A DNA stretch of 64,000 bases from contig JASEJE010000001.1 of the NCBI GenBank assembly GCA_030024085.1, forward strand, positions 186,001 through 250,000, read 5' to 3'. This stretch comes from Bacillota bacterium (lineage in GTDB: Bacteria > Bacillota > SHA-98 > UBA4971). The translations under genes and the position numbers were made by a program. This document shows positions 1-64,000 of this stretch, piece by piece (position 1 is the first letter of the stretch; every line of letters starts with the position of its first letter). A model generated the notes under the pieces. That model was not told the DNA's origin. It saw only the letters and a list, made by a program, of their open reading frames with translations, and made no database searches.

Positions 1-583
1 ATGTCACCAGCACCCCGACCACTATTACGGCGAAGCTCGCCACAACCGCCGGGTAGGTGAGCGCGCCCTTGACCCTCTGGCGGAGGTCGTGGTCCTTCTC
101 GTAGTAGTCCGCGAGCCGCGCGAGCACCTCGTCGAGGCGGCCGGTCACCTCCCCCGCCTCCACCATGTGGATGAAGAGCGGCGGGAACGCGCCGGTCTCG
201 GCGAGCGCACCTGCGAGCGGGTTCCCGGCGTCCACGCGCGCCTTCGCCGCCTCGAGCACGCGCTTTTCCAGCTTGTTCTCGGCCTGCCCGGCGAGCGTGT
301 GCAACGCCGCCGAAAGCCCCACGCCTGCCTGCATCATCACGGCAAGGTGACGCGAGAGCCTGGCGAGGTTCTGGACGTTCAGCCTCCCGCCGACCGGTCG
401 CGTCGCCGCACCGGCAGACGCACCCGCCTGCGCCTCGCCCTTCTCGCCGCCGAAGAGTCCGGTCACGAACAGACCCTGGGCACGCAGCATCTCCGCTGCG
501 GCCGCCTCGTCGGCCGCCCTGACGGTGCCCTGTGTCGCGCGCCCCTGGGCGTCGCGCGCCCGATACGAAAAAACCCGCTCCAC
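1..583 (-). CDS. pilC: PilC/GspF-type inner-membrane platform protein (C-terminus cut off by window edge)
   Basis: Inner-membrane platform protein of a type IV pilus / type II secretion machine, on which PilB and PilT act. The visible N-terminal part starts MERVFSYRARDAQGRAT. It continues into the T2SSF domain (NLARLSRHLAVMMQAGVGL, then LADYYEKDHDLRQRVKGAL) and enters the first membrane segment (TYPAVVASFAVIVVGVLVT) at the window edge. I chose a GTG start at 583 because GGAGGG lies about 8 bases upstream and it begins the conserved domain. It follows pilT by 13 bases in the same direction, so pilB-pilT-pilC form one operon. The remaining half, including the second F domain, lies outside the window. 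Confidence 0.93.
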   Translation of the reverse strand, partial: MERVFSYRARDAQGRATQGTVRAADEAAAAEMLRAQGLFVTGLFGGEKGEAQAGASAGAATRPVGGRLNVQNLARLSRHLAVMMQAGVGLSAALHTLAGQAENKLEKRVLEAAKARVDAGNPLAGALAETGAFPPLFIHMVEAGEVTGRLDEVLARLADYYEKDHDLRQRVKGALTYPAVVASFAVIVVGVLVT

Positions 584-596
584 CCCGGCGACCCTC

Positions 597-1658
597 CTAA
601 GCGCCCCTGATGAGCCGCTTGAGTTCGTCCTGGTCCGTCGCTATCGTAAGGGCCTCCTCCATGCTCACCACGCCCTGGTCCACCCACTGTCGCAGGGACT
701 GGTCCATGGTCTGCATCCCGAACCTCGCCCCGGTCTGGATCACCGACCGGAGCTGGTGGGTCTTGCCCTCCCTGATGAGGTTTCGCACCGCAGGCGTGCC
801 CACCATGACCTCCACCGCCGGGACCCGCCCGGGCTTGTCCTTCCTCGGGACGAGCTGCTGCGCGACCACAGCCACCAGCGTGGCAGCGAGCTGGATCCTC
901 ACCTGCTGCTGCTGATAGGGCGGGTAAACGTCGATGATGCGGTCAACAGTCTGCACGGCGTCGCCCGTGTGCAGCGTGGCGAGCACCAGGTGCCCCGTCT
1001 CTGCGGCCGTGATGGCCGTGCTCATGGTCTCGAGATCGCGCATCTCGCCCACGAGGATCACATCCGGGTCTTCCCGCAGCGCCGCTCTGAGGGCCAGGGC
1101 GAACGACACGGAGTCCTGCCCGATCTCGCGCTGATTCACCATGGCCTTCTTGTGACGGTGCAGGTACTCGATGGGGTCCTCGATGGTCATCACGTGGCAG
1201 CTTCGCTCGCTGTTGATGAGATCCACCATGGCCGCAAGGGTCGTGGACTTTCCGCTGCCGGTCGGGCCCGTCACCACGATGAACCCCCGGCTCTTGCGGG
1301 CAAGGGTCTCGATGATGGGCGGAAGGCCGAGATCCGCTATGCGCGGCACCTCGTGAGGGATGAGCCTTATGGCCGCCCCGCACGTCCCGCGCTGGCGGTA
1401 CGCGTTCACCCGGAAGCGCCCCACGCCCGCCAGGCCGTAAGAGAAATCCACCTGGCCCTGCTCCTTGAAGACCCGCTGATGCTCCTCGCCCATGAGCGCG
1501 ACCACGAGCGCCTCGGCGTCCTGCGGCGAGAGCGGGGATGCGTCTGCGATCGGGCGGAGGCTCCCGACCACCCTCAAGACCGGTGGAAGGCCGGTCGTGA
1601 TATGCAAGTCAGATGCGCCGTTCCCGGCGGCCAGTCGTAGCAGTTCCTCTATGGACAA
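597..1658 (-). CDS. pilT: PilT twitching-motility retraction ATPase
   Basis: Hexameric cytoplasmic ATPase that powers type IV pilus retraction. The 353-aa protein has the normal PilT length and start (SIEELLRLAAGNGASDLHI). The Walker A motif GPTGSGKST is at about residues 131-139, the Asp box is TIEDPIEYLH, the Walker B region is DPDVILVGEMRD and the His box is TGHLVLATLHT. It lacks the tetracysteine motif and long N-domain of the PilB upstream, which separates retraction from extension ATPase. Its start codon lies inside the last codons of pilB (about 10 bases of overlap), indicating translational coupling. Confidence 0.97.
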   Translation of the reverse strand: MSIEELLRLAAGNGASDLHITTGLPPVLRVVGSLRPIADASPLSPQDAEALVVALMGEEHQRVFKEQGQVDFSYGLAGVGRFRVNAYRQRGTCGAAIRLIPHEVPRIADLGLPPIIETLARKSRGFIVVTGPTGSGKSTTLAAMVDLINSERSCHVMTIEDPIEYLHRHKKAMVNQREIGQDSVSFALALRAALREDPDVILVGEMRDLETMSTAITAAETGHLVLATLHTGDAVQTVDRIIDVYPPYQQQQVRIQLAATLVAVVAQQLVPRKDKPGRVPAVEVMVGTPAVRNLIREGKTHQLRSVIQTGARFGMQTMDQSLRQWVDQGVVSMEEALTIATDQDELKRLIRGA

Positions 1659-3487
1659 ACCTGAGCCTCCCCCTTACCATCCGGCACTGCGCACACCTTC
1701 GCCAGCTCCTCTTGCGTCGTGATCCCGAGGAGCACCTTGCGTGCCCCGTCCACGACCAGGCGCGTCATGCCGGCCCTTACCGCCGCGTCCTCGATGTCCT
1801 CGGCGGGCGCGGACCTCATGATGAGCCCCCGGATATCATCGTCCACAAGCATCACTTCACCGATGGCCGTGCGCCCATAGCACCCCGTGTTCACGCACTG
1901 CCTGCAGCCGCGCCCGCGCCGCAGCACCCTGCCTTTCTCGGCCTCCACCTTCGCCGCCGTGTCAGGCGCAAGCGATCTCCATGCCTCCCACGCCGCCGGG
2001 TCTGCCTCATACTCCTCGGCACAATAAGCGCACACCTTCCGCACGAGCCTCTGGGCAACCACCGCGGATACCGACGAGGCCACGAGGTACGGCTCCACGC
2101 CCATCTCCGCAAGCCGCACGAGCGCGCCTGCCGCATTGATCGTGTGGAACGTGCTCAGCACGAGGTGCCCCGTCATCGCAAACCTTATTGCGATCTCCGC
2201 GGTCTCGCGGTCCCTTATCTCGCCCACCATCACGATGTCAGGGTCCTGCCTCAGGATGGACCGCAGCCCCGCTGCAAACGTGAGGCCTGCCCTGGGGTTC
2301 GTCTGCACCTGGTTCAAGCCGGGTACGCGGAACTCCACGGGGTCCTCGATGGTGACGATGTTCTTCTCGGGGCTGTTGAGCTCGTGAAGCGCCGCGTACA
2401 GTGTCATCGTCTTTCCGCTTCCGGTTGGGCCGGTCACAAGGACGATCCCGTTGGGCCGGGCGAGCGTCTGGCGCAGGCGCGCCGCATCGGCCTCCAGGAA
2501 CCCGAGTTCGTCTATGCGGGCAATGGACCCCTTCGACCGAAGGATCCTGATGACCACTTTCTCCCCGTGGAGCGTGGGAAGCGTGGACACGCGCAGGTCC
2601 ACCTCCTCGCCCTCCGCGCGGATCTCGACCCGCCCGTCCTGCGGCACCCGCCTCTCGGCGATGTCCATGCCTGCGGTGACCTTGATGCGCGAGGATACAG
2701 CCGGGCCGAGCTCCCTTGTGAACGTCATCACTTGCCTCAGGACCCCGTCCACCCTGTACCTCACCCTCACCTGCGACTCCTGAGGCTCGATGTGGATGTC
2801 GCTCGCCCTCGCCTTCACGGCCTCCGCGATAATGGCGTTGGCGAGCCTCACCGCAGGGGCGCTCATCACCTGCGCGTCCTCGGCAGCCCTTCGGGCCTCA
2901 TCGGCCCTGGGCTGTTGCGCCTTCCCCGCCGCCCCCGCGACCTGTGCCTGGACCTCCCTGACAAGCTTCATGCCGGGACCGGTGCCGTAGCACTCGGCTA
3001 TCGCGGCCTCGATCTCCGCCTCGCTGGCAATGACGGGATCGACCTCGAGGCCCGTGGAGATCCTCACGTCATCGATGGCGAAAACGTCAAGGGGGTCTGC
3101 CATGGCAAGGGTGATACGCCCGCCCACGCGCTCAATGGGGAATACCTTATGGGACCTCACGAAAGCCTCGGGAAGGAGTCGCGCGACTTCCGGATCAATG
3201 ATGTACCTCGCGAGCTCGACCCGGGGCACCCCGAGCTGGGTCTCGAGGGCTGTGAGCATGACGTCCTCGTCGATGAGGCCCAGGGAGACCAGCACTGAAC
3301 CCAGCCTTCCGCCGGTCTCTTTCTGGGCGGAGAGCGCCTTGTCAAGGTCTCCCTGTGTGAGGACCCCTGCGTCGATGAGGATCTCACCGAGTCTGCGCCT
3401 GCGCGAAACGGGCGCTGCCTGGATGTCGGACGCGGCGGCCGCGGTCACTGGTGTGCGCCGCGCACCGGCTCCCCCTGCCGTGCTCAT
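1649..3487 (-). CDS. pilB: PilB/GspE pilus-extension ATPase
   Basis: Assembly ATPase of the type IV pilus. An N-terminal T2SSE_N/MshEN-like domain (RRRLGEILIDAGVLTQGDLDKAL) is followed by the ATPase core with Walker A GPTGSGKTMTLY, TIEDPVEF and DPDIVMVGEIRD. A zinc-binding tetracysteine follows (CAYC, later CRQC and C), typical of PilB/GspE and absent from PilT. The open frame extends to an ATG at 3607, but that extra 40-residue leader has no conserved character. The ATG at 3487, preceded by GAGGGAA, gives about 612 aa and begins just before the conserved domain. The true start remains uncertain. Confidence 0.95.
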   Translation of the reverse strand: MSTAGGAGARRTPVTAAAASDIQAAPVSRRRRLGEILIDAGVLTQGDLDKALSAQKETGGRLGSVLVSLGLIDEDVMLTALETQLGVPRVELARYIIDPEVARLLPEAFVRSHKVFPIERVGGRITLAMADPLDVFAIDDVRISTGLEVDPVIASEAEIEAAIAECYGTGPGMKLVREVQAQVAGAAGKAQQPRADEARRAAEDAQVMSAPAVRLANAIIAEAVKARASDIHIEPQESQVRVRYRVDGVLRQVMTFTRELGPAVSSRIKVTAGMDIAERRVPQDGRVEIRAEGEEVDLRVSTLPTLHGEKVVIRILRSKGSIARIDELGFLEADAARLRQTLARPNGIVLVTGPTGSGKTMTLYAALHELNSPEKNIVTIEDPVEFRVPGLNQVQTNPRAGLTFAAGLRSILRQDPDIVMVGEIRDRETAEIAIRFAMTGHLVLSTFHTINAAGALVRLAEMGVEPYLVASSVSAVVAQRLVRKVCAYCAEEYEADPAAWEAWRSLAPDTAAKVEAEKGRVLRRGRGCRQCVNTGCYGRTAIGEVMLVDDDIRGLIMRSAPAEDIEDAAVRAGMTRLVVDGARKVLLGITTQEELAKVCAVPDGKGEAQVCP

Positions 3488-3744
3488 GCTTCCCTCAACA
3501 CCCCGTGACGACATGCCACACCCGCCGTCATGCCATACGTTCCCAGTGATGGCAAGTAGTGACGGTTGTCGCAAAACCACATATTCCCTGTCTATTTGGA
3601 TACTCATGTCACAATTCCTTCATGCCACTCCAAAAAAAGCCGCGAAAACCGACAGGGAAGGCCAGGAGAGCCGATAAGACATGGTGCGGTCGTCGAATGC
3701 GGTCGCATTACACGGGCCGAACCGGGGTTCTCTTGAAGATTTTC

Positions 3745-4998
3745 TCACATCTCCTGGATCTCTCCGAGGAGCGCAGCTACCCGGTCGAGGATCTTGTGGG
3801 CCAGTTCTCCCTTGGACATGAGCGGTAGGGACTCGGTGCGCCCATCGGGGAAGAGCAATTTCACCTCATTGAAGTCGGAGCCGAAGCCAGACCCGGGCCT
3901 CGTTACATCGTTCGCCACGATGAAGTCGAGGTTCTTCGCGGCGAGCTTTGCCGCGGCATGCTCGATGAGGTCGTGGGTCTCCGCGGCGAAGCCCACCACG
4001 ACCCGACCGTCTTTGCGCTTCCCGGCGGTGGCGATGATGTCCTCGCACGTCTCGAGTTCGAGGGTCATGGGGCCGTCGCCCTTCGCAAGTTTCCTCGGCG
4101 CCACACTCGCCGGGCGCCAGTCCGCGGGAGCGGCGGCGCCGATGACAGCGTCCGCCCCGCCGAGCCGGCCCATCACCGCATCCAGCATCTCGCGGGCGGT
4201 GCGCACGCGCACCACCTCGACCCCCGCGGGGTCGGAAAGCGCGGTGGGGCCACTTACGAGCACCACCTTCGCTCCCCGGTCGCGCGCGGCCTCTGCCAGG
4301 GCGTAGCCCATCTTGCCGGAGGAGCGGTTGGATATGTGCCGCACAGGGTCGATGGCTTCCTCCGTGGGCCCGGCCGTCACGATCACCGTGAAACCGGCGA
4401 GGTCCCGGCGGCAGGAGAGTATCCTCCGGACCTCGGCCACGATCTCCCGGGGGTCGGGCATCCGGCCCTTCCCCTCCCTGCCGCACGCGAGGTAGCCTGT
4501 CCCGGGTTCCATGGCCCTGTAGCCAAGCGCGAGGAGGCGGTCGAGGTTTGCGCGGAAGATGGGGTTCTCATACATCGCCTCGTTCATGGACGGCACGAAG
4601 AGCACGGGGGCCCTTGTGGCCATGATGACGGTGGTGAGGAGGTCGTCCGCTATTCCGGACGCGACCTTCCCGATAACGTTCGCGGTGGCCGGGGCCACCA
4701 CCACGACATCGGCCTTCTCGGCGAGAGCGACGTGGCGCACGTTCCACTCGCCGGAGTCGGAGAACATCTCCACGGCCACGGGGTTGCGCGAGAGGGTGCG
4801 GAACGTGAGGGGCGCGACGAACTTCGTCGCCGCCTCGGTCATGACGACATGGACCTCGGCCCCGCTCCTGATGAGCAGGCTTGCGACGTCCGCAGCCTTG
4901 TACGCGGCGATCCCGCCGGTGACCCCGAGAACAACTGTTTTGCTCTCAAGGGCGGTTGCGTCCTGCGCCTCGCCCCCCACCTGCGCCTTGCCCTCCAT
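3745..4998 (-). CDS. coaBC: CoaBC bifunctional phosphopantothenoylcysteine decarboxylase / phosphopantothenate-cysteine ligase
   Basis: Catalyses two consecutive steps of coenzyme A synthesis: coupling of cysteine to 4'-phosphopantothenate, then FMN-dependent decarboxylation. The N-terminal CoaC half has VLGVTGGIAAYKAADV, the catalytic His in NVRHVALAEKAD, the PSMNEAMYEN loop and the Cys in GTGYLACG. The C-terminal CoaB half shows VTAGPTEEAIDPVRHISN and SSGKMGYALAEAA. The frame can start at a GTG at 5061 right behind the rpoZ stop, but no ribosome site precedes it. The ATG at 4998 follows GGAGAGGGGAG and is preferred (417 aa). Downstream of gmk-rpoZ, as in many Gram-positive genomes. Confidence 0.95.
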   Translation of the reverse strand: MEGKAQVGGEAQDATALESKTVVLGVTGGIAAYKAADVASLLIRSGAEVHVVMTEAATKFVAPLTFRTLSRNPVAVEMFSDSGEWNVRHVALAEKADVVVVAPATANVIGKVASGIADDLLTTVIMATRAPVLFVPSMNEAMYENPIFRANLDRLLALGYRAMEPGTGYLACGREGKGRMPDPREIVAEVRRILSCRRDLAGFTVIVTAGPTEEAIDPVRHISNRSSGKMGYALAEAARDRGAKVVLVSGPTALSDPAGVEVVRVRTAREMLDAVMGRLGGADAVIGAAAPADWRPASVAPRKLAKGDGPMTLELETCEDIIATAGKRKDGRVVVGFAAETHDLIEHAAAKLAAKNLDFIVANDVTRPGSGFGSDFNEVKLLFPDGRTESLPLMSKGELAHKILDRVAALLGEIQEM

Positions 4999-5062
4999 CT
5001 CGCCGCGTCTCCCCTCTCCACGGTCGTGTGGCGCCCCGCGCGGGGGCGCCACACGCGCCACT

Positions 5063-5269
5063 TCACTTCATGCCTGACCTGGGCTGCTCGAACGTGACCT
5101 TCCCGGCGAGGATCTCCTCCATGGCTACGGTTACGGGCTTGTCCGCTTTCGTTTCTACGAGCCTTTTCGCCCCGTTCATGATCTGCCTCGCCCGTTTCGC
5201 CGTCGCCACGACAAGAGCGTATCTGCTCTGGGCCCGGTCAGCGAACGCGTCAAGAGGTGGATGAAGCAT
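5063..5269 (-). CDS. rpoZ: RNA polymerase omega subunit
   Basis: Small RNA polymerase subunit that binds the beta-prime C-terminus and helps holoenzyme assembly. The 68-aa protein shows the family pattern: DRAQSRYALVVATAKRARQI, where omega normally has SRY-LV---AKRAR-I, and KPVTVAMEEILAGKV, where omega has KPV--A-EEI--GK. Its place between gmk and coaBC is the classic Gram-positive arrangement and supports the call. The stop codon is 1 base from a possible GTG of coaBC. Confidence 0.95.
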   Translation of the reverse strand: MLHPPLDAFADRAQSRYALVVATAKRARQIMNGAKRLVETKADKPVTVAMEEILAGKVTFEQPRSGMK

Positions 5270-5360
5270 GCCCTAGCGACTCCCTCCCGTAAACACGTAC
5301 GCATCTTCGGGTGACCCGCCGGCTCATGGCTCCCCGGCGCGAGCCTCGCCCCCCCTTGCC

Positions 5361-5999
5361 TTACCGCGAAGGCAGCTCACAGCGCAGGCGGTCTACGAAT
5401 GACCTGCAATCGCACCTGGCGATCCTGCATCGCTCCGCAGTGATTATGGCCTTCAGCTTCTCGGCGGCCACCTCGAGATCCTCATTGACGATCACGTAAT
5501 CGTAGTCGAACACGGCCTCCAGTTCCTCCATGGCCGCACGGAACCGGGTCGAGAGCGCCTCCGGCGCGTCCCGGCCGCGCCGTGTCGCGCGCCTCCTGAG
5601 TTCCTCCATGGAGGGCGGCATGAGATAGACGAACACACCCGCCGGCCACCTTGCCCTCACCTGTCGTGCGCCCTGGATGTCCACATCAAGGATCACGTCG
5701 TGACCTTGCTCGATGGTTTCTTCGATAAACCTCCGAGGCGTGCCATATGAGTTGCCGTATACGGTAGCCCATTCCAGGAGTTCCCCCGCCTCCTGCATCT
5801 CGCGAAACCGTTCGGGCGTGACGAAGTGATAGCTGACTCCGTCGGCCTCTCCGGGGCCCGGCGGGCGCGTGGTGACGGACACGGAATAGCGCATGCCTTC
5901 CGCGCGCTTCAATAGCTCATTCACAAGGGTGTTCTTCCCGGCACCCGATGGGCCGGACAGCACTACAAGGAACCCGCGTTTTCTCTGCACACCGGTCAC
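5361..5999 (-). CDS. gmk: Guanylate kinase
   Basis: Phosphorylates GMP to GDP with ATP, an essential step of guanine nucleotide supply. The 212-aa protein has the usual length. The P-loop is GPSGAGKNT, where most Gmk have GKG/ST, so the Asn is a minor oddity. It is followed by the GMP-binding region ([21 protein letters not shown]), [16 protein letters not shown] and [11 protein letters not shown]. The start overlaps the end of remA by four bases (ATGA type), indicating coupled translation. A second Gmk-like gene lies at 27509-28081; this copy in the conserved cluster is more likely the housekeeping enzyme. Confidence 0.96.
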
Positions 6000-6271
6000 T
6001 CGCTAGCTTCGCGGCCCGAGTCCTTGCCTCCGAGCCTGTGGGCCACGGTCTCAGGCTGGACGGCGCACAGGATGACGTGGTCGCTGTCGGTCATGACGAC
6101 GGCGCGCGTCCTCCTGCCGTAGGTCGCGTCTATGAGCCTGCCGCGGTCCCTGGCTTCCTGGACTATCCTCTTGATGGGCGCGGACTCGGGGCTCACGATG
6201 GCGATGATACGGTTTGCCGCCACGATGTTCCCGAACCCGATGTTTATGAGCTTGACGTCCATGTCCGGCAC
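5996..6271 (-). CDS. remA: RemA/DUF370 DNA-binding regulator
   Basis: RemA is a small DNA-binding protein; in Bacillus subtilis it activates matrix and osmoprotection genes. The 91-aa protein carries the family signature [21 protein letters not shown] and [22 protein letters not shown]. It sits directly upstream of gmk, its standard position in Bacillota. The extra C-terminal residues ([15 protein letters not shown]) are charged and probably disordered. Which genes it controls here cannot be read from the sequence. Confidence 0.93.
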
Positions 6272-6277
6272 CTCTCC

Positions 6278-6589
6278 CTATTTCGCCAGTCTCTTGAGCA
6301 ACGCTTCCTTCTGCCTGGCCCCAAGACCCTGGACCCTTCTGGACTCGTGAATCCCTATCTCTTCCATAATCTTGCGGCTTCTGACTCTTCCGATGCGTGG
6401 CAGCGACTCCAGCAGGTATGCGACGCGCATGCGGGATATCACGTTGTCATCGGGGCCTGTCAGGATCTTCTCCAGCGTGAGGGTGCCCTGTTTCAAGCTT
6501 TCGCGAATCTGCGCGCGCTTCGAGCGCATCTCCTGAGCCTTCTTGAGGGCGGCCCTCTTCTGCTCGGCGCTTAGCTCCGGCAAAGCCAT
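6278..6589 (-). CDS. mihF: Integration host factor of the mIHF family
   Basis: Nucleoid-associated DNA-bending protein of the type first known from actinobacterial mIHF, unrelated to enterobacterial IHF. The 103-aa protein shows ALPELSAEQKRAALKKA, then KIL-D--ISRMRVAYLLESLPRIG and the helix-two-turn-helix style segment RSRKIMEEIGI with GLGARQKEALL. It lies 6 bases upstream of remA and just after yicC, so a nucleoid protein has joined the usual yicC-remA-gmk-rpoZ cluster. GGTGAGA precedes the ATG. Confidence 0.92.
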   Translation of the reverse strand: MALPELSAEQKRAALKKAQEMRSKRAQIRESLKQGTLTLEKILTGPDDNVISRMRVAYLLESLPRIGRVRSRKIMEEIGIHESRRVQGLGARQKEALLKRLAK

Positions 6590-6635
6590 GGTCTCACCTC
6601 CTCGCTTGTAAGACTCGAGGTAGCCTGGGGCGGGG

Positions 6636-7514
6636 TCACTCTATGTTCTGGATCTGCTCCCGGATTTTCTCGATCTCGCTCTTGATCTCCACTACCATAT
6701 GGGAGATCTCGACGTCCTGCGACTTCGAACCTATCGTGTTGGCCTCCCGGTGCATCTCCTGGACCAGGAACTCGAGCCGCCTGCCGGCAGGCTCGTCCTG
6801 ATCTACAACGGAGTGGACCTGCGCTATATGGCTTGCAAGCCTTACAAGTTCCTCAGCGATGCTGCTCTTGTCGGCGTATATCGCCGCCTCCATCGCAATA
6901 CGCGTCTCATCAACGGGAACGTCTGCAAGGAGCTCACGCAATCGTGCTTCGAGCCTGGCTCTGTACTCTTGTGTAACTAGAGGGGCCCGCTCCTCAATCC
7001 CCGCTATAAGCTGCTCTATTCGTTGCGTTCTATGTATGAGGTCGCGGGCGAGCGCTTCACCCTCTCGGGCACGCATCTCGCCGAGGGCGCTCATTGCCTC
7101 GCGCGCCGCAACCTCCACCACCTGCCAGACGACTTCGGCGTCGAGCGGCACGGCCTTCACGGCCACCACGTCGGGCAGGGCGAGGAGAGCTTCGACTCCT
7201 ATCTCGCCTGCAAGGCCCAGGCGCCGAGCGAGGTCCTTGGCAGCCGCGTGGAACGCCTGCGCCAGATCAGGCCTGACCTCAACCGTCTTCAGATGCGCGC
7301 CAGCCTCCTCGAGCGTAACCGTCACGTCGACGTGCCCACGTGCAAGGCCCGCTGCGACGAAGGCCCGGAGCCTGTCTTCAAGCTCCGAGATCTCGCGTGG
7401 GGCCCGGACGTTGATGTCGCGGTACCGGTGGTTGGTGGAGCGCACCTCGACCGTGACGCCGAGGCCCGCCCCTGTGCACGCTCCGCGGCCGTACCCCGTC
7501 ATGCTCTTCGGCAT
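6636..7514 (-). CDS. yicC: YicC-family endoribonuclease
   Basis: YicC proteins are metal-dependent endoribonucleases implicated in sRNA turnover. The 292-aa protein has the full family length and both terminal signatures: SMTGYGRGACTGAGLGVTVE at the start and GRRLEFLVQEMHREANTIGSK with EIKSEIEKIREQIQNIE at the end. An ATG at 7514 with GGAGG 11 bases upstream fits; the internal ATG of MTGYGRG is an alternative. First gene of the yicC-mihF-remA-gmk-rpoZ-coaBC run, with a promoter candidate at 7539-7568. Confidence 0.95.
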   Translation of the reverse strand: MPKSMTGYGRGACTGAGLGVTVEVRSTNHRYRDINVRAPREISELEDRLRAFVAAGLARGHVDVTVTLEEAGAHLKTVEVRPDLAQAFHAAAKDLARRLGLAGEIGVEALLALPDVVAVKAVPLDAEVVWQVVEVAAREAMSALGEMRAREGEALARDLIHRTQRIEQLIAGIEERAPLVTQEYRARLEARLRELLADVPVDETRIAMEAAIYADKSSIAEELVRLASHIAQVHSVVDQDEPAGRRLEFLVQEMHREANTIGSKSQDVEISHMVVEIKSEIEKIREQIQNIE

Positions 7515-7538
7515 AAGCAGCCATGCCTCCCGCTCCCT

Positions 7539-7568
7539 ATTCTACTACATGGCATTTGCACTCTACAA
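7539..7568 (-). promoter_or_regulatory. Candidate sigma-A promoter of the yicC-mihF-remA-gmk cluster
   Basis: On the minus strand TTGTAG and TAGAAT are separated by 18 bases, ending about 25 bases before the yicC start codon. The match to TTGACA/TATAAT is moderate. The position directly upstream of the first gene of the cluster supports it. Confidence 0.5.
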
Positions 7569-7844
7569 GTGCTTTTTGGCATGAATTGCCGTGCTGACCA
7601 CGGCAAAGCTCCCGGCGTGTCCGTACTGCCTGCGTAGAGTGCCGTTCGCCAACACGACCACGAGGCATTGTCGTGGTCCGCGCGGCGCGCGGGCGGGTTG
7701 CGGGAGAGCGGGGTGAGGCGACGCGAGCGCGGCACGCGCCGGAGGGCAGGCAGGTGGGCAGGTGGGCAGACAGGACAGAAGGTCAGGGTGGCGGCGCTAC
7801 ACTTCCCAGGCCCCGGGCTTTCCTCGAGGCCGCGCAGGCCCGGA
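7569..7844. other. Intergenic stretch without a recognisable gene, with a small inverted repeat
   Basis: Between the P-type ATPase and yicC I find no convincing gene. An 8-bp perfect inverted repeat (GACCACGA, 7-base loop, TCGTGGTC) lies at 7656-7678, but no T-run follows it on either strand, so terminator function is doubtful. At about 7741-7790 there is a GGCAGG/GTGGGCAG-type short repeat. Confidence 0.4.
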
Positions 7845-10679
7845 TCACGCGCGCACGATGGACATGCGGCGCAGGATGGCGCGGCGAGCCCTGCGCGCCA
7901 CGACCGCAAGAGCGCTGGACCAGCCGGAGAATACGAGCACGAGCAGCCAGTCGATGCAACCGAGCGCCGTGGTGTGGAACACGCCCTGGACCCCCGGCAA
8001 GTAAATCACCGAGAGCTGCATGGCCGCCGATACCAGCACCGCGCCGAGGAGGTAAGGATTCGACCAGGGGTTTATCTCCGCTATGGACCGGTACTCCGAG
8101 CGGCAGTGGAAGACGTAGAAAAGCTGCGCCATGACCAGCGAGGTGAACGCCACGGTGCGGGCGCGCGTAAGATCGGCATGCAGGAACAGCGATACAAGGA
8201 AGGCGGCGATGGTGCACAGACCGATGAACACGCCCTGGGACGCGATCTTGATCCCGAGTCCCTTCGAGAACACACCCTCCTTTGGACGCCTGGGTTTTCT
8301 CGTCATGACGTCGGGGTCTACCGGGTCGATGCCCAGAGCGATGGCGGGCAGTCCGTCTGTTACCAGGTTCATCCACAGTATCTGCATGGGCACGAGGGGA
8401 AGCGGCAGGCCAACCAGCACGGCGATGAGCATGGTGAGCACCTCGCCGGCATTGCACGCAAGGAGGTATCGTATGAACTTGCGGATGTTGTCGTAGATGG
8501 CGCGGCCCTCCTCCACCGCCGCGACGATGGTGGCGTAGTTGTCGTCGGCGAGCACCATGGCGGCGGCTTCGCGCGTGACGTCGGTGCCCGACATTCCCAT
8601 TGCAACGCCGATATCCGCCTCTTTCACCGCGGGCGCGTCGTTGACTCCGTCCCCCGTCATGGCGACGATGTGACCCTGCCCTTTCAGCGCCTGCACGATC
8701 CGCAGCTTGTGTTCGGGTGACACCCTCGCGAACACCTGCGTCGCCGCGACCGCCTTCCCCAGGGCATCGTCGGTCATGCGGTCCAGCTCCGCGCCTGCGA
8801 TGGCCCGGACATCGCCGCGCCCATCTCCAGCTGTGAGATCCAGCGCACGCGCGACTGCCAGGGCGGTTCCGGCGTGGTCCCCAGTGACCATTATGGTCCG
8901 CACGCCGGCGCTACGGGCCGTCCTGATGGCCCGTTTGACGTCCTCGCGCGGCGGATCCACCATTCCTGCGAGACCCACAAACGTGAGGTTCGTCTCGACG
9001 CTGCCGTCGGGCCGAAAGCCCCTGGGTAGTTCGCGGTACGCAAGGGCGAGCACGCGCAAGCCCCGTGCGGCCATCTGGGTGCTTCGCGCGAGGAGGAGGT
9101 CCCTGTCATGGTACGTCATGGTTCGCACCCGGCCTGCGACAAGGATGGAGCTGGAGACGCCTGCCACCACCTCGGGCGCGCCCTTGACGTACGCAAGCGC
9201 CCCGACGCCGCTCGGATCTTCGTATATGGTGGTCATCATCTTGCGGTCAGAGTCGAAGGGGACCTCGTGAAGGAGCCTCGGCCTTCCCGTCGCTCCAGAC
9301 CCGTTGCGGACAATGCCGGCCTTGGCGGCCGCCACGACGAGCGCGCCCTCGGTGGGGTCGCCCAGGACGTCCCATCGGTCGGCGGGTGCGCGCCTTCCCG
9401 GTCCCGGTCCCGGCCCGGGCCCCGGCCGCTGCTGCGGCCGCATGACAGCCCCGGGGTCCACGACGCGACCGTCGTGCATGAGCCTGGCGTTGTTGCAGTA
9501 CAGCCCGATCTTGAGCGCAAGGGCGAGATGGTCGTCGCGCGACGGATCTATGGGCCTTCCGGCCTCGATGAACTGCCCGCGCGGAGTGTAGCCGGTGCCT
9601 GTGACCTCTATGACCCTGCCGGCGAGGTCGAGCTCTGTGAGCGTCATCTGGTTGCGTGTGAGGGTGCCCGTCTTGTCCGAGCAGATGACGGTGGTGCATC
9701 CCAGGGTCTCGACGGCGGGAAGCTGGCGCACTATGGCGTTCCTCCTGCTCATGCGCTGGACCCCCAGGGCGAGGGCGATGGTCACCACTGCGGGAAGGCC
9801 CTCCGGGATCGCTGCCACAGCGAGGCTCACCCCTGCGAGGAACATCTCGAGGACCCCTTCGCCCCTCAGGATGCCAGCTATCGACACGAAAGCGCACAGG
9901 CCGACGCATATGAACACGAGGGTGCGGCCGAGATGCTCCAGGCGTTGCTGGAGGGGGGTCAGTTCGTCCCTGTCCTCCTGTATGAGGTGGGCGATCCTGC
10001 CTATCTCCGTGTCCATGCCCGTTGCCACCACGACCGCCTTCCCGTGGCCGCGCGTGACCACGGTGCCCATGAACACCATGTTCCGCCGGTCGCCGAGGGC
10101 GGAGGCCGCGGTCAGGATGTCGTCAGATCTCTTCGTAGCCGGGAGCGACTCCCCGCTCAGCGCGGACTCCTCCACCTCCAGGGCCATATGCTCCACCAGG
10201 CGCGCATCGGCCGGGATCCTGTCACCCACCTCGATGAGGAGAAGGTCGCCGGGGACAACCTCCCTGGCTTTCACCTCCACGGGCGTACCGTCCCTGATGA
10301 CCCGGGCCGACGGCGCCGCAAGCTGCTTGAGGGCTTCGAGCGACCGCTCCGCCCTGTACTCCTGAACAAACCCCAGGACCGCGTTGAGCGTCACGATGGC
10401 CAGGATGGCGAGGGCGTCGCCCATTTCGCCCAGCGCTATGGATACGCCCGCCGCCGCGATGAGGACCAGCACCATGAAGTCGCTGAACTGGTCGAGCAGC
10501 ATCTTGAGGGCCGAGGCCTTCTTGACTTGACGGATCTCGTTGGGTCCATCGCGGTCGAGCCTCCTTTCAGCCTCCCGCGATGAGAGGCCCGTGACCAGGC
10601 TGGTCTTGAGGATCGACGCCACTGCGGAAGGGCCCAGGCTGTGCCATGTATGCTCCGTGCGTTCCCGCAACTCGCTCAC
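7845..10679 (-). CDS. Calcium-type P-type ATPase (P2)
   Basis: Membrane cation pump of the P-type family, probably exporting Ca2+. Features in order: cation transporter N-domain (SLGPSAVASILKTSLVTGLSS), first membrane pair, actuator loop with SALSGESLPATK (TGES equivalent), the M4 ion-binding motif AAIPEGLPAVV, the phosphorylation site CSDKTGTLT, the nucleotide domain with the KGAPE motif, TGDGVNDAPAVKEADIG, and a C-terminal membrane block. About 944 aa from the GTG at 10679, which begins a normal N-terminus; the frame runs to 10733. A Pro/Gly run from GGTCCC-type hexamers (9402-9430) sits in the nucleotide domain. It is an unusual low-complexity insert but in frame. Confidence 0.93.
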   Translation of the reverse strand: MSELRERTEHTWHSLGPSAVASILKTSLVTGLSSREAERRLDRDGPNEIRQVKKASALKMLLDQFSDFMVLVLIAAAGVSIALGEMGDALAILAIVTLNAVLGFVQEYRAERSLEALKQLAAPSARVIRDGTPVEVKAREVVPGDLLLIEVGDRIPADARLVEHMALEVEESALSGESLPATKRSDDILTAASALGDRRNMVFMGTVVTRGHGKAVVVATGMDTEIGRIAHLIQEDRDELTPLQQRLEHLGRTLVFICVGLCAFVSIAGILRGEGVLEMFLAGVSLAVAAIPEGLPAVVTIALALGVQRMSRRNAIVRQLPAVETLGCTTVICSDKTGTLTRNQMTLTELDLAGRVIEVTGTGYTPRGQFIEAGRPIDPSRDDHLALALKIGLYCNNARLMHDGRVVDPGAVMRPQQRPGPGPGPGPGRRAPADRWDVLGDPTEGALVVAAAKAGIVRNGSGATGRPRLLHEVPFDSDRKMMTTIYEDPSGVGALAYVKGAPEVVAGVSSSILVAGRVRTMTYHDRDLLLARSTQMAARGLRVLALAYRELPRGFRPDGSVETNLTFVGLAGMVDPPREDVKRAIRTARSAGVRTIMVTGDHAGTALAVARALDLTAGDGRGDVRAIAGAELDRMTDDALGKAVAATQVFARVSPEHKLRIVQALKGQGHIVAMTGDGVNDAPAVKEADIGVAMGMSGTDVTREAAAMVLADDNYATIVAAVEEGRAIYDNIRKFIRYLLACNAGEVLTMLIAVLVGLPLPLVPMQILWMNLVTDGLPAIALGIDPVDPDVMTRKPRRPKEGVFSKGLGIKIASQGVFIGLCTIAAFLVSLFLHADLTRARTVAFTSLVMAQLFYVFHCRSEYRSIAEINPWSNPYLLGAVLVSAAMQLSVIYLPGVQGVFHTTALGCIDWLLVLVFSGWSSALAVVARRARRAILRRMSIVRA

Positions 10680-10863
10680 CCCTGTTCCCGGAAAACGGTC
10701 CCGGCGCCCGGCCGCCGCCGGGGCGCCACACACTCATTGATATGCTCTTGTCCACAAGATCATGTCTGGAGCACCTCGTTGCACAGACGGCGCCGGCCTT
10801 ACCCGGCAGGGCCCTGTCACATCCGGATCCAAGCCCGTACCCCGCACCGCGGGCTGCGGGACG

Positions 10864-10992
10864 ACGGGCGGTGGTGCTAGGCAATGGTAGGCGGTGCCGG
10901 GCGGTGTTGGGCGCGGTGCTGGGCGACGCCGGGCAACGCCGGACGGTGCTGAGCAGTGCTGCACGTTGCTGTGCGGGGCTGCGTTGACGGGC
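10864..10992. repeat. Degenerate GC-rich tandem repeat upstream of rqcH
   Basis: The plus strand carries about ten imperfect copies of an 11-13-base G-rich unit of the form GGCGGTGCTGGGC (e.g. GGTAGGCGGTGCCGGGCGG, then GTTGGGCGCGGTGCTGGGCG). The copies are decayed and stop just before the rqcH promoter. No gene was found in 10740-10983. Confidence 0.6.
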
Positions 10993-11012
10993 GGCGCGCG
11001 CGGCCATATACT
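10984..11012 (+). promoter_or_regulatory. Sigma-A promoter of rqcH
   Basis: TTGACG (10984-10989) and TATACT (11007-11012) are spaced by exactly 17 bases, and transcription would start about 20 bases before the rqcH ATG. Strong match to the housekeeping consensus in an otherwise GC-rich stretch. Confidence 0.75.
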
Positions 11013-11040
11013 ACGTGTGGACGCATATGGGGTGATCGAC

Positions 11041-12849
11041 ATGACTTTCGACGGCATTGTGATGGCCGCTGCGGCGGACGAGATTCGCGACGCCATGGAA
11101 GGCGCGAGAGTGGACGCAGTCTACCAGCCCGGCAAGCTGGACATCGTCATCGTCGCGCGGCGGTCGGGCCGGGGCGTCCCTGTCGTCGCGTGTGCGGAGG
11201 CCTCCACGGCACGCGTGCACGTGAGCTTCGCCGAGCGCGAGAATCCATTCGCGCCGCCTGCCTTCTGCATGCTCCTCAGAAAGCATCTGGTGGGCGCAAG
11301 GATCACCAGAGTGGCCCAGCAAGGCCTCGACCGGGTCCTCGAGATCGGCTTTAAGGGGCCCTACGATGACGACCCTCCGAAGACGCTCGTCATAGAGGTG
11401 ATGGGCAGGCACAGCAACATCATCCTCGTGGACGGCACGTCCGGCCTCGTGCTCGACAGCATCAAGCATATCGGCCCTGCGCTGAGCCGCGTGCGCACCG
11501 TTCGGCCGGGGGTGTCATATGCGGCTGCGCCGTCCCAGGATAAGCTGGACCCGCTCCTGGTGTCCGAAAACGAGTTCAGGGAAGCACTTGCACGCGCGGC
11601 TGACGACGCGCCGGGGCTTTCCTGCGAGGAGTTCCTGGGCCGCGCCTTCGCCGGGATCGGCCGAGATACGGCCATGGTGATCGCCTCCAGAGCCGGTCTT
11701 CGCGACCTGCAGGGGCTGCGCGAACCGCGCGGGCAAGGTGGGCCGCCGCGCCTCGTCGACCTGGACCCGGGTGCCGTCGGACGCCTGTGGGAGGCCTTCT
11801 CCTGCGCGATGGCCTGCGTGCGCGAAAGGCGGTTTTCGCCCTGCGCCGGCGTGGACCGGGAGACGGGAGAGGTGACGTGGATCTCCGTCATCGATCCGCC
11901 CGAGCAGACCGTAGCGGAAACGCGTGGGTTTCCCTCCATCGGGGCGCTTCTCGATTACGCGTACGCGCCTCGAGAGAAGGCGGTGACCCTCGCTATCGCA
12001 TCGTCGGAGATATCACGTGTGGTGGGAACGGCCATCGAGCGCCTGCGACGCAAGCTCGACGCTCAGCAGGAGGAGATCGCCGAGGGAGAGAAGGCCGACG
12101 AGTTGCGGCGCCTGGGCGAACTCATATCGGCCAACGCCCCGATGATCCGGCGCGGCCAGGCGGTAGCCCAGGTTGTGGACTACTTCGATCCTGATCTCCG
12201 CAAGGTCGAGGTCGAGCTCGACCCCCGGCTCTCGCCGCACGAAAACGCCCAGGAGTATTTCAGGAGGTACTCCCGGGCGAAAAGGCGCCTTGCGGCCGCG
12301 ACGGAACAGGCGGAGGGCACTCGCGCCGAACTCGCCTACCTGGAGCAGGTGGCCACCACCGTCGAGCAGGCGGGGAGCCTGGAGGCGATAGAGGAGATCC
12401 GGCGGGAGCTTGCGGACCAGGGATACCTCGCCCGACCCAGGCGCGAGCGCCCCGGTGGCAAAAAGGGCGCCAGGCCGTCCGGTCCGCTCTCGTTCGCTGT
12501 GGACGGCCACGAGGTCTTGGTGGGACGCAACAACACCGAGAACGATCTCCTTACGCTCAAGATGGCACGCCCCGACGACATCTGGCTCCACGCGCGGGGC
12601 GTCCCGGGTGCGCACGTGATAATCAGGACCGGGACGAAGGGGGCGCAGGGAGTCCTGGACGACGCGCTCCTCCGCGCAGCAGAGATCGCGGCATACTATA
12701 GCAAGGCTCGCTCGGCATCAAAGGCCGCGGTCGACTACACCCTGAGGAGGCATGTCAGGAAGCCACGAGGGGCGCGGCCCGGCATGGTCATCTACGATCA
12801 CGAGAAGACCATCATGGCCGCCCCCAGGGCCCCGCGCGAGATCACCTGA
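11041..12849 (+). CDS. rqcH: RqcH / NFACT-family ribosome quality-control protein
   Basis: Homologue of eukaryotic Rqc2/NEMF. It binds stalled 50S-peptidyl-tRNA complexes and directs alanine tailing of the nascent chain; older annotations call it fibronectin-binding protein. The protein (602 aa) starts MTFDGIVMAAAADEIRDAM, the NFACT-N domain with NPFAPPAFCMLLRKHL. A helical coiled-coil middle follows (about 360-450), then the NFACT-R domain at the end (LVGRNNTENDLLTLK, DDIWLHARGVPGAHVI). I start it at the ATG at 11041 because the domain begins there and GGGGTGAT precedes it; the frame is open further upstream. Single gene with its own promoter. Confidence 0.95.
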   Translation: MTFDGIVMAAAADEIRDAMEGARVDAVYQPGKLDIVIVARRSGRGVPVVACAEASTARVHVSFAERENPFAPPAFCMLLRKHLVGARITRVAQQGLDRVLEIGFKGPYDDDPPKTLVIEVMGRHSNIILVDGTSGLVLDSIKHIGPALSRVRTVRPGVSYAAAPSQDKLDPLLVSENEFREALARAADDAPGLSCEEFLGRAFAGIGRDTAMVIASRAGLRDLQGLREPRGQGGPPRLVDLDPGAVGRLWEAFSCAMACVRERRFSPCAGVDRETGEVTWISVIDPPEQTVAETRGFPSIGALLDYAYAPREKAVTLAIASSEISRVVGTAIERLRRKLDAQQEEIAEGEKADELRRLGELISANAPMIRRGQAVAQVVDYFDPDLRKVEVELDPRLSPHENAQEYFRRYSRAKRRLAAATEQAEGTRAELAYLEQVATTVEQAGSLEAIEEIRRELADQGYLARPRRERPGGKKGARPSGPLSFAVDGHEVLVGRNNTENDLLTLKMARPDDIWLHARGVPGAHVIIRTGTKGAQGVLDDALLRAAEIAAYYSKARSASKAAVDYTLRRHVRKPRGARPGMVIYDHEKTIMAAPRAPREIT

Positions 12850-12936
12850 GGGTCACGCGCCCCCCGGTTCGCCCCCGGGCGTCCGAGCCGGCGCGGGCGC
12901 GCCCGCGCTGGTGCGCGCCTGCGCTCATGCCCGTGA

Positions 12937-14067
12937 TCATGCGGTCGCCTCGGCAGCCACCTCCCGCTCGAGGTCGAGCACGCGGGCGAGGAGCCGCTCC
13001 CCGAACCGGTCCACTGCTGCGAAGTCCATGCTTCTCACGTAGTACGACTGCATCCCATCGTGCACGAGTTTGGCCCTGTGCAGGAACTCGGTCGCCCTCG
13101 CGAGCGCCTGGTGGAACCTTTCCCTCGAGCTTGCGATTATGTCCTGGTACCTTGCGATCACGGCCCTGTCGAGGGCCACATTCATCTCGACGGTCCTGTC
13201 GAGTTCCTTCGAGGCATCGAATGGATGGGGCCACGTGCCGCTTATGACTGCGACCCCGAGGGCGGGGATCACCACGTGCTCCACCTTGGAAGGGTCGAGG
13301 GGGCAGTGATAGAACTCGACGTCAAGGCCGCACTCGACGGCGGCATCGCCCACCTTGCGTGCCAGGGTTGACTTGCCTGTCCCTGGCTCGCCCTTCAAGA
13401 CGTACCTGCGCGAAAACCTGCCCACTATGGAGTCGAGGTAGTGGATAGGCCCGTCGGGCGAGAGGGCACTCGCGAAAAGGTGCCTCTGCCGCCCGGGAAC
13501 GGATGACACGGGGCTATCCTGGAGGATATCGCGCCTCACCTCGTCCGCCATGCAGTTGGCGTACCCGAAGTCCAGTGCTTCGGTGTAACAAGCCTCCCAA
13601 TCATCATGGATGATCTTTGCCTCATTCAGATAGCGGAACGCGCGCTCGAAGAGGCGCGCAACTTCGCAGTTGGCCTCCGTTATCTCGCGCTTTGACGCAC
13701 GAAGCGCCTTCTCGTTCCAGAAGTCCCCGAGGTTTATGATCTCATCGACGGCGCCCGGGTTTTTCGGATCAACGACGTGGGGAGCGGTGCCGTCGATGAG
13801 AGCGAGGCCGAGGTCGTGCACGACCACACCGTCCAGCGAGTCGTTGTCCGACGAGCAGCAGCAGAACTCCACGTCGTAGCCCATGTCCACGAGCCTCTGG
13901 CCGATCTTCCTCATGAGGGTGGACTTCCCCACCCCGGGCCCGCCTTTCACCACTATGATCTTGTTTGCATCGGGGCTGATGATGTACTCATAGAACGAGA
14001 AGAACCCCTCGGGCGTGTTCGCTCCGGGGAAGATCTTCTTTACCCATCCTCGGCCTTGTGACTTCAT
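12937..14067 (-). CDS. Tandem P-loop ATPase (PRK06851-like), function unknown
   Basis: About 376 aa made of two similar nucleotide-binding halves. The first has VVKGGPGVGKSTLMRKIGQ and the second YVLKGEPGTGKSTLARKVGD. Each is followed by a matching segment (GYDVEFCCCSSDNDSLDGVVV versus GLDVEFYHCPLDPSKVEHVVI, then ALIDGTAPH and AVISGTWPH), which shows an internal duplication. It matches a conserved hypothetical ATPase family of Gram-positive bacteria that I know as PRK06851. The ATG at 14067 follows GGGGAG. Monocistronic and convergent with rqcH. The substrate and partners are unknown. Confidence 0.8.
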   Translation of the reverse strand: MKSQGRGWVKKIFPGANTPEGFFSFYEYIISPDANKIIVVKGGPGVGKSTLMRKIGQRLVDMGYDVEFCCCSSDNDSLDGVVVHDLGLALIDGTAPHVVDPKNPGAVDEIINLGDFWNEKALRASKREITEANCEVARLFERAFRYLNEAKIIHDDWEACYTEALDFGYANCMADEVRRDILQDSPVSSVPGRQRHLFASALSPDGPIHYLDSIVGRFSRRYVLKGEPGTGKSTLARKVGDAAVECGLDVEFYHCPLDPSKVEHVVIPALGVAVISGTWPHPFDASKELDRTVEMNVALDRAVIARYQDIIASSRERFHQALARATEFLHRAKLVHDGMQSYYVRSMDFAAVDRFGERLLARVLDLEREVAAEATA

Positions 14068-14135
14068 GCTCTCACTCCCCTGTGCGCCTTCTTGACATCG
14101 CGGCCTCAACGCGATCTACAGAATCATATTGAGGC

Positions 14136-14171
14136 GCGGCGGCGTTGGTGCCTGGGCACCAACGCCGCCGC
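14136..14171 (-). terminator. Strong GC hairpin downstream of purB
   Basis: A nearly uninterrupted inverted repeat of about 16-17 bp (CGGCGGCGTTGGTGCC and its complement, 2-4-base loop) lies 47-82 bases beyond the purB stop codon. No clear U-run follows on the minus strand, so it may act as a hairpin terminator or 3'-end stabiliser for the pyr-purB transcript. Confidence 0.6.
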
Positions 14172-14217
14172 TCAACACTGCTATGCCCTTGCCCTCACAA
14201 CTGCTGTGCCCTTACCC

Positions 14218-15510
14218 TCAGATCCCTACCCGGCGGAAGATGTCGTCCACATGAGCGAGGTGCCTCGCGAGGTCGAAGCACGCCTCGATATCGGCAGGCT
14301 TGAGGACAGCGGTGATCTCGGGATCGCCCGAGATGAGGTCCCTGAAGTTCAGGCCCTCGTCCCAGGCCCTTGCGGCGCTCCGCTGAACGAGAGCGTACGC
14401 ATGCTCGCGGCTGAGGCCACGCCCGACGAGGGCTAGCATGATAGCCTCGGAGAATATGAGCCCGCCAGTCATCGCGAGGTTGGCCTGCATTCTGTCTTTC
14501 CTTACCACGAGGCCCTCCATGACCTCGGCGAACCTGCGGAGCATGTAGTCAATGAGGGTCGTCGCGTCAGGGAGCACGAGCCTTTCGACGGAGGAGTTGC
14601 TGATGTCGCGCTCATGCCACAAAGGCATGTTCTCCATGGCAGCCAGGGCGCACCCGCGCATCACCCTCGCGAGGCCGCAAAGGCGCTCTGAAACGATGGG
14701 GTTGCGCTTGTGGGGCATCGCCGAGGAGCCCTTCTGACCGGGCCTGAAGGGCTCCTGCACCTCGAACACCTCGGTGCGCTGGAGCCCCCGAATCTCGGTG
14801 GCGAACTTCTCCAGCGACCCGGCGATTATCGCGAGGGTAGTAACGTATTCCGCATGCCGGTCGCGTGAGAGCACCTGGGTCGAGGCCCTCGCAGGCTCGA
14901 GCCCGAGCTTGCTGCAGACGTATTCCTCAACCCTGGGGTCCATGCTCGCATACGTGCCGACGGCGCCAGAGATCCTGCCAACGCTCACCACCTCGCGCGC
15001 CCTCTGGACCCTGGCGAGGTTGCGGCGCATCTCCGCAACCCACACCGCCAGCTTGAGACCGAAGGTTATGGGCTCGGCGTGCACGCCGTGGGTCCTGCCG
15101 ATCATGGGCGTGTTCTTGTATTCCCGGGCCTTCTCGACAAGGACGTCGATGACCTTGCGGATGTCACGGATGATTATGTCAGCGGCGTCCCGCAGGATGA
15201 GCGAGAGCGCTGTGTCCACCACGTCATACGATGTCATGCCCATGTGGATGTAGCGCGCCTCGGAACCGACGTTCTCCGAAACGTTCGTAAGAAACGCTAT
15301 GACGTCGTGGTCCACGATCGCCTCGATTTCGCGAATCCGCGCGATGTCGAACCGGGCTTTCTCCCTGATGGCTTCAACGGCCTCGGCCGGGACCCGCCCG
15401 ATGCTCGCCCAGCCTTCGCACGCCAGGATCTCGATCTCCAGCCATTTCTTGTAGCGGTTCTCCGCCTCCCAGAGTTGCTTCATTTCAGGATACGTGTAGC
15501 GTTCTATCAT
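14218..15510 (-). CDS. purB: Adenylosuccinate lyase
   Basis: Purine enzyme that cleaves SAICAR to AICAR and adenylosuccinate to AMP, releasing fumarate. The 430-aa protein has the normal length, the fumarase/aspartase superfamily signature SSAMPHKRNP, the region HMGMTSYDVVDTALSL and catalytic His-containing RTHGVHAEPITFGLK. It is the last gene of the pyrimidine run, about 50 bases after pyrE in the same direction, so it is probably co-transcribed with the pyr genes. This is a less common arrangement. Confidence 0.96.
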   Translation of the reverse strand: MIERYTYPEMKQLWEAENRYKKWLEIEILACEGWASIGRVPAEAVEAIREKARFDIARIREIEAIVDHDVIAFLTNVSENVGSEARYIHMGMTSYDVVDTALSLILRDAADIIIRDIRKVIDVLVEKAREYKNTPMIGRTHGVHAEPITFGLKLAVWVAEMRRNLARVQRAREVVSVGRISGAVGTYASMDPRVEEYVCSKLGLEPARASTQVLSRDRHAEYVTTLAIIAGSLEKFATEIRGLQRTEVFEVQEPFRPGQKGSSAMPHKRNPIVSERLCGLARVMRGCALAAMENMPLWHERDISNSSVERLVLPDATTLIDYMLRRFAEVMEGLVVRKDRMQANLAMTGGLIFSEAIMLALVGRGLSREHAYALVQRSAARAWDEGLNFRDLISGDPEITAVLKPADIEACFDLARHLAHVDDIFRRVGI

Positions 15511-15561
15511 GGCATGTCTCCTCCGACGCTTCGACTCCGACGCATCGACTCGAACAGGACA

Positions 15562-16158
15562 TCACTCCGGCCCCAGACGTCGGGACCCGGGGTCGACCAA
15601 CGGTACATTCTCCCTACAGAGGGGACATTCCTCTGGGCCGTAAGTCTCAAATTCCATCCGGACGAGCCGCTCGGTTCGGACGCCGAAAGACGCTCGCCCG
15701 CCGCTCCTGTCCACGATGACCCCGACGCCCACGACCGTCCCGCCCTTCTCCTCAACGAGGTCCAGCACTTCCCTCACTGAGAGCCCGGTCGTCACGACAT
15801 CCTCGACCACGAGCACCCGTTCGCCCGCCGCTATGTGAAATCCCCGGCGAAGGACCCGCCTGGCACCCTCCCTTTCGGCGAATACGGCCCTCGCCCCGAG
15901 GCTGCGCGCCACCTCGTAAGCAACGATGATCCCGCCTGTGGTGGGGCCCACGACGACGGTCACGCGGTCGTCGCGGAACCTGTCGGCAAGGCGGCCAAGT
16001 ACCTTCGATGCGAGATCGGGGCGCTCGAGCAGCCGGAACTTCTCGACGTAGGCCGGGCTATGCAGCCCTGAGCTGAGCTTGAAGTGCCCGGTGAGGTACG
16101 CCCCGGTCTCCTTGAGTATCCCCAGAACCCCTTCGCTAACATCCGTGTCCTGCATCAT
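15562..16158 (-). CDS. pyrE: Orotate phosphoribosyltransferase
   Basis: Transfers the phosphoribosyl group of PRPP to orotate, giving OMP. 198 aa from the ATG at 16158, which follows AAGGAGG; the frame is open further upstream but inside pyrF. The PRPP-binding motif is VLVVEDVVTTGLS, and KLSSGLHSPAYVEKFRLLE matches the substrate region. The C-terminus has PLCRENVPLVDPGS, as in the subgroup of thermophile and Clostridia-type PyrE with a Cys-containing tail. It overlaps the pyrF end by 23 bases. Confidence 0.95.
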   Translation of the reverse strand: MMQDTDVSEGVLGILKETGAYLTGHFKLSSGLHSPAYVEKFRLLERPDLASKVLGRLADRFRDDRVTVVVGPTTGGIIVAYEVARSLGARAVFAEREGARRVLRRGFHIAAGERVLVVEDVVTTGLSVREVLDLVEEKGGTVVGVGVIVDRSGGRASFGVRTERLVRMEFETYGPEECPLCRENVPLVDPGSRRLGPE

Positions 16159-16882
16159 GCCTTGCCTCCTTGACTTCATCGAGGACCGCCAGGGCCGCAT
16201 TTCTTGGCGACTCGGCCCGGGTGATGGGTCTTCCCACCACAAGGTAGTCCGCGCCAGCCAGCACCGCCTGGCGCGGGGTCATGTACCTGCGCTGGTCATA
16301 CGCGTCGGCGGCCCATGCGGGCCTCACGCCGGGCACCACCGTGACGAAATCTTCGCCACACGCCTTTCGTATGCCCGCTACCTCGAACGCCGAGGTGACC
16401 ACGCCGGCGAGACCGCACTCCCTTGCAATGCGCGCCATGCGGACGACCGCGTCCCCGATGTCGCACCCTGGAGCGATCTCCCTCGTGTACGTATCCCTGT
16501 CTATGCTTGTGAGGACGGTCACGGCTATGACCCGGGGCGGCTGGACGCCCGAGGCCCGCGACGCCGCACTAACGCCAGCGAGCGCTTCTTTCATCATGTC
16601 CGACCCGCCGGCGGCGTGCACATCGAGGATATCCACGCCCCGCATCACGAGAGTCGCTATGGCCCGTCCCACGGTCGCAGGGATGTCGTGCAGCTTGAGG
16701 TCCAGGAACACCCTGGCTCCGAGCGCTGCTATGTTGTGGATGACCGCTGGGCCGCACGAGTAGAAAAGCTGCATGCCCACCTTGTACATGACGATATCCG
16801 GCATGAGCCGCTCCACCAGCGACAGGGCCTCGTCCGAACTGTCCGTATCGAGGGCCACTATGACCTCGCCTTTCCCGCCCAT
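16136..16882 (-). CDS. pyrF: Orotidine-5'-phosphate decarboxylase
   Basis: Converts OMP to UMP, the last step of de novo UMP synthesis. 248 aa from the ATG at 16882 (AGAGGAG upstream). The active-site segment is FLDLKLHDIPATVGRAI with the catalytic Asp-Lys-Asp arrangement, preceded by VALDTDSSDEALSLVERL and followed by VVPGVRPAW and the phosphate-binding end GADYLVVGRPIT. This GVRP pattern fits the PyrF type-1/2-like proteins of Gram-positive bacteria. It lies between pyrD and pyrE in the operon. Confidence 0.95.
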   Translation of the reverse strand: MGGKGEVIVALDTDSSDEALSLVERLMPDIVMYKVGMQLFYSCGPAVIHNIAALGARVFLDLKLHDIPATVGRAIATLVMRGVDILDVHAAGGSDMMKEALAGVSAASRASGVQPPRVIAVTVLTSIDRDTYTREIAPGCDIGDAVVRMARIARECGLAGVVTSAFEVAGIRKACGEDFVTVVPGVRPAWAADAYDQRRYMTPRQAVLAGADYLVVGRPITRAESPRNAALAVLDEVKEARHDAGHGC

Positions 16883-17003
16883 GGCCTCGCTCCTCTCTCG
16901 CGGCGGTGGCACACATGCTCCGGGGACCCGGGTTTCGCGAGCTGCCGCCGTATGACATGATGACACGTGAAGACTCCGTAAAAAGCACGTCCCATGTGCG
17001 GCG

Positions 17004-17975
17004 TTATTGCGTGCAACCGGACCGGGCCTGCCCGGCGCCACCGGCGTTCCCCGAGACTGCACCCTGTGCGCGGCCCACGAGATCAGCTACGGCGCGGATC
17101 CCGCGTTCCTCCAGGTAGGACCGGATCCCGGCAACGATCTCCAAGCACGCGGTGGGTGAGATGAAGTTGCCGGTGCCGACGGCGACCGCCCTTGCGCCCG
17201 CGAGGAAGAATTCGACGGCATCCCGGGCGGAGCATATCCCGCCGATGCCCACGACAGGTATCCCCACCGCCGCCGCCACCTCCCACACCGCCCGAAGTGC
17301 AAGGGGCTTTATCGCTGGACCTGAAAGCCCCGCGAAAACCCGCGGGAACACGGGGCGCATACGTACGGTGTCAGTAGCCATACCGAGGTAGGTGTTCACG
17401 CACGACACGGCGTCCGCCCCGCCCATCTCTGCCGCACGGGCGGTGGCGGCGATGTTCGCAACGTTCGGGGAGAGTTTCACGATAAGCGTCTTTGGGGTGG
17501 CCCGTCGAACGGACGATGTCACCCTGTATACTGATTCCGGGTCGCTTGCGAACGGCTGTCCACCAGCATGAATGTTCGGGCACGACACGTTGATCTCCAG
17601 CCCCTCCACCCCGGGCACCTCCTCAAGGCGAGACGCGATCTCGCAGAATTCCGCGGTCGTGTCGCCGGAGATGTTTGCGATGACTGGCACGCCGCACCCG
17701 GCCAGCCTCGGGGCTTCGTCCCTGATGAACGCCTCGAGCCCGGGGTTCTGGAGACCAATGGAGTTCAGGATCCCGCACGGCACCTCCCACAGCCTGGGAG
17801 GCGGGTTGCCTGCGCGAGGCTCCAGCGTGACCCCTTTGGTCACGACCGCCCCGAGGGCGGAGATGTCGAAGATGCGCCCGTACTCGCGCCCGAATCCGAA
17901 AGTACCCGAGGCCGTCATCACGGGGTTCTTCATCCTGATGGCCCCGATGGACACAGAAAGGTCAGGCGATCCCAT
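17004..17975 (-). CDS. pyrD: Dihydroorotate dehydrogenase B, catalytic subunit
   Basis: FMN enzyme oxidising dihydroorotate to orotate. Class 1B is shown by the catalytic Cys in INVSCPNI and by the adjacent PyrK subunit, so electrons go to NAD+. The 323-aa protein starts LSVSIGAIRMKNPVMTASGTFG and contains VTKGVTLEPRAGNPPPRLWE and NSIGLQNPG, standard PyrDB segments. GIGGICSARDAVEFFLAGA and AVAVGTGNF are the FMN phosphate-binding end. Start codon overlaps the pyrK end by 14 bases. Confidence 0.96.
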   Translation of the reverse strand: MGSPDLSVSIGAIRMKNPVMTASGTFGFGREYGRIFDISALGAVVTKGVTLEPRAGNPPPRLWEVPCGILNSIGLQNPGLEAFIRDEAPRLAGCGVPVIANISGDTTAEFCEIASRLEEVPGVEGLEINVSCPNIHAGGQPFASDPESVYRVTSSVRRATPKTLIVKLSPNVANIAATARAAEMGGADAVSCVNTYLGMATDTVRMRPVFPRVFAGLSGPAIKPLALRAVWEVAAAVGIPVVGIGGICSARDAVEFFLAGARAVAVGTGNFISPTACLEIVAGIRSYLEERGIRAVADLVGRAQGAVSGNAGGAGQARSGCTQ

Positions 17976-18891
17976 CGAGATCGACCTCCTCCGCCCGGAA
18001 CACCGGGCCGTCGGCGCACACCCGAAGATACGCAGGATGCTCCCCGCTCTCGGTTCCCCGCGCCCTCACCGCACATCCGAGACACGCGCCCAGGCCGCAC
18101 GCCATGCGCTGCTCCAGGCTCACCTGGACGGGCACCCGAAACGCCTCACCCAGCCGGGCAACCTCGCGCAGCATCCCGGCCGGGCCGCAGGCGTACACAC
18201 ACGTGACGTCGCCGCGTACGAGAAGATCGCCGAGGGTGTCTGTCACAAGTCCCTGCCGTCCGACAGAACCGTCCTCCGTCACCACATGCACCTGGCACAG
18301 TCGCGCATCCTCATGTGGAGGAAGCAGGTCCAGGCCGACCAGGAGATGGGAGGCGCGCGCCCCCACGATGAATGAGAACCCCACCTTCGCCCTCACCAGG
18401 GCGTGGCTCAGCATGATAAGGGGCGCAATGCCGAGGCCGCCCGCCACCACGGCCGCCCTCCCGGCGCCTGCCCTGCCCCCACCACTGCCGCCGCTCGGCG
18501 GCATTTCGAATCCCCTCCCGAGGGGCCCCAGCACATCGAGGCTCTCGCCGGGACGGAGGGCGGAGAGCATGGTCGTTCCCTTCCCGACGACCTGATAAAG
18601 GACGGTGAAAACGCCGCCCGACGGCTCGGCCAGGCACACGCTCAATGGGCGCCTGAGGAGCGGGTCCGCCGTCGCGGTCGGAACGCGCACGTGCACGAAC
18701 TGACCGGGGGCGGCGCACCCGGCCACGTGCTCGTTCGCAAGGTGCATCTCGAAACACCCCGGCCCCACCTGCCGGTTATCCAGCACCACGGAAGCGGATG
18801 CCGCCGCGTCCGATGGCCCACGTTCCACTGGTCTTTCCCCCTTCCGAAACCCCTGTGCCCGGACTCTCGTCAGGCTTGGTTTGACCGCCAC
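17962..18891 (-). CDS. pyrK: Dihydroorotate dehydrogenase B, electron-transfer subunit
   Basis: FAD- and [2Fe-2S]-containing partner of PyrD that passes electrons to NAD+. An FAD-binding barrel (GQFVHVRVPTATADPLLRRP) is followed by an NAD domain (AVVAGGLGIAPLIMLSHALV). The iron-sulfur cluster ligands are C-GLGAC-LGC and a later Cys (RVCADGP). The frame starts at a GTG at 18891; a GTG at 18828 with AAGGGGG upstream is an equally good start and would remove 21 poorly conserved residues. A short Gly/Arg-rich insert interrupts the domain junction. Confidence 0.94.
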   Translation of the reverse strand: MAVKPSLTRVRAQGFRKGERPVERGPSDAAASASVVLDNRQVGPGCFEMHLANEHVAGCAAPGQFVHVRVPTATADPLLRRPLSVCLAEPSGGVFTVLYQVVGKGTTMLSALRPGESLDVLGPLGRGFEMPPSGGSGGGRAGAGRAAVVAGGLGIAPLIMLSHALVRAKVGFSFIVGARASHLLVGLDLLPPHEDARLCQVHVVTEDGSVGRQGLVTDTLGDLLVRGDVTCVYACGPAGMLREVARLGEAFRVPVQVSLEQRMACGLGACLGCAVRARGTESGEHPAYLRVCADGPVFRAEEVDLDGIA

Positions 18892-18927
18892 AACTCGCCG
18901 TCCTGCCGTCGAGCGATCTCCGACACT

Positions 18928-20217
18928 CTAAACCGCAGCCTCGCACGCTTCGTATGCCAGCCGGCCCGCGACGATGGTAGCCACCACCCTGCCAAAGAGT
19001 CGGCGCCCGCCAAACGGCGTGTTGCGCGAGAGCGAAGCGAACCCGGTCGGATCCACTACGAAGCTTGCGTCCGGGTCAACCACCGTTATGTTGGCCTCCG
19101 CGCCAGGCGCGATTCCCGGCCAGTCAAGCCCGAGGATGCTCGCGGGCCCATACGCCATCCTTTCCACGAGTTGCTCGAGCGTCAGGAGGCCGGGCCTCAC
19201 AAGCTCGGTGATGGCAAGAGCGAGCGAGGTCTCCAGTCCGATCATGCCGAACGCGGCAAGCTCGTATTCCACCTCCTTCTCCTCCGTGGTGTGCGGAGCG
19301 TGATCCGACGCAATGGCGTCTATCGTCCCGTCCGCAAGGCCCTGCAGCAGGGCTTCCACGTCCCGCGCGGCTCGAAGGGGCGGGTTCACCTTTGTGTTGG
19401 TATCGTAGCCTGCCACAGCTTCGTCCGTGAGCGTGAAATGGTGCGGGGTAGCCTCGCAGGTCACGCGGATGCCCCTCTCCTTGGCGCGCCTAATAAGCTC
19501 ACAAGACCCGGCGGTGCTCACATGGGCGATATGGAGCCTGGCCCCGGTGAGCTCGGCGAGGAAGATGTCGCGCGCCACCATGCTCTCCTCTGCGGCTGCC
19601 GGAATGCCCGGTAGACCCAGTCTCGTGGACCAGTAACCCTCGTTCATGGCCCCGCCCTCCGCAAGATGCACGTCCTCAGCATGGGATATGACGGGCATGC
19701 CGAACATGCTCGCGTACTCCATGGCATGCCTCATGACCCTGGAGTTCGTGACGGGACGGCCGTCATCGGATATCCCCACCGCGCCCGCGCGGCGGAGTTC
19801 TCCTATCTCCGCGAGCTCGGCCCCGGCGAGGCCCCTGGTGATGGCCCCCACGGGAAGCACCCTGACCCGCCCGGTCTCGCGGGCTCGCGACAACACGAAC
19901 CTCACGGCCGCGCCGGTATCGAGGGGCGGGTCGGTGTTGGGCATGCACGCTACGGCCGCGAATCCTCCCCGGGCAGCAGCCAGGGTGCCTGTCTCGATGG
20001 TTTCCTCGTCCTCCCTGCCTGGCTCGCGGAGATGCACGTGTATGTCGATGAGGCCGGGCAGAACCGTCTTTTCACGGACGTCCAGGACCCGCGCGCCCTC
20101 TGCCTCGATGCCCGAATCGACCGTCAGCACCCTTCCGTCATCTACGAGCACGTCTTTCGTTTCATCCAGGCCGTTCCGCGGATCCACCACGCGGCCTCCC
20201 TTAAGCAACAACCTCAC
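18928..20217 (-). CDS. pyrC: Dihydroorotase
   Basis: Zinc amidohydrolase that cyclises carbamoyl-aspartate to dihydroorotate. The 429-aa length and motifs match the long (type I, PyrC/allantoinase-like) class. [15 protein letters not shown] holds the first metal His pair, [11 protein letters not shown] and [11 protein letters not shown] follow, and [15 protein letters not shown] provides the catalytic Asp. [13 protein letters not shown] begins the amidohydrolase fold. It overlaps pyrB by 17 bases. Confidence 0.96.
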
Positions 20218-21142
20218 CGGGTCTCCCTCCTCCTGACAGAAGATAGAGCACGGCCATGCGGCAGGCGACGCCGTTGGTTACCTGCTGGTGCACGGCGGCG
20301 TTCGGGCTTTCGGCGACCTCCTCGGTGATCTCCACACCGAGGTTCGCAGGGCCGGGGTGAAGGATGAGCACCCCGGGCTTGCACTTCTCGACCCTCTCAC
20401 GGGTGATGCCGTAAAGGTCCGAGTACTCGCGTATGCTTGGGAAGAGTCCCTTCTTCTGCCTCTCGAGCTGGAGCCTGAGGACGTTCACGACGTCGGCGTC
20501 GGCAAGCGCCTCGCGGAGGTCGCATGTGACCTCCGCGCCCATGCGCGAGACGTCCGGGGGAATGAGAGTCCTGGGGCCGCAAACCGTCACGTGGGCGCCA
20601 AGCTTCGCGAGTCCCCATATGTTTGACCTGGCGACGCGGCTGTGCAGGATGTCGCCGACGATCGCGACCTTCAGGCCCTCGATACGCCCGAGGCGCTCTC
20701 TGATGGTGAAGAGGTCGAGGAGGGCTTGCGTCGGGTGCTCGTGGCGGCCGTCTCCTGCGTTTACCACGGAGGCCTTCACGGTGCGCGCCACAAGGTGAGG
20801 CGCACCGGCCATCTGGTGGCGGATCACTACGAAGTTGGCTCCGAGGGCTTCGAGGGTCCTCGCCGTGTCCTTGAGGCTCTCGCCTTTGGCCACGCTGCTC
20901 GTGGACGTGGCGATGTTCGTGACGTCCGCGCTCATCCATTTCCCGGCAAGCTCGAACGAGGTCCTCGTCCTCGTGCTCGGCTCGTAGAAGAGATTCACCA
21001 TGGTTTTCCCCCGCAGGGTGGGCAGCTTCCTTATGTCGCGCGTGAATATCTCCTTCATCGGCACGGCCGTGTCCAGGACCAGCTCGATCTCGTCGCGCTC
21101 GAGATACTCGAGGCCCAACAGGTCTTTGTGTCTCATTGGCAT
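20201..21142 (-). CDS. pyrB: Aspartate carbamoyltransferase
   Basis: First committed step of pyrimidine synthesis: carbamoyl phosphate plus aspartate to carbamoyl-aspartate. 313 aa from the ATG at 21142 with an excellent GGGAGGAG site. The carbamoyl-phosphate loop is [15 protein letters not shown], followed by [29 protein letters not shown] and the late [11 protein letters not shown]. The preceding 170 bases hold a PyrR-type attenuator. No pyrI regulatory subunit is nearby, as usual for Gram-positive bacteria. Confidence 0.97.
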
Positions 21143-21211
21143 GTCGTCGCTCCTCCCTTGCAGTGTGGCTGATGCGTCATCGACTCCTCCCTTTGAGCCC
21201 GTACAGCGAAA

Positions 21212-21302
21212 GCCTCCCTGCCCAGCGCGCGCTGGTAGGGAGGCGGCTCCACTTCGCCTGTCGCCCTCCCCTTCCGGCCTCACTGGACCTGCTTAAAGGG
21301 GC
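21212..21302 (-). promoter_or_regulatory. PyrR-binding attenuator between pyrR and pyrB
   Basis: In the minus-strand leader, CCCCTTTAAGCAGGTCCAG followed by TGAGGCCGGAAGGGG (about 21263-21302) reproduces the PyrR recognition loop (AG-UCC-GAGAGG-type). The terminator stem GCCTCCCT/AGGGAGGC with an inner GC-rich stem lies at 21212-21244 and is followed by TTT. UMP-bound PyrR would favour the terminator, cutting expression of pyrB and later genes when pyrimidines are plentiful. Confidence 0.88.
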
Positions 21303-21319
21303 CTGACCTTTATGGGGGG

Positions 21320-22006
<687 letters not shown>

Positions 22007-22012
22007 CTATAG

Positions 22013-22041
22013 AGCCTACCACTCCTGCAGGGTGCTGTCAA
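22013..22041 (-). promoter_or_regulatory. Sigma-A promoter of the pyr operon
   Basis: On the minus strand TTGACA and TAGGCT are separated by 17 bases, placed immediately upstream of the first PyrR attenuator. A perfect -35 hexamer and correct spacing make this the likely start of the pyrR-B-C-K-D-F-E-purB transcript. Confidence 0.8.
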
Positions 22042-22086
22042 TACCCGGCCATCGCTTTGGAGAGGTGAAGACTACGCCGCGCAGTC

Positions 22087-23025
22087 TCACCTGGCCTTCG
22101 CAGGCCCGGGCTGCTTCGCCCTGACCGCGGCGGCCTGGCGCTTCTGTCTCGCCCTGTCCCACATGCGCCACTCGAGCCATATCGGGCTTGCTATGAATAT
22201 CGAAGAGTACGTGCCGGTCGTAAGCCCGATGATGAGCGCGAGGCTGAAGTCCCTGATACTCGCGCCTCCGAAGATGAACAGCGCAACAACGGCGAGGAGC
22301 GTCGTGATGACTGTGTTCAACGACCTCGTCAACGTCTGCAGTATACTCTTGTTGGTAAGCTCCTCGAGGGTCTCCTTCTTCCGGAGCCTCAAGTTCTCAC
22401 GGATCTTGTCGAAAATGACGATGGTGTCGTTGATCGAGTACCCGATTATCGTCAGCACCGCCGCGATGAACGGGCTATTCACCTGCCTGCCCATGATAGC
22501 GAACGCGCCCAGCACGACTATGGTATCGTGGATGAGCGCCAGGATGGCAGCGACGGCGAACCGGAACTCGAACCTGGCCGAGACGTATATCACTATCCCG
22601 ACGCACGATATCACGAGCGCCATGAGGGCCCGCCCCAACAACTCTCTTCCGATGACGCCCTCCACCATCTGGGACTCCACGACGCTGACCTGGCCCATCT
22701 TTTGGGACAGTGCGCTCACGACACGGTCGACCTGCTCATCGTTGAGGGGTCTCCCGCCGACCTGCGCCCTCACCTGCACGTCGTTGGTCCCCCGTATCGG
22801 CTGGATCACGGCCTTTCGAAGGTTCATGTCCGCAAGCTCGCTGCCTGTGAGCACGCCGGCGACGTCGCCGGCGGTTACCGGCCTCTCGAACCTCAGCCTG
22901 AGGAGCGACCCGCCTGTGAAGTCAACCCCGAGGTTCAGGCCGCGCACCAGGAGCGCGATGATCCCCATGGCCACGAGCACGCCCGATATCGCAAGGAACG
23001 TGCGCCTCCTGCCAATGATGTTCAC
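22087..23025 (-). CDS. secF: SecF protein-export membrane protein
   Basis: Partner of SecD; the complex uses the ion gradient to help release and pull proteins across the membrane after SecYEG. 312 aa from a GTG at 23025, which has GGAGG eight bases upstream. The first membrane helix is followed by the signature LGVDFTGGSLLRLRF, a periplasmic domain, then the five-helix block with FAVAAILALIHDTIVVLGAFA and GYSINDTIVIFDKIREN. Directly after secD with 13 bases between them. Confidence 0.96.
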   Translation of the reverse strand: MNIIGRRRTFLAISGVLVAMGIIALLVRGLNLGVDFTGGSLLRLRFERPVTAGDVAGVLTGSELADMNLRKAVIQPIRGTNDVQVRAQVGGRPLNDEQVDRVVSALSQKMGQVSVVESQMVEGVIGRELLGRALMALVISCVGIVIYVSARFEFRFAVAAILALIHDTIVVLGAFAIMGRQVNSPFIAAVLTIIGYSINDTIVIFDKIRENLRLRKKETLEELTNKSILQTLTRSLNTVITTLLAVVALFIFGGASIRDFSLALIIGLTTGTYSSIFIASPIWLEWRMWDRARQKRQAAAVRAKQPGPAKAR

Positions 23026-23038
23026 GATGCCAACCTCC

Positions 23039-24232
23039 TCACGCTCCGAAGTACTTCGCATACCTCTCGGGGTTTCGGTCCACTACCGTGGTAATGAGTA
23101 TCCTCGTCACGACGATCGCCGTGAACATGCTGGCGAGGATGCCGAGCCCGAGCGTCACCGCGAACCCTCTCACCGCGCCGGTGCCGTAAATGTAAAGCAC
23201 GCCCGCTGTGATGAGGGTCGTCACGTTGGAGTCGAGGATGCACCCGAAAGCACGGGTGAACCCGGCCTCGATAGCGGCGCGTAGACGTTTCCCGCCCCGC
23301 ATCTCTTCCTTGATGCGCTCGAAGATTATGACGTTGGCGTCGACCGCCATGCCCACTGACAAGATCAGGCCCGCTATTCCGGGCAACGTCAGCACGGCAT
23401 GCAAGCTGGCCAGCACCGCCATGATGATGAGAGCGTATACGCCGAGCGCTATATCGGCCATGACCCCGGGCAGCCTGTATACGGCCAGCATGAAAATGAC
23501 CACAAGGCCCCCGCCGATGATCGCCGCGATCTTGCTCTGGTCGATGGATTCCTTCCCAAGTATCGGCTCCAGCACCTCGCTGTGCAGCACGTCGAGGGGT
23601 ACCGGGAGCGCGCCTGCGCGCAGCATCATGGAAAGATCCTTGGCCCTGTCCATGCTTCCTATGCCTGTGATCTGCCCTTTGTCCTTTATGACGCTCTGCA
23701 CCACGGGGGCAGAGAGAAGCTCCTTGTCGAGGTAGATGGAGATCGGGCGCCCGATATTCTCGCGGGTGGCCTTCTCGAACTTCTTCGCACCTTCGGCACT
23801 CAGCTCGAAGTGGACCGCAGCGCGCCCGTATTCGTCGGGGCCCGCCGCCGCGTTCTTGAGGTCACTGCCTGTCATGATGACGTTGCCCTGCTCGTCCTTG
23901 AACTCGAGCTGCGCCGTCCTGCCGATGATCTCCCTCGCCCTCTGCGGGTCCTTGACGCCGGCCAGCTCAACGACGATGCGCTTCGCTCCCTGCCGGTAGA
24001 TCACCGGCTCAGCCACGCCAAGCTGGTTGACCCTTCTCTCGATCACTTCCTTGGCCCGCGCCACGGCGTCCTCGTCGGCCTTCACCGTATCGGTATCCCT
24101 CGCCTCGAGCACCATGCGGGTGCCGCCGCGGAGGTCAAGGCCGAGGTTCATGGGAAGCTTGTAGATGGCCAGGGCACATGCGATAGCTAAGACGGCGATA
24201 CCAAGAAGCCTCCAGACGGTTCCTGGCCTCAT
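23039..24232 (-). CDS. secD: SecD protein-export membrane protein
   Basis: Larger half of the SecDF translocation motor. 397 aa from an ATG at 24232 preceded by GGAGGAACC. The first helix (LLGIAVLAIACALAIYKL) leads into LGLDLRGGTRMVLEA, periplasmic P1 domain with VIERRVNQLGVAEPVIYRQG and RIVVELAGVKDPQRA, and the C-terminal helices with SVGMAVDANVIIFERIKEE and GFTRAFGCILDSNVTTLI. The frame runs upstream to 24373 but crosses the promoter, so the shorter form is right. Confidence 0.96.
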   Translation of the reverse strand: MRPGTVWRLLGIAVLAIACALAIYKLPMNLGLDLRGGTRMVLEARDTDTVKADEDAVARAKEVIERRVNQLGVAEPVIYRQGAKRIVVELAGVKDPQRAREIIGRTAQLEFKDEQGNVIMTGSDLKNAAAGPDEYGRAAVHFELSAEGAKKFEKATRENIGRPISIYLDKELLSAPVVQSVIKDKGQITGIGSMDRAKDLSMMLRAGALPVPLDVLHSEVLEPILGKESIDQSKIAAIIGGGLVVIFMLAVYRLPGVMADIALGVYALIIMAVLASLHAVLTLPGIAGLILSVGMAVDANVIIFERIKEEMRGGKRLRAAIEAGFTRAFGCILDSNVTTLITAGVLYIYGTGAVRGFAVTLGLGILASMFTAIVVTRILITTVVDRNPERYAKYFGA

Positions 24233-24274
24233 GAATCCGGTTCCTCCTTTGCCCGCCCAAATTGACACAACCAC

Positions 24275-24303
24275 ATTATATGAGTCGGGTCGGGGCTTGT
24301 CAA
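24275..24303 (-). promoter_or_regulatory. Sigma-A promoter of secDF
   Basis: Perfect consensus on the minus strand: TTGACA, 17 bases, TATAAT, with the -10 ending about 43 bases before the secD start codon. Confidence 0.9.
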
Positions 24304-24398
24304 CGAAATCGGGGGCGCGAAATCGGGGCGCACAGTCGGAACCGCGCCACGTCCGCGTGGCCCGTCGCAGCAACCTGGCCCTGCTTATGCTGGGTTTG

Positions 24399-25061
24399 TC
24401 ACAGCAGCTTGGCGCCGTTTATGTCGAGCTTGAAGTGGCACCCCAGGAACTGGGCGGCCCGCCTGCACATCACCATCCTTGCGAGGAATATCTCGAAGTA
24501 ATCCATGACCGGGGATATGTCCGTATCAATCTCCAGCTCCAGCGTGACGGTGCGGGCCTGGGCGTTCACCCTGATGAAGGATCTGAGGACCGCGTAGTTG
24601 ACCCGGTCATGGATCTCGAACGCGGCGGGGTCGGCGTTTCGTACCCGCGACCGGTGCACGTCTGACTTGTCCGCCAGGATGAGGGCGGCCGCCACGCTGT
24701 TAACGGCTTGCCCCACCTCTTCTTCGTGGTTTCCTATGGCCCCGGCGACGGTCGCCACCTCAGAAGGATCCATCCCGGCCTTGAGGAGGATCATGGTGGC
24801 GAGCGTCGCCCCAACCGAGCCGTGATGGTCACGCCCTGCCATGTTGCCGATGTCGTGCAAGTACCCGGCGATAGCGGCGAGCTCCGCCTCCCTTTCGGGA
24901 TGTCCGAGCCTTTGGAGGATGTTCCGGGCTATCGTGGACACCAGGGACGCGTGTCTTGTGCCGTGCTCGGTGAACCCCATGGCGCCGAGGTGCTCGTTGG
25001 CCTTCTCCACGAAAACCCTCACCTCGGGCATCTTCTTGACATCTGCGAGCACAAGGGCCAT
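24399..25061 (-). CDS. HD-domain phosphohydrolase, substrate unknown
   Basis: 220-aa protein with an HD metal-dependent phosphohydrolase domain. The motif GTRHASLVSTIARNIL supplies the first His, AGYLHDIGNMAG the HD pair and DHHGSVGA a further His pair. AADKSD-type ILADKSDVHRSRVR provides the late Asp. The C-terminal third (about 140-220) is a mixed helical/strand region without a motif I recognise. A single gene whose GGGAGG ribosome site abuts the terminus of a dispersed repeat (25074). Nucleotide or cyclic-nucleotide hydrolysis is possible but not shown. Confidence 0.8.
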   Translation of the reverse strand: MALVLADVKKMPEVRVFVEKANEHLGAMGFTEHGTRHASLVSTIARNILQRLGHPEREAELAAIAGYLHDIGNMAGRDHHGSVGATLATMILLKAGMDPSEVATVAGAIGNHEEEVGQAVNSVAAALILADKSDVHRSRVRNADPAAFEIHDRVNYAVLRSFIRVNAQARTVTLELEIDTDISPVMDYFEIFLARMVMCRRAAQFLGCHFKLDINGAKLL

Positions 25062-25073
25062 CCTGTTGCCTCC

Positions 25074-25266
25074 CTAAGTGTGGGTTCAGAAATCACCGCC
25101 ACTTTTCCAGGGTTGCCGGTGTTGCCCTCCGGGGACGGCGCGTGCGGTGAGATGCGTTCGAATTTGGCGCTTAAGGCTAGCCAAATTCCAGGCGCCCCGC
25201 CCCAGCAAGCACCGGCAACCCGGAATCCTCTCCCAAACCGGCATGGATTTCTGAACTCACACTTAG
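25074..25266. repeat. Dispersed palindromic repeat, copy 1 (193 bp, TIR type A)
   Basis: Bounded by 21-bp terminal inverted repeats that differ at one position; the consensus outer 20 bases are CTAAGTGTGAGTTCAGAAAT. Inside, GGGTTGCCGGTGTTGC and GCACCGGCAACCC are complementary, and a second inner stem is formed by CGAATTTGG/CCAAATTCC. The element fills the gap upstream of the HD gene and its left end touches that gene's ribosome site. No open frame of its own. Confidence 0.85.
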
Positions 25267-25417
25267 CGGTATCGCGTTCGTCGCATCGTACCGGATCAAG
25301 TACCCAGGACCGCCTCACGCAAACACTGGCAGCTGTGACCTGCCAGCAAATACGCGCAATCGGCGCCCTCCAGCCCGACACCACCTGACCACGCAAGCGC
25401 GCTAACCTGCATCCTGC
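25267..25417. other. Short non-coding gap between repeat copy 1 and the oadB-like gene
   Basis: I see no gene, promoter or terminator in this interval. Both neighbouring genes run leftward, so this is the 3' flank of the decarboxylase operon. Confidence 0.4.
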
Positions 25418-26530
25418 TCAGCCGAGCACTGCCAGTAACACGCCCGCCGCCAGGGCTGAGCCTATGACCCCCGCCACGTTCGGACCCATCGCGTGCATGA
25501 GGAGGAAGTTCCCAGGATTCGCCTCCTGGCCCACCTTTTGTGAGACGCGGGCCGCCATCGGCACCGCCGACACGCCGGCAGACCCTATCAGCGGGTTCAC
25601 CTTCCCCCCCGTCACGGCGCACATGAGCTTGCCGAAGAGCACCCCGCCCGCCGTGCTGACGGCAAACGCCGCAAGGCCGAGCACCAGGATCTCCAGGGTC
25701 TCGCTCCTGAGGAACGCGTCTGCGCTTGCCGTCGCGCCCACGGTGACGCCGAGGAATATGGTCACGATGTTGATGAGTTCGTTCTGTGCCGTCTTCGACA
25801 GCCGGTCCGTAGCTCCGCACTCGCGGAACAGGTTGCCCAGCATAAGAGAGCCGATAAGTGCTGCGGCCGACGGAACGAGGAGGATCGACAGCACTGACAC
25901 AACAATTGGGAATACGATCTTCTCCCGCTTCGATACCGGCCTGAGTTGCCTCATGGCCACGCGCCTCTCCGCCGGCGTCGTCAGAGCTTTCATGATGGGA
26001 GGCTGGATGATGGGCACAAGAGCCATGTACGAGTACGCCGCAACGGCCACCGGCCCGAGGAGATGCGGGGCCAGTTTCGAGGTAAGAAAGATGGCGGTAG
26101 GGCCGTCCGCCCCGCCGATGATGCCTATCGATGCCGCCTCGGGCAAAGAGAACCCCAGCTTGATGCCGCCAAGGAACGTCGTGAATATGCCTATCTGCGC
26201 GGCGGCGCCCAGCAGCATGCTGAAGGGGTTCGCAATAAGAGGTCCGAAATCCGTGAGCGCCCCGATCCCGAGGAAAATGAGGGGTGGGTATATCCCGAGC
26301 CTGACACCCTGGTACAGATGATAGAGCAACCCCCCTCGCTCCATGAGGCCGGCTCCGGGCAGGTTGGCCAGGAGCATCCCGAAGCCTATCGGGATGAGCA
26401 GCAGGGGCTCGTACTTCTTCTTTATGGCAAGGTAGAACAGGGTACCCGCCACGACCACCATCACAATCTCCGGAAGCGACAGATGCGCGAACCCGGTGGA
26501 CGCGACGAACTGGCCGACCTTCGAAAGCAT
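25418..26530 (-). CDS. Sodium-pump decarboxylase beta subunit (OadB/GcdB/MmdB family)
   Basis: Integral membrane subunit that couples decarboxylation of an enzyme-bound carboxybiotin to Na+ export. About 370 aa with nine or more hydrophobic segments. Family motifs are [17 protein letters not shown], the [13 protein letters not shown] re-entrant loop with the Na+-binding Asp, and [20 protein letters not shown]. An ATG at 26530 with AAGGG upstream is preferred; a GTG three codons earlier is possible. The biotin carrier and gamma subunits follow upstream in the operon, but no alpha (carboxyltransferase) gene is present, so the substrate (oxaloacetate, methylmalonyl-CoA or glutaconyl-CoA) cannot be decided. 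Confidence 0.93.
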
Positions 26531-26545
26531 CAGCAGCACCCCTTG

Positions 26546-26980
26546 TTATGACGCGGACTCTTCCACCGTCACGAGAAGCGCACCTGCCTGCACCGACTCG
26601 CCGGCACTCACGTTCACCGACCGCACCACGCCGGAGTATGGCGAAGCGATCTCGTTCTCCAACTTGAGGGCCTCCAGCGTCACGAGCACGTCGCCTACCT
26701 TCACGCGGTCCCCTTCATTGACCCGAACAGATAGTATCGTCCCGGCAAGCGGGGCCTCCACCTTCCTGGCCGCCTCGCCACAAGGCTCCCCCGGCTTCGC
26801 TGCCGCCGTCGACGCAGGAGCGGTGCCTCCAGCCCCACCGGTCACAGGGAGGGCAGGTCCGGGTGCGCCCGCTCCAGCCGGAGGCTCCGCCGTCACAGGT
26901 GCAGGCGCCGCGACTTCCGATACCTCCACCACTTCGACGTCATACTCCCTTCCGTTCACGACAACCTTGAACTTCCTCAT
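26546..26980 (-). CDS. Biotin carboxyl carrier protein of the sodium-pump decarboxylase
   Basis: 144-aa carrier. Residues 1-15 (MRKFKVVVNGREYDV) are the usual start of decarboxylase BCCPs. A Pro/Ala/Gly linker (about 30-65) leads to a biotinyl domain (about 70-140). The biotin attachment site reads EALKLENEI where nearly all biotin proteins have EAMKMENEI; the Lys is present, both flanking Met are Leu. It overlaps the gamma subunit gene by four bases. Confidence 0.9.
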   Translation of the reverse strand: MRKFKVVVNGREYDVEVVEVSEVAAPAPVTAEPPAGAGAPGPALPVTGGAGGTAPASTAAAKPGEPCGEAARKVEAPLAGTILSVRVNEGDRVKVGDVLVTLEALKLENEIASPYSGVVRSVNVSAGESVQAGALLVTVEESAS

Positions 26981-27399
26981 CCGAGAGCTCCTTTCTGGAC
27001 CCTGATGCTCATACGCCCTGACAAGGGGGTTCCTCCGCGTGCCTCTTCACGGGCGACGATCGCCGCCGTTATCGCAGCCACCAGCGCGGGCGCAATGCGC
27101 ACGCCATCACCAGCCTCGCTCGCCCCCCGCTCATCCATGACGCAGGCAAGGCTCGCTGCAACCGCCGCCATAACCTCGCCGTCAGGCGCATCCGTCGCCG
27201 GGGCCGGCCAGGATGCGACCTTCGGCACCGGCGACGGCAAGGGCGTCACGACGACTCCTGCAGCCCGTCGCTCCCTGATTTTGCGGGGGTTCAGGACCAG
27301 GTCGGTTACCTTCACGGCGACCGCAAGAAGTACAAGGCCAACGAAAACCACACCCATCCCGAGCGCGGTTATGTGCAGGCCCGTAATGAAATCATGCAT
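26977..27399 (-). CDS. Sodium-pump decarboxylase gamma subunit (OadG family)
   Basis: Small subunit that anchors the decarboxylase complex. The 140-aa protein starts with one membrane helix (about 8-32, ITALGMGVVFVGLVLLAVAV), typical for OadG. A cytoplasmic tail follows with two parts: a basic stretch after the helix and a later helical stretch (AAVAASLACV and PALVAAITAAIVAREEARGG) like those seen in OadG-type proteins fused to membrane-associated decarboxylase subunits. First gene of the gamma-BCCP-beta operon. Confidence 0.85.
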   Translation of the reverse strand: MHDFITGLHITALGMGVVFVGLVLLAVAVKVTDLVLNPRKIRERRAAGVVVTPLPSPVPKVASWPAPATDAPDGEVMAAVAASLACVMDERGASEAGDGVRIAPALVAAITAAIVAREEARGGTPLSGRMSIRVQKGALG

Positions 27400-27508
27400 C
27401 GTGTCTCACCCTGGGAGGAAATTCGCCGATCTGGGGGAAACTCCTTCTCATCAGGAAGAACTCGAGCGCCGCGCCTGGCGCGGCACAGCGGAGCAGAGGA
27501 GGACATGG

Positions 27509-28081
27509 ATGCTTTTCATCGTTTCGGCGCCGTCCGCCGCAGGCAAGACCACCATAGTGAACGAGCTCGTCCACCGCGTCCCGGGCCTCGCCCGTCTCAC
27601 TACCGCGACCACGAGGGCGCCCCGCGAAGGGGAGATTGACGGCAGGGACTACCATTTCGTGTCCCGGGAGGAGTTCTTCAGGATGATCGGCGCCGGCGAG
27701 ATCGTTGAGTGGAAGGAGACTTACGGGAACTACTATGGCGTGCCCGGGGCCGCTGTGGAGAGGGCGATCCGGTCCAACTCCGGCTTCGACTTCGTGATAA
27801 TCCTCGATGTGTACGGCAGAGAGGAGTTTGTCAGAAGGTGGCCTTCATGCGTATCCATCTTCATAATGCCTGCTGAGGCTCATGAGCTATATGAACGGCT
27901 TGCGTCGCGCGCCGACTCGCCGCAAGAAGAGATCAGGGCGCGGGTCGCGCGGATCGATGAAGAGCTGGCGTTCGCCGCGTCTTACGACTACATCGTGGTG
28001 AACAGGTCCGTGGATCAGGCGGTGGCCGAGATCGCGGGCATCATCACCCGCTGTCGAGAAATGCGGGGGGCGGCGCGGTAG
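27509..28081 (+). CDS. Second guanylate kinase-like protein
   Basis: 190-aa paralogue of the Gmk at 5361-5999. The P-loop SAPSAAGKTTIVNEL, the GMP site TTATTRAPREGEIDGRDYHFV, EIVEWKETYGNYYGVP, and a modified DVYGREEFVRRWP in place of DVDIQGA keep the kinase fold but differ at the GMP-linked loop. The ATG at 27509 is preceded by GAGGAGG. It is alone on the plus strand, and its last 38 bases overlap the convergent dehydrogenase gene. It may phosphorylate GMP or another nucleotide; the changed loop argues for some specialisation. Confidence 0.82.
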   Translation: MLFIVSAPSAAGKTTIVNELVHRVPGLARLTTATTRAPREGEIDGRDYHFVSREEFFRMIGAGEIVEWKETYGNYYGVPGAAVERAIRSNSGFDFVIILDVYGREEFVRRWPSCVSIFIMPAEAHELYERLASRADSPQEEIRARVARIDEELAFAASYDYIVVNRSVDQAVAEIAGIITRCREMRGAAR

Positions 28082-29186
28082 CGGTAGCGGTAGCACGCCC
28101 CGCCCTGCACGGTCTGCCTTTCACCTTGACGATCCTGGGAATCCTGCGAGTCCTGGGCGCCTCTTCCGCTCCCGCCACAGTCTCTGTCGATACTACCGTA
28201 TTCTGCGGACGGCCCTCGATGAACCTCTCGATGTTCTCGACCGTGGTGTCAAGGATGCGCAGGGCCGCTTCCTTGCTGTTGAACGCGTTGTGCGGGGTCA
28301 CCACCACGTCCTCACGCCGCAGGAGCATCTGATTGCGGACGAATGTCCGGAGGACGTCCGCGGAGTATTCCTTCCCGAGTTCGTGCCCCTCCTCCATCAT
28401 GAGTTCCTCGCCCTCCAGCACGTCCAGGCCCGCCCCGCGCAAGATCCCCTCGTCGAGCGCCCACAGGAGGGCCGCGGTGTCCACCAGCGCACCTCGGGCG
28501 GTGTTCACGAGCAGCGCTCCTCTCTTGACCTTTGAGAGCGTCTCCCTGTTTATGATGTGGTGGGTCGAGTCGTTGTACGGGGCGTGCAGCGAGATCACGT
28601 CCGACGAGGCGAGGAGCCGGTCCAGGGGGACGTACCGGAATCCCAGTATCTCCGCGATGAACCGGTCCCGCCTTACGTCGTGGGCAAGCACCTCCATGCC
28701 GAAGCCCCTCGCAATGCGGATGACGTGGAGCCCTATTCTGCCCGCGCCGATGACCCCGATGGTCTTGCCCTTGAGGTCGAATCCTTGCAGGTCGTCGAGG
28801 GAGAAATCCTGCCGAATCGTGCGCATGTACGCCTTGTGGATGTTGCGGGCAAGAGAGAGGATGAGGCCGAAGGTATGCTCCGCCACGGTGTTCTCCCCGT
28901 AGTACGGGACGTTCGCGACGGCGATCCTCCGCTTCTTGCATGCCTCGAGATCTATGTGGTCGAAGCCCGTGGATCTCGTTGCGATGAGCTTGAGCTCGGG
29001 GAGGGACTCGATGACATCCGCCGTTACACGCGAGTATATGAAGACGCAAAGCCCCTGCGCGTCCCTGAAGCCACTCCGTTCCGTCTCCTGTACGGTATCG
29101 GCGAAGAAGACCGGCTCCACGTCGCGGAGGCGGCTGCGAAACCTATCCCTTTCCCACTTCTCTACCTCAAAGAATGCGACTTTCAT
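28044..29186 (-). CDS. D-isomer-specific 2-hydroxyacid dehydrogenase (D-lactate dehydrogenase-like)
   Basis: NAD-dependent dehydrogenase of the D-LDH/phosphoglycerate dehydrogenase superfamily. The N-terminal part starts MKVAFFEVEKWERDRF. Substrate-domain signatures include LIATRSTGFDHIDLEAC, NVPYYGENTVAEHTFGLIL and the NAD motif GKTIGVIGAGRIGLHV. Catalytic residues are in NTARGALVDTAALL (Arg), DVLEGEE (Glu) and VVVTPHNAF (His). The GENTVAEH and HELGKEY segments resemble D-lactate dehydrogenases. The C-terminal 50 residues are a low-complexity tail from a GGTAGC microsatellite (28079-28096). Divergent from the thiT leader region. Confidence 0.9.
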   Translation of the reverse strand: MKVAFFEVEKWERDRFRSRLRDVEPVFFADTVQETERSGFRDAQGLCVFIYSRVTADVIESLPELKLIATRSTGFDHIDLEACKKRRIAVANVPYYGENTVAEHTFGLILSLARNIHKAYMRTIRQDFSLDDLQGFDLKGKTIGVIGAGRIGLHVIRIARGFGMEVLAHDVRRDRFIAEILGFRYVPLDRLLASSDVISLHAPYNDSTHHIINRETLSKVKRGALLVNTARGALVDTAALLWALDEGILRGAGLDVLEGEELMMEEGHELGKEYSADVLRTFVRNQMLLRREDVVVTPHNAFNSKEAALRILDTTVENIERFIEGRPQNTVVSTETVAGAEEAPRTRRIPRIVKVKGRPCRAGRATATATAPPPAFLDSG

Positions 29187-29198
29187 GCCCCTATTTTC

Positions 29199-29238
29199 CC
29201 ACGCCCACTTGCGCTCATTCATGTGGGCGTGGCATAAT
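29199..29238 (+). promoter_or_regulatory. Promoter with inverted repeat upstream of the TPP riboswitch
   Basis: TTGCGC (29209-29214) and CATAAT (29233-29238) with 18-base spacing form a reasonable promoter for the thiT leader. A perfect 10-bp inverted repeat, CCACGCCCAC (29199-29208) and GTGGGCGTGG (29223-29232), brackets the -35 and spacer and lies between divergent genes. It may be an operator for the dehydrogenase, the thiT promoter or both. Confidence 0.6.
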
Positions 29239-29263
29239 GGAGGTGCAAAGTTCATACGGAAGT

Positions 29264-29368
29264 CCGCTAGGGGTGCTGTGAAAGCGGCTGAGAAGGCGCC
29301 TGTCGGTGCCTACCCTTTGAACCTGATTGAGAGACTTCGTCTGGGTAATGCCAGCGTAGGGAAGCGGC
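29264..29368 (+). ncRNA. TPP (THI-box) riboswitch
   Basis: All diagnostic stretches are present in order: GGGGTGC, GCTGAGA, ACCCTTTGAACCTGAT and TAATGCCAGCGTAGGGAA. The outer stem is closed by CCGCT (29264-29268) with AGCGG (29363-29367). It senses thiamine pyrophosphate and lies upstream of a ThiT-like transporter, a classic pairing. The distance to thiT (about 370 bases) is long because a dispersed repeat lies between them. Confidence 0.97.
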
Positions 29369-29387
29369 TCTTCGGAACCGGTTTCGG

Positions 29388-29419
29388 CGGCCGCGAACCT
29401 CAGGCGGGGTTCACGGCCG
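29388..29419 (+). terminator. Putative expression-platform terminator of the TPP riboswitch
   Basis: CGGCCGCGAACC and GGTTCACGGCCG form a 12-bp stem with one mismatch and an 8-base loop, followed by TTTCGCGTTTG. It starts 20 bases after the aptamer, where a riboswitch-controlled terminator is expected. Confidence 0.65.
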
Positions 29420-29456
29420 TTTCGCGTTTGTCGGCGCGTCTTGCGCGAAACAGCCC

Positions 29457-29670
29457 AGAGTATGGCGCCATGAGTTTGCGCCACTTCTCCTAACGGTGTT
29501 GGGGTTGCCGGTGATTGCACGAGGGGTGTCAAAATCCGGCCACTCGCCCGACGGGCCGGATTTTGGCGAAGCGCGCCCCGCCTGGGGCGCCGTCCCCGGA
29601 GTGCGACACCGGCAACGCCGGACAGGACTTTCGCGCGGAAAAGCAGCGCGGATTTGCGGCGATCCACTTG
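29457..29670. repeat. Dispersed palindromic repeat, copy 2 (about 214 bp, TIR type B)
   Basis: The left end contains TATGGCGCCATGAGTTTGCG and the right end GCGGATTTGCGGCGATCCAC, shared with copies 5 and 6. The core has GGGTTGCCGGTGATTGC, the inner stem AAAATCCGGCC/GGCCGGATTTT, CCCCGCCTGGGGCGCC and GACACCGGCAAC. It separates the TPP riboswitch terminator from thiT. Any open frame over it is accidental. Confidence 0.83.
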
Positions 29671-29740
29671 GACAGGTTCGACACATGCGCGAAAAAGGGC
29701 GGTCTTTCACGAGAAGACGTCCACGGGAGGGTTGTTCAGG

Positions 29741-30367
29741 ATGAACGGCATCGATTGGCGGATCGTGGTGGAAGTGGCGGCAGCTCTTGTGCTGCTCGTC
29801 GTCCTCATCAGGCTCACAAGGCCCCTGCAGGCAGGGCAGGGCCGCGGACCGGCGCACGTCGTGACAGAGGTCGGAGTGGCCGTTGCGCTCGCGGCGGTGC
29901 TCAGCATCATCAGGGTGTTCAGAATGCCCCAGGGCGGGTCCATCTCCCTGGAGATGGTGCCGATCTTCTACGTGGCCCTGCGAAGAGGGGCGGGGACAGG
30001 CATCCTGGCCGGGCTCGTGCTCGGCATGGTCAAACTCGTGCTCGAACCGTACGTGGTGCACCCGCTCCAGTTCCTGATGGACTACCCGCTCGCCTTCGCA
30101 GCGCTGGGGCTTGCGGGTTTCTTCTCCAGGGTGCCGCTGGCGGGCGTGCTCGTGGGCGGGGCCGGAAGGTTCCTTCTGCACGTTCTGTCAGGGGTGGTCT
30201 TCTTCTCGAGTTACGCCCCGGAAGGCTCCAACGTGTGGGTGTACTCCCTGACGTATAACGCGACGTACATGGTGCCCGAGGTCGTGATCGCCATGGTCGT
30301 CATGGTGTTCCTGGGTGTCGGGTTCGCGCGTGGGGGGAGGCGCCGGGCCCACGGTCACAGGGCGTAG
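29741..30367 (+). CDS. thiT: ThiT-family thiamine transporter S component
   Basis: Membrane substrate-binding component of an energy-coupling-factor transporter, here for thiamine. About 208 aa with six hydrophobic segments. Conserved region: TEVGVAVALAAVLSIIRVFRMPQGGSISLEMVPIFYVALRRG, with the Gln-Gly-Gly-Ser segment typical of ThiT, and a C-terminal NATYMVPEVVIAMVV. The ATG at 29741 follows GGGAGGG. The upstream TPP riboswitch supports thiamine or a precursor as substrate. The ECF ATPases and T component are not in the window, as normal for group II ECF systems. Confidence 0.9.
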   Translation: MNGIDWRIVVEVAAALVLLVVLIRLTRPLQAGQGRGPAHVVTEVGVAVALAAVLSIIRVFRMPQGGSISLEMVPIFYVALRRGAGTGILAGLVLGMVKLVLEPYVVHPLQFLMDYPLAFAALGLAGFFSRVPLAGVLVGGAGRFLLHVLSGVVFFSSYAPEGSNVWVYSLTYNATYMVPEVVIAMVVMVFLGVGFARGGRRRAHGHRA

Positions 30368-30429
30368 GTGCTGGCGGAGCTGGTCGCTGCGCCGGATATG
30401 CCTGCGACATCCCTCCGGCGTGCCCGCGG

Positions 30430-30878
30430 TGTGCGCGCGGGCAGCAGGGGATCACGAGGGCCGCCGCTTCCGCCACGATCCTGGCGTCGTCGCGCGCCCG
30501 GATCGCGCCTTCCCCTGTGTATTCCTCGGTCCTCTTCATTCACCCGTGCGGGAGGCCCCGGGCCACGACGGTCACATCCGCGTCAGACCCCGAACCCGGG
30601 GTACCGCGCCCGACGAAGCCGAAACCACTACTGTCGTCAGACGATCGCCGTACACCCTGCGGCAAGCCTCTACAGGCCCTTTCTCAGGCCTGGCGAAGCG
30701 CCCGCGGATCACCCGTCCCACCGCCTCCGCGCGGATCTGACACCATCAATCTACCGTCACTCTCCAGCCGGCGCAGGCATATTGCAGGACAGTCGCCTGT
30801 CGAGGCCTCGAAGATGCGTGCCTGCTGCCGGGTGTCCCCGATGAACGCCTGAATGCATACTGTGCAAACACGGGGCAT
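30430..30878 (-). pseudogene. Decayed HTH-nucleotidyltransferase (MNT-like) gene relic
   Basis: Three broken reading frames on the minus strand look like remnants of one gene. MPRVCTVCIQAFIGDTRQQA followed by ICLRRLESDGRLMVSDPRG resembles a winged-helix module. Next comes VYGDRLTTVVVSASSG. In another frame, GTPGSGSDADVTVVARGLPHG recalls the GS-x(8-11)-SDxDxxVV core of minimal nucleotidyltransferases. KRTEEYTGEGAIRARDDARI follows in a third frame. Frame changes and stops separate them. This is my reading of translated fragments; the match is weak and could be partly fortuitous. Confidence 0.35.
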
Positions 30879-30883
30879 AAGGA

Positions 30884-30905
30884 CCAGTATGAAAAGGCAT
30901 ACTGA
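30884..30905. repeat. Small inverted repeat in the gap before the Myb-like gene
   Basis: CAGTATG and CATACTG are perfect 7-bp arms around AAAAGG in an AT-richer part of the long gap 30368-31153. Possible operator or remnant; no further support. Apart from this, the relic at 30430-30878 and the promoter candidate at 31103, I see nothing in that gap. Confidence 0.3.
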
Positions 30906-31102
30906 TATCGGCCCATGGCGGAGACCCGCCACCGCCCGGGCCATTTACGCGCACGTTTCACTACGTACCGTACCGGTGTGTACACAGTGCTCGGCTCATG
31001 AGTCGGTGTCGGGCCGCTCGTGGATTGGGGCATGCCGGTGCTTGCGTGTCGATGTCAGTCTGTCCGTGGGTTGGAGCACGTGAGTGCCCACACGACGGGT
31101 GC

Positions 31103-31130
31103 TTGATACCCGAACGGAGGAGTGTATTAC
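31103..31130 (+). promoter_or_regulatory. Candidate promoter of the Myb-like gene
   Basis: TTGATA and TATTAC with a 16-base spacer lie 23 bases before the start codon. The match is moderate; the small distance to the GGGAGG ribosome site would leave a leader of about 17 bases. Confidence 0.45.
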
Positions 31131-31153
31131 AACTGAATGGGAGGTGCGACGTC

Positions 31154-32065
31154 ATGGAAAGCATGAGAGAGGCTGCGACGGCAGAGAGTCAGAGGGTGGA
31201 GGCCCGTGCGGTCATCGATGATGTCCAGGTGATGTTGAAAACCCCTGCAGGCCGTGTGGCCACCGGGGCTGAGGGAGACGAATACCATGAAGACATCGTC
31301 CAGGAGAACGCCGGGGGAAACGCCGTCGCCGGTCCAGGCCCGCTCGGAGAAGCGGAAGAGGAGGTTGTTCGTACCAGGAGGCAGAGGAGGAAGCGACACA
31401 TCTTCACCGAGTATGAAGACAAGCTCCTAATGAAGGTGCTCGACAGGAGGCCCGGCGAGCGAAAGCAGGAGCTGGAGCGCCTCGCAAGCCTTTTCGGGGT
31501 GCCGTATCTTACATTGCGACACAGGTTTTACACAGTCATCAAACGGAGGGCCTCGGAGGGGTCCGAAATCACGGTCACTGAAGTGATGGAGCGCACCGAG
31601 GAGCAGGAGACGGTGGCCGCTGTGCGGCCCCAGGAGCACCACGTCGAAGAGGGCCGCGCCCGCGCATCGCAGGACCCGATGGAGCAACTCCTGACCCTTC
31701 CCGCCAGGGTTGAGCGAATCGAGAGACGGCTTTCCGGGATGCTGGATCTCAAGGGTTTCATAGACCGGCTCATCGACATCAACAAGCAACTCGACCGCGA
31801 GCAGCAACTCCTCGAGGAACTCACGCAGAAGGAGCGCGAGATCCAGCGGATGCGGGATGAGATGCAGAAGAAGATCCAGCGCATGAATGCACGCGAGGAG
31901 GAGCTCGACGACCTCTATAGCCAGCTCGAGACGACCCTCCACCAGTTCATGAATCTATCGTCCATCGACAAGCTGAAGGTGCTGGGGGACTTCACGATCA
32001 AAGTGGAAACCGTCATCGACAGGTTCGGTAACGTCATTCGAAGGCGCCCTGTCGTGGTCCCATAA
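31154..32065 (+). CDS. Myb/SANT-like DNA-binding protein with C-terminal coiled coil, function unknown
   Basis: 303 aa, ATG at 31154 after GGGAGG. Residues 1-75 are acidic and variable. Residues about 77-130 (RQRRKRHIFTEYEDKLLMKV, then RKQELERLASLFGVPYLTLR and HRFYTVIKRR) form a three-helix module like Myb/SANT or RsfA-type regulators, with basic ends suited to DNA. Residues about 185-275 are a strong coiled coil (RVERIERRL, KQLDREQQLLEELTQKEREI, MQKKIQRMNAREEELDDLY). The C-terminus (LSSIDKLKVLGDFTIKVETV) is compact and conserved-looking. It stands alone between thiT and addA. RsfA-like sporulation regulators are the closest type I know, but the resemblance is limited. Confidence 0.7.
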   Translation: MESMREAATAESQRVEARAVIDDVQVMLKTPAGRVATGAEGDEYHEDIVQENAGGNAVAGPGPLGEAEEEVVRTRRQRRKRHIFTEYEDKLLMKVLDRRPGERKQELERLASLFGVPYLTLRHRFYTVIKRRASEGSEITVTEVMERTEEQETVAAVRPQEHHVEEGRARASQDPMEQLLTLPARVERIERRLSGMLDLKGFIDRLIDINKQLDREQQLLEELTQKEREIQRMRDEMQKKIQRMNAREEELDDLYSQLETTLHQFMNLSSIDKLKVLGDFTIKVETVIDRFGNVIRRRPVVVP

Positions 32066-32194
32066 GTCCTTGAGAGTGGGTTTGCAAGCTCGCATGAGCT
32101 CGCATGAGATTGGCGTCACGATGGACGAACGCGGACCCCGGAGCCCGGCCCCGACGCTCCCGTATGGAGCGCAGGGCTCCGAAGTGGTACGAGC

Positions 32195-35100
32195 TCAGGA
32201 CGGCTGCTTGCCAAGGAGTCTCCGTGCAGCGTCGCGGCAGTCTACCGGGACGGGCATGCCGGCTCCAAGGAAATACAGATACGCCTCCTTCACTGGGCGC
32301 TCGTAGATGGACTCGATGGCGGCGGTGTACACGGTGATCTGCCCCGCATACTCCCGCGCCGCCGCCTCGGGGTCGTGTCGAGCCTGCACGCCGGTCTTGA
32401 AATCGATGAGGACGAACCCGTCTCCCTCGTCGATGAGGCAGTCGATGATGCCCTGCACCACCACGCGCTCGCCGCTGACGACGGTCGCGGGGATGTCAGG
32501 GTACACCGCCCTCGCGTCGATGCCGAGACAGAACGCGACCTCCCGCCGGACGAGGTCTCTCTCCTCTACCACGCGCCTTCCGATGGGGGTTTCGAAGAAC
32601 CTGGCGATGGCCGCCACATCAACGCTCCTCGCGAGGTCGCGGGTGAGAAGGTCGCGCTCCACCATATCGTCCACACGTTTTCGGATCCCCGGGACGTCGA
32701 GCCTGCCCCCGAGGTCGAGGTGCTGGAGCACCAGGTGAGCGGCCTGCCCCCGCTCGGCCGGCGTGGTCTCGAACGCCTGCATGAACCGGGGTTGCTCCGA
32801 AAAGGTCGCAGGCACCGGACGCGCCTCGCTGGCGTCGCCGCGGCTGGGCTCGGCATCATCGCGGCCGGGCTCGAACCTTCTCTTGATCTCGGACCAGGTT
32901 GCCTTGGCTGCGCGACCGGCGAGCGCGGCATATGGGTAGGCCCATCCAAGGTGTTCCTCCACCGATCGCCTTACCTCGGGCGCAACCCCCCGCCCGAGCG
33001 GCTTCGCGAGGGCCATCTCTTCCAGGGGGACGAGGCCCGCCAGGGCGCGCCGCATGCTCCATGGCCGGACCGCATCCGGCACGTCTGACGCGTTCCATAT
33101 CCTGACCTCGAATCGGGCCTGGTCGTACTGGACCTCCTGGCTGCACGGCTCGGCCTGCGGCACAGTGGCAAGCTCGCGGATCCCGAAACCGCTCCGATGT
33201 CGTGCGAGGGCGCTCGCCACCCAGTCGAGGATGCCCCGGGCCGAGACCAGAACGTCGTCGGATAGCGCCCAACCCGATCGCCCGATGTCCTCGCACCAGC
33301 GGCCGGCCTGCTTCTCGAGGTTCGGCGCGGAGCCTACCAGGATGAGGCGCTCCTTCGCGCGGGTCATCGCTACATACAGGATGCGCATCTCCTCGGCAAG
33401 CGCATCCGCCCTCGCCTTCTCCCTCGTGGCGTGGTGGGCGATGGTCGGGTACTTTACCCTACGGTTTGTGTCGCACAACACAGGGCCCAGCCCTGCCTCG
33501 GAGTGGAGGAGCACGTCGCCGGCGAGGTCCTGGAAGTTGAAGTTCTTTCCGAGGTCGGCCAGGAAAACCACGGGGAATTCCAGCCCCTTGCTCTTGTGGA
33601 CGCTCATGATCCTGACGACGTCCTCTGCCTCGCCGAGCGCCCGCGCGGTGCCGAGGTCGCCCTCGGCCTCGCGCAGCCTGTCTATGAACCGCAGGAACCT
33701 GAACAGGCCCTGCCGGGCGAACCTGTCGAACTGCCGGGCGCGCTCGTGCAGCGCCCGGAGGTTCGCCTGGCGCTGGGCGCCGCCCGGCATTCCCCCGACA
33801 TAGTCGAGGTAGCCCGTTTCGCGATAGAGATGCCAGATCAGGGTCGAAAGCGGTGTTCTCCTGGCCAGCGTCCGCCACCGTTCAAGGTCCTCGAGAAAGC
33901 CGCGCGCCCTCCCGGCGAAGTCGCCGTCGCCGGACCCTGACCCGGACCTGGACCCGGACCGGGAGCTGAAACCTGGGTCCAGACCGGAACCGGAGTCCGC
34001 GTCCGTGGCGTGGTCGCAGCCGCAGCCGCAGGTGTGGGCGCAGGCAGCATCCGGGGCATCCGAGGCGGAGTCGAGACCCGGGTCGGGACGATCATACGAG
34101 GAGGCCGCTTCGAGGGCGGTGTAGAAGTCCCCGCCAGGGTGGCACCCGCGGATACGTGCGAGGTCGTCCGCGGAGAATCCGTATATCGGCGACCTCAACA
34201 CCGCGGCCAACGGGATGTCCTGCATGGGATTGTCGATCACCTGAAGCAGCGACACCATGACCTCGACCTCGGTCGCCTCGAAGTAGCCCGTTCCAAGCTC
34301 GGCGTACGCGGGCACGTCGGCCCGCCTGAAGACCTCGAGGAGCACGTTCGCACGGTGCCGCGTCGATCTCAGGAGCACGACGATGTCCCGATAAGACACC
34401 GGTCGGTATGTCTTGCGATCCCGATCGTACACTCGGAACTCGGGCCCAGGCCTTTGGGGAGTGCCCCTCACCATTTCCCTAATACGGTTTGCTATGAGGC
34501 GGCCTTCGAGCTCAAGGGCTTCCACCTCCTCAGGAGTTGGGCCGGCGTCCCCTTCCCCGCCCCTGTCCCCGTCTCCGTCTCCGCCCCCCTGGTACCCTTC
34601 ATTTCCTGCCCCGGTCGCGTCCGGTTCGCCTTCTCCCTCTCGCGTTTCGGCCTCGGCCGCCACTTCCCCGGCCACGCCCTCGACTTCGCCCTCGCCTCTG
34701 GCCTCGCACCGGCTCTTGCCCTCAGCATCCCCGCCGGAGCTTCCGTGCGTTACGCCGGCCTTTCTCTCGATGATGTGAACCTCGACAGGGGCGTCGGCCG
34801 CGGCCGGCTCTTCGGGGTCGTCCGGATAGTCCGCGCCGTACACGAGCTCAGCGGGCCTGTCGTACGCGATCCCGGCGATGCCTTCCGAGAACACCTGGCG
34901 GAAAACGAAGTTAACCGCATCTATGATGCTCTTCCGGCTGCGGAAGTTTCTCGACAGGTCGATCTTGCGTGAAGTGCCCGACTCCGCGGTCGAAAAGGCG
35001 TGGTACTTCTCGGCGAACAGGCCGGGCTCGGCCAGGCGGAACCCGTAGATGCTCTGCTTCACGTCGCCGACCACGAAGGTGTCATCGCCGCGCGCCACTA

Positions 35101-36469
35101 GGGCGAGGATGGCGTCCTGCACCGGGTTTATATCCTGATACTCATCGACCAGCACTTCTTTGTACCGCCCTGCAAGCTCCCGCGCGACGTCGGTCGGCTC
35201 GAACCGCCGGGTGTTTTCGTCCCAGGTTCCGAGCGTTTGCAGGCACAGGTGCTCGAGGTCCGAAAAGTCAAGGAGGCCTCGCGCCCGCTTCGCCTCGGCA
35301 TAGCAATGAGCGAACCTCCTTACGGTCTCTACAAGCTCCTGCATGACCGGGGCTACCTCACGCAGGTCCTCGACTAGGTCCTCCGGCGGGCAGGAGAAGT
35401 ACGCGTCCCTTATACCGTTCACCAGCTTCTTCCCATCGTCGCGAAGGGCTTTCACTCTCCCCTTGAGCGCTTCGCTGCAGCTCCCAGCCTTCACCCCTTG
35501 CAGTTTCCCGAAGGCGAATCCGCGCACGATCTCACTGAGCGTGGCAAAGTCGCCCTGTCCCGCTGCCTCCAGCATGCTCGAACACACTGAGACGTCCTTT
35601 TCCAGCGTGGCCATGTATGCGCCCGGCCCGCCCGGCGTGCCCGCAAGCTCCAGGGCCTGGCGGAAAAGACGATGGGCCCTCGAAAGGTCCCGGGCGACAG
35701 TGTCGAGGACCACACGCGTCCACGGCAGGTCGTTTATGGACGTGCCGGGGTCGATGTCGAACGCTCCCGCTATCTGGTCGAACCACGCATCGGGCCTGGG
35801 CTGGCCGCGCGAATACTCGTAGATGCGGATCACGAGGTCCCGGAGCGCCTCGTCCCCCCGCTCTCCCCCATATGCGTCCACGAGGTCGATGAATCTCCCG
35901 TCGCTCCCTGGGTCGGCATAGCGTGCCTCGAACAGATCGTCCGCCACCTCGAGTCGTAGAAGGGCGGCCTCCACCTCGTCCATGACGCGGAACGCAGGGT
36001 CGATGCCGAGCCGGTAGAAGTGCTGGCGCACGACCTTGTGGCAGAATGAGTGGATCGTGGATATGTCCGCCTTCCTCACGAGGGCGAGCTGCCGGGCGAG
36101 CCTGGCGTCGCCCTCGCCCCCGCCGCCCCTCGCGAGGAGGCCGTCCAGGGCCGAGGCTATCCGCTCCCGCATCTCAGCGGCGGCGGCGGCGGTGAACGTG
36201 ACCACGAGGAGATCATCGATGTCCGCAGGCTCCGCGGGATCGGTGATACGGCCGATCACGCGCTCCACCAGCACCGAGGTCTTGCCGGCGCCCGCGCCCG
36301 CGGACACGAGGAGATTGCATCTCCTTGCAGTTATGGCGTCCCGCTGCTCAGGCGTCCATCTGGTCCCCGTTGGAGCGGGGTTCCCCCGAGCCCCGCCGAC
36401 GCCCGTCGCCCCCGTGGCCACCGTGGCCGCTGTGGCGCCCGCGCCCCCCGTCGGCTTCATCGTGGTCAT
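32195..36469 (-). CDS. addA: AddA helicase-nuclease subunit
   Basis: 3'-5' helicase and nuclease subunit of AddAB, which processes double-strand breaks for RecA. 1424 aa, longer than the usual 1200-1250. UvrD-type motifs: I SAGAGAGKTSVLVERV, Ia VVTFTAAAAAEMRERI, II LVDEYQDINPVQD, III FVVGDVKQSIYGFR, IV DLSRNFRSR, V SVHKSKGLEFPVVFLADLG, VI LYVAMTRAKERLILVG. The C-terminal RecB-type nuclease has VQGIIDCLIDEGDGFVLIDFKTG. The extra length is two low-complexity inserts, one at about 600-660 (Glu/Gly repeats) and one at about 805-860 (Cys/Ser/Gly-rich). Start overlaps the addB stop by four bases. Confidence 0.96.
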   Translation of the reverse strand: MTTMKPTGGAGATAATVATGATGVGGARGNPAPTGTRWTPEQRDAITARRCNLLVSAGAGAGKTSVLVERVIGRITDPAEPADIDDLLVVTFTAAAAAEMRERIASALDGLLARGGGGEGDARLARQLALVRKADISTIHSFCHKVVRQHFYRLGIDPAFRVMDEVEAALLRLEVADDLFEARYADPGSDGRFIDLVDAYGGERGDEALRDLVIRIYEYSRGQPRPDAWFDQIAGAFDIDPGTSINDLPWTRVVLDTVARDLSRAHRLFRQALELAGTPGGPGAYMATLEKDVSVCSSMLEAAGQGDFATLSEIVRGFAFGKLQGVKAGSCSEALKGRVKALRDDGKKLVNGIRDAYFSCPPEDLVEDLREVAPVMQELVETVRRFAHCYAEAKRARGLLDFSDLEHLCLQTLGTWDENTRRFEPTDVARELAGRYKEVLVDEYQDINPVQDAILALVARGDDTFVVGDVKQSIYGFRLAEPGLFAEKYHAFSTAESGTSRKIDLSRNFRSRKSIIDAVNFVFRQVFSEGIAGIAYDRPAELVYGADYPDDPEEPAAADAPVEVHIIERKAGVTHGSSGGDAEGKSRCEARGEGEVEGVAGEVAAEAETREGEGEPDATGAGNEGYQGGGDGDGDRGGEGDAGPTPEEVEALELEGRLIANRIREMVRGTPQRPGPEFRVYDRDRKTYRPVSYRDIVVLLRSTRHRANVLLEVFRRADVPAYAELGTGYFEATEVEVMVSLLQVIDNPMQDIPLAAVLRSPIYGFSADDLARIRGCHPGGDFYTALEAASSYDRPDPGLDSASDAPDAACAHTCGCGCDHATDADSGSGLDPGFSSRSGSRSGSGSGDGDFAGRARGFLEDLERWRTLARRTPLSTLIWHLYRETGYLDYVGGMPGGAQRQANLRALHERARQFDRFARQGLFRFLRFIDRLREAEGDLGTARALGEAEDVVRIMSVHKSKGLEFPVVFLADLGKNFNFQDLAGDVLLHSEAGLGPVLCDTNRRVKYPTIAHHATREKARADALAEEMRILYVAMTRAKERLILVGSAPNLEKQAGRWCEDIGRSGWALSDDVLVSARGILDWVASALARHRSGFGIRELATVPQAEPCSQEVQYDQARFEVRIWNASDVPDAVRPWSMRRALAGLVPLEEMALAKPLGRGVAPEVRRSVEEHLGWAYPYAALAGRAAKATWSEIKRRFEPGRDDAEPSRGDASEARPVPATFSEQPRFMQAFETTPAERGQAAHLVLQHLDLGGRLDVPGIRKRVDDMVERDLLTRDLARSVDVAAIARFFETPIGRRVVEERDLVRREVAFCLGIDARAVYPDIPATVVSGERVVVQGIIDCLIDEGDGFVLIDFKTGVQARHDPEAAAREYAGQITVYTAAIESIYERPVKEAYLYFLGAGMPVPVDCRDAARRLLGKQPS

Positions 36470-39400
36470 AGCGCGCTCCCCCCGGAAAGGTCCTTCTCGA
36501 CCGCCTCCCAGAAGGCGTCGTTCTTCAAGTTGGAGATGGTCCGGTACTCGTTGCCAGGTAGCAGGACATCAAAGCCGCAAACAGGCTTGAAGCTGCACCA
36601 TTGACATGCCCTGAGCCTGCCCCGCCTGTACGGCTTCGGCGCGACCTCGCCCGAGACGATCCGCGACGCAAGCTCCCTGATCTTGGCGAGGACGAAGCCG
36701 CGAAGCACGCGATACCTGTCCCGGTCGATTACGCTGGAGTTTTTCGCGACATCTCCGTCCTTCGTGATGCGGGCGGGCACGATGTCGGACGCGCCCCTGG
36801 CCTTCGAATCCATGAGCGTCACGACGCCTGCATCGCCCACGATGATCCCGGCCATCCTGAGAAGGCGCCGCCTCTCCTTCTCCAACGCATCGTCATCCAC
36901 CGGGCTTGTCGCGCTGACTACGGGGTCGGCCGCCGGAAAATAGAGTGCCCCGGCCGGCTCGGCGCCGCCCTCTACCACCTTCTCCGAGTGCTCCTCGACA
37001 ACCGCGAGGTACACAAGGAGTTGCAGGGCGAGGCCGTAATAGACGTCGGACAGTCTCAAGGCGCGGCGGCTGCTCTTGTAATCGACGACGCGCAGGTATG
37101 AAACGCCGCCGGCCTCGGCCACGTCCACCCTGTCGATCCGTCCCACGATCTCCAGGCGCCGGTCGTCATCAATCTGGAGTTCGAGGCCGGGAATGACCGC
37201 ATCGTTGCCGTAGCCGTGGCGTCCGCCGAAGAAAGCTTCGCGGAGGACGGACCTGAACTCACTGCGGCCTGCATGGTCCTTCAACACCATGGCGGAGCGC
37301 GTCAGAATCCGGGTAAGCACCCGCGCGAGGTACTGGTTTCTCGCGGACGACCGCAGTATGTCGTTCTGGAGACCAGGAGCGAGTTCGCCCACGACCTTCG
37401 CGACGCCCCTCGCGATGTCGTCGTCGCCCATGTCCACCAGCGCCTGCTCGCCCCCGAGGTCATCGATGAGCCGGCGCAGCGCCTCGTGGATGAAGGTCCC
37501 CATGCCCGGCGGCTCGAGCCGGAAGAGCTCGCGCTCGGAAAGGCGCAGAACGCTCCCGGCAAAGTGGGAGAACGGGCAGCTTGCGAACCTTTCCAGCCGC
37601 GATACACTTGTCGTGACGTGATTCGGGTACAGAGCGCGCACCGTGGCCTCCTGAAGCCGCTCGACCCGGTTCGTGAACCCGAGGCTTCCGAGGACGCGCG
37701 CCGCCCGCTCCCGGCGCCGAGGGTCCTCCACGAGCCACTCGTACAGGTTCAGCCAGAACCCTTCTTGCTCTCCGACGTCCCCCTGGCTGCCACCTGGATC
37801 TGGACCGGGACCGGGATTGGAGCCGGGACCGGGACCTGAACCTTGACCGGGGATGGGGCCGGAGCTGCAGACCGGGCCAGGACCGGCCCGGAGGTAACGA
37901 ACCAGCATGGCCGCGGCCTTCGCCTCCGACGTCATGGCGTCAAGGGCTTCCTCACGCGAGATAGGGACATCGCCGCCCGCGAATCCCTCGACAAGCTGCG
38001 GGAACATCGCCTTGAGCTGCGCTCTGACCGTGGAGGGACGGAGGGCGCGACCCTCTGCGTCCGCCAGGGGGTAGCTTACCCACAGGTACTCGCGTGCCCT
38101 CGTGAGAGCGACATAGACGTTGTATTGCTCGTGGAACTGCGCGACGCGACTGGTCGGCGCGAGCACGAGCCCCCGTCTTTCGAGCATATCCCGCTCATGA
38201 TCGGAGAAGACGGTATCCTCGGGCACACGCCTCGGGAAACTGTCGTACGTTGCACCAAGGACGAATGCCGCCCGCAGGCCCGGGTGTCGCGACCTCTCCA
38301 CGGACCCGACGATGACCTGGTCCAGCGCAGGTGGGATGAGCCCGAGCGTCATCCCTTCAAGGCCCGCATCGACGATCTCCCGAAAGCCGTCCGCCTCGGT
38401 GGTCTCGCCTCCGAGGGCGTCCACCACCTCATCGAGAAGGCGCATGACGGCGTTCCATACCTGCTCGTGCTCGCGAGCCGCCTCGATGGCCCCCGCGTCC
38501 AGCGCCTCCTGCGCCCACTCCTCCAGTCGTCGCCGCACGCCGAGGTCGGTGAGAAGGTCGAAGAGGGCCCGCGCCATATCCCGCACTGGTTTCCCGCCCC
38601 CGGCGACCTTGCCGTGGAACTCACCCAGCGCGCGGGCAGCCTTCTCGCGCGCCTCGTTGATGGCCCGTGTCACGTCAGCTTCATCCTTGCTGGGCGGGGC
38701 AGCGTCTTCCGCCGCATCATGTAGGCCGAAGGGGCGACGGTACTCCCATGGCCTGCCGTCAGTCCAGCGCCGAGCCCCGTGGATGCCGTGCGCCAGCACG
38801 AAGTTCTCGAGGAGGTCCACCTCGCGCCGGGATATCGGGACGAGGTCCGTTTTCAGGTACCGGAACACCGGACCGTAAACCCAGTCATCGCACACGACGT
38901 CCAGGGCGGATCGCACCAGTTCGACGAGGGGATGGTGGCCCACGGGACGGCGGCGGTCGATGAAGAACGGGATGGCGTGGTCCGTGAAGATGGGGTGAAC
39001 GAGGTCATGGTAGGCCTCCAGATCGGCCACTATGACGCCGATCTCACGGAACCTCATGCCCTCCTCCCGCGCAAGCCTGAGGATCTCGCGTGCCGCCGCC
39101 TCGACCTCAGCGCGTGGGTTCGATGCGGCCACGAGGCGTACCCCGGATGGATCTCCGTCGAAGGGAGCGGGCCGTCTGGACCCGAACTCACGCTCGAGAT
39201 GGCGAAGGGGCGCCGAGCACGACGCGGCGCCGAGGGTGACCGGCTTTTCGACCTGCACGCCCAGTTTGCCGGCGAGGGCGATGAGGTCGTTGCATGTCTC
39301 CATCGTCGGACGGAAGAGGTCTGTGTCTCTCGGGGTGCGACGGAAGTCGGTCGGATCGAGAGAGAGCGCAACGCTCACGCGTCGCGCTGAAGAGAGCAGC

Positions 39401-40065
39401 GATTCGAGCGCGGAATACTCCTGCGGTGTGAAGCCGCGAAACCCGTCCACCCAGACGAGCGCATCCTTCGTCAGCGCGGAATCGGCGATCTTCGTGGCGG
39501 CAAGTGACAGGTGGTCGTCGGGGTCCTGGAACTTGTCGCCGAGGTAGACCCTATAGGCCTGCGCGATCACCGCGAGGTCGCGGAGCTTGAGGGTGAGGGG
39601 CGTCTCGCCCAGGCCGTCTTCCTCGAGCGCAATGGCCCTGGCCTCCAGGTCTTCGGGGGTGACCCGGTACATCGCGAGTTCACTTAGAGTCGCGGCGAGA
39701 CACCCCGCGAACCCATACTTCTCGGACCCCTTCGCAAAGATGGACAGCTCGCCCGACTTCTGCAACACAAGCGAGCGCAGGACCATGAGCTTGCCCAGCT
39801 CGCCGATGTCGCGGCGCGCCCCGCCGCCGAGCTCCTGAAGCACGCGTCCCGCGAGCCGCTTGAAGCTGAGCACATGCGCCCGCATGAAACCGGGCGGGTC
39901 TAGAATACTGACGAGTGCGTGTTCCGTCTGGAAGGTAGCCTGTTCGGGGACGAGGATGATGATCGGAGGGCCGCATGGGTCCTCGCGAAGGGCGCGACAG
40001 ACCTCATCGAGGCACAGCGCGGTCTTTCCCGATCCCGCTCGCCCTATAATGAACCTGAGGCTCAC
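36466..40065 (-). CDS. addB: AddB nuclease subunit with iron-sulfur cluster motif
   Basis: Second subunit of AddAB, with an inactive helicase fold, Chi-recognition region and a C-terminal nuclease. 1199 aa. It starts with a P-loop (FIIGRAGSGKTALCLDEVC). The Fe-S cluster ligands are one Cys in the segment ERFASCPFSHFAGS and three in LRACQWCSFKPVCGFD. The nuclease core includes GMGTFIHEALRRL and YLRVVDYKSSRRALRL. A Gly-Pro repeat insert (about residues 725-760, from GGTCCC-like hexamers at 37790-37870) is unusual for the family. First gene of the addBA operon. Confidence 0.96.
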   Translation of the reverse strand: MSLRFIIGRAGSGKTALCLDEVCRALREDPCGPPIIILVPEQATFQTEHALVSILDPPGFMRAHVLSFKRLAGRVLQELGGGARRDIGELGKLMVLRSLVLQKSGELSIFAKGSEKYGFAGCLAATLSELAMYRVTPEDLEARAIALEEDGLGETPLTLKLRDLAVIAQAYRVYLGDKFQDPDDHLSLAATKIADSALTKDALVWVDGFRGFTPQEYSALESLLSSARRVSVALSLDPTDFRRTPRDTDLFRPTMETCNDLIALAGKLGVQVEKPVTLGAASCSAPLRHLEREFGSRRPAPFDGDPSGVRLVAASNPRAEVEAAAREILRLAREEGMRFREIGVIVADLEAYHDLVHPIFTDHAIPFFIDRRRPVGHHPLVELVRSALDVVCDDWVYGPVFRYLKTDLVPISRREVDLLENFVLAHGIHGARRWTDGRPWEYRRPFGLHDAAEDAAPPSKDEADVTRAINEAREKAARALGEFHGKVAGGGKPVRDMARALFDLLTDLGVRRRLEEWAQEALDAGAIEAAREHEQVWNAVMRLLDEVVDALGGETTEADGFREIVDAGLEGMTLGLIPPALDQVIVGSVERSRHPGLRAAFVLGATYDSFPRRVPEDTVFSDHERDMLERRGLVLAPTSRVAQFHEQYNVYVALTRAREYLWVSYPLADAEGRALRPSTVRAQLKAMFPQLVEGFAGGDVPISREEALDAMTSEAKAAAMLVRYLRAGPGPVCSSGPIPGQGSGPGPGSNPGPGPDPGGSQGDVGEQEGFWLNLYEWLVEDPRRRERAARVLGSLGFTNRVERLQEATVRALYPNHVTTSVSRLERFASCPFSHFAGSVLRLSERELFRLEPPGMGTFIHEALRRLIDDLGGEQALVDMGDDDIARGVAKVVGELAPGLQNDILRSSARNQYLARVLTRILTRSAMVLKDHAGRSEFRSVLREAFFGGRHGYGNDAVIPGLELQIDDDRRLEIVGRIDRVDVAEAGGVSYLRVVDYKSSRRALRLSDVYYGLALQLLVYLAVVEEHSEKVVEGGAEPAGALYFPAADPVVSATSPVDDDALEKERRRLLRMAGIIVGDAGVVTLMDSKARGASDIVPARITKDGDVAKNSSVIDRDRYRVLRGFVLAKIRELASRIVSGEVAPKPYRRGRLRACQWCSFKPVCGFDVLLPGNEYRTISNLKNDAFWEAVEKDLSGGSAL

Positions 40066-40380
40066 GAGCCATCCCTCCGCTTCCTGATCCTATAGTGTTT
40101 TCCTCGCGGCGCCTCGGAATCCTCCATCTTCCTGGGATTGCCCTCCGCTCCCGGAACCGCGGCCTCCTCCCTCGACCCACCCTTGACGAACGGCCCCCGT
40201 TGCGTCATTCTGTAAGCGTGGTATCTGCCACCCCGGTCAGCCCCCTGCAGCTTATCCACGGGAGACCGGGCGGCATCAGCACGCACGTCTCATCGAGGCT
40301 CCCTGCCTGGGCCCCCGGGGAAATGGCGGAGCAGCTTGAGCTTGAACTCTGTCCGGGGGATTTCGAAAGGAGGATCGCGG
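40066..40380. other. Divergent intergenic region between addB and the radical SAM operon
   Basis: I see no gene here. The region must contain promoters for both directions, but no hexamer pair stands out. A good ribosome site (AAAGGAGG) precedes the radical SAM gene at 40381. Confidence 0.4.
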
Positions 40381-41856
40381 ATGATGGCCGGACCTCGACG
40401 GTTGTTGAGGGAATCGGGATTCTCGAGGGAATCCGGGATGTTCCATGTGACCATAGACCCCGAGGGGCCTGGGGTGCTGCGCCTTCACCTGAGGCGGGCA
40501 GGCGCGTCGATGCTGGCCGCTCTCACCAGGCGCCCGAGGAACCTCCTCTGGATCAACGGCAGCCAGCTTCTGCTCCTCGACGAAAGCAACGCGGACATCA
40601 TGCAGACGCTCATCGAGGTAGCCCACGAGCGCACGCGGCCTGGCAGCGAGGTTTCAGAGGAAACCTGGCTCGGCGTCAGGCGGGAGACGGCAGAGCGGGT
40701 GCACCGGCTTTACAGGCGCGTGCCCACAGCCCAGATAGAAGGGGACATTGACTACCTGTACGGGCTCATCGTGGAGCTTTCTCGGGGCGCATGCCCCAGC
40801 GAACGCGGCGTGCCGGGGCGCGCGATGGCTGAGGCCGAGTGGCACGCCCCCGCGCGCATGGACCTCATGATCTCGTCCATGGGCGGGTCCGGCTGCCAGA
40901 ACGCGTGCGCATGGTGCTACGCCTCGGATATGCCCGGGGTGCGGGAGCTGGACACCACCTCCTGGAAGCTGGTACTCGACCGCCTCTGGGAGGCCGGAAT
41001 ACCGATGGTAAACTTCACTGGCGGCGAGCCGACGATGCGCCGGGACCTCGTGGATCTCGTGCGCCATGCAGAGAAATTCGTGACCGGGCTCATCACCAAC
41101 GGCAGGGCGCTGGCCGGGCTTGTGGGCAAGCTCAAGGAGGCCAGCCTGGACTACATCCAGGTGAGCGTCGAGTCGGCGGACCCGGGGGTGCATGACGCGA
41201 TTGTGGGGTCGGCCGGGGCATGGGAGGAGACGACCCAGGGCATCAGGGCTGCGCTCGATGCGGGCATGTACGTCTCCACCAATACGACGCTCACCCGTGC
41301 GAATGTCGGGGGATTCCCGGCCTTGCTCCGCTTCCTCGCAGGCATCGGTGTGAGGTATGTGGGTTGCAATGCGCTCATCCCGGCCGGACGAGGCGCCCAT
41401 CATCCCGACGCACTGAGGCCACAGGAGCTCAAGGCCGTCCTTGAGGGGGCTTCGGCGGTCGCAGCCGAACTCGGCCTCGAGTTCAACTGGTTCACGCCGA
41501 CCTGTTATAACGACCTCGACCCCGTGGCCATGGGCCTCGGGGCGAAATCGTGCTCGGCATGCCACACGAACATGGCGGTAAGGCCCGACGGTGTGGTTGT
41601 GCCGTGCCAGTCGTGGCTTCACGACGAGGGACTCGGCAGCATCCTCACGACGTCCTGGAAGCGCATATTCAACCACCCGCTCGCCCGAAAGATCAGGGCG
41701 CACGGCTTCGCGCCGCCCGAATGCAGGAAATGCGGATACTTCGCCATCTGCGGCGGGGCCTGCCCCCTCGAGAGGGTGAACCGCGCGGCGCAGGGAAAGC
41801 CTGCTGTGACGGTGAAGGCTCGCCTTGAAACCGGCGTCGGGAGGGGAACGAGATGA
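40381..41856 (+). CDS. Radical SAM/SPASM enzyme with RRE-like N-terminus
   Basis: About 491 aa from an ATG preceded by AAAGGAGG. Residues about 30-85 (VLRLHLRRAGASMLAALT, then WINGSQLLLLDESNADIMQT) resemble PqqD/RRE peptide-recognition modules (inference). The radical SAM core holds CQNACAWC (Cys at about 172, 176, 179) and the SAM-binding FTGGEPTMR. The SPASM region near the end has Cys in GAKSCSACHTNM, VPCQSW, RKCGYFAICGGACP, enough for auxiliary Fe-S clusters as in peptide thioether-forming enzymes. The stop overlaps the next gene, which encodes a Cys-rich membrane protein, by four bases, so enzyme and presumed substrate are translationally coupled. Confidence 0.88.
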   Translation: MMAGPRRLLRESGFSRESGMFHVTIDPEGPGVLRLHLRRAGASMLAALTRRPRNLLWINGSQLLLLDESNADIMQTLIEVAHERTRPGSEVSEETWLGVRRETAERVHRLYRRVPTAQIEGDIDYLYGLIVELSRGACPSERGVPGRAMAEAEWHAPARMDLMISSMGGSGCQNACAWCYASDMPGVRELDTTSWKLVLDRLWEAGIPMVNFTGGEPTMRRDLVDLVRHAEKFVTGLITNGRALAGLVGKLKEASLDYIQVSVESADPGVHDAIVGSAGAWEETTQGIRAALDAGMYVSTNTTLTRANVGGFPALLRFLAGIGVRYVGCNALIPAGRGAHHPDALRPQELKAVLEGASAVAAELGLEFNWFTPTCYNDLDPVAMGLGAKSCSACHTNMAVRPDGVVVPCQSWLHDEGLGSILTTSWKRIFNHPLARKIRAHGFAPPECRKCGYFAICGGACPLERVNRAAQGKPAVTVKARLETGVGRGTR

Positions 41857-43154
41857 GGCGCGAATCTCTCATCGTAGCGATAGCGCTGGTATGCGTACTG
41901 GGCCTGGCGGCTGCCGGCGGCGTCGGTCCCGCTGCCGGTCCGGCGGCAGAACGGGCGCACGCGGCCGAGGATACCGGCACATACAGGATCCTGAGTTACA
42001 TCGTGACCATCGTTCCGCAGCCGGACGGAAGCTGGATAGCTGACTACGCCCAGGAGTGGGAGGTGACCGGCGGACACATCCCGTGGGTCACGGTGGGCCT
42101 CCCTGACTACAACTACACCATCCTCACACGCGAAGGAGCGGCCGTACAGGTGTCCCGCGCCGACTATGGCTCCTGGAGCGGAGTGCGCGTGGACCTCGAC
42201 CGCGATTACGCCAGCGGCGAGACCTTCAGGTTGAGCTTTCGGATACAGCAGGACGGCATGGGGCACCGCAAGGGCGACGCAGTCGAGTTCGCGTTCTCCC
42301 CCGGGTGGTACGACCGGGCCGAGACGGAGAACCTGGAGGTACGACTCAAGAATCCGGGGAAATCGGAGGACCTGCTCTATGCCTCGCCGGAGCCTGCGGA
42401 GCGCACAGACGACCAGGTGGTCTGGGCCGTCCGCCTGGAGCGCGGCGAGCGCCTCAAGGTCGCCTTCGCGCTCTCGGCGGAGCTTTTCCCACACCTCGGG
42501 GCCGGGGACGGGCACCAACCCGGGGCTCGAGGTGGGTTCGCACCGGACGAAGGCCCGCCGGTGGCGGCAGCCATATTCGTCCTGCTCGTGGTGGCCTGCA
42601 TCATCGCGATAATCATCATCCTCGCCGTCGCGTCGTCCCGTGGCGGCTATAGAGGTAGGCGGGGAATCTACTACGGCACCTACTTCCCGGTTCCACCGGC
42701 GCGCAGGTCCACGCGGGGGCCAGGGACCTCCTCACCACGGGGAGGATCTGGTTCATCGGGTGGCTCGCGCAGGTCCGGCGGCGGGGGCGGGTTCGGAGGC
42801 AGGTCCATTGGATGTGCTTGTGTGTCGTGCGCGTGCGCCTGCGTCTCGTGTGCATGCGCGTGTGCGTGCGCGGGGGGCGGGGGCGCGGGTTGCGCCCGCA
42901 AATTCGACGGCGCCCGCCCGGCACGGGCTGCGGGCAGCTCCGCAGATACGGCCGCGGAGGCCTGCCTACCAGCGCCAGGTGGGGACGCAGAAACGCTCCC
43001 GACCTCGAGGGAGACTCGCGGCGATTGCACGAGGGTGTCAGAAGCCGGGCGCTTGCGGCACGGGCTGGATTCTGGCGATGCGCGCCCCGCTTGCGGCGGC
43101 GCCGTCCCCGAGTGCAGCACCGCGAATTCGACAGCCGCCGGAAAACGGGGGTGA
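41853..43154 (+). CDS. Signal-peptide membrane protein with cysteine-rich C-terminal tail (candidate radical SAM substrate)
   Basis: 433 aa. Residues 1-38 are a signal peptide (IVAIALVCVLGLAAAGGVG). About 42-215 is an extracytoplasmic beta-rich domain (YRILSYIVTIVPQPDGSW), similar in type to DUF2207 N-domains. The membrane helix is at 237-260, followed by basic RGGYRGRR, so the C-terminus should be cytoplasmic. Then comes a Gly/Ser-rich linker (290-320) and the tail CACVSCACACVSCACACACA (321-340), then GGGGAGCARK: ten Cys in 27 residues. The final 50 residues are translated from a dispersed repeat (42980-43155), so the natural end was probably near residue 360. TPM and LemA-like genes follow. 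No function is proven. Confidence 0.78.
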   Translation: MRRESLIVAIALVCVLGLAAAGGVGPAAGPAAERAHAAEDTGTYRILSYIVTIVPQPDGSWIADYAQEWEVTGGHIPWVTVGLPDYNYTILTREGAAVQVSRADYGSWSGVRVDLDRDYASGETFRLSFRIQQDGMGHRKGDAVEFAFSPGWYDRAETENLEVRLKNPGKSEDLLYASPEPAERTDDQVVWAVRLERGERLKVAFALSAELFPHLGAGDGHQPGARGGFAPDEGPPVAAAIFVLLVVACIIAIIIILAVASSRGGYRGRRGIYYGTYFPVPPARRSTRGPGTSSPRGGSGSSGGSRRSGGGGGFGGRSIGCACVSCACACVSCACACACAGGGGAGCARKFDGARPARAAGSSADTAAEACLPAPGGDAETLPTSRETRGDCTRVSEAGRLRHGLDSGDARPACGGAVPECSTANSTAAGKRG

Positions 43155-43155
43155 C
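42980..43155. repeat. Dispersed palindromic repeat, copy 3 (degenerate, inside a coding 3' end)
   Basis: Contains CAGAAACGCTCCCGACC (as in copies 4 and 7), GATTGCACGAGGGTGTC, GCGCGCCCCGCTTG, CGGCGCCGTCCCCGAGTGCA and GCACCG, all in the family order but with many substitutions. The inner stem CCGGGC/GCCCGG-like arms are decayed. It supplies the last codons and stop codon of the Cys-rich protein gene. Confidence 0.7.
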
Positions 43156-43186
43156 TGACGATCCCTCGCATGGTAAGGCCCAATGC

Positions 43187-43262
43187 CGAGACGGAGGGGG
43201 AGGCGGAGGGGGAGGGGGAGGCGGAGGCGGAGACGGAGACGGAGACGGAGATGAAGACCAAA
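43187..43262. repeat. Purine-rich hexanucleotide microsatellite
   Basis: Tandem GGAGGC/GGGGGA/GGAGAC hexamers (about 12 copies) immediately upstream of the TPM gene. The plus strand is almost pure purine. It could form unusual structure or vary in copy number; it overlaps the untranslated region between two genes of the operon. Confidence 0.8.
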
Positions 43263-43278
43263 AAGGAGACAGGAACCC

Positions 43279-44010
43279 ATGATCCTTGATCCTTGCGCCA
43301 TCGGCCTGGAGCGCACGCATCCAGAGGAAGAGACGCGATCCCGCCGGTCCTCTCGTGCGTCATACGTCCTCGTGGCGATGGCCATCTGCGTTTCGCTGAT
43401 GTCGACCGCTGCGGGATGCCGCCCCGGCATCGGGGGCCGGGATTCCGGCGGCCCCGGCCTCGCAGGCCTCCGTGCTCCGGTCGCGCCGCCTCCAGGCGAA
43501 ACGTCGGGCAGGCCGCGTGGCGAGAGGCCGTACGACGAGAACGTGGAGGTGCCGCCGGGCGATCCGGCCTTCCCTGCGCTCGGCCGCTACTGGGTGGTTG
43601 ACCCGGACGGCCTCGTGGGGCCGCGCGCCCTGGAGGCGGCAGACGAGACGCTGGAGGCCTTGCGAGCTGACGGCCTGGCCGAAACGGTGATAGTGGTGCA
43701 GCGCGGCGTGAAGCGCCCGGCGGACTGGTCCACCCATTACGGGCGCTGGCTCATGCTGGGGGAACGAGAGGGTCCCCGCATGAACAACGGGCTGGTCTTC
43801 CTCATCATTCCTGATGCCCGTCCGGAGGCAGGGAGGGTCTGGTACAGTGTCGGGCGGGGCCTGCCGCGCCTCACATCGTCGGATCTCGGACCGCTCATCG
43901 AGGAGGCGGCCTCTTACGCGAACGCAGGCGACCTCGACGGAGCAGTGGTGTCCATCGCAAGAAACATCGACGACATCCTTCGGAAGGTGTACGGGAGGGG
44001 AGAGCAATGA
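43279..44010 (+). CDS. TPM-domain lipoprotein-like protein
   Basis: 243 aa, ATG after AAGGAGA. N-terminal basic region, hydrophobic helix (about 28-45, SYVLVAMAICVSLMSTAAGC) ending in a Cys that could be a lipobox, then a Pro/Gly spacer. A TPM domain follows at about 95-240: VDPDGLVGPRALEAADETLE, ETVIVVQRGVKRPADWSTHY, NNGLVFLIIPDARPEAGRV, SVGRGLPR. TPM proteins are extracytoplasmic modules of unknown or chaperone/phosphatase-like role, often next to LemA, as here. The next gene overlaps by four bases. Its place after the Cys-rich protein makes a cell-envelope role for the whole operon likely. Confidence 0.85.
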   Translation: MILDPCAIGLERTHPEEETRSRRSSRASYVLVAMAICVSLMSTAAGCRPGIGGRDSGGPGLAGLRAPVAPPPGETSGRPRGERPYDENVEVPPGDPAFPALGRYWVVDPDGLVGPRALEAADETLEALRADGLAETVIVVQRGVKRPADWSTHYGRWLMLGEREGPRMNNGLVFLIIPDARPEAGRVWYSVGRGLPRLTSSDLGPLIEEAASYANAGDLDGAVVSIARNIDDILRKVYGRGEQ

Positions 44011-44647
44011 GAAAAGGATGCCTCTTTGGAATCGCGGGCCTGGTCGTCGTGGGCCTGGTGGTCCTCGCGGGGTTCTCGTGGATCATGGGAATCCAGAGAG
44101 ATATGGTGAGACTCCAGCAGGGCGTGCTGGCGCAGGAAGGACGGTACGGCGCGGCGCTCGAGACCCTGAGCGAGAAGATCAAGGGGATCTGGGCGATAGA
44201 GAAGGACTTCCTGGAGCACGAAAAGGACACTCTCACTGACGTCATAAGGGCTCGCGCCGAGGCCCTGGACCGGGCAGGGCAGGGCAGGAGTTCGCAACGG
44301 CCACGGCCGAGGGTGACCCGCAGAAGACCATCGACGCTGCCACGAAGTTCAGGGAGGCTGCACAGGGGCTCGCGCTCTCGGTCAACGTCAACGCTTTGCG
44401 CGAGGCATACCCGCAGCTGTTCTCCCCGCCCATAGTGCAGCAGACCATGCGAGGCCTGGAGGAGGCGGTGAACGAGATCCGCACCGCTCTCGACGACTGG
44501 CAGGTGTCCATCAGAGACTACAACACTTTCAGGTCGCAGTGGCCACAGAGCTTCGTTGGCGGGGCGCTCAACTTCCCGGCTTCATACGATTACTACAAGG
44601 CCGAGAAGGCGAGGCTCAACATGGATGAGCTGATGCCCAGGGGCTGA
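44007..44647 (+). pseudogene. LemA-family membrane protein, interrupted by a frameshift
   Basis: The first frame (44007-44280) gives a membrane helix (GLVVVGLVVLAGFSWIMG) and the LemA-like coiled coil QGVLAQEGRYGAALETLSEK. After EALDRAGQG the frame breaks. The downstream frame resumes with QEFATATAEGDPQKTIDAAT and continues to SYDYYKAEKARLNMDELMPRG. The break coincides with three copies of GGGCA at 44272-44286; with two copies the frame is continuous (about 210 aa). So a 5-bp slippage caused the frameshift, or it is a sequencing error or phase-variable site. Last gene of the radical SAM operon. Confidence 0.8.
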
Positions 44648-44682
44648 TCCAGGCTGACCCACCATCCATTCGGCATAGATCC

Positions 44683-45300
44683 GTGACATGCGGAACACCC
44701 CGGGAAGGAGCTTTGACTCGGGGAATGCCTGGGGCGGTATCGTTGACGAACGTCACGCGTTCAGTATGGATGCGTGGTGCCCGGGACGGGAAGAGCGTGA
44801 CGAGTGAGGTGCGTCGTCTTCGACCTGGCGCATGTGACGGTAATGAACAGGTAAGTCCAGGAGCGGTGACGCGCGTCACTCGTCCGCCTCTGGGGATGAG
44901 CCGGGGAACGCCTCAGGAGGAACGCGTGATGTGCGTCACCGGTCCTGGCTGGACAGGTGACACATGGAACACTTCATGGAGGACTCGTGAGGTCGGGAAC
45001 AGGTGAAGCAGCAACGATGATACACATCACTCACAGGCCGCGAATGCGTGACGTATGGAACGATTCGCAGGGAACCCGTGACGCGAGGAACGAATAGCAC
45101 GGGAACGATGCCCCACGTCACCGACTGGCCGACGATGCGTGACGGGCGGAATGAGAGGGGCCTCACGGGTGACGCATGTCACCCGTCCCCCGAGACGCGT
45201 GACGTTGAGAACAGATGCGGCCCTGACCAGCGATGTGCGTCACCTGACAGCCCTCAATGATGACGTGGGGAACGCTGAGCGAAAAACCCGTGACCTAAGT
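44683..45300. repeat. Phased palindromic array A (30-bp steps of GTGACG motifs)
   Basis: About 20 degenerate motifs of the forms GTGACGTATGGAACG and GTGACGCATGTCAC recur with a step of about 30 bases; in the best part, starts fall near 45048, 45078, 45139, 45169, 45199, 45230, 45260 and 45290. The 14-bp consensus GTGACGTACGTCAC is a perfect palindrome. The same motifs occur in array B in the opposite orientation. Between convergent genes; no cas genes and no unique-spacer pattern. Confidence 0.85.
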
Positions 45301-45368
45301 CAACTGTCAGCTCAACCGACGGTAATGCCATGAGACCCTTACGTCACAGGGTAGCACCGGAAAAACGG

Positions 45369-45565
45369 CTAAGTAAGGGTTCGTTAGTTCCTCCCAGTTT
45401 GCCAACATCTGGTGGGCTGCCGGTGTTGCACTCGGGGACGGCGCCCCAAGCGGGGCGCCTTGACAAAATCCGGCCTGTCGGGCGGGTGGCCGGATTTTGA
45501 CACCCCTCGTGCAATCACCGGCAACCCCTTCCAAAAGTCGGGAGCATTTCTGCACTCTCACTTAG
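45369..45565. repeat. Dispersed palindromic repeat, copy 4 (197 bp, TIR type A)
   Basis: The left end is CTAAGTAAGGGTTCG and the right end TGCACTCTCACTTAG. The core has GCTGCCGGTGTTGC and GCAATCACCGGCAACC, with the inner stem AAAATCCGGCC/GGCCGGATTTT and CGCCCCAAGCGGGGCG. The terminal CTTAG contains the TAA stop codon of the adjacent Yip1 gene. Confidence 0.87.
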
Positions 45566-46170
45566 AAGAACAGGCCGGAGGCCGCCCCGGCCGCGGTCGC
45601 AAGGAGCGCCACCAGGAGAACGATGCCCAGGATGACCGCGAGAGGAATCAGCGCAGCGAAGATGTACGTCCCGATGGCTGCCCCCGTGGACATGGTGTGA
45701 GCCTCCCTGAGAGCGATCACGCTGAGGGCCACAACCCATAGCGACAGCCCCACCGATGCCGCAACGGTGAGGCCCGTCACCACCGGCCCCCCGGCGCGCC
45801 CGAGCGCCACGAGGGGCAGCGACAGTAACGCCGGGAACTGCGCGAACCCGACCGCTGAAAACAGGCCGGCGAAAGACCCCTTGCCGCCGAAGAGAAGCGC
45901 GGCAAGATGCACGATTCCCACGCCGATAACGTAACCGACGGCGCAGAGGATGATCCCTCCGGAGAGCAGCGAGCGCAAGACCGCTTCGAGCTGGATCCCT
46001 CCAAGGGCGTCGAAGCTCGCCTGTGACACCCCGGCCATGGACGAAAGCGCCCCTATTCCGATAATGACCGCGAGCGCCCACCCCACCGGTTTCCTCTCGG
46101 CCACATCGCGAAGCGCCTCAACCGGGCCGGCTATGACCCCGTACAGCCAGTCGAAGACTCCCTCCGACAT
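45562..46170 (-). CDS. Yip1/DUF1282-family membrane protein
   Basis: About 202 aa, five hydrophobic segments. N-terminal VFDWLYGVIAGPVEALRDVA is typical of bacterial Yip1-domain proteins, followed by PVGWALAVIIGIGALSSMAG, ILCAVGYVIGVGIVHLAALL, GSFAGLFSAVGFAQFPALL and a C-terminal pair of helices. The ATG at 46170 has GGGGAGG upstream. The gene is flanked on both sides by dispersed repeats and its stop codon lies within one repeat end. Role unknown; probably co-transcribed with sppA across the 46203-46414 repeat. Confidence 0.82.
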   Translation of the reverse strand: MSEGVFDWLYGVIAGPVEALRDVAERKPVGWALAVIIGIGALSSMAGVSQASFDALGGIQLEAVLRSLLSGGIILCAVGYVIGVGIVHLAALLFGGKGSFAGLFSAVGFAQFPALLSLPLVALGRAGGPVVTGLTVAASVGLSLWVVALSVIALREAHTMSTGAAIGTYIFAALIPLAVILGIVLLVALLATAAGAASGLFF

Positions 46171-46202
46171 ATCCATCCTCCCCTCCGAATCGGGTGCGCC
46201 GA

Positions 46203-46414
46203 CCAAGTAGATCGCCACAAACTCGCGCTACTTCCTCAGCGCGCAGATCCTATCGAGGACTCGAGGTGTTGCACTCCGGGGACGCCGCGTGTGGTGAGCA
46301 TCGTTCGAATTCGGCGCTTAAGGCCAGCCGAATTCCAGGCGCCCCGCCCCTGGCAAGCACCGGCAGCTCCACACCGTCAGGAGAATCGGCGCAAACTCGT
46401 GGCGCCACACTCAG
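46203..46414. repeat. Dispersed palindromic repeat, copy 5 (about 212 bp, TIR type B)
   Basis: The left end has AAGTAGATCGCCACAAACTC and the right end GGCGCAAACTCGTGGCGCC followed by ACACTCAG, in inverted agreement with copies 2 and 6. The core has GTGTTGCACTCCGGGGACG and AGCACCGGCAG with the inner stem CGAATTCGG/CCGAATTCC. The final TCA is the stop codon (TGA) of sppA. It fills the sppA-yip1 gap almost exactly. Confidence 0.84.
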
Positions 46415-47343
46415 TAACGCAATTCCGGGGCCTGCTCCTCGCGCAGCCGCCAGAGGACGCGTTCCTCCGGGCTGAGCGCAAGCCCTTTCACGAAGGCTCC
46501 CACTTCACCGAGGAGATCCCAGAGGTTGACGAAAAGAATGGGCGAGGGCACCTCGTACACGGTGGGCGACTCCACCCCTGCAAGCTCCGCTGCAGCGGCC
46601 ACCGCGTCGTCAAGATCTCCCAGGTCATCGACGAGGCCAAGCTCCGCTGCCTGGCTCCCGAGGTACAGTTCCCCGGTGGCAAGCTCTTTGACCCTCTCGA
46701 CCGGCAGACCCCTGTGAGTGGCGACGTCCGTCACGAACTGCTCATATGCGGCGTCCGACACTTTCTGGACGAGGGCGCGCTCCTCGGGAGTGAGGGTGCG
46801 CTGATACATGTCCTTGTGCCGCCCGGACTTTATCACCTGGTCCTTTATGCCGAGCTTGTCGTACAATCCGTGCAGGTCCATGATGCTCATGATGACGCCG
46901 ATAGACCCTGTCATGGTGCCGGGCATTGCGATGATACGATCGGCGGCGGCGGAAATGTAGTAACCGCCCGAAGCCGCGATGTCTCCCATGGACACCACGA
47001 CAGGCTTGGAGAACTCCTCGATCATCCCCGCTATGGCCTGAGACGCCGCCACCGAACCGCCGGGGCTATCGACCCTGAGCACGGCCGCCTTGACCGAAGG
47101 ATCGGCCTCCAGCTTCTCAAGGTACTTCGCCACCAGCCTCGGGGTGATGGCCGCCGTCGTCGACATGGATGGACGTCCCTCGGCAATCGGGCCCTGGAGG
47201 TAGACCACAGCGACCCTTGCGCCCGGCGGGCCAAGGCGGCCACGGGCGAGCCCACCGTCCGAAGGCGGTCCCATGTGAAGAAGCGCCACCACTGACATAA
47301 CGGCCAACCCGACGATGCCGAGGACGACAACCTTCTTTCGCAC
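46411..47343 (-). CDS. sppA: Signal peptide peptidase SppA (S49 family)
   Basis: Membrane-bound serine protease that degrades released signal peptides and other membrane peptides. About 310 aa from a GTG at 47343 (GGAGGCG upstream); the frame extends to 47436 without conserved character. A membrane anchor (VVVLGIVGLAVMSVVALLHM) is followed by the S49 domain. The Ser is in GDIAASGGYYISAAADRI, the general-base Lys in IKSGRHKDMYQRTLTPEE, and VLRVDSPGGSVAAS lies ahead. Length matches the short Gram-positive type. Confidence 0.94.
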   Translation of the reverse strand: MRKKVVVLGIVGLAVMSVVALLHMGPPSDGGLARGRLGPPGARVAVVYLQGPIAEGRPSMSTTAAITPRLVAKYLEKLEADPSVKAAVLRVDSPGGSVAASQAIAGMIEEFSKPVVVSMGDIAASGGYYISAAADRIIAMPGTMTGSIGVIMSIMDLHGLYDKLGIKDQVIKSGRHKDMYQRTLTPEERALVQKVSDAAYEQFVTDVATHRGLPVERVKELATGELYLGSQAAELGLVDDLGDLDDAVAAAAELAGVESPTVYEVPSPILFVNLWDLLGEVGAFVKGLALSPEERVLWRLREEQAPELRY

Positions 47344-47511
47344 GCCACATACGCCTCCTGCCGCCGGCTCTTCACGGCACGCCCCGCGCAGGCACCCGAA
47401 CACGCGGAGAGAGGGCAACGCCTCCCGTTCCACCATATTCCCCCGGCCTCATCGGTATGTTTCGCCGCTATCGCAGAAGCTCCTTCAACGGCTCTGATGG
47501 TCCCGGGCGGG

Positions 47512-49167
47512 CTATGAAAGTCGCGGCCCGGCGGTCTTGACGGCGTCGGATACGCCGTCAAAGCGACTGAAGTTCTCGATGAACTCCCGGGCGAGCGCCG
47601 CAGCCTGATCGTCGTAGGCGCGCGGGTCGGCCCACGCATCGCGGGGTTTCATGATCTCGGGTGGCACCCCCGGGCATGTCTCCGGCACGGCAAAGCCGAA
47701 GATCGGGTCGGGCGCAACAGGAATCCCGTCCAGCTCGCCGCTGAGGACCGCCGATACGATCGCCCTCGTGTCGCGGATGCTGATCCGACTGCCCACGCCA
47801 TAGGGCCCTCCGGTCCAGCCGGTATTGACGAGATACACCGGCACGTGGTGGGCTTTGATCTTCTGTCCGAGGAACCGTGAGTACACTACCGGCGGACGCG
47901 GCAAGAAGGGAGCCGCAAAGCACGTGGAAAACGTTGCCTGGGGTGCGGTGATACCACGCTCAGTTCCTGCTAGCTTGCTCGTGTAGCCCGACAGGAAGTG
48001 ATACATCGCTTGCTCTCTCGTAAGCTTCGCGACCGGAGGCAACACCCCGAACGCATCGGCCGTGAGGAAGATGATCGCGGCGGGATGACCGCCGAGCCCC
48101 GTCGTAACGGCACGCGGGATGAAGCCGACCGGAAACCCTGCCCTGGTGTTCTCTGTCAGCGCATCGCTGTCGAAGTTGGGTGTGCGGGTGACGGGATCGA
48201 CGACCACGTTCTCGAGCACCGCCCCGAAACGGATGGCTTCGTAAATGAGCGGCTCGCTCTCTGACGAAAGCCTGATGCACTTCGCGTAGCACCCACCCTC
48301 GATGTTGAAGACGCCTCTTTCGGACCAGCCGTGTTCGTCGTCGCCTATCAGGCGGCGGGCCGGATCCGCAGAGAGCGTAGTCTTGCCGGTGCCGGATAGG
48401 CCGAAGAAGAGAGCGACGTCGCCGGCGGGACCGACGTTCGCGGAGCAGTGCATGGGAAGGACGCCGCGTCGCGGCAGGAGAAAGTTCATCACGCTGAACA
48501 CCGACTTCTTTATCTCGCCGGCGTAGTACGTCCCGCCAATGACGATCAGCCTGCGCGCAAAGCTTATGAGTATGAACGCCTCAGACCTCGTACCGTCACG
48601 CTGTGGTGAAGCTTTGAATCCCGGCGCCGCCATCACCGTGAACTCGGCCTCGTGCGTGAGAAGCTCGTCCGGGGTCGGGTGCAGGAACACCTGCTGTGCG
48701 AAGACGTTTTGCCAGGCAAGCTCGGTGACGACGCGAATGGGCAGCCGGTATTCAGGGTCTGCGCCTGCGAACCCGTCGAACACGAAGACTTCCCTATCCT
48801 TCAAGAACCTGGCGACGCGACTGGAGAGCCTGTCGAAAGCGTCCTGGGGGAATGGTCTGTTTACGGGGCCCCACCATATCTCGTCCCGTATGCCGGGCTC
48901 GTCCACGATGAACCTGTCATCGGGGGACCGGCCGGTGTACCTGCCCCCTACCACGTTGAATGCGCCCATGTCCGTAAGTACGCCCTCTCCACGCGTGATC
49001 GCAGTCTCGACCAGCCTCGGGATGCTGAGGTTGTAATGGGCTGCGTGCACTCTGCCGAGCGCTGCCACGTTTCCGCGGGGACCGTCGGCGCGCGCATTCG
49101 GGTCTTCTTCATGCCCTTCTGCGTCTTCCGGTTGCCAGATACTATCTGCCGCTGCCTCATGTACCAC
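47512..49167 (-). CDS. pckA: Phosphoenolpyruvate carboxykinase (ATP)
   Basis: Interconverts oxaloacetate + ATP and PEP + CO2 + ADP, linking the citric acid cycle and sugar phosphates. About 551 aa. Conserved stretches: [45 protein letters not shown] (P-loop shown as GLSGTGKTT), [47 protein letters not shown]. The open frame runs up to 49245, but those first codons are the riboswitch P1 strand and terminator. A GTG at 49167 with GAAGGGGGG upstream is a realistic start. It is preceded by a lysine riboswitch, which is unexpected for this gene. Confidence 0.95.
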
Positions 49168-49202
49168 TGTGTCACGCCCCCCTTCCTGATCAGGCCGGTT
49201 TT

Positions 49203-49222
49203 GAGAAAAAAGAAGCACCTTC
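49203..49222 (-). terminator. Terminator of the lysine riboswitch expression platform
   Basis: On the minus strand GAAGGTGCTTC is followed by TTTTTTCTC, beginning a few bases after the aptamer's closing stem. Stem is short but flanking Gs can extend it by wobble pairs. Placed 36 bases before the proposed pckA start. Confidence 0.65.
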
Positions 49223-49228
49223 CCCCAC

Positions 49229-49413
49229 GTGAGATAGCGCTCCACCGGGCGCTCAAGGGCAAGGCGCCCGGTGACAGTCCTGCACCTGTTAGGTGCAGGA
49301 CCAGCCCCGTGCCCCTGGCCGGGCGCGGGACTTCGGCGGCGGCCCCTTTCGGCATCCCTCCGGGATGCCCTTCTCCGGATGCCTATTCATGGCGCGCCGC
49401 GCCTCTACCTCAC
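49229..49413 (-). ncRNA. Lysine riboswitch (L box)
   Basis: The minus strand carries the complete L-box series: P1 5' strand GTGAGGTAGAGGCGC, GGAGAAGG, GCCGAAAGGGG, GCCGCCGAAG, GGGGCTGG, the P4 hairpin GTCCTGCACC/GGTGCAGGAC, then CTGTCACC. The P5 hairpin is CACCGGGCGC/GCGCCCGGTG and the P1 3' strand is CTATCTCAC. Order and spacing match known lysC leaders. It would sense L-lysine and terminate transcription ahead of the downstream gene, here pckA. Confidence 0.94.
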
Positions 49414-49475
49414 CTCCTGCGGGGAGATGAGGTGCCTCCTTCATCTTCTGGTCTGCCGACCCCGGGTTTTTCCTC

Positions 49476-49504
49476 AGTATATTGGATGCTTCCTCGCCTG
49501 TCAA
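49476..49504 (-). promoter_or_regulatory. Sigma-A promoter of the lysine riboswitch-pckA transcript
   Basis: TTGACA, 17 bases, TATACT on the minus strand, about 60 bases upstream of the aptamer. Near-consensus, so this leader is very likely transcribed. Confidence 0.88.
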
Positions 49505-49663
49505 TCGTGGATTGCAGCAGATTGCGGCCGTGGATCGCGGCCCTCCTTGGGTCGGAAGGTCTTGTCGTCGCGGACCCGTGCACGGCGGTTTGGACGTGGT
49601 CGGCCCCGGCGCTCGGCCGCGGTCGGGGACGGAACGCAAGCTGTATGTTCATGCACACGAGCA

Positions 49664-49871
49664 CAGTATGGCGCCATAAGTTTTCGCCACTTTTCTTGAG
49701 CGTGTCAGGGCTGCCGGTGCTTGCCAGGGCGGGGCGCATGGAACTTGGCTGGCCCGTGCGCCAAATTCGAACGAGGCGCGCCGCGAGCGCGCCGTCCCCG
49801 GAGTGCAACACCGGCAACCCCGGAGAGCCACTGCACGCTGAAAAGCAGCGCGGATTTCTGGCGATCTACTG
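49664..49871. repeat. Dispersed palindromic repeat, copy 6 (about 208 bp, TIR type B)
   Basis: The left end has AGTATGGCGCCATAAGTTTT and the right end GCGGATTTCTGGCGATCTAC. The core has GGGCTGCCGGTGCTTGC, CCAAATTCG, CGCCGTCCCCGGAGTGCAAC and ACACCGGCAACCC. It lies in the long gap between the pckA promoter and the TIGR00300 gene. Open frames over it are spurious. Confidence 0.85.
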
Positions 49872-50160
49872 CGGAGCCGAGCTCGCGCGAGAACGTGAAC
49901 ATAGACGTGCGCACAGTCGCGGCCACCGCTCCTGGCACGGCCATGCCTGTAGCCGTGGGCGTGGATATGAGTACGGGCGCAGGTGTGGACGCGAGCGTGC
50001 ACGTGGGCGCGGATATGACCGGATATGACCGGATATGGCCGGATACAGCCGGATATGCCGCGAGCATGGACGTGGGCGTGAGCGCGGACGTGGAGGTCCG
50101 ACGCTTCCCACGTTGCCCGAAACACGTGCTCCCAGCAGACGACGCTCAGCCAGCATGCCC
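49872..50160. repeat. Non-coding gap with hexamer and decamer microsatellites
   Basis: Downstream of the TIGR00300 gene. It contains GTGGGCGYGGAYRTG-like hexamer repeats (49960-50015 and 50066-50095) and a decamer run of GGATATGACC/GGATATGGCC/GGATACAGCC (about five copies, 50012-50062). I see no gene. Confidence 0.75.
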
Positions 50161-51381
50161 TCAGCCCACAAGCCGTCCAACCAGCTCTTTGAGGAACCAT
50201 TCCACGTCGCTCACGATGCCCACGGCCTGCAGGCTCCCCCTGTCTGCGAGCTTGGTCACGGTGGCCGGGTTGATGTCCACGCACACGGTCTTGACCCGGC
50301 TCGGGAGCAAATTCCCGGTGGCAATGGAATGGAGCATCGTGGCCAGCATGAGCGCAAGCTCGACATCCTTGATCTTCAGGCGCATCTCGTCCTGGGCCTT
50401 CACCGTGTCGGTGATGACATCGGGGAGGGGGCCGTCGTCGCGGATGGAGCCCGCAAGCACGTAGTCCACACCGTGCGTGATACACGCGTGCATGACACCC
50501 TTCTTGAGCACCCCCGCCTCCACGGCGGCGCGCAGCCCGCCCAGCCTGCGGATGGTGTTGATGGCACGCAGGTGATGCGCGTGGCCTTCCGACGCCGCTG
50601 CGCCGTTCTCGAGGTAAACACCGAGGGACGTGCCGTAGAGCGCCGACTCGACATCGTGGACCGCCACGGCGTTGCCGGCAAACAGCACATTCACGTAACC
50701 CGCCTGGATGAGGGCTGAGAGGTGTTTGCCCGCACCGGTATGGATGACGGCGGGGCCGGCGACCGCGAGGATCTTCTTGCCGCGCGCCCTGACCTCCTTC
50801 ATGGTCCTGGCGATCTCCTCGACAACGAGGGCCTTGGGCCTCTCGCTCGAGACCGCGCTTCCCATGAAGCTGAATATCTCGCGGTGCCTCGCCCTCTCCA
50901 GGGGGACCACCTTGACGCCCCTTGACCCGACGACCAGGAGGTCGCCCTTTTCCACGCGATGCAGCGGCACGCAGTGTGCGGTCGGGGGCTTGCACGAGGG
51001 GTCAACCACGATCCCACAGTCCATCTCGATGTCGCGCACGGGGACCCACGACCCCGCCACCCGCACGAAGGTATCCAGGTTCGTGGTGGAATAGAAGCCT
51101 TCGGGGAAGACGCCGTCCCGCTCGGCCGCTTCCAGAGTCACTTCGTCCTGGTCGACGACGGTCGCACCGAGGCCCTGCACCTCTTCGACGATGGCGTCCA
51201 GCACCTGCGGCGTCGGCGCCTTGATCTCGATCCTTGCGTAGCTCGTGTCCAGCTTGGTTCTGCCGACCCTGATCTCCTCGATGTGGAAGTCCCCGCCCAG
51301 GTCCATGATGGCGTCCATCACCCTGGGGAGGATCCGGGAGTCAATGATGTGACCTGATAGTTCGATCATTGCGCTGACCAT
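50161..51381 (-). CDS. TIGR00300-family protein (LOR/SDH domain; ornithine cyclodeaminase-like)
   Basis: 406 aa. The N-terminal LOR/SDH domain (about 1-100: IELSGHIIDSRILPRVMDAI, FHIEEIRVGRTKLDTSYARI) and the C-terminal Rossmann-like part (VVGSRGVKVVPLERA, ILAVAGPAVIHTGAG, VNVLFAGNAVAVHDVE, ACITHGVDYVLAGSIRDDGPLPDV) match the TIGR00300 family. Related domains act in ornithine cyclodeamination to proline in cyanobacteria and some archaea. I start it at the ATG at 51381 with GGAGGG upstream. A role in arginine/ornithine breakdown is likely by family, unproven here. Confidence 0.88.
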   Translation of the reverse strand: MVSAMIELSGHIIDSRILPRVMDAIMDLGGDFHIEEIRVGRTKLDTSYARIEIKAPTPQVLDAIVEEVQGLGATVVDQDEVTLEAAERDGVFPEGFYSTTNLDTFVRVAGSWVPVRDIEMDCGIVVDPSCKPPTAHCVPLHRVEKGDLLVVGSRGVKVVPLERARHREIFSFMGSAVSSERPKALVVEEIARTMKEVRARGKKILAVAGPAVIHTGAGKHLSALIQAGYVNVLFAGNAVAVHDVESALYGTSLGVYLENGAAASEGHAHHLRAINTIRRLGGLRAAVEAGVLKKGVMHACITHGVDYVLAGSIRDDGPLPDVITDTVKAQDEMRLKIKDVELALMLATMLHSIATGNLLPSRVKTVCVDINPATVTKLADRGSLQAVGIVSDVEWFLKELVGRLVG

Positions 51382-51587
51382 TGCTGCCGCCCTCCATATG
51401 GTTTGCAACCAGCTTACCGTGGGCGGCGGGGGATGTCAATAGTGATGCGGCAGTTATGCGGCAGTTATCTGTGCGGTTCTATCGAGACGGTGCTTAGAAA
51501 GTCGGACCTGGCCGCCTCGACTTCCTTCTGGATCCTACGTTGCGCCCTCTTGACGGAGCGTGTCCGCTTGTCCGGCCGACGCATGGA

Positions 51588-52271
51588 CTAGATGCCCTGA
51601 TCGGGCCTCTTGTACAGACCGCATCGCAGGATCTCCATGTACTCTCTGACTTCCCGGTACACCTCATGAGCGCGGGCGATGAGCTCGCCGGGGTTCTGCC
51701 TGTACTGCTCGACGTACTTTCGTTGCAGGCCGTCCATGGCAGCCATAAGCAGCTCAACGGCTTTGCGTCTATCGATGTCCTCTCTGAGGCGGGAGAGGTC
51801 GATGCCGTCCCAAAACAGCTTCCAGCTTCTCTCCGTGATGGCATGGATCCGCCTGTCCACCTCGGGCTTGACTTCAGCCGGCATGTCCAGAAAGGCGGTG
51901 ATGAGGAGACGATGCATGAGAGGGAACCGGTACACCATCTCCAGTTTGACGGCGCCCCACTCGACGACGCGGTCGATGATGTCGGACGGATAGGGACGCT
52001 TCACCCGTGCCATGAAATAGTCCGTCTGCGTCTCGAGACAGTAGTCCACGGCAGCGAGATACAGGTCCTTCTTGCTTCCGAAATAGTGGAACACGAGCCC
52101 CTTTGCGACGCCCGCCTCCTTCGCGATGGCGTTGGTCGAAGCGGCGGCATAGCCCCTTTCGGCGAATTCCTTGATCGCTGCCTCGAGCACCTTTCGCTTC
52201 CGGTCCTCGCGGGGCTTATCAGGCTTTTGCTTCAGATGATCACCCCTAACCCCCTGATACTCCTCTGTCAC
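51588..52271 (-). CDS. TetR-family transcriptional regulator
   Basis: About 227 aa from a GTG at 52271; the frame is open to 52298. The TetR helix-turn-helix lies at about 20-65: KVLEAAIKEFAERGYAAAST, NAIAKEAGVAKGLVFHYFGS, KKDLYLAAVDY. The ligand domain (about 70-225) is helical with LQRKYVEQYRQNPGEL near the end. It lies downstream of an ABC exporter pair in the same direction, separated by array B and a repeat. The perfect palindrome in the exporter promoter (54791-54808) is a plausible operator for it. Confidence 0.9.
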   Translation of the reverse strand: MTEEYQGVRGDHLKQKPDKPREDRKRKVLEAAIKEFAERGYAAASTNAIAKEAGVAKGLVFHYFGSKKDLYLAAVDYCLETQTDYFMARVKRPYPSDIIDRVVEWGAVKLEMVYRFPLMHRLLITAFLDMPAEVKPEVDRRIHAITERSWKLFWDGIDLSRLREDIDRRKAVELLMAAMDGLQRKYVEQYRQNPGELIARAHEVYREVREYMEILRCGLYKRPDQGI

Positions 52272-52310
52272 ATATCGAGCTCTTGGCAGTGCCGTCACTT
52301 GAGCTGACGG

Positions 52311-52755
52311 GTGACGTACGTCACGGGTCCCTCATCAACCGTTCCCTACGTCATCTTTGAGAGCCATCCAGTGATGTACATCACGGGTCCGGGTCCCGCG
52401 CGTTCCCTGTGTCACACATGCAAGCGAAAGGATGACGCACGTCACTCGTCACGCTCTTCCCGTTCCATACGTCACGCATCCGCGGCCGATCGGTGACGTA
52501 CATCATCGTTGCCGCCTCACCCGTTCCCTGCGTCACGGGTTCTCCATGAATCGTTCCGTACGTCACTCGTCGAAGCGGGACGAGTGACGTGCATCACGGG
52601 TTCCTCCTCAATCGCTCCCCACGTCATCATTGGGAACTATCGACTGATGTACATCACTGGTCCGGGCATTAGCCGTTCCCTATGTCACGCATGCAAGGGG
52701 AAGGATGACGTGCGTCACTCTTTCCGCCTTACCCGTTCCGCACATCACGGGTCCT
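52311..52755. repeat. Phased palindromic array B (alternating GTGACGTACGTCAC and CGTTCCCTACGTCAC)
   Basis: Motif A (GTGACGTACGTCAC and one- or two-base variants) starts at 52311, 52371, 52432, 52493, 52584, 52643 and about 52705. Motif B (CGTTCCCTACGTCAC-like) lies about 30 bases after each. The full period is about 60-61 bp and the half step about 30 bp. Spacers are partly conserved (GGGTCC after motif A, GCATGCAAG in two places). This is array A in reverse orientation. It occupies the gap just upstream of tetR. Confidence 0.88.
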
Positions 52756-52931
52756 CCGGGGACTGGACGGTCAATGGCCACCGGGGCCGAGAGTCGCCCT
52801 ACCAGACAAGGCCGCCAGACCCGCCAAACCGGATGGCATCCCGTATCTGACAAAGTAGGCCTCCATGCCGGCCTACGGCCGCCACCATCGCAGGATGAAA
52901 ATGGCAACCGCCGGCTATTCTCGGGGTAGCA

Positions 52932-53063
52932 CTGAGTGAGGGTGCAAAACGCTCCCGACCCTATTCCATCAAGACGCCCCGCCTGGGGCGCCGTCCCCGA
53001 GCGCGACACGGGCAACCTGGAAGCTCCTCCCAAACCGGCATGGATCTGTGAACTCACACTCAG
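52932..53063. repeat. Dispersed palindromic repeat, copy 7 (132 bp, shortened, TIR type A)
   Basis: The left end is CTGAGTGAGGGTGCA and the right end TGTGAACTCACACTCAG. CTCCCGACC, CGCCCCGCCTGGGGCGCC and GTCCCCGAGCGCGACACGGG are family segments; the left core arm is missing. The terminal TCA is the stop codon of the ABC permease gene. The 170 bases before it (52760-52931) hold nothing I recognise. Confidence 0.83.
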
Positions 53064-53866
53064 ACCAGGATGTCCTTCCGGCTATAGATGACGTACGTCG
53101 CGACGAGCGCGGCGGCGTTCACCGCCAGCATGATCACGAGGTAAGTCCCGCTGATGCCGCTCGTCAGCACATCTGCCGCGCCGGCCCATTTCATGGGCGT
53201 CACATACTTCAAGAACCCCAGCTTGTCGCTGGTATCCGCCGCTATCTGCAGGGCGTACGCGACCAGCACGAGCCCGAGCGCCCCCGAGAACACCGTGCGG
53301 TTCCTCGTGATGAACACAGACCCGAGGAACCCAAGGTTGGCGAAGGTCAGGAGCACGAGAGTCGTCATGAGCGCCAGGGCCCAGAACCTCGCAGCGTCGA
53401 ATTCTCCCTCGTAGGACATGAGGATCGCGGTGTACGAGGCGGTCCACACGACTACGCTGAAGAGCAGCACGTAAGCTGTATACGCCCAGAGCTTCTCCGT
53501 CACCACCTGCCGCCTGCTCACGGGCCTGGCGAGCAGGAATTCTATCGTCTTCTCGTTCTCCTCCCTCGACAGGAGGCTCGAGCTCAGAAGAACGGCGAAT
53601 ATGCTGCCGAAGAGGATTATCATGATGTGGACCTCGGTGCCGAAATAGCCAAGGATGTCGTTCAGGCTCAGCCGGTCCAGGCCGAACGCCTTCCTGAAGG
53701 ACTCCGGGAACTGCTCCGCGTACTGCTGGATGTTCGTTCCTGGCCCTGCCACCGACGAATACATGGACAGCAGCCAGACGGAGAGAAGGGCGATGGATGC
53801 AGTCCAGATGAGGAAAGTCCGCCTGTTTCGGACAAGATCGCGGCGCAGCACGTTCATCGGTCTCAC
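53060..53866 (-). CDS. ABC-2 type exporter permease
   Basis: 268-aa membrane protein with six hydrophobic segments. The cytoplasmic N-terminus MNVLRRDLVRNRRTFLIWTA and the motif SSSLLSREENEKTIEFLLARPVSRR (here split at LLAR) are typical of ABC-2 permeases. It overlaps the ATPase gene by four bases. Substrate unknown; such pairs export drugs, antibiotics or lipids. The stop codon is contributed by the end of a dispersed repeat. Confidence 0.9.
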   Translation of the reverse strand: MRPMNVLRRDLVRNRRTFLIWTASIALLSVWLLSMYSSVAGPGTNIQQYAEQFPESFRKAFGLDRLSLNDILGYFGTEVHIMIILFGSIFAVLLSSSLLSREENEKTIEFLLARPVSRRQVVTEKLWAYTAYVLLFSVVVWTASYTAILMSYEGEFDAARFWALALMTTLVLLTFANLGFLGSVFITRNRTVFSGALGLVLVAYALQIAADTSDKLGFLKYVTPMKWAGAADVLTSGISGTYLVIMLAVNAAALVATYVIYSRKDILV

Positions 53867-54744
53867 TCCTTCTCATAGTAATGCATGAAGACTTCTTCCA
53901 GCGTCGGCTCCTCAATCCAGAGGTTCTCGACATTTCTCTTTGCTAGCTCTTTGACGAGCGGGTCCATGTCGCCGCCGAAGAGGAAGCGATATGTTCCGTT
54001 CTCCCTGACAAGATCGCGAACTCCCTTGAGACCGACGGCGAACTCCTGGGACGGGGCCTTGAAGGTCACGCTGACCTTCTTGAACTGCTGAGCCCTGATG
54101 GTCTCGATGTCGTCCACCCTCAGGATGCGCCCCTCTTTGATGATCCCCACTCTATGGCAGAGCCTTTGCACCTCGTTGAGCACGTGGGACGAGAAGAATA
54201 TCGTCACGCCCTTCTTGTTCTCCTCCAGCAGCACATCGAAAAAGCGTCTCTGGATCAGCGGGTCCAGGCCGGTGGTGGGCTCGTCGAGGATGAGGAGCCT
54301 CGGCGAATGCAGGAGCGCCTGCACGATGCCGAGCTTTTTCTTGTTGCCCAGCGACAGGTCCTCAATGCGGGCGTCCAGGTTCAGATCGAACGCAGCGGCA
54401 AGCTCCCTACCCCTTCTGGAGCAGTCGCCGGCGTAGAATCGGCCCGAGTATTCAAGAAGGTCTCTCACGCGCATGTCTCCGTAGTAGTTGACTTCGCCCG
54501 GCAGGTAACCGACCTGTCTCTTGATCTCCGTGCTCTTCTCGACGCAGTCAAGGCCGAATATGCTGGCGCTTCCGCTGGTCGGAAAGATGAGGTTCAAAAG
54601 AAGGCGAATGGTGGTCGTCTTGCCCGCGCCGTTCGGCCCGATGAACCCGAATATCTCGCCTTCGGCGAGACGGAGGTTTACATCGACGATCCCCCGGGAC
54701 TTGCCGTAGTACTTGGTCAGGTTCTTCGTTTCCGCGGCGTACAC
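53863..54744 (-). CDS. ABC transporter ATP-binding protein (ABC-2 exporter)
   Basis: 293 aa. Walker A GPNGAGKTTTIRLLL, signature region DLSLGNKKKLGIVQALL, Walker B LLILDEPTTGLDPLIQ, and FSSHVLNEVQRLCHRVGII. The C-terminal domain (about 210-293) matches the drug/bacitracin-type exporter ATPases. GTG or ATG start at 54744 begins YAAETKNLTKYYGKSRGIVD. First gene of a two-gene operon with promoter and palindrome just upstream. Confidence 0.94.
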   Translation of the reverse strand: MYAAETKNLTKYYGKSRGIVDVNLRLAEGEIFGFIGPNGAGKTTTIRLLLNLIFPTSGSASIFGLDCVEKSTEIKRQVGYLPGEVNYYGDMRVRDLLEYSGRFYAGDCSRRGRELAAAFDLNLDARIEDLSLGNKKKLGIVQALLHSPRLLILDEPTTGLDPLIQRRFFDVLLEENKKGVTIFFSSHVLNEVQRLCHRVGIIKEGRILRVDDIETIRAQQFKKVSVTFKAPSQEFAVGLKGVRDLVRENGTYRFLFGGDMDPLVKELAKRNVENLWIEEPTLEEVFMHYYEKE

Positions 54745-54778
54745 GCTGCCTCACACCCCTCTCACAGGTCTCACGGGC

Positions 54779-54808
54779 ATTGTAGCATATATTGACCATG
54801 TGGTCAAT
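54779..54808 (-). promoter_or_regulatory. Promoter and palindromic operator of the ABC exporter operon
   Basis: Minus strand: TTGACC (54802-54807), 17 bases, TACAAT (54779-54784). A perfect palindrome, ATTGACCA-TG-TGGTCAAT (54791-54808), covers the -35 box and part of the spacer. That position suits a repressor; the nearby TetR regulator is the obvious candidate. Confidence 0.8.
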
Positions 54809-54843
54809 GTCGTCATTGAACCACCCGGCAGAGGGGAGTCCAA

Positions 54844-55203
54844 TCAAAAGAGGTCGTCGGTGGCCACCGCAGAAGCGCCGGTCCCGAGGATGTCGCGGAC
54901 CACCACATCGCCGGCTTTCACGGGCCGGCTGATGCACTCGGTAGCCAGAATCTTTGCGGCCTCAAAAAGCAAGCGCTTCGGGATTGGCCGGTCAGTCCTC
55001 ACAGGGAGGAGCGGAAGATCAGGACATGTTGTCCGCACAGTGGACGTCAGAATGCGTCTTGGGTCGCGGTGTTCGAGAAGCGCATATTCGCGCCCGCGGT
55101 CGCACCTGTTGCCCCTTACCTCACCCCGGTCTGAAACCGTGACCTCACACCCCACAGGGCACGCAACGCATGTTACCGTGAACTCACCAGCGCCCTTGGT
55201 CAC
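54844..55203 (-). CDS. DUF1667 protein of glycerol-3-phosphate oxidation operon
   Basis: 119 aa with Cys pairs in FTVTCVACPVGCEVTV, then GNRCDRGREYALLEHRDPRR and RTTCPDLPLLPVRTDRPIPK. DUF1667 proteins regularly follow two FAD oxidoreductases in anaerobic glycerol-3-phosphate dehydrogenase operons of Clostridia and Thermotogae. The Cys pattern could bind an Fe-S cluster or metal and pass electrons onwards, but this is inference. Last gene of the operon, about 60 bases after the glpB-like gene. Confidence 0.88.
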   Translation of the reverse strand: MTKGAGEFTVTCVACPVGCEVTVSDRGEVRGNRCDRGREYALLEHRDPRRILTSTVRTTCPDLPLLPVRTDRPIPKRLLFEAAKILATECISRPVKAGDVVVRDILGTGASAVATDDLF

Positions 55204-55261
55204 CCAGCATCACACCCTCCGTCTCAGTTTACGCCAGTGTGGTGACGCGCTCCGGAGCATA

Positions 55262-56773
55262 CTACCGACTCACTATGGACACCGTGACCACGCCGTCACC
55301 GGATGGAAGCGTCCGCCTGTCGATGTTCACCTGCAGCATCTCGCCAGGTCGGACCTTCTCCTTCCTCTGGCGCCGCAGCACCTTCCCGGCAGCCGACACC
55401 TCCACCACCACGTTTTCCGCAGGCTCGCTGGGCCTTAGGGATATGGTGAGTGTCCTGCCGCCCCCGCCGCGCTCGCCGCCCTGCACGAAGCGCTGAGGGA
55501 CCACGTATCTCACGTTGGACCCCGGGCGAATCTCCCCCAGGGTGCGGGTGCCGGATATGCGAGAGGTCCCATCACCGTTGCCCTCTCCTGCCGGCACGCC
55601 CGCTCTCCCTGAGTAGTGCGCCGGCCTGGCTCCGGCCCCGGTCCCGGTCATAGTTGTGGTCCTAGTCCCGGCCCCGGCCCCGCCCTTGGCTCTAGCTCCG
55701 CCTTCGGCCCCGGCCATCGCACCGGCGGCAGCAGTGGTGACTGCGATAGCACCTGCAGTAGCTGCTCCTGACGCTGACGCTAACGCTGCCGCTGCGGCTG
55801 CGGCTGCCGCTTCGCCCGCCACCATGCCGTCCTCGGTAACGTGGTCCACAAGGTCATGCACGTGCACCACGTTGCCGCAGGCGAAGATGCCAGGCACGCT
55901 CGTCTCCATCTCGTCAGTGACGATGGGGCCCCCGGTGGCAGGGTCCAGCTCGATACCACACGCCGCCGAAAGCTCGTTTTCGGGAATGAGCCCGACCGAG
56001 AGGAGCAGCGTGTCGCACGGGATGAACCACTCCTTGTCGGGGATGGGCGCCCGCCGGTCGTCCACGGGGGCCACGCTCACCCCTTCCAGCCTGTCGCGCC
56101 CGTGGACTCTGGACACGGTGTGCCCGAGGTAGAGCGGGATGTCGAAGTCGCGAAGGCACTGCTGTATGTTCCGGGCAAGGCCACCCGCGTAGCTCATGAT
56201 CTCCACAACCGCCTCAACCTTCACCCCTTCAAGGGTGAGCCGCCGCGCCATGATGAGGCCCACGTCGCCAGACCCCAGGATGACCGCCCGCCGCCCCAGC
56301 ACAACACCCTCGATGTTCACGAGTCGCTGGGCCGTGCCGGCCGTGAAGATCCCCGCCGGCCTCGTGCCTGGGATGGCGAGCGCCCCGCGGGGACGCTCCC
56401 GGCATCCCATGGCGAGCACGATGGCGCCGCACTCGACCATGACCAGTCCGTCGCGGGGCGACACCGCCACCACCCGAAGGTCCCGCGTGATCTCGAGGAC
56501 CATCGTCTCGAGCATGGACTCGGCGCCTGCGTCCGCCGCCTGCTTGACGAACCGTCCGGCGTACTCGGGACCCGTGAGTTCCTCGCCGAACCACTTCACC
56601 CCGAAGCCTGCGTGTATACACTGCGGAAGTATGCCGCCAAGGCGCACATCCCGCTCGACGATGACCACTCGCCCCGCGCCAGCACGCCTTGCGGCAACTG
56701 CCGCGGCAAGGCCTGCCGGGCCCCCGCCGATCACCACCACGTCGGCATGCGTATGCCTTCCTGCTGACTCCAA
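55262..56773 (-). CDS. FAD/NAD-linked oxidoreductase (second glycerol-3-phosphate dehydrogenase subunit type)
   Basis: 503 aa. FAD-binding ADVVVIGGGPAGLAAAVAAR at the start, NAD-binding AVILGSGDVGLIMARRLTLE in the middle, and PGIFACGNVVHVHDLVDHVT near residue 320. The family normally ends soon after EGMVAGEAAA. Here a long Ala/Gly/Thr-rich run (about 330-410) precedes a C-terminal domain of the expected type (FVQGGERGGGGRTLTISLRP, VVVEVSAAGKVLRRQRKEKV). So the run is an in-frame expansion. It lies between GlpA and DUF1667 and should form a complex with them. Confidence 0.88.
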   Translation of the reverse strand: MESAGRHTHADVVVIGGGPAGLAAAVAARRAGAGRVVIVERDVRLGGILPQCIHAGFGVKWFGEELTGPEYAGRFVKQAADAGAESMLETMVLEITRDLRVVAVSPRDGLVMVECGAIVLAMGCRERPRGALAIPGTRPAGIFTAGTAQRLVNIEGVVLGRRAVILGSGDVGLIMARRLTLEGVKVEAVVEIMSYAGGLARNIQQCLRDFDIPLYLGHTVSRVHGRDRLEGVSVAPVDDRRAPIPDKEWFIPCDTLLLSVGLIPENELSAACGIELDPATGGPIVTDEMETSVPGIFACGNVVHVHDLVDHVTEDGMVAGEAAAAAAAAALASASGAATAGAIAVTTAAAGAMAGAEGGARAKGGAGAGTRTTTMTGTGAGARPAHYSGRAGVPAGEGNGDGTSRISGTRTLGEIRPGSNVRYVVPQRFVQGGERGGGGRTLTISLRPSEPAENVVVEVSAAGKVLRRQRKEKVRPGEMLQVNIDRRTLPSGDGVVTVSIVSR

Positions 56774-56778
56774 CAGCC

Positions 56779-58338
56779 CTACCCCCTTGCTGCCGGGGCC
56801 GTCCTGAATCCGGCCCTGACCCTGGCTCCGCTCTCGGCCATCGTCCCGGCCGGGACTTCCCTCTCGCCTCCGGTGCTGCGGGTCTCGCTCTCCCGTAGCA
56901 ACGCCTTGGCCGGGTATGGCGCGATCACCGAGCCCGGGCCTCGCTTTGTGACGTGCTCAACGGGGATTCCCAGTTCCCGGCTAAGAATCTTCATCACCCT
57001 GGGCAGGCAGAACCCGCCCTGGCACCTTCCCATCCCAGCGCGTGTCCGGAGCTTGACCCCGTCCACCGTCCTCGCACCCCTGCGGATCGCGTCCACCACC
57101 TCGGCCTCCGTAACCGTCTCACACCTGCATACGATGCGCCCGAACGCCGGATCGGATGCCACAAGACGCGCCTGTTGCGCCCGGGAAAGGTGCGCGAACC
57201 GCACCGGAGCAGGGCGAACAGGGTTGAACGCGCGCCGCGCGCGCATCTTAAGCCCTTCCTCCCGCAATATCTCTGCGACCATCCGCGCGATGGCGGGCGC
57301 CGCAGTGAGGCCGGGCGACTCTATCCCTGCCACGTGGACCAGGCCCCTCGCCACCCGGGACGGCCTTATGATGAAGTCGTCCTCGGAGCACGCAGCGCGC
57401 AGGCCGGCGAAAGACGCTATGATATCGCGTGGCGATACCGACGGCACCATGCGCCGCGCAGCGGCGAACACTGCCTCGAACCCCGCGCGCGTTGTGGTGA
57501 GGTCCAGGCGATCCCTGGTGTCCTCGGCGGTGGGACCGACCATGATGTTCCCGTCTACCGTCGGGATCACGAGTATACCCTTGGACACGGCGGTCGGCAC
57601 AGGGAATACCGTGGACCGGACCAGGCTTCCGACGCGCTTGTCCAGCAGGTACTCCTCGCCCTTCCTCGGGCGGATCTCGAAGGACTCGTCCCCTGCCATA
57701 GCCGCGATCCGGTCCGCGAAGAGCCCCGCGGCATTCACCACCCAGGCGGTCTCTATGATTGCTTCCGGCGTCTCGACCGCTGCGACCCGGCCGTCCCGGA
57801 GGTGAATCGAAGTGACCGGTGAGCCGGCCATGAAGGCGCCGCCGTTGGCGACGGCGTTCTCGACCAGGGCGAACGTGAGCTGGAACGGGCACACGACCCC
57901 GCCCGTCGGGGCATACAGCGCCGCTACAACCTCTGGCGCAAGCCCCGGCTCCGACTTGCGGGCCTCATCCGCGTCGAGAAGGCGAAGACCGGGCACGCCG
58001 TTACGCCGCCCCTGCTCGAAGTGCTCGCGGAGCACGCCCACCTCGTCGGTGGACATCGCCACCATGAGGGACCCGTTGCGCCTGAAGGGCACTGAAAGCT
58101 CCCCTGCGATGTCATCGAACATGGCATTCCCCTGAACGCATAGCGAAGCCTTCAGGGTCCCGGGGGTAGAGTGGAAGCCCGCGTGCACGACACCGCTATT
58201 GGCCTTGCTGGTGCCGAACGCAGCCTCCACCTCGCGCTCGATGAGGACCACCCTCAGGTCATATCGCGCCAGTTCCCTTGCGATGGCGGCGCCAACCACC
58301 CCCGCTCCGATGATGGCCACGTCAGCTTTCACGGTCAT
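56779..58338 (-). CDS. glpA: FAD-dependent glycerol-3-phosphate dehydrogenase with BFD-like [2Fe-2S] domain
   Basis: Oxidises glycerol-3-phosphate to dihydroxyacetone phosphate. About 519 aa from an ATG at 58338; a TTG nine codons earlier has a better GGGGGG site. FAD motif ADVAIIGAGVVGAAIARELA, DAO domain with NSGVVHAGFHSTPGTLKASL, and AGIESPGLTAAPAIARMVAE. The C-terminal BFD-like domain has four Cys (CRCETVTEAEV, later CQGGFCLPRV). The tail past residue 485 is variable. The gene is downstream of glpP and a leader hairpin, consistent with antitermination control. Confidence 0.92.
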   Translation of the reverse strand: MTVKADVAIIGAGVVGAAIARELARYDLRVVLIEREVEAAFGTSKANSGVVHAGFHSTPGTLKASLCVQGNAMFDDIAGELSVPFRRNGSLMVAMSTDEVGVLREHFEQGRRNGVPGLRLLDADEARKSEPGLAPEVVAALYAPTGGVVCPFQLTFALVENAVANGGAFMAGSPVTSIHLRDGRVAAVETPEAIIETAWVVNAAGLFADRIAAMAGDESFEIRPRKGEEYLLDKRVGSLVRSTVFPVPTAVSKGILVIPTVDGNIMVGPTAEDTRDRLDLTTTRAGFEAVFAAARRMVPSVSPRDIIASFAGLRAACSEDDFIIRPSRVARGLVHVAGIESPGLTAAPAIARMVAEILREEGLKMRARRAFNPVRPAPVRFAHLSRAQQARLVASDPAFGRIVCRCETVTEAEVVDAIRRGARTVDGVKLRTRAGMGRCQGGFCLPRVMKILSRELGIPVEHVTKRGPGSVIAPYPAKALLRESETRSTGGEREVPAGTMAESGARVRAGFRTAPAARG

Positions 58339-58798
58339 CGACTGCGTAGCCCGTGTACCCTGCAACCCACATCCCCCCGCGACGCGTGTCTTGCGTGCCG
58401 TCGTGTCATAAAGAAAAGTCCAGCCTGCAACAAGCCCCGTTGCGATGAACGTTGAGCAAGAAGGAACGAGCAACGGGCCTGGCAGATAGGACCTTCTCAT
58501 GATCTCCCGTCCACTCCGCCCGGTTCGCTTTTCTCCTGTAATGCCTGCTCATCCAGTATGAGTATGCGCTCAGCCGGCACCTGCCCCGCCGGGCTGCCGC
58601 AACCGGCCGCCCGGTGCTTGCGAAGCCGCACCTGAGCCCGGGAGCAATGCGCGCATCCCACGTCAATCTGCAAGCGTGAGTCTAGGGCTGATGGCCTTCC
58701 GGTTTGCGTGACCCACGGAATTATGCCACGCGACAGACTCAGGCACAGCGGAACCCTCGCCTGTCACTCGCGCATGCCTGCCAAACACACCAAAGACA
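58339..58798. other. Leader/intergenic region of glpA
   Basis: About 460 bases without a recognisable gene between glpA and the hairpin at 58799-58850. It would be an untranslated leader if glpA is transcribed from beyond the hairpin. No additional motif seen. Confidence 0.4.
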
Positions 58799-58850
58799 AA
58801 AGGAGAAGCGCCAAAACGGAAAACAACGCTTTCCGTTCGGCCTTCTCCTT
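58799..58850 (-). terminator. Hairpin terminator between glpP and glpA (possible GlpP-controlled leader terminator)
   Basis: Minus strand: AAGGAGAAGGCCGAACGG and its imperfect complement CCGTTTTGGCGCTTCTCC form a long stem, followed directly by TTTTGTCTTT. It lies 98 bases after the glpP stop and ahead of glpA. GlpP proteins act on such leader terminators of glp genes in Bacillus, so this may be both glpP's terminator and the regulated attenuator. Confidence 0.75.
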
Positions 58851-58947
58851 ATCTCCGCGCCGTAACGCTAGCAGCCAATGCCGCGACTATTATGCATTCT
58901 CGCCTGATATGTTATTGTTCACCAGAAACCCGCAGACTCCTGCAGCC

Positions 58948-59562
58948 TCATGTGACTTTTTTGATGTAGCCCCACAACTCCTTCTTGCTGGTCGAAACGC
59001 CCAGCGCGCCTGTGGCGAGCACGGCTTCCAGCTCAGGCACGGTTTCGACGAGCCCACCGGCTATGAAAGGCGATATCTCATCGACCGGCAGCCGGTGGAT
59101 GATGCTGGGAAGCACGAGCGCAGGGAGGATCTCCACGGCGTCAGGCCGCGACGAGGCGACCACAGAAAGCCCCGTCTTCAGGGACTCCGAGTCCAGCACG
59201 AAGAGGCGCTGCACGGCCACGAGGCCTTCGTCCTTTGCAGCCTTTATGAGGGAACTCCTTGTCGTCAGGATCCCTTTGACCCCCATCTCCCTGGCGAGCC
59301 ACCTCATGCCCACGGGATCCTTGCCGATTCCATGCAACAGGTCCACATGGCAAAACACCTGCTGCCCTGCGGCTGCAGCCCTCGCGACCACGTCGCGCAG
59401 CTCATAGATGGTACCCGTGAGAAAAAACACCAGGGCTGCGCCGCAGCTCGCAGCCTCGTCCACCTCACCCGCCTGCCTGAGCGCCGGGATCGCGGGATGC
59501 CTTGCAAGATGAGAAACAGGCAGCACCTGCCCGGTGGCAGACTCCCCATGTGGCGCCCTCAT
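58948..59562 (-). CDS. glpP: GlpP glycerol-3-phosphate-responsive antiterminator
   Basis: RNA-binding antiterminator activated by glycerol-3-phosphate. About 204 aa from an ATG at 59562 with GGGAGGCG. Family segments: CGAALVFFLTGTIYELRDVV, VFCHVDLLHGIGKDPVGMRW, GVKGILTTRSSLIKAAKDEG, QRLFVLDSESLKTGL, EILPALVLPSII, ISPFIAGGLVE, GALGVSTSKKELW. The TIM-barrel-like fold ends in the expected Ser-Thr-Ser-Lys phosphate-binding stretch. It stands upstream of the genes for glycerol-3-phosphate oxidation it should control. Confidence 0.94.
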   Translation of the reverse strand: MRAPHGESATGQVLPVSHLARHPAIPALRQAGEVDEAASCGAALVFFLTGTIYELRDVVARAAAAGQQVFCHVDLLHGIGKDPVGMRWLAREMGVKGILTTRSSLIKAAKDEGLVAVQRLFVLDSESLKTGLSVVASSRPDAVEILPALVLPSIIHRLPVDEISPFIAGGLVETVPELEAVLATGALGVSTSKKELWGYIKKVT

Positions 59563-59601
59563 GATTGTTCGCCTCCCACCAACCATTCTCGCACCCGTAT
59601 T

Positions 59602-61305
59602 CTAGCGGCGTTCCCCTTCAAGCCGCACAACGCACTCGACGTGTGCCGTCTGCGGAAACATATCTACAGGCTGGACTTGCGTCACCCGGAAACCCGACTC
59701 GGCAAGACGCGCGAGGTCGCGGGCGAGGGTCTCGGGGTTACAGGAAACATACACGATCCGTGCTGGTCGGAAGCAGGTTATGGCCTGGAGGGCGCGGGCG
59801 TCGCAGCCCGCCCTCGGGGGATCCAGCACAACGACGTCCACCTTGTCGAGAAGCTGGGGCCCGTCGCGTTGTCTTACCCGGAATCCGTCCCTACGAGCAG
59901 CGCCGCCGGCGAGGGCCTCGGCCCCGGCCTTTCTGCCCCGTGGTGCCCGCCCACTCCTTCTGGAGAGCACGTCTTCGACCCTGCCTGCGATGAACGTGCA
60001 GTTTACAAGGTGGTTCAGCTCGGCGTTCTTCTTCGCATCTTCAACCGCAGCCCTGGTTACTTCGATGCCGTACACGTGTCGGCACTCGCGGGCCAGGAGC
60101 AGCGAGATGGTGCCGATGCCGCAGTATGCATCGAGCGCGACCTCGTCCCCGGAAAGGCTCGCGTAGCGCAAAGCCTCGCGATACAGGACCTCCATGCCCT
60201 CCGGATTGACCTGCAGGAACGACTCCGCGGATACCATGAACTCGAGGCCAAGGATGTGCTCACGGAGGAGCCTGGTGCCCCTCAAAACCCGGGACGGCGC
60301 CTGCCCTGGAGCTGACCGATCGCCCGGCCCTGGCGCTCTCCGCCCGGGGCGTAGCCGAGGCGCGCCGCCCTCTTCGTCCTCTTCGTCCTCTTCGTCCTCC
60401 ATCTCTTCGACTACCCCAACAAGCTCAGGTGTTCGGGCCATGAGGTCCCGGGCAATGCCGTCGGCTTCCGGAAGAGGCCCTCCGGACGCCACAAGCACGG
60501 CCAGGGCCTGTTCGCCACTGCCGGTGCACCGGGCGACAAGGTGCCTGAGAGCACCCTCGCGGGGAGCATTGGAACCGGCAGCGCCGCCACTGGTGCGCGA
60601 TCCGTCGGGGACGGTGTCGGGGCCCTCGCCACCGCCGTACACCGGGATACGGCGCTCCGCCACGACCGCGTTCAGCGCCTGGAACACCTTGTTGTTGGTA
60701 TGGTTCTGGATCAGGCATTCGTTGAAGTCCACCACGTCGTGGGTGCGGCGGCCATAGAACCCGGACACGAATCCGCTCCAGCTGCTGCAAGCATCGCCGT
60801 CATTCCGGCCGTCCCGGCCATTACTGTCATCCCGGTCAACCCTTGCGTCTTGTACAGCGCGGACGTTCTCGGCGGTGGCGCCGTCCTGGCCACCCCGACG
60901 GGCGGAATACGAGAACCTCGCCTTGTTTCGATAGTGAAACACCCGGGGAGCCGGAAGGCAATCCTCAACAGGCACATCCTCGAGCTTGCCGATGCGCCGC
61001 AGCGCCTGCTCCACCCGGCGCTTCTTGTAGGCTAGCTGCGCGTCGTATGAGATGTGCTGGAGCTGGCATCCTCCGCACTTCAGGTACACAGGACACGGCG
61101 GAAGGACTCGATCGGGCGACTCCCTCGCAAGCGACAGGAGTTCAGCCCTGGCAAAACTCCGCCTGTCCTCCGTCACTCTGACAACGGCCACGTCGCCGGG
61201 AGCGGCGTAAGGCACGAACACTACCCGTCCGTCCTTCCTACCCACTCCCTCGCCTGAGTGGTTCAGGTCAATGATCTGGATACTGAAGACCTGATTCTGC
61301 CCCAT
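59602..61305 (-). CDS. rlmD: 23S rRNA uracil-C5 methyltransferase (RlmD/RlmCD, TrmA family)
   Basis: SAM-dependent m5U methyltransferase. 567 aa, longer than the usual about 450. An N-terminal TRAM domain (IIDLNHSGEGVGRKDGRVVF) is followed by Fe-S Cys (PPCPVYLKCGGCQLQH), the SAM motif VALDAYCGIGTISLLLARE, LDPPRAGCD, and the nucleophile Cys in IVYVSCNPETLARDLARL. Extra length comes from low-complexity inserts at about 140-180 (Asp/Arg/Gly), about 300-345 (Glu/Asp run then Pro/Gly/Arg) and about 455-490. Convergent or adjacent genes give no further hint. Confidence 0.93.
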   Translation of the reverse strand: MGQNQVFSIQIIDLNHSGEGVGRKDGRVVFVPYAAPGDVAVVRVTEDRRSFARAELLSLARESPDRVLPPCPVYLKCGGCQLQHISYDAQLAYKKRRVEQALRRIGKLEDVPVEDCLPAPRVFHYRNKARFSYSARRGGQDGATAENVRAVQDARVDRDDSNGRDGRNDGDACSSWSGFVSGFYGRRTHDVVDFNECLIQNHTNNKVFQALNAVVAERRIPVYGGGEGPDTVPDGSRTSGGAAGSNAPREGALRHLVARCTGSGEQALAVLVASGGPLPEADGIARDLMARTPELVGVVEEMEDEEDEEDEEGGAPRLRPGRRAPGPGDRSAPGQAPSRVLRGTRLLREHILGLEFMVSAESFLQVNPEGMEVLYREALRYASLSGDEVALDAYCGIGTISLLLARECRHVYGIEVTRAAVEDAKKNAELNHLVNCTFIAGRVEDVLSRRSGRAPRGRKAGAEALAGGAARRDGFRVRQRDGPQLLDKVDVVVLDPPRAGCDARALQAITCFRPARIVYVSCNPETLARDLARLAESGFRVTQVQPVDMFPQTAHVECVVRLEGERR

Positions 61306-61419
61306 GCCTTCTTGCGCCTTTCGGATTGGTCCGTATGCCGCAGCCGACGACAGCCGGGCCCCACGCGGCGGCCGACAAGCCCCCGATGCTTGCCGCGCCC
61401 GGGTCGTCCGGTGGAGCGA

Positions 61420-61827
61420 TCAGGCGGTTCCCGCACGCGCCTTCGCGGTCGTGTAAATCCTGCGCAGGTCGTCCACCACCCCAAGGAGGTTCATGGCAAG
61501 GCCCAGGTCCCCGGAGAACATGATCTGCCCCGACATCGCCGCGCCCATGGGGTCCACCTCGCCGCCGAACACGCCATCGAAGGTCTCGCTATCCATCGTG
61601 AGCTTGATCTGGGCGGGCGTGATGTCCGCGGCCACCTCTCCGCCTATCTGGCCGTCCTTGAAGGTCAGAAGGAAGGTCTCGTCGAGGTCCGTGATGGCGA
61701 ACCCAACTGTGAAGCTCGAACCCTTGCTCGCTTTCAGAACCCTTGCGTCTGACTTCATAAGCTCTACCAGGTGCTGGACCACTCTCTGAAGCTGTTCCGC
61801 AGACTCGTAACCGGCCACCGGCACCAC
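61420..61827 (-). CDS. SCP2 sterol-binding-domain protein
   Basis: 135 aa with the SCP2 lipid-binding fold: TVGFAITDLDETFLLTFKDG, ADITPAQIKLTMDSETFDGV, PMGAAMSGQIMFSGDLGLAM. Proteins of this size in Gram-positive bacteria probably bind a hydrophobic ligand; the ligand is unknown. Single gene. Confidence 0.85.
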   Translation of the reverse strand: MVPVAGYESAEQLQRVVQHLVELMKSDARVLKASKGSSFTVGFAITDLDETFLLTFKDGQIGGEVAADITPAQIKLTMDSETFDGVFGGEVDPMGAAMSGQIMFSGDLGLAMNLLGVVDDLRRIYTTAKARAGTA

Positions 61828-61944
61828 CGCCTTTCGCGTCAGTTCTGTGAGACACCGTCGAAACCGATCCTTCTATCGCGGGCGACCGGAAGAAGTCGAT
61901 CTCTGCCTCACTCCACGGAGACGGGCCCTCCCCCGCAGGATGAC

Positions 61945-62337
61945 TTACCACGAGGCGGGTCTCGGGATGCGGACCACGAACTCCGCCTCTTCCTCGCCGA
62001 GTTCGGGTTCGCGACCTACCGCATCGCGGACAAGCTGAATCATGCGGAACACCCCGCTGCCAATCCCCGTGACGAGGCCTACCCGGCTGAGAAGAGTGTA
62101 CGCGGCCTGCAGTTGCTGTACGCCACGTTATCGATGGCCCTTGCCGCGGCATCGGGGTCTGGAACGCCCACCACATCGCCATCGTCTGATACACCCACGA
62201 CTAGCTGGCCACCGTCGGTATTCGCAAAGGCAACGATCTCGCATGCCAGGTCGTTCGCATTACCAATGCCGGCCTTGAACTCCGTGTGCAGGTTTTCGCC
62301 TGCGCGAATGCGCTCCGCAAGTTCGCTTGCGTCCATG
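61945..62337 (-). pseudogene. AlbA_2/Schlafen-type ATP-binding regulator, internally deleted relic
   Basis: The N-terminal 80 residues (MDASELAERIRAGENLHTEF, KAGIGNANDLACEIVAFANT, DGGQLVVGVSDDGDVVGVPD) are a good AlbA_2 domain. Intact proteins are usually 350-500 aa. Here the frame stops at NCRPRTLFSAG, and a different frame right after encodes a normal C-terminal end (LVTGIGSGVFRMIQLVRDAV, GEEEAEFVVRIPRP). So the middle of the gene is missing and the ends are out of frame. Nonfunctional by this reading. Confidence 0.75.
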
Positions 62338-62679
62338 TTCCCACCGCCTGTGCCGGGTGTTTGCCCCGCTCCGGACGTTACGCTGCGTCGGCGTCCCGGA
62401 AGGCGACCCCTCAGAGCATTCCGGGACAATTATACCACGGATGGGTCGGAATGCTAGCGTGGCGAAGGGACAGGCGGATTGCCAGCCTGGGTCCGCTTCC
62501 GCAGCGCACGTGCGCCTGCGCCCAACGAGCATGCGGAGGGCGGCCCCAGACAGCAGGTGCGGGGCGGCGGACAGCCAGCGTCGCAATCGACCAATGGACG
62601 GTGGACGTTGACACTCGCGCCCCCGCAAACTAAGATGGAATAGAGCGGATAGCCGCCGGAACGGACGGCAGCAGCAGAG
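62338..62679. other. Non-coding gap between two gene relics
   Basis: No gene, promoter or repeat that I can support. The sequence probably contains decayed material from the flanking relics. Confidence 0.4.
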
Positions 62680-62898
62680 ACGGTCCGCGAGGTCACGGGT
62701 TTCGCCATAGGCGGGGTCCCGCCCGCCGGTCTCAAATCGCCCTTGCAGGTCTTCATGGACCGCGACTTGCTCCGGTACGACCAGATATGGGCCGCAGCAG
62801 GCACGCCCAGGAGCCTGTTCGCGATAGCTCCCGCGGACCTTGTGCGCATCACCGGGGCTATTGTCGCAGACATTGCTGAAGCCCCCTCGCGAGAATGA
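62680..62898 (+). pseudogene. YbaK/ProX-type tRNA deacylase relic (C-terminal half only)
   Basis: A frame without start codon reads TVREVTGFAIGGVPPAGLKS, PLQVFMDRDLLRYDQIWAAA, GTPRSLFAIAPADLVRITGA, IVADIAE, then a stop. This is the C-terminal half of YbaK/EbsC-family Cys-tRNA(Pro) deacylases (family pattern TGF-IGG-PP, D--LL-YD-IWAAAGTP). The N-terminal half with the catalytic Lys is absent upstream. It is probably a deletion relic. Confidence 0.78.
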
Positions 62899-62954
62899 CG
62901 CAACCGCAACAGAGTAGGCGAAGGTTAGGCCTATCGCCCCGACCCGAGGTGAAC

Positions 62955-63392
62955 ATGTTGATTTTGCATAACGCCGCCCTCATGGCGCCCCTTGTGGCGT
63001 GGGCCACAGCCCAGGTGCTCAAGTTCGTCGTGGACTACATCATCCACAGAAGGCCGGACTTCACGCGCTTCGTGAACCCCGGCGGCATGCCAAGCTCCCA
63101 CTCCAGCCTGGTCTCGAGCATGTCCGTGATGGTTGGACGCATTTCAGGATGGGGATCGCCCATTTTCGCCGTGGCGTCGGTGCTCTCGCTCATCGTGCTC
63201 TACGACGCGGCCGGCATCAGACAGGCCGCCGGCAGACAGGCGCGGATCATCAACAGGATAGTTGACGACCTTTACAGGAAGCACCGCATCCCGGAGGAGC
63301 GTCTGCGCGAGCTTCTCGGACACACCCCGCTCGAGGTGCTCGCAGGAGTCGGCCTCGGCGCGGCTGTGGCGTTCGGGTGGCCGCTTGGCTAG
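62955..63392 (+). CDS. Divergent PAP2-family (DUF212) membrane protein
   Basis: 145 aa from an ATG at 62955 with GAGGTGA upstream. Hydrophobic segments at about 5-20, 55-85 and 125-143. Signature [19 protein letters not shown] near residue 45 and [20 protein letters not shown], typical of DUF212/YuiD-type proteins related to acid phosphatases. The enzyme activity is not known. It begins a short plus-strand run with yjbQ. Confidence 0.9.
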
Positions 63393-63423
63393 ATACGACA
63401 CCTTGGAGGAAAGGAGTCCGGCG

Positions 63424-63822
63424 TTGAACACCATAGGCATCAGGACGAGAGCACAGGACGAGCTGGTTGACATAACTGCGGAGGTGCGCAGGCTCGTTCG
63501 CGACTCGGGGGTCCAGCGCGGCGCGTGCCTGGTATACGTGCCGCACACCACGGCAGGCGTGACCATCAACGAGAGCGCCGACCCCGACGTGGCGCGCGAC
63601 ATCCTTGAAGCCCTTACGAAGATGGTCCCGAGGCACGGGGCTTACCGCCATGTGGAGGGCAATGCTGCGTCCCACATCAGGGCGTCGCTGGTCGGATCCT
63701 CGGTCACCATTCCGGTCGAGGGCGGTGACCTTGCGCTCGGCACCTGGCAGGGCGTGTTCCTCTGCGAGTTCGACGGCCCACGCTCGAGAAAGGTCCATGT
63801 CCAGGTGTTGAACTGTGAGTAA
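63424..63822 (+). CDS. YjbQ-family protein (UPF0047)
   Basis: 132 aa from a TTG at 63424 with AAAGGAG upstream; the frame extends further but inside the preceding gene. Motifs: [21 protein letters not shown] with the conserved His, [31 protein letters not shown] and [20 protein letters not shown]. Some YjbQ proteins have weak thiamine-phosphate synthase activity; physiological role unresolved. Confidence 0.92.
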
Positions 63823-64000
63823 TGGCCGGCGCGCCGCGATCCATCCGGCACCTGATGCGGGCCTCGATGACATGCCCGAACCCCTCCTGTCGATGCTGCA
63901 GAGTTGCCGTCTCTGCCCACGAGCGTGCGGCCGGAACCGCCTTGCCGGCGAGACGGGGTTTTGCGGGGCGGGTGCCCTCCCCAGAGTCGCCCTGGCATCG
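63815..64000 (+). CDS. Radical SAM protein (PflA-like), N-terminal fragment at window edge
   Basis: A GTG at 63815 overlaps the yjbQ end by eight bases. Sequence [20 protein letters not shown], then [18 protein letters not shown], is the Cys-rich N-terminus (C-x2-C-P-x2-C, later C) of PflA-related radical SAM proteins of the type encoded beside yjbQ in several Gram-positive genomes. The catalytic CxxxCxxC motif lies beyond the window. Confidence 0.8.

Follow-up and report, generated by a model that had tools for sequence, protein, structure and literature searches.

QhpD, the radical SAM/SPASM enzyme of quinohemoprotein amine dehydrogenase, crosslinks a working protein subunit and not a peptide product; its system has neither a membrane-anchored Cys-repeat tail nor a DUF2207-like partner, and in this differs from the pair of genes that we describe here. 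Closer in architecture is SkfB (PDB 6efn), the sactisynthase of the sporulation killing factor, which has the order of RRE, radical SAM, and SPASM/Twitch domains that is predicted for the enzyme of our pair; the SkfB RRE is an arrangement of strands and three helices, and the protein holds a single auxiliary cluster (PMC6231123). The ruminococcin C enzymes RumMC1 and RumMC2 are likewise radical SAM enzymes bearing both RRE and SPASM domains. RumMC makes several Cys thioethers, and alanine, which serves RumMC2 as a thioether acceptor, is tolerated by AlbA and SkfB (PMC8188230). The substrate of SkfB is a small free precursor peptide, and in the ruminococcin C system, which includes no membrane protein, a leader is cut off and the peptide is released as an antibiotic; in contrast, the proposed substrate here is the tail of a membrane protein. 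The predicted layout of that protein, with an N-terminal domain, a transmembrane (TM) segment, and an intracellular tail, is that of DUF2207 proteins (PF09972), whose Streptococcus mutans member SMU.243 has an extracellular N-terminal domain, a TM segment, and an intracellular Gly/Ser-rich C-terminal stretch (PMC10457818). Unlike the Cys-tail proteins, ordinary members of the DUF2207 family carry Gly tails poor in Cys, and no radical SAM gene lies beside them.

We analyzed a 64,000-nucleotide stretch of a Bacillota genome (the window), in which two overlapping genes encode a radical SAM/SPASM enzyme (P0001) and a membrane protein with a Cys-repeat segment (P0002; Table 1). We propose, with a probability of about 0.78, that they make up a two-gene system: the enzyme, sactisynthase-like and bearing an RRE-like domain, would modify the tail of a protein that stays anchored in the membrane for good. 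Support at the sequence level comes from a near-obligate pairing of enzyme and tail, matched classes of the two, selection on the tail, and its predicted topology; one genome (G602), with a CAC-tailed protein and no detectable enzyme, counts against the proposal.

Table 1. Features of the locus, in window coordinates.
Feature	Position	Strand	Basis
Radical SAM/SPASM enzyme P0001, 491 aa, proposed tail modifier	40381..41856	+	Pfam Radical_SAM, SPASM
RRE-like N-terminal domain of P0001, residues 19-134	40435..40782	+	AF2 topology, distant profile match
CxxxCxxC cluster motif CQNACAWC, residues 172-179 (C172/C176/C179)	40894..40917	+	Sequence
SPASM region of P0001, residues 391-461, seven Cys	41551..41763	+	Pfam, sequence
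Membrane protein with Cys-repeat segment P0002, 433 aa, proposed substrate	41853..43154	+	Sequence, homologues
Signal-peptide-like region at P0002 N-terminus	41853..41966	+	Hydrophobic segment 6-24; predicted helix 3-21
Extracytoplasmic beta domain of P0002, DUF2207-like, residues 40-215	41970..42497	+	AF2 pLDDT mostly >90
Transmembrane helix of P0002, residues 236-261	42558..42635	+	Hydrophobicity, AF2
Cys-repeat tail CACVSCACACVSCACACACAGGGGAGC, residues 321-347, ten Cys	42813..42893	+	Sequence; selection
Dispersed repeat lengthening the tail gene 3' end (genome feature, outside the system)	43019..43167	.	Copies elsewhere
TPM-domain protein, lineage-specific neighbor	43279..44010	+	PF04536, 34.3 vs. 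22.1 bits cut-off
LemA-family gene, frameshifted	44007..44647	+	PF04011 in two frames, 44007-44435 and 44297-44647

P0001 scores above the Pfam cut-offs for Radical_SAM (PF04055; 78.8 bits) and SPASM (PF13186; 36.6 bits), and these matches, with Cys residues at positions 391, 394, 409, 448, 451, 457, and 461, bear out an initial annotation of the locus that had pointed to the CQNACAWC motif and several SPASM Cys. Homologues in gut Clostridia lack the CxxC...C part of this set and retain Cys 391, 409, and 461, so that the modification chemistry may vary among clades; the loss of part of the SPASM Cys in the gut lineage can be compared with the one auxiliary cluster of SkfB. The same annotation had proposed an RRE module, and this gains support from three sources: the AF2 model of P0001 (mean pLDDT 85) places beta strands and then three helices before the radical SAM core; Pfam PqqD scores above cut-off in two related enzymes of a sister group, the ACHS class described below; and an hhalign comparison aligns the N-termini of CAC-class and ACHS-class enzymes (E = 1.6e-5, 79%). 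P0001 itself has no Pfam PqqD match. The enzyme clade is thus supported as bearing an RRE-type N-terminal domain, which for P0001 is predicted from topology and a distant profile match.

SkfB is both the top Foldseek match of the enzyme (E = 5e-18) and its best PDB relative by profile. By NCBIfam score, the nearest models are NirJ2, TIGR04053, and AhbD, which would suit an enzyme that makes a small-molecule or tetrapyrrole-type cofactor, in the manner of NirJ or AhbD, for binding by the Cys tail. We consider such a role very unlikely: P0001 reaches no NCBIfam equivalog cut-off, with all of the nearest models far below theirs (about 100 vs. 395-500 bits; NirJ2, 100.9 vs. 500 bits; AhbD, 98.5 vs. 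500 bits), the top PDB match by fold is a sactisynthase, and the 60 neighborhoods of the pair show no recurrent gene family for cofactor synthesis. Moreover, the phylum's other radical SAM proteins align to the system enzymes over the core only, and in our tree the system enzymes form a separate clade carrying an extra N-terminal domain. On the cut-offs and the tree, we reject membership of the enzyme in the NirJ/AhbD group.

As first annotated, the stop codon of P0001 overlaps the start of P0002 by ATGA (41853-41856). A fold search with the ectodomain gave only low TM-scores, to M1 aminopeptidase beta domains, and we made no use of these matches; PF09972 is matched by 9 of 28 P0002 homologues (best 1.1e-4), and a PF09972 search of the window's genome did not retrieve P0002 itself. 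The TM helix is followed by a positively charged flank, and a Gly-rich GGGGGFGG lies upstream of the Cys repeat, as in the Gly/Ser-rich intracellular C-terminal stretch of DUF2207. Since the tail follows the TM helix, it is predicted to be cytoplasmic, as had been suggested earlier; the orientation matches that of the S. mutans DUF2207 protein (PMC10457818). In three genomes (G001, G004, and G005), the tail open reading frame (ORF) goes on to encode another hydrophobic segment and the TPM domain, and there the Cys repeat is therefore predicted to form a cytoplasmic loop. The ten Cys lie where the initial annotation had put them, but P0002 does not end with them: the protein continues for 86 residues, partly through a dispersed repeat with copies elsewhere in the window and genome (73-83% identical). 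AF2 predicts the Cys-repeat tail to be disordered (pLDDT <50).

Low-complexity hexamer DNA abounds in the genus and in places spells CACACA outside such genes, and a DNA repeat might happen to encode CAC beside an unrelated enzyme. The tail codons, however, are mixed, and over the 42-codon tail region the window differs from eight genomes of its genus, family, and class at 18-28 synonymous and only 0-5 non-synonymous codons. By these counts the Cys tail is under strong purifying selection. Across phyla, CACACACAGGG[RG]AGC varies hardly at all, in homologues that belong to gut Clostridia, Eggerthellaceae, Acholeplasmatales, Krumholzibacteriia, Chitinivibrionia, and Aminicenantes, and an archaeal homologue has a close variant of it. 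DNA coding for CACACACA is found in 16 of 398 genomes of the phylum, as far as examined in system loci or hexamer DNA repeats; the CACACA-coding matches outside the system that we examined are hexamer repeats unattached to such a membrane protein, and as far as matches were examined we saw no CAC-tail protein outside the system in the 398 genomes. Selection, cross-phylum conservation, and the obligate pairing with the enzyme and its tree, set out below, rule out an origin of the tail as a chance DNA repeat, to which we assign a negligible probability.

To survey the distribution of the system, we scanned a genome collection with six seeds taken from the membrane protein, CACACACA among them, so that in the scanned loci the presence of the tail is selected for and that of the enzyme is not. 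Of the 60 resulting loci, all except one (L026), which is 5'-truncated, have the enzyme next to the membrane protein, at the edge of a contig, or at another place in the genome. A survey of 257 genomes, comprising 61 relatives, 150 genomes of one Lachnospiraceae family (that of the L010 genome), and 46 of one Armatimonadota class (that of the L059 genome), found that Cys-repeat tail and enzyme are present or absent together, with the exception of four genomes that have the tail only. Both are present in 15 of the relatives and neither in the other 46; among the 15, an (ACHS)n tail replaces CAC in one (G024), and in two (G009 and G011) an N run or missing sequence obscures the tail. In the Lachnospiraceae family, 13 genomes have both, and a fourteenth has an ectodomain relative without a Cys tail and without an enzyme at E<=1e-50. 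The Armatimonadota class has the CAC protein in 34 genomes and a CAC-type enzyme in 30, every one of them with the CAC protein; an ACHS-type enzyme is present in 7 of the 46, all with an ACHS-tailed protein, which in one case (G572) lies on a separate contig from the enzyme. The four genomes with a CAC protein and no enzyme match at the search threshold all belong to this class. In one (G582) a truncated enzyme lies at the edge of a contig, and in two (G577 and G587) the contig stops close to where the enzyme would be expected; in the fourth, G602, the enzyme is not detectable and contig ends do not explain its absence. Fisher tests on the co-occurrence tables give p values of about 5e-8 to 5e-19, uncorrected for relatedness, with many of the genomes being MAGs. 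The co-occurrence test that the initial annotation had set for its own reading, run on these 257 genomes, did not refute that reading, and the data support tail and enzyme as a nearly obligate pair. The pair occurs in several bacterial phyla and one archaeon.

As a control, we inspected 13 ordinary DUF2207 proteins of the same genomes, including one from the window's own genome. None has a radical SAM neighbor; 11 end in tails that are clearly Gly-rich and have 0-1 Cys within the final 60 residues, and the remaining two are broken or cut ORFs. Given that enzyme and Cys tail are nearly always inherited together, the enzyme very probably modifies the tail, and we hold with considerable confidence that the tail is its substrate.

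The tails fall into two classes. CAC tails end in GGGRAGC and a short end, SSGGCT or GGGR; tails of the second class, (ACHS)n, are carried by DUF2207-like proteins of the window's phylum and of Armatimonadota. The repeats differ in spacing, with C-A every 2 residues as against C-H-S-A every 4, in sister enzyme clades. In the enzyme tree the two tail classes lie on opposite sides of one branch, and tail class requires 4 changes on the tree, the minimum, a value as low as which was reached in 0 of 200 shuffles. By this measure, each tail class pairs with its own enzyme clade. These patterns also bear on an alternative in which the Cys tail, instead of being a substrate, is a metal, Fe-S, or redox module serving the enzyme in electron supply, iron delivery, or membrane recruitment. 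Metal binding by Cys repeats is conceivable, and a constant protein partner would likewise account for obligate pairing and for matched tail and enzyme classes. We think this unlikely, since the enzyme carries a predicted RRE-like, peptide-binding domain and two very different repeats in sister clades are easier to reconcile with changing substrates than with one conserved site for a cluster.

Apart from the two genes, the neighborhoods hold little in common: in ORF clustering over the 60 loci, only the enzyme and membrane protein families recur widely. The initial annotation had counted TPM and LemA proteins, joined by ATGA-type overlaps, as part of the system. The overlap is present between the TPM and LemA genes (44007-44010); the tail gene and the TPM gene, in contrast, are separated by a 124-nt gap with a GGAGGC-type low-complexity stretch. 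Tail protein and TPM form a single ORF of 604-691 aa in three genomes of the same genus (fusion ORFs L091, L092, and L095). In the window, the PF04011 cut-off is reached in the second LemA frame only (37.5 vs. 26.2 bits), and relatives have an intact LemA gene of 211 aa. TPM and LemA stand beside the pair only in the window's lineage and at four loci (L001-L004), and neither is found beside the gut Clostridia or Armatimonadota systems; this lack of recurrence rules them out as core parts, and they are best regarded as lineage-specific neighbors. Armatimonadota CAC loci have a second SPASM protein, with no detectable Radical_SAM domain, between enzyme and substrate. An ORF at one locus (L224) appears to fuse this protein to the substrate; we set it aside, as its middle looks out of frame.

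The neighborhoods also speak to whether the system is a conventional RiPP pathway, in which the tail, once modified, would be cleaved off the membrane protein to yield a released or exported peptide. The enzyme does resemble RiPP maturases, and RiPPs usually have their core at the C-terminus. On the other side, the 60 neighborhoods show no recurrent protease or exporter, which also fits the earlier suggestion that the product is kept in the membrane; the proposed substrate, a membrane protein several hundred residues long, is not a short precursor; and the tail lies after the TM helix, on the predicted cytoplasmic side, and in same-genus genomes is internal, with a second hydrophobic segment and TPM domain after it. 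Release of a peptide is, in our judgment, quite unlikely.

In the two-gene system that we favor, the enzyme, probably with its RRE-like N-terminal domain, would bind the partner membrane protein at its cytoplasmic Cys repeat. Known RRE maturases act on leader peptides, and the proposed substrate has no recognizable leader, which counts against this reading. The enzyme would then alter the repeat by radical chemistry, most likely by linking Cys to neighboring residues through thioethers, as sactisynthases do. By analogy with SkfB and RumMC2, we give thioether chemistry on the tail roughly even odds, placing it below the assignment of the tail as substrate. The modified segment would remain in the membrane protein, with no leader removal and no export; that it has a structural or redox role in an envelope protein is our guess. 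Somewhat short of even odds, we suggest a widespread class in which the cytoplasmic tails of DUF2207-like proteins are crosslinked by radical SAM enzymes into polycyclic thioether modules, in two repeat designs with matching enzyme clades, and kept in the protein as a working part.

NCBIfam offers no curated family for the enzyme, and we found no description of the enzyme/tail pair in the open-access literature. The pairing points to a so far undescribed kind of built-in protein modification, with radical SAM peptide chemistry directed at a substrate that never leaves its membrane anchor. If this is true, radical SAM peptide chemistry would extend beyond secreted peptides and cofactors to a fixed modification of envelope membrane proteins, with gut Clostridia, Armatimonadota, and Krumholzibacteriia among the groups that use it. 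It would also provide a testable handle on the little-understood DUF2207-type proteins, and would offer repeat-rich substrates with paired natural enzyme clades for work on mechanism.

In genomes of the same genus, a single open reading frame joins the Cys-repeat tail protein to the TPM protein encoded downstream of it in the window. The neighboring LemA gene (44007-44647) lies in two frames in the window and is intact, at 211 aa, in relatives; this split may be an assembly error or a genuine frameshift.

In Armatimonadota loci L185-L196, an additional SPASM protein is encoded at the same position, between the radical SAM/SPASM enzyme and the CAC-tailed membrane protein, and no Radical_SAM domain is detectable in this second protein. 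A relative of the tail protein's ectodomain that has no Cys tail is found in a Lachnospiraceae-family genome in which the enzyme is not detected at E<=1e-50.

The tail gene has one copy of a dispersed repeat (~100-150 bp; 73-83% identity) within its 3′ end; more copies occur elsewhere in the window and on other contigs of the same genome. The window also has matches to the lysine and TPP riboswitches; the lysine riboswitch match lies directly upstream of an ATP-dependent PEP carboxykinase-like gene (47512-49245, minus strand; identified by eye), an unexpected target for this riboswitch.

Features in the window and in loci (L) from other genomes
Feature	Position	Strand	Remark
Fused tail-TPM ORF	L091:873-2687	-	
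Fused tail-TPM ORF	L092:5364-7439	-	
Fused tail-TPM ORF	L095:7443-9284	-	
Second SPASM protein	L187:4930-6192	-	Armatimonadota
Ectodomain relative	L131:1447-2292	+	Lachnospiraceae-family
Dispersed repeat	43019-43167		tail gene 3′ end
Dispersed repeat	29509-29611		
Dispersed repeat	45421-45520		
TPP riboswitch match	29259-29379	+	54.8 bits, barely above gathering score (54.3 bits)
Lysine riboswitch	49227-49415	-	strong match, 112.6 bits
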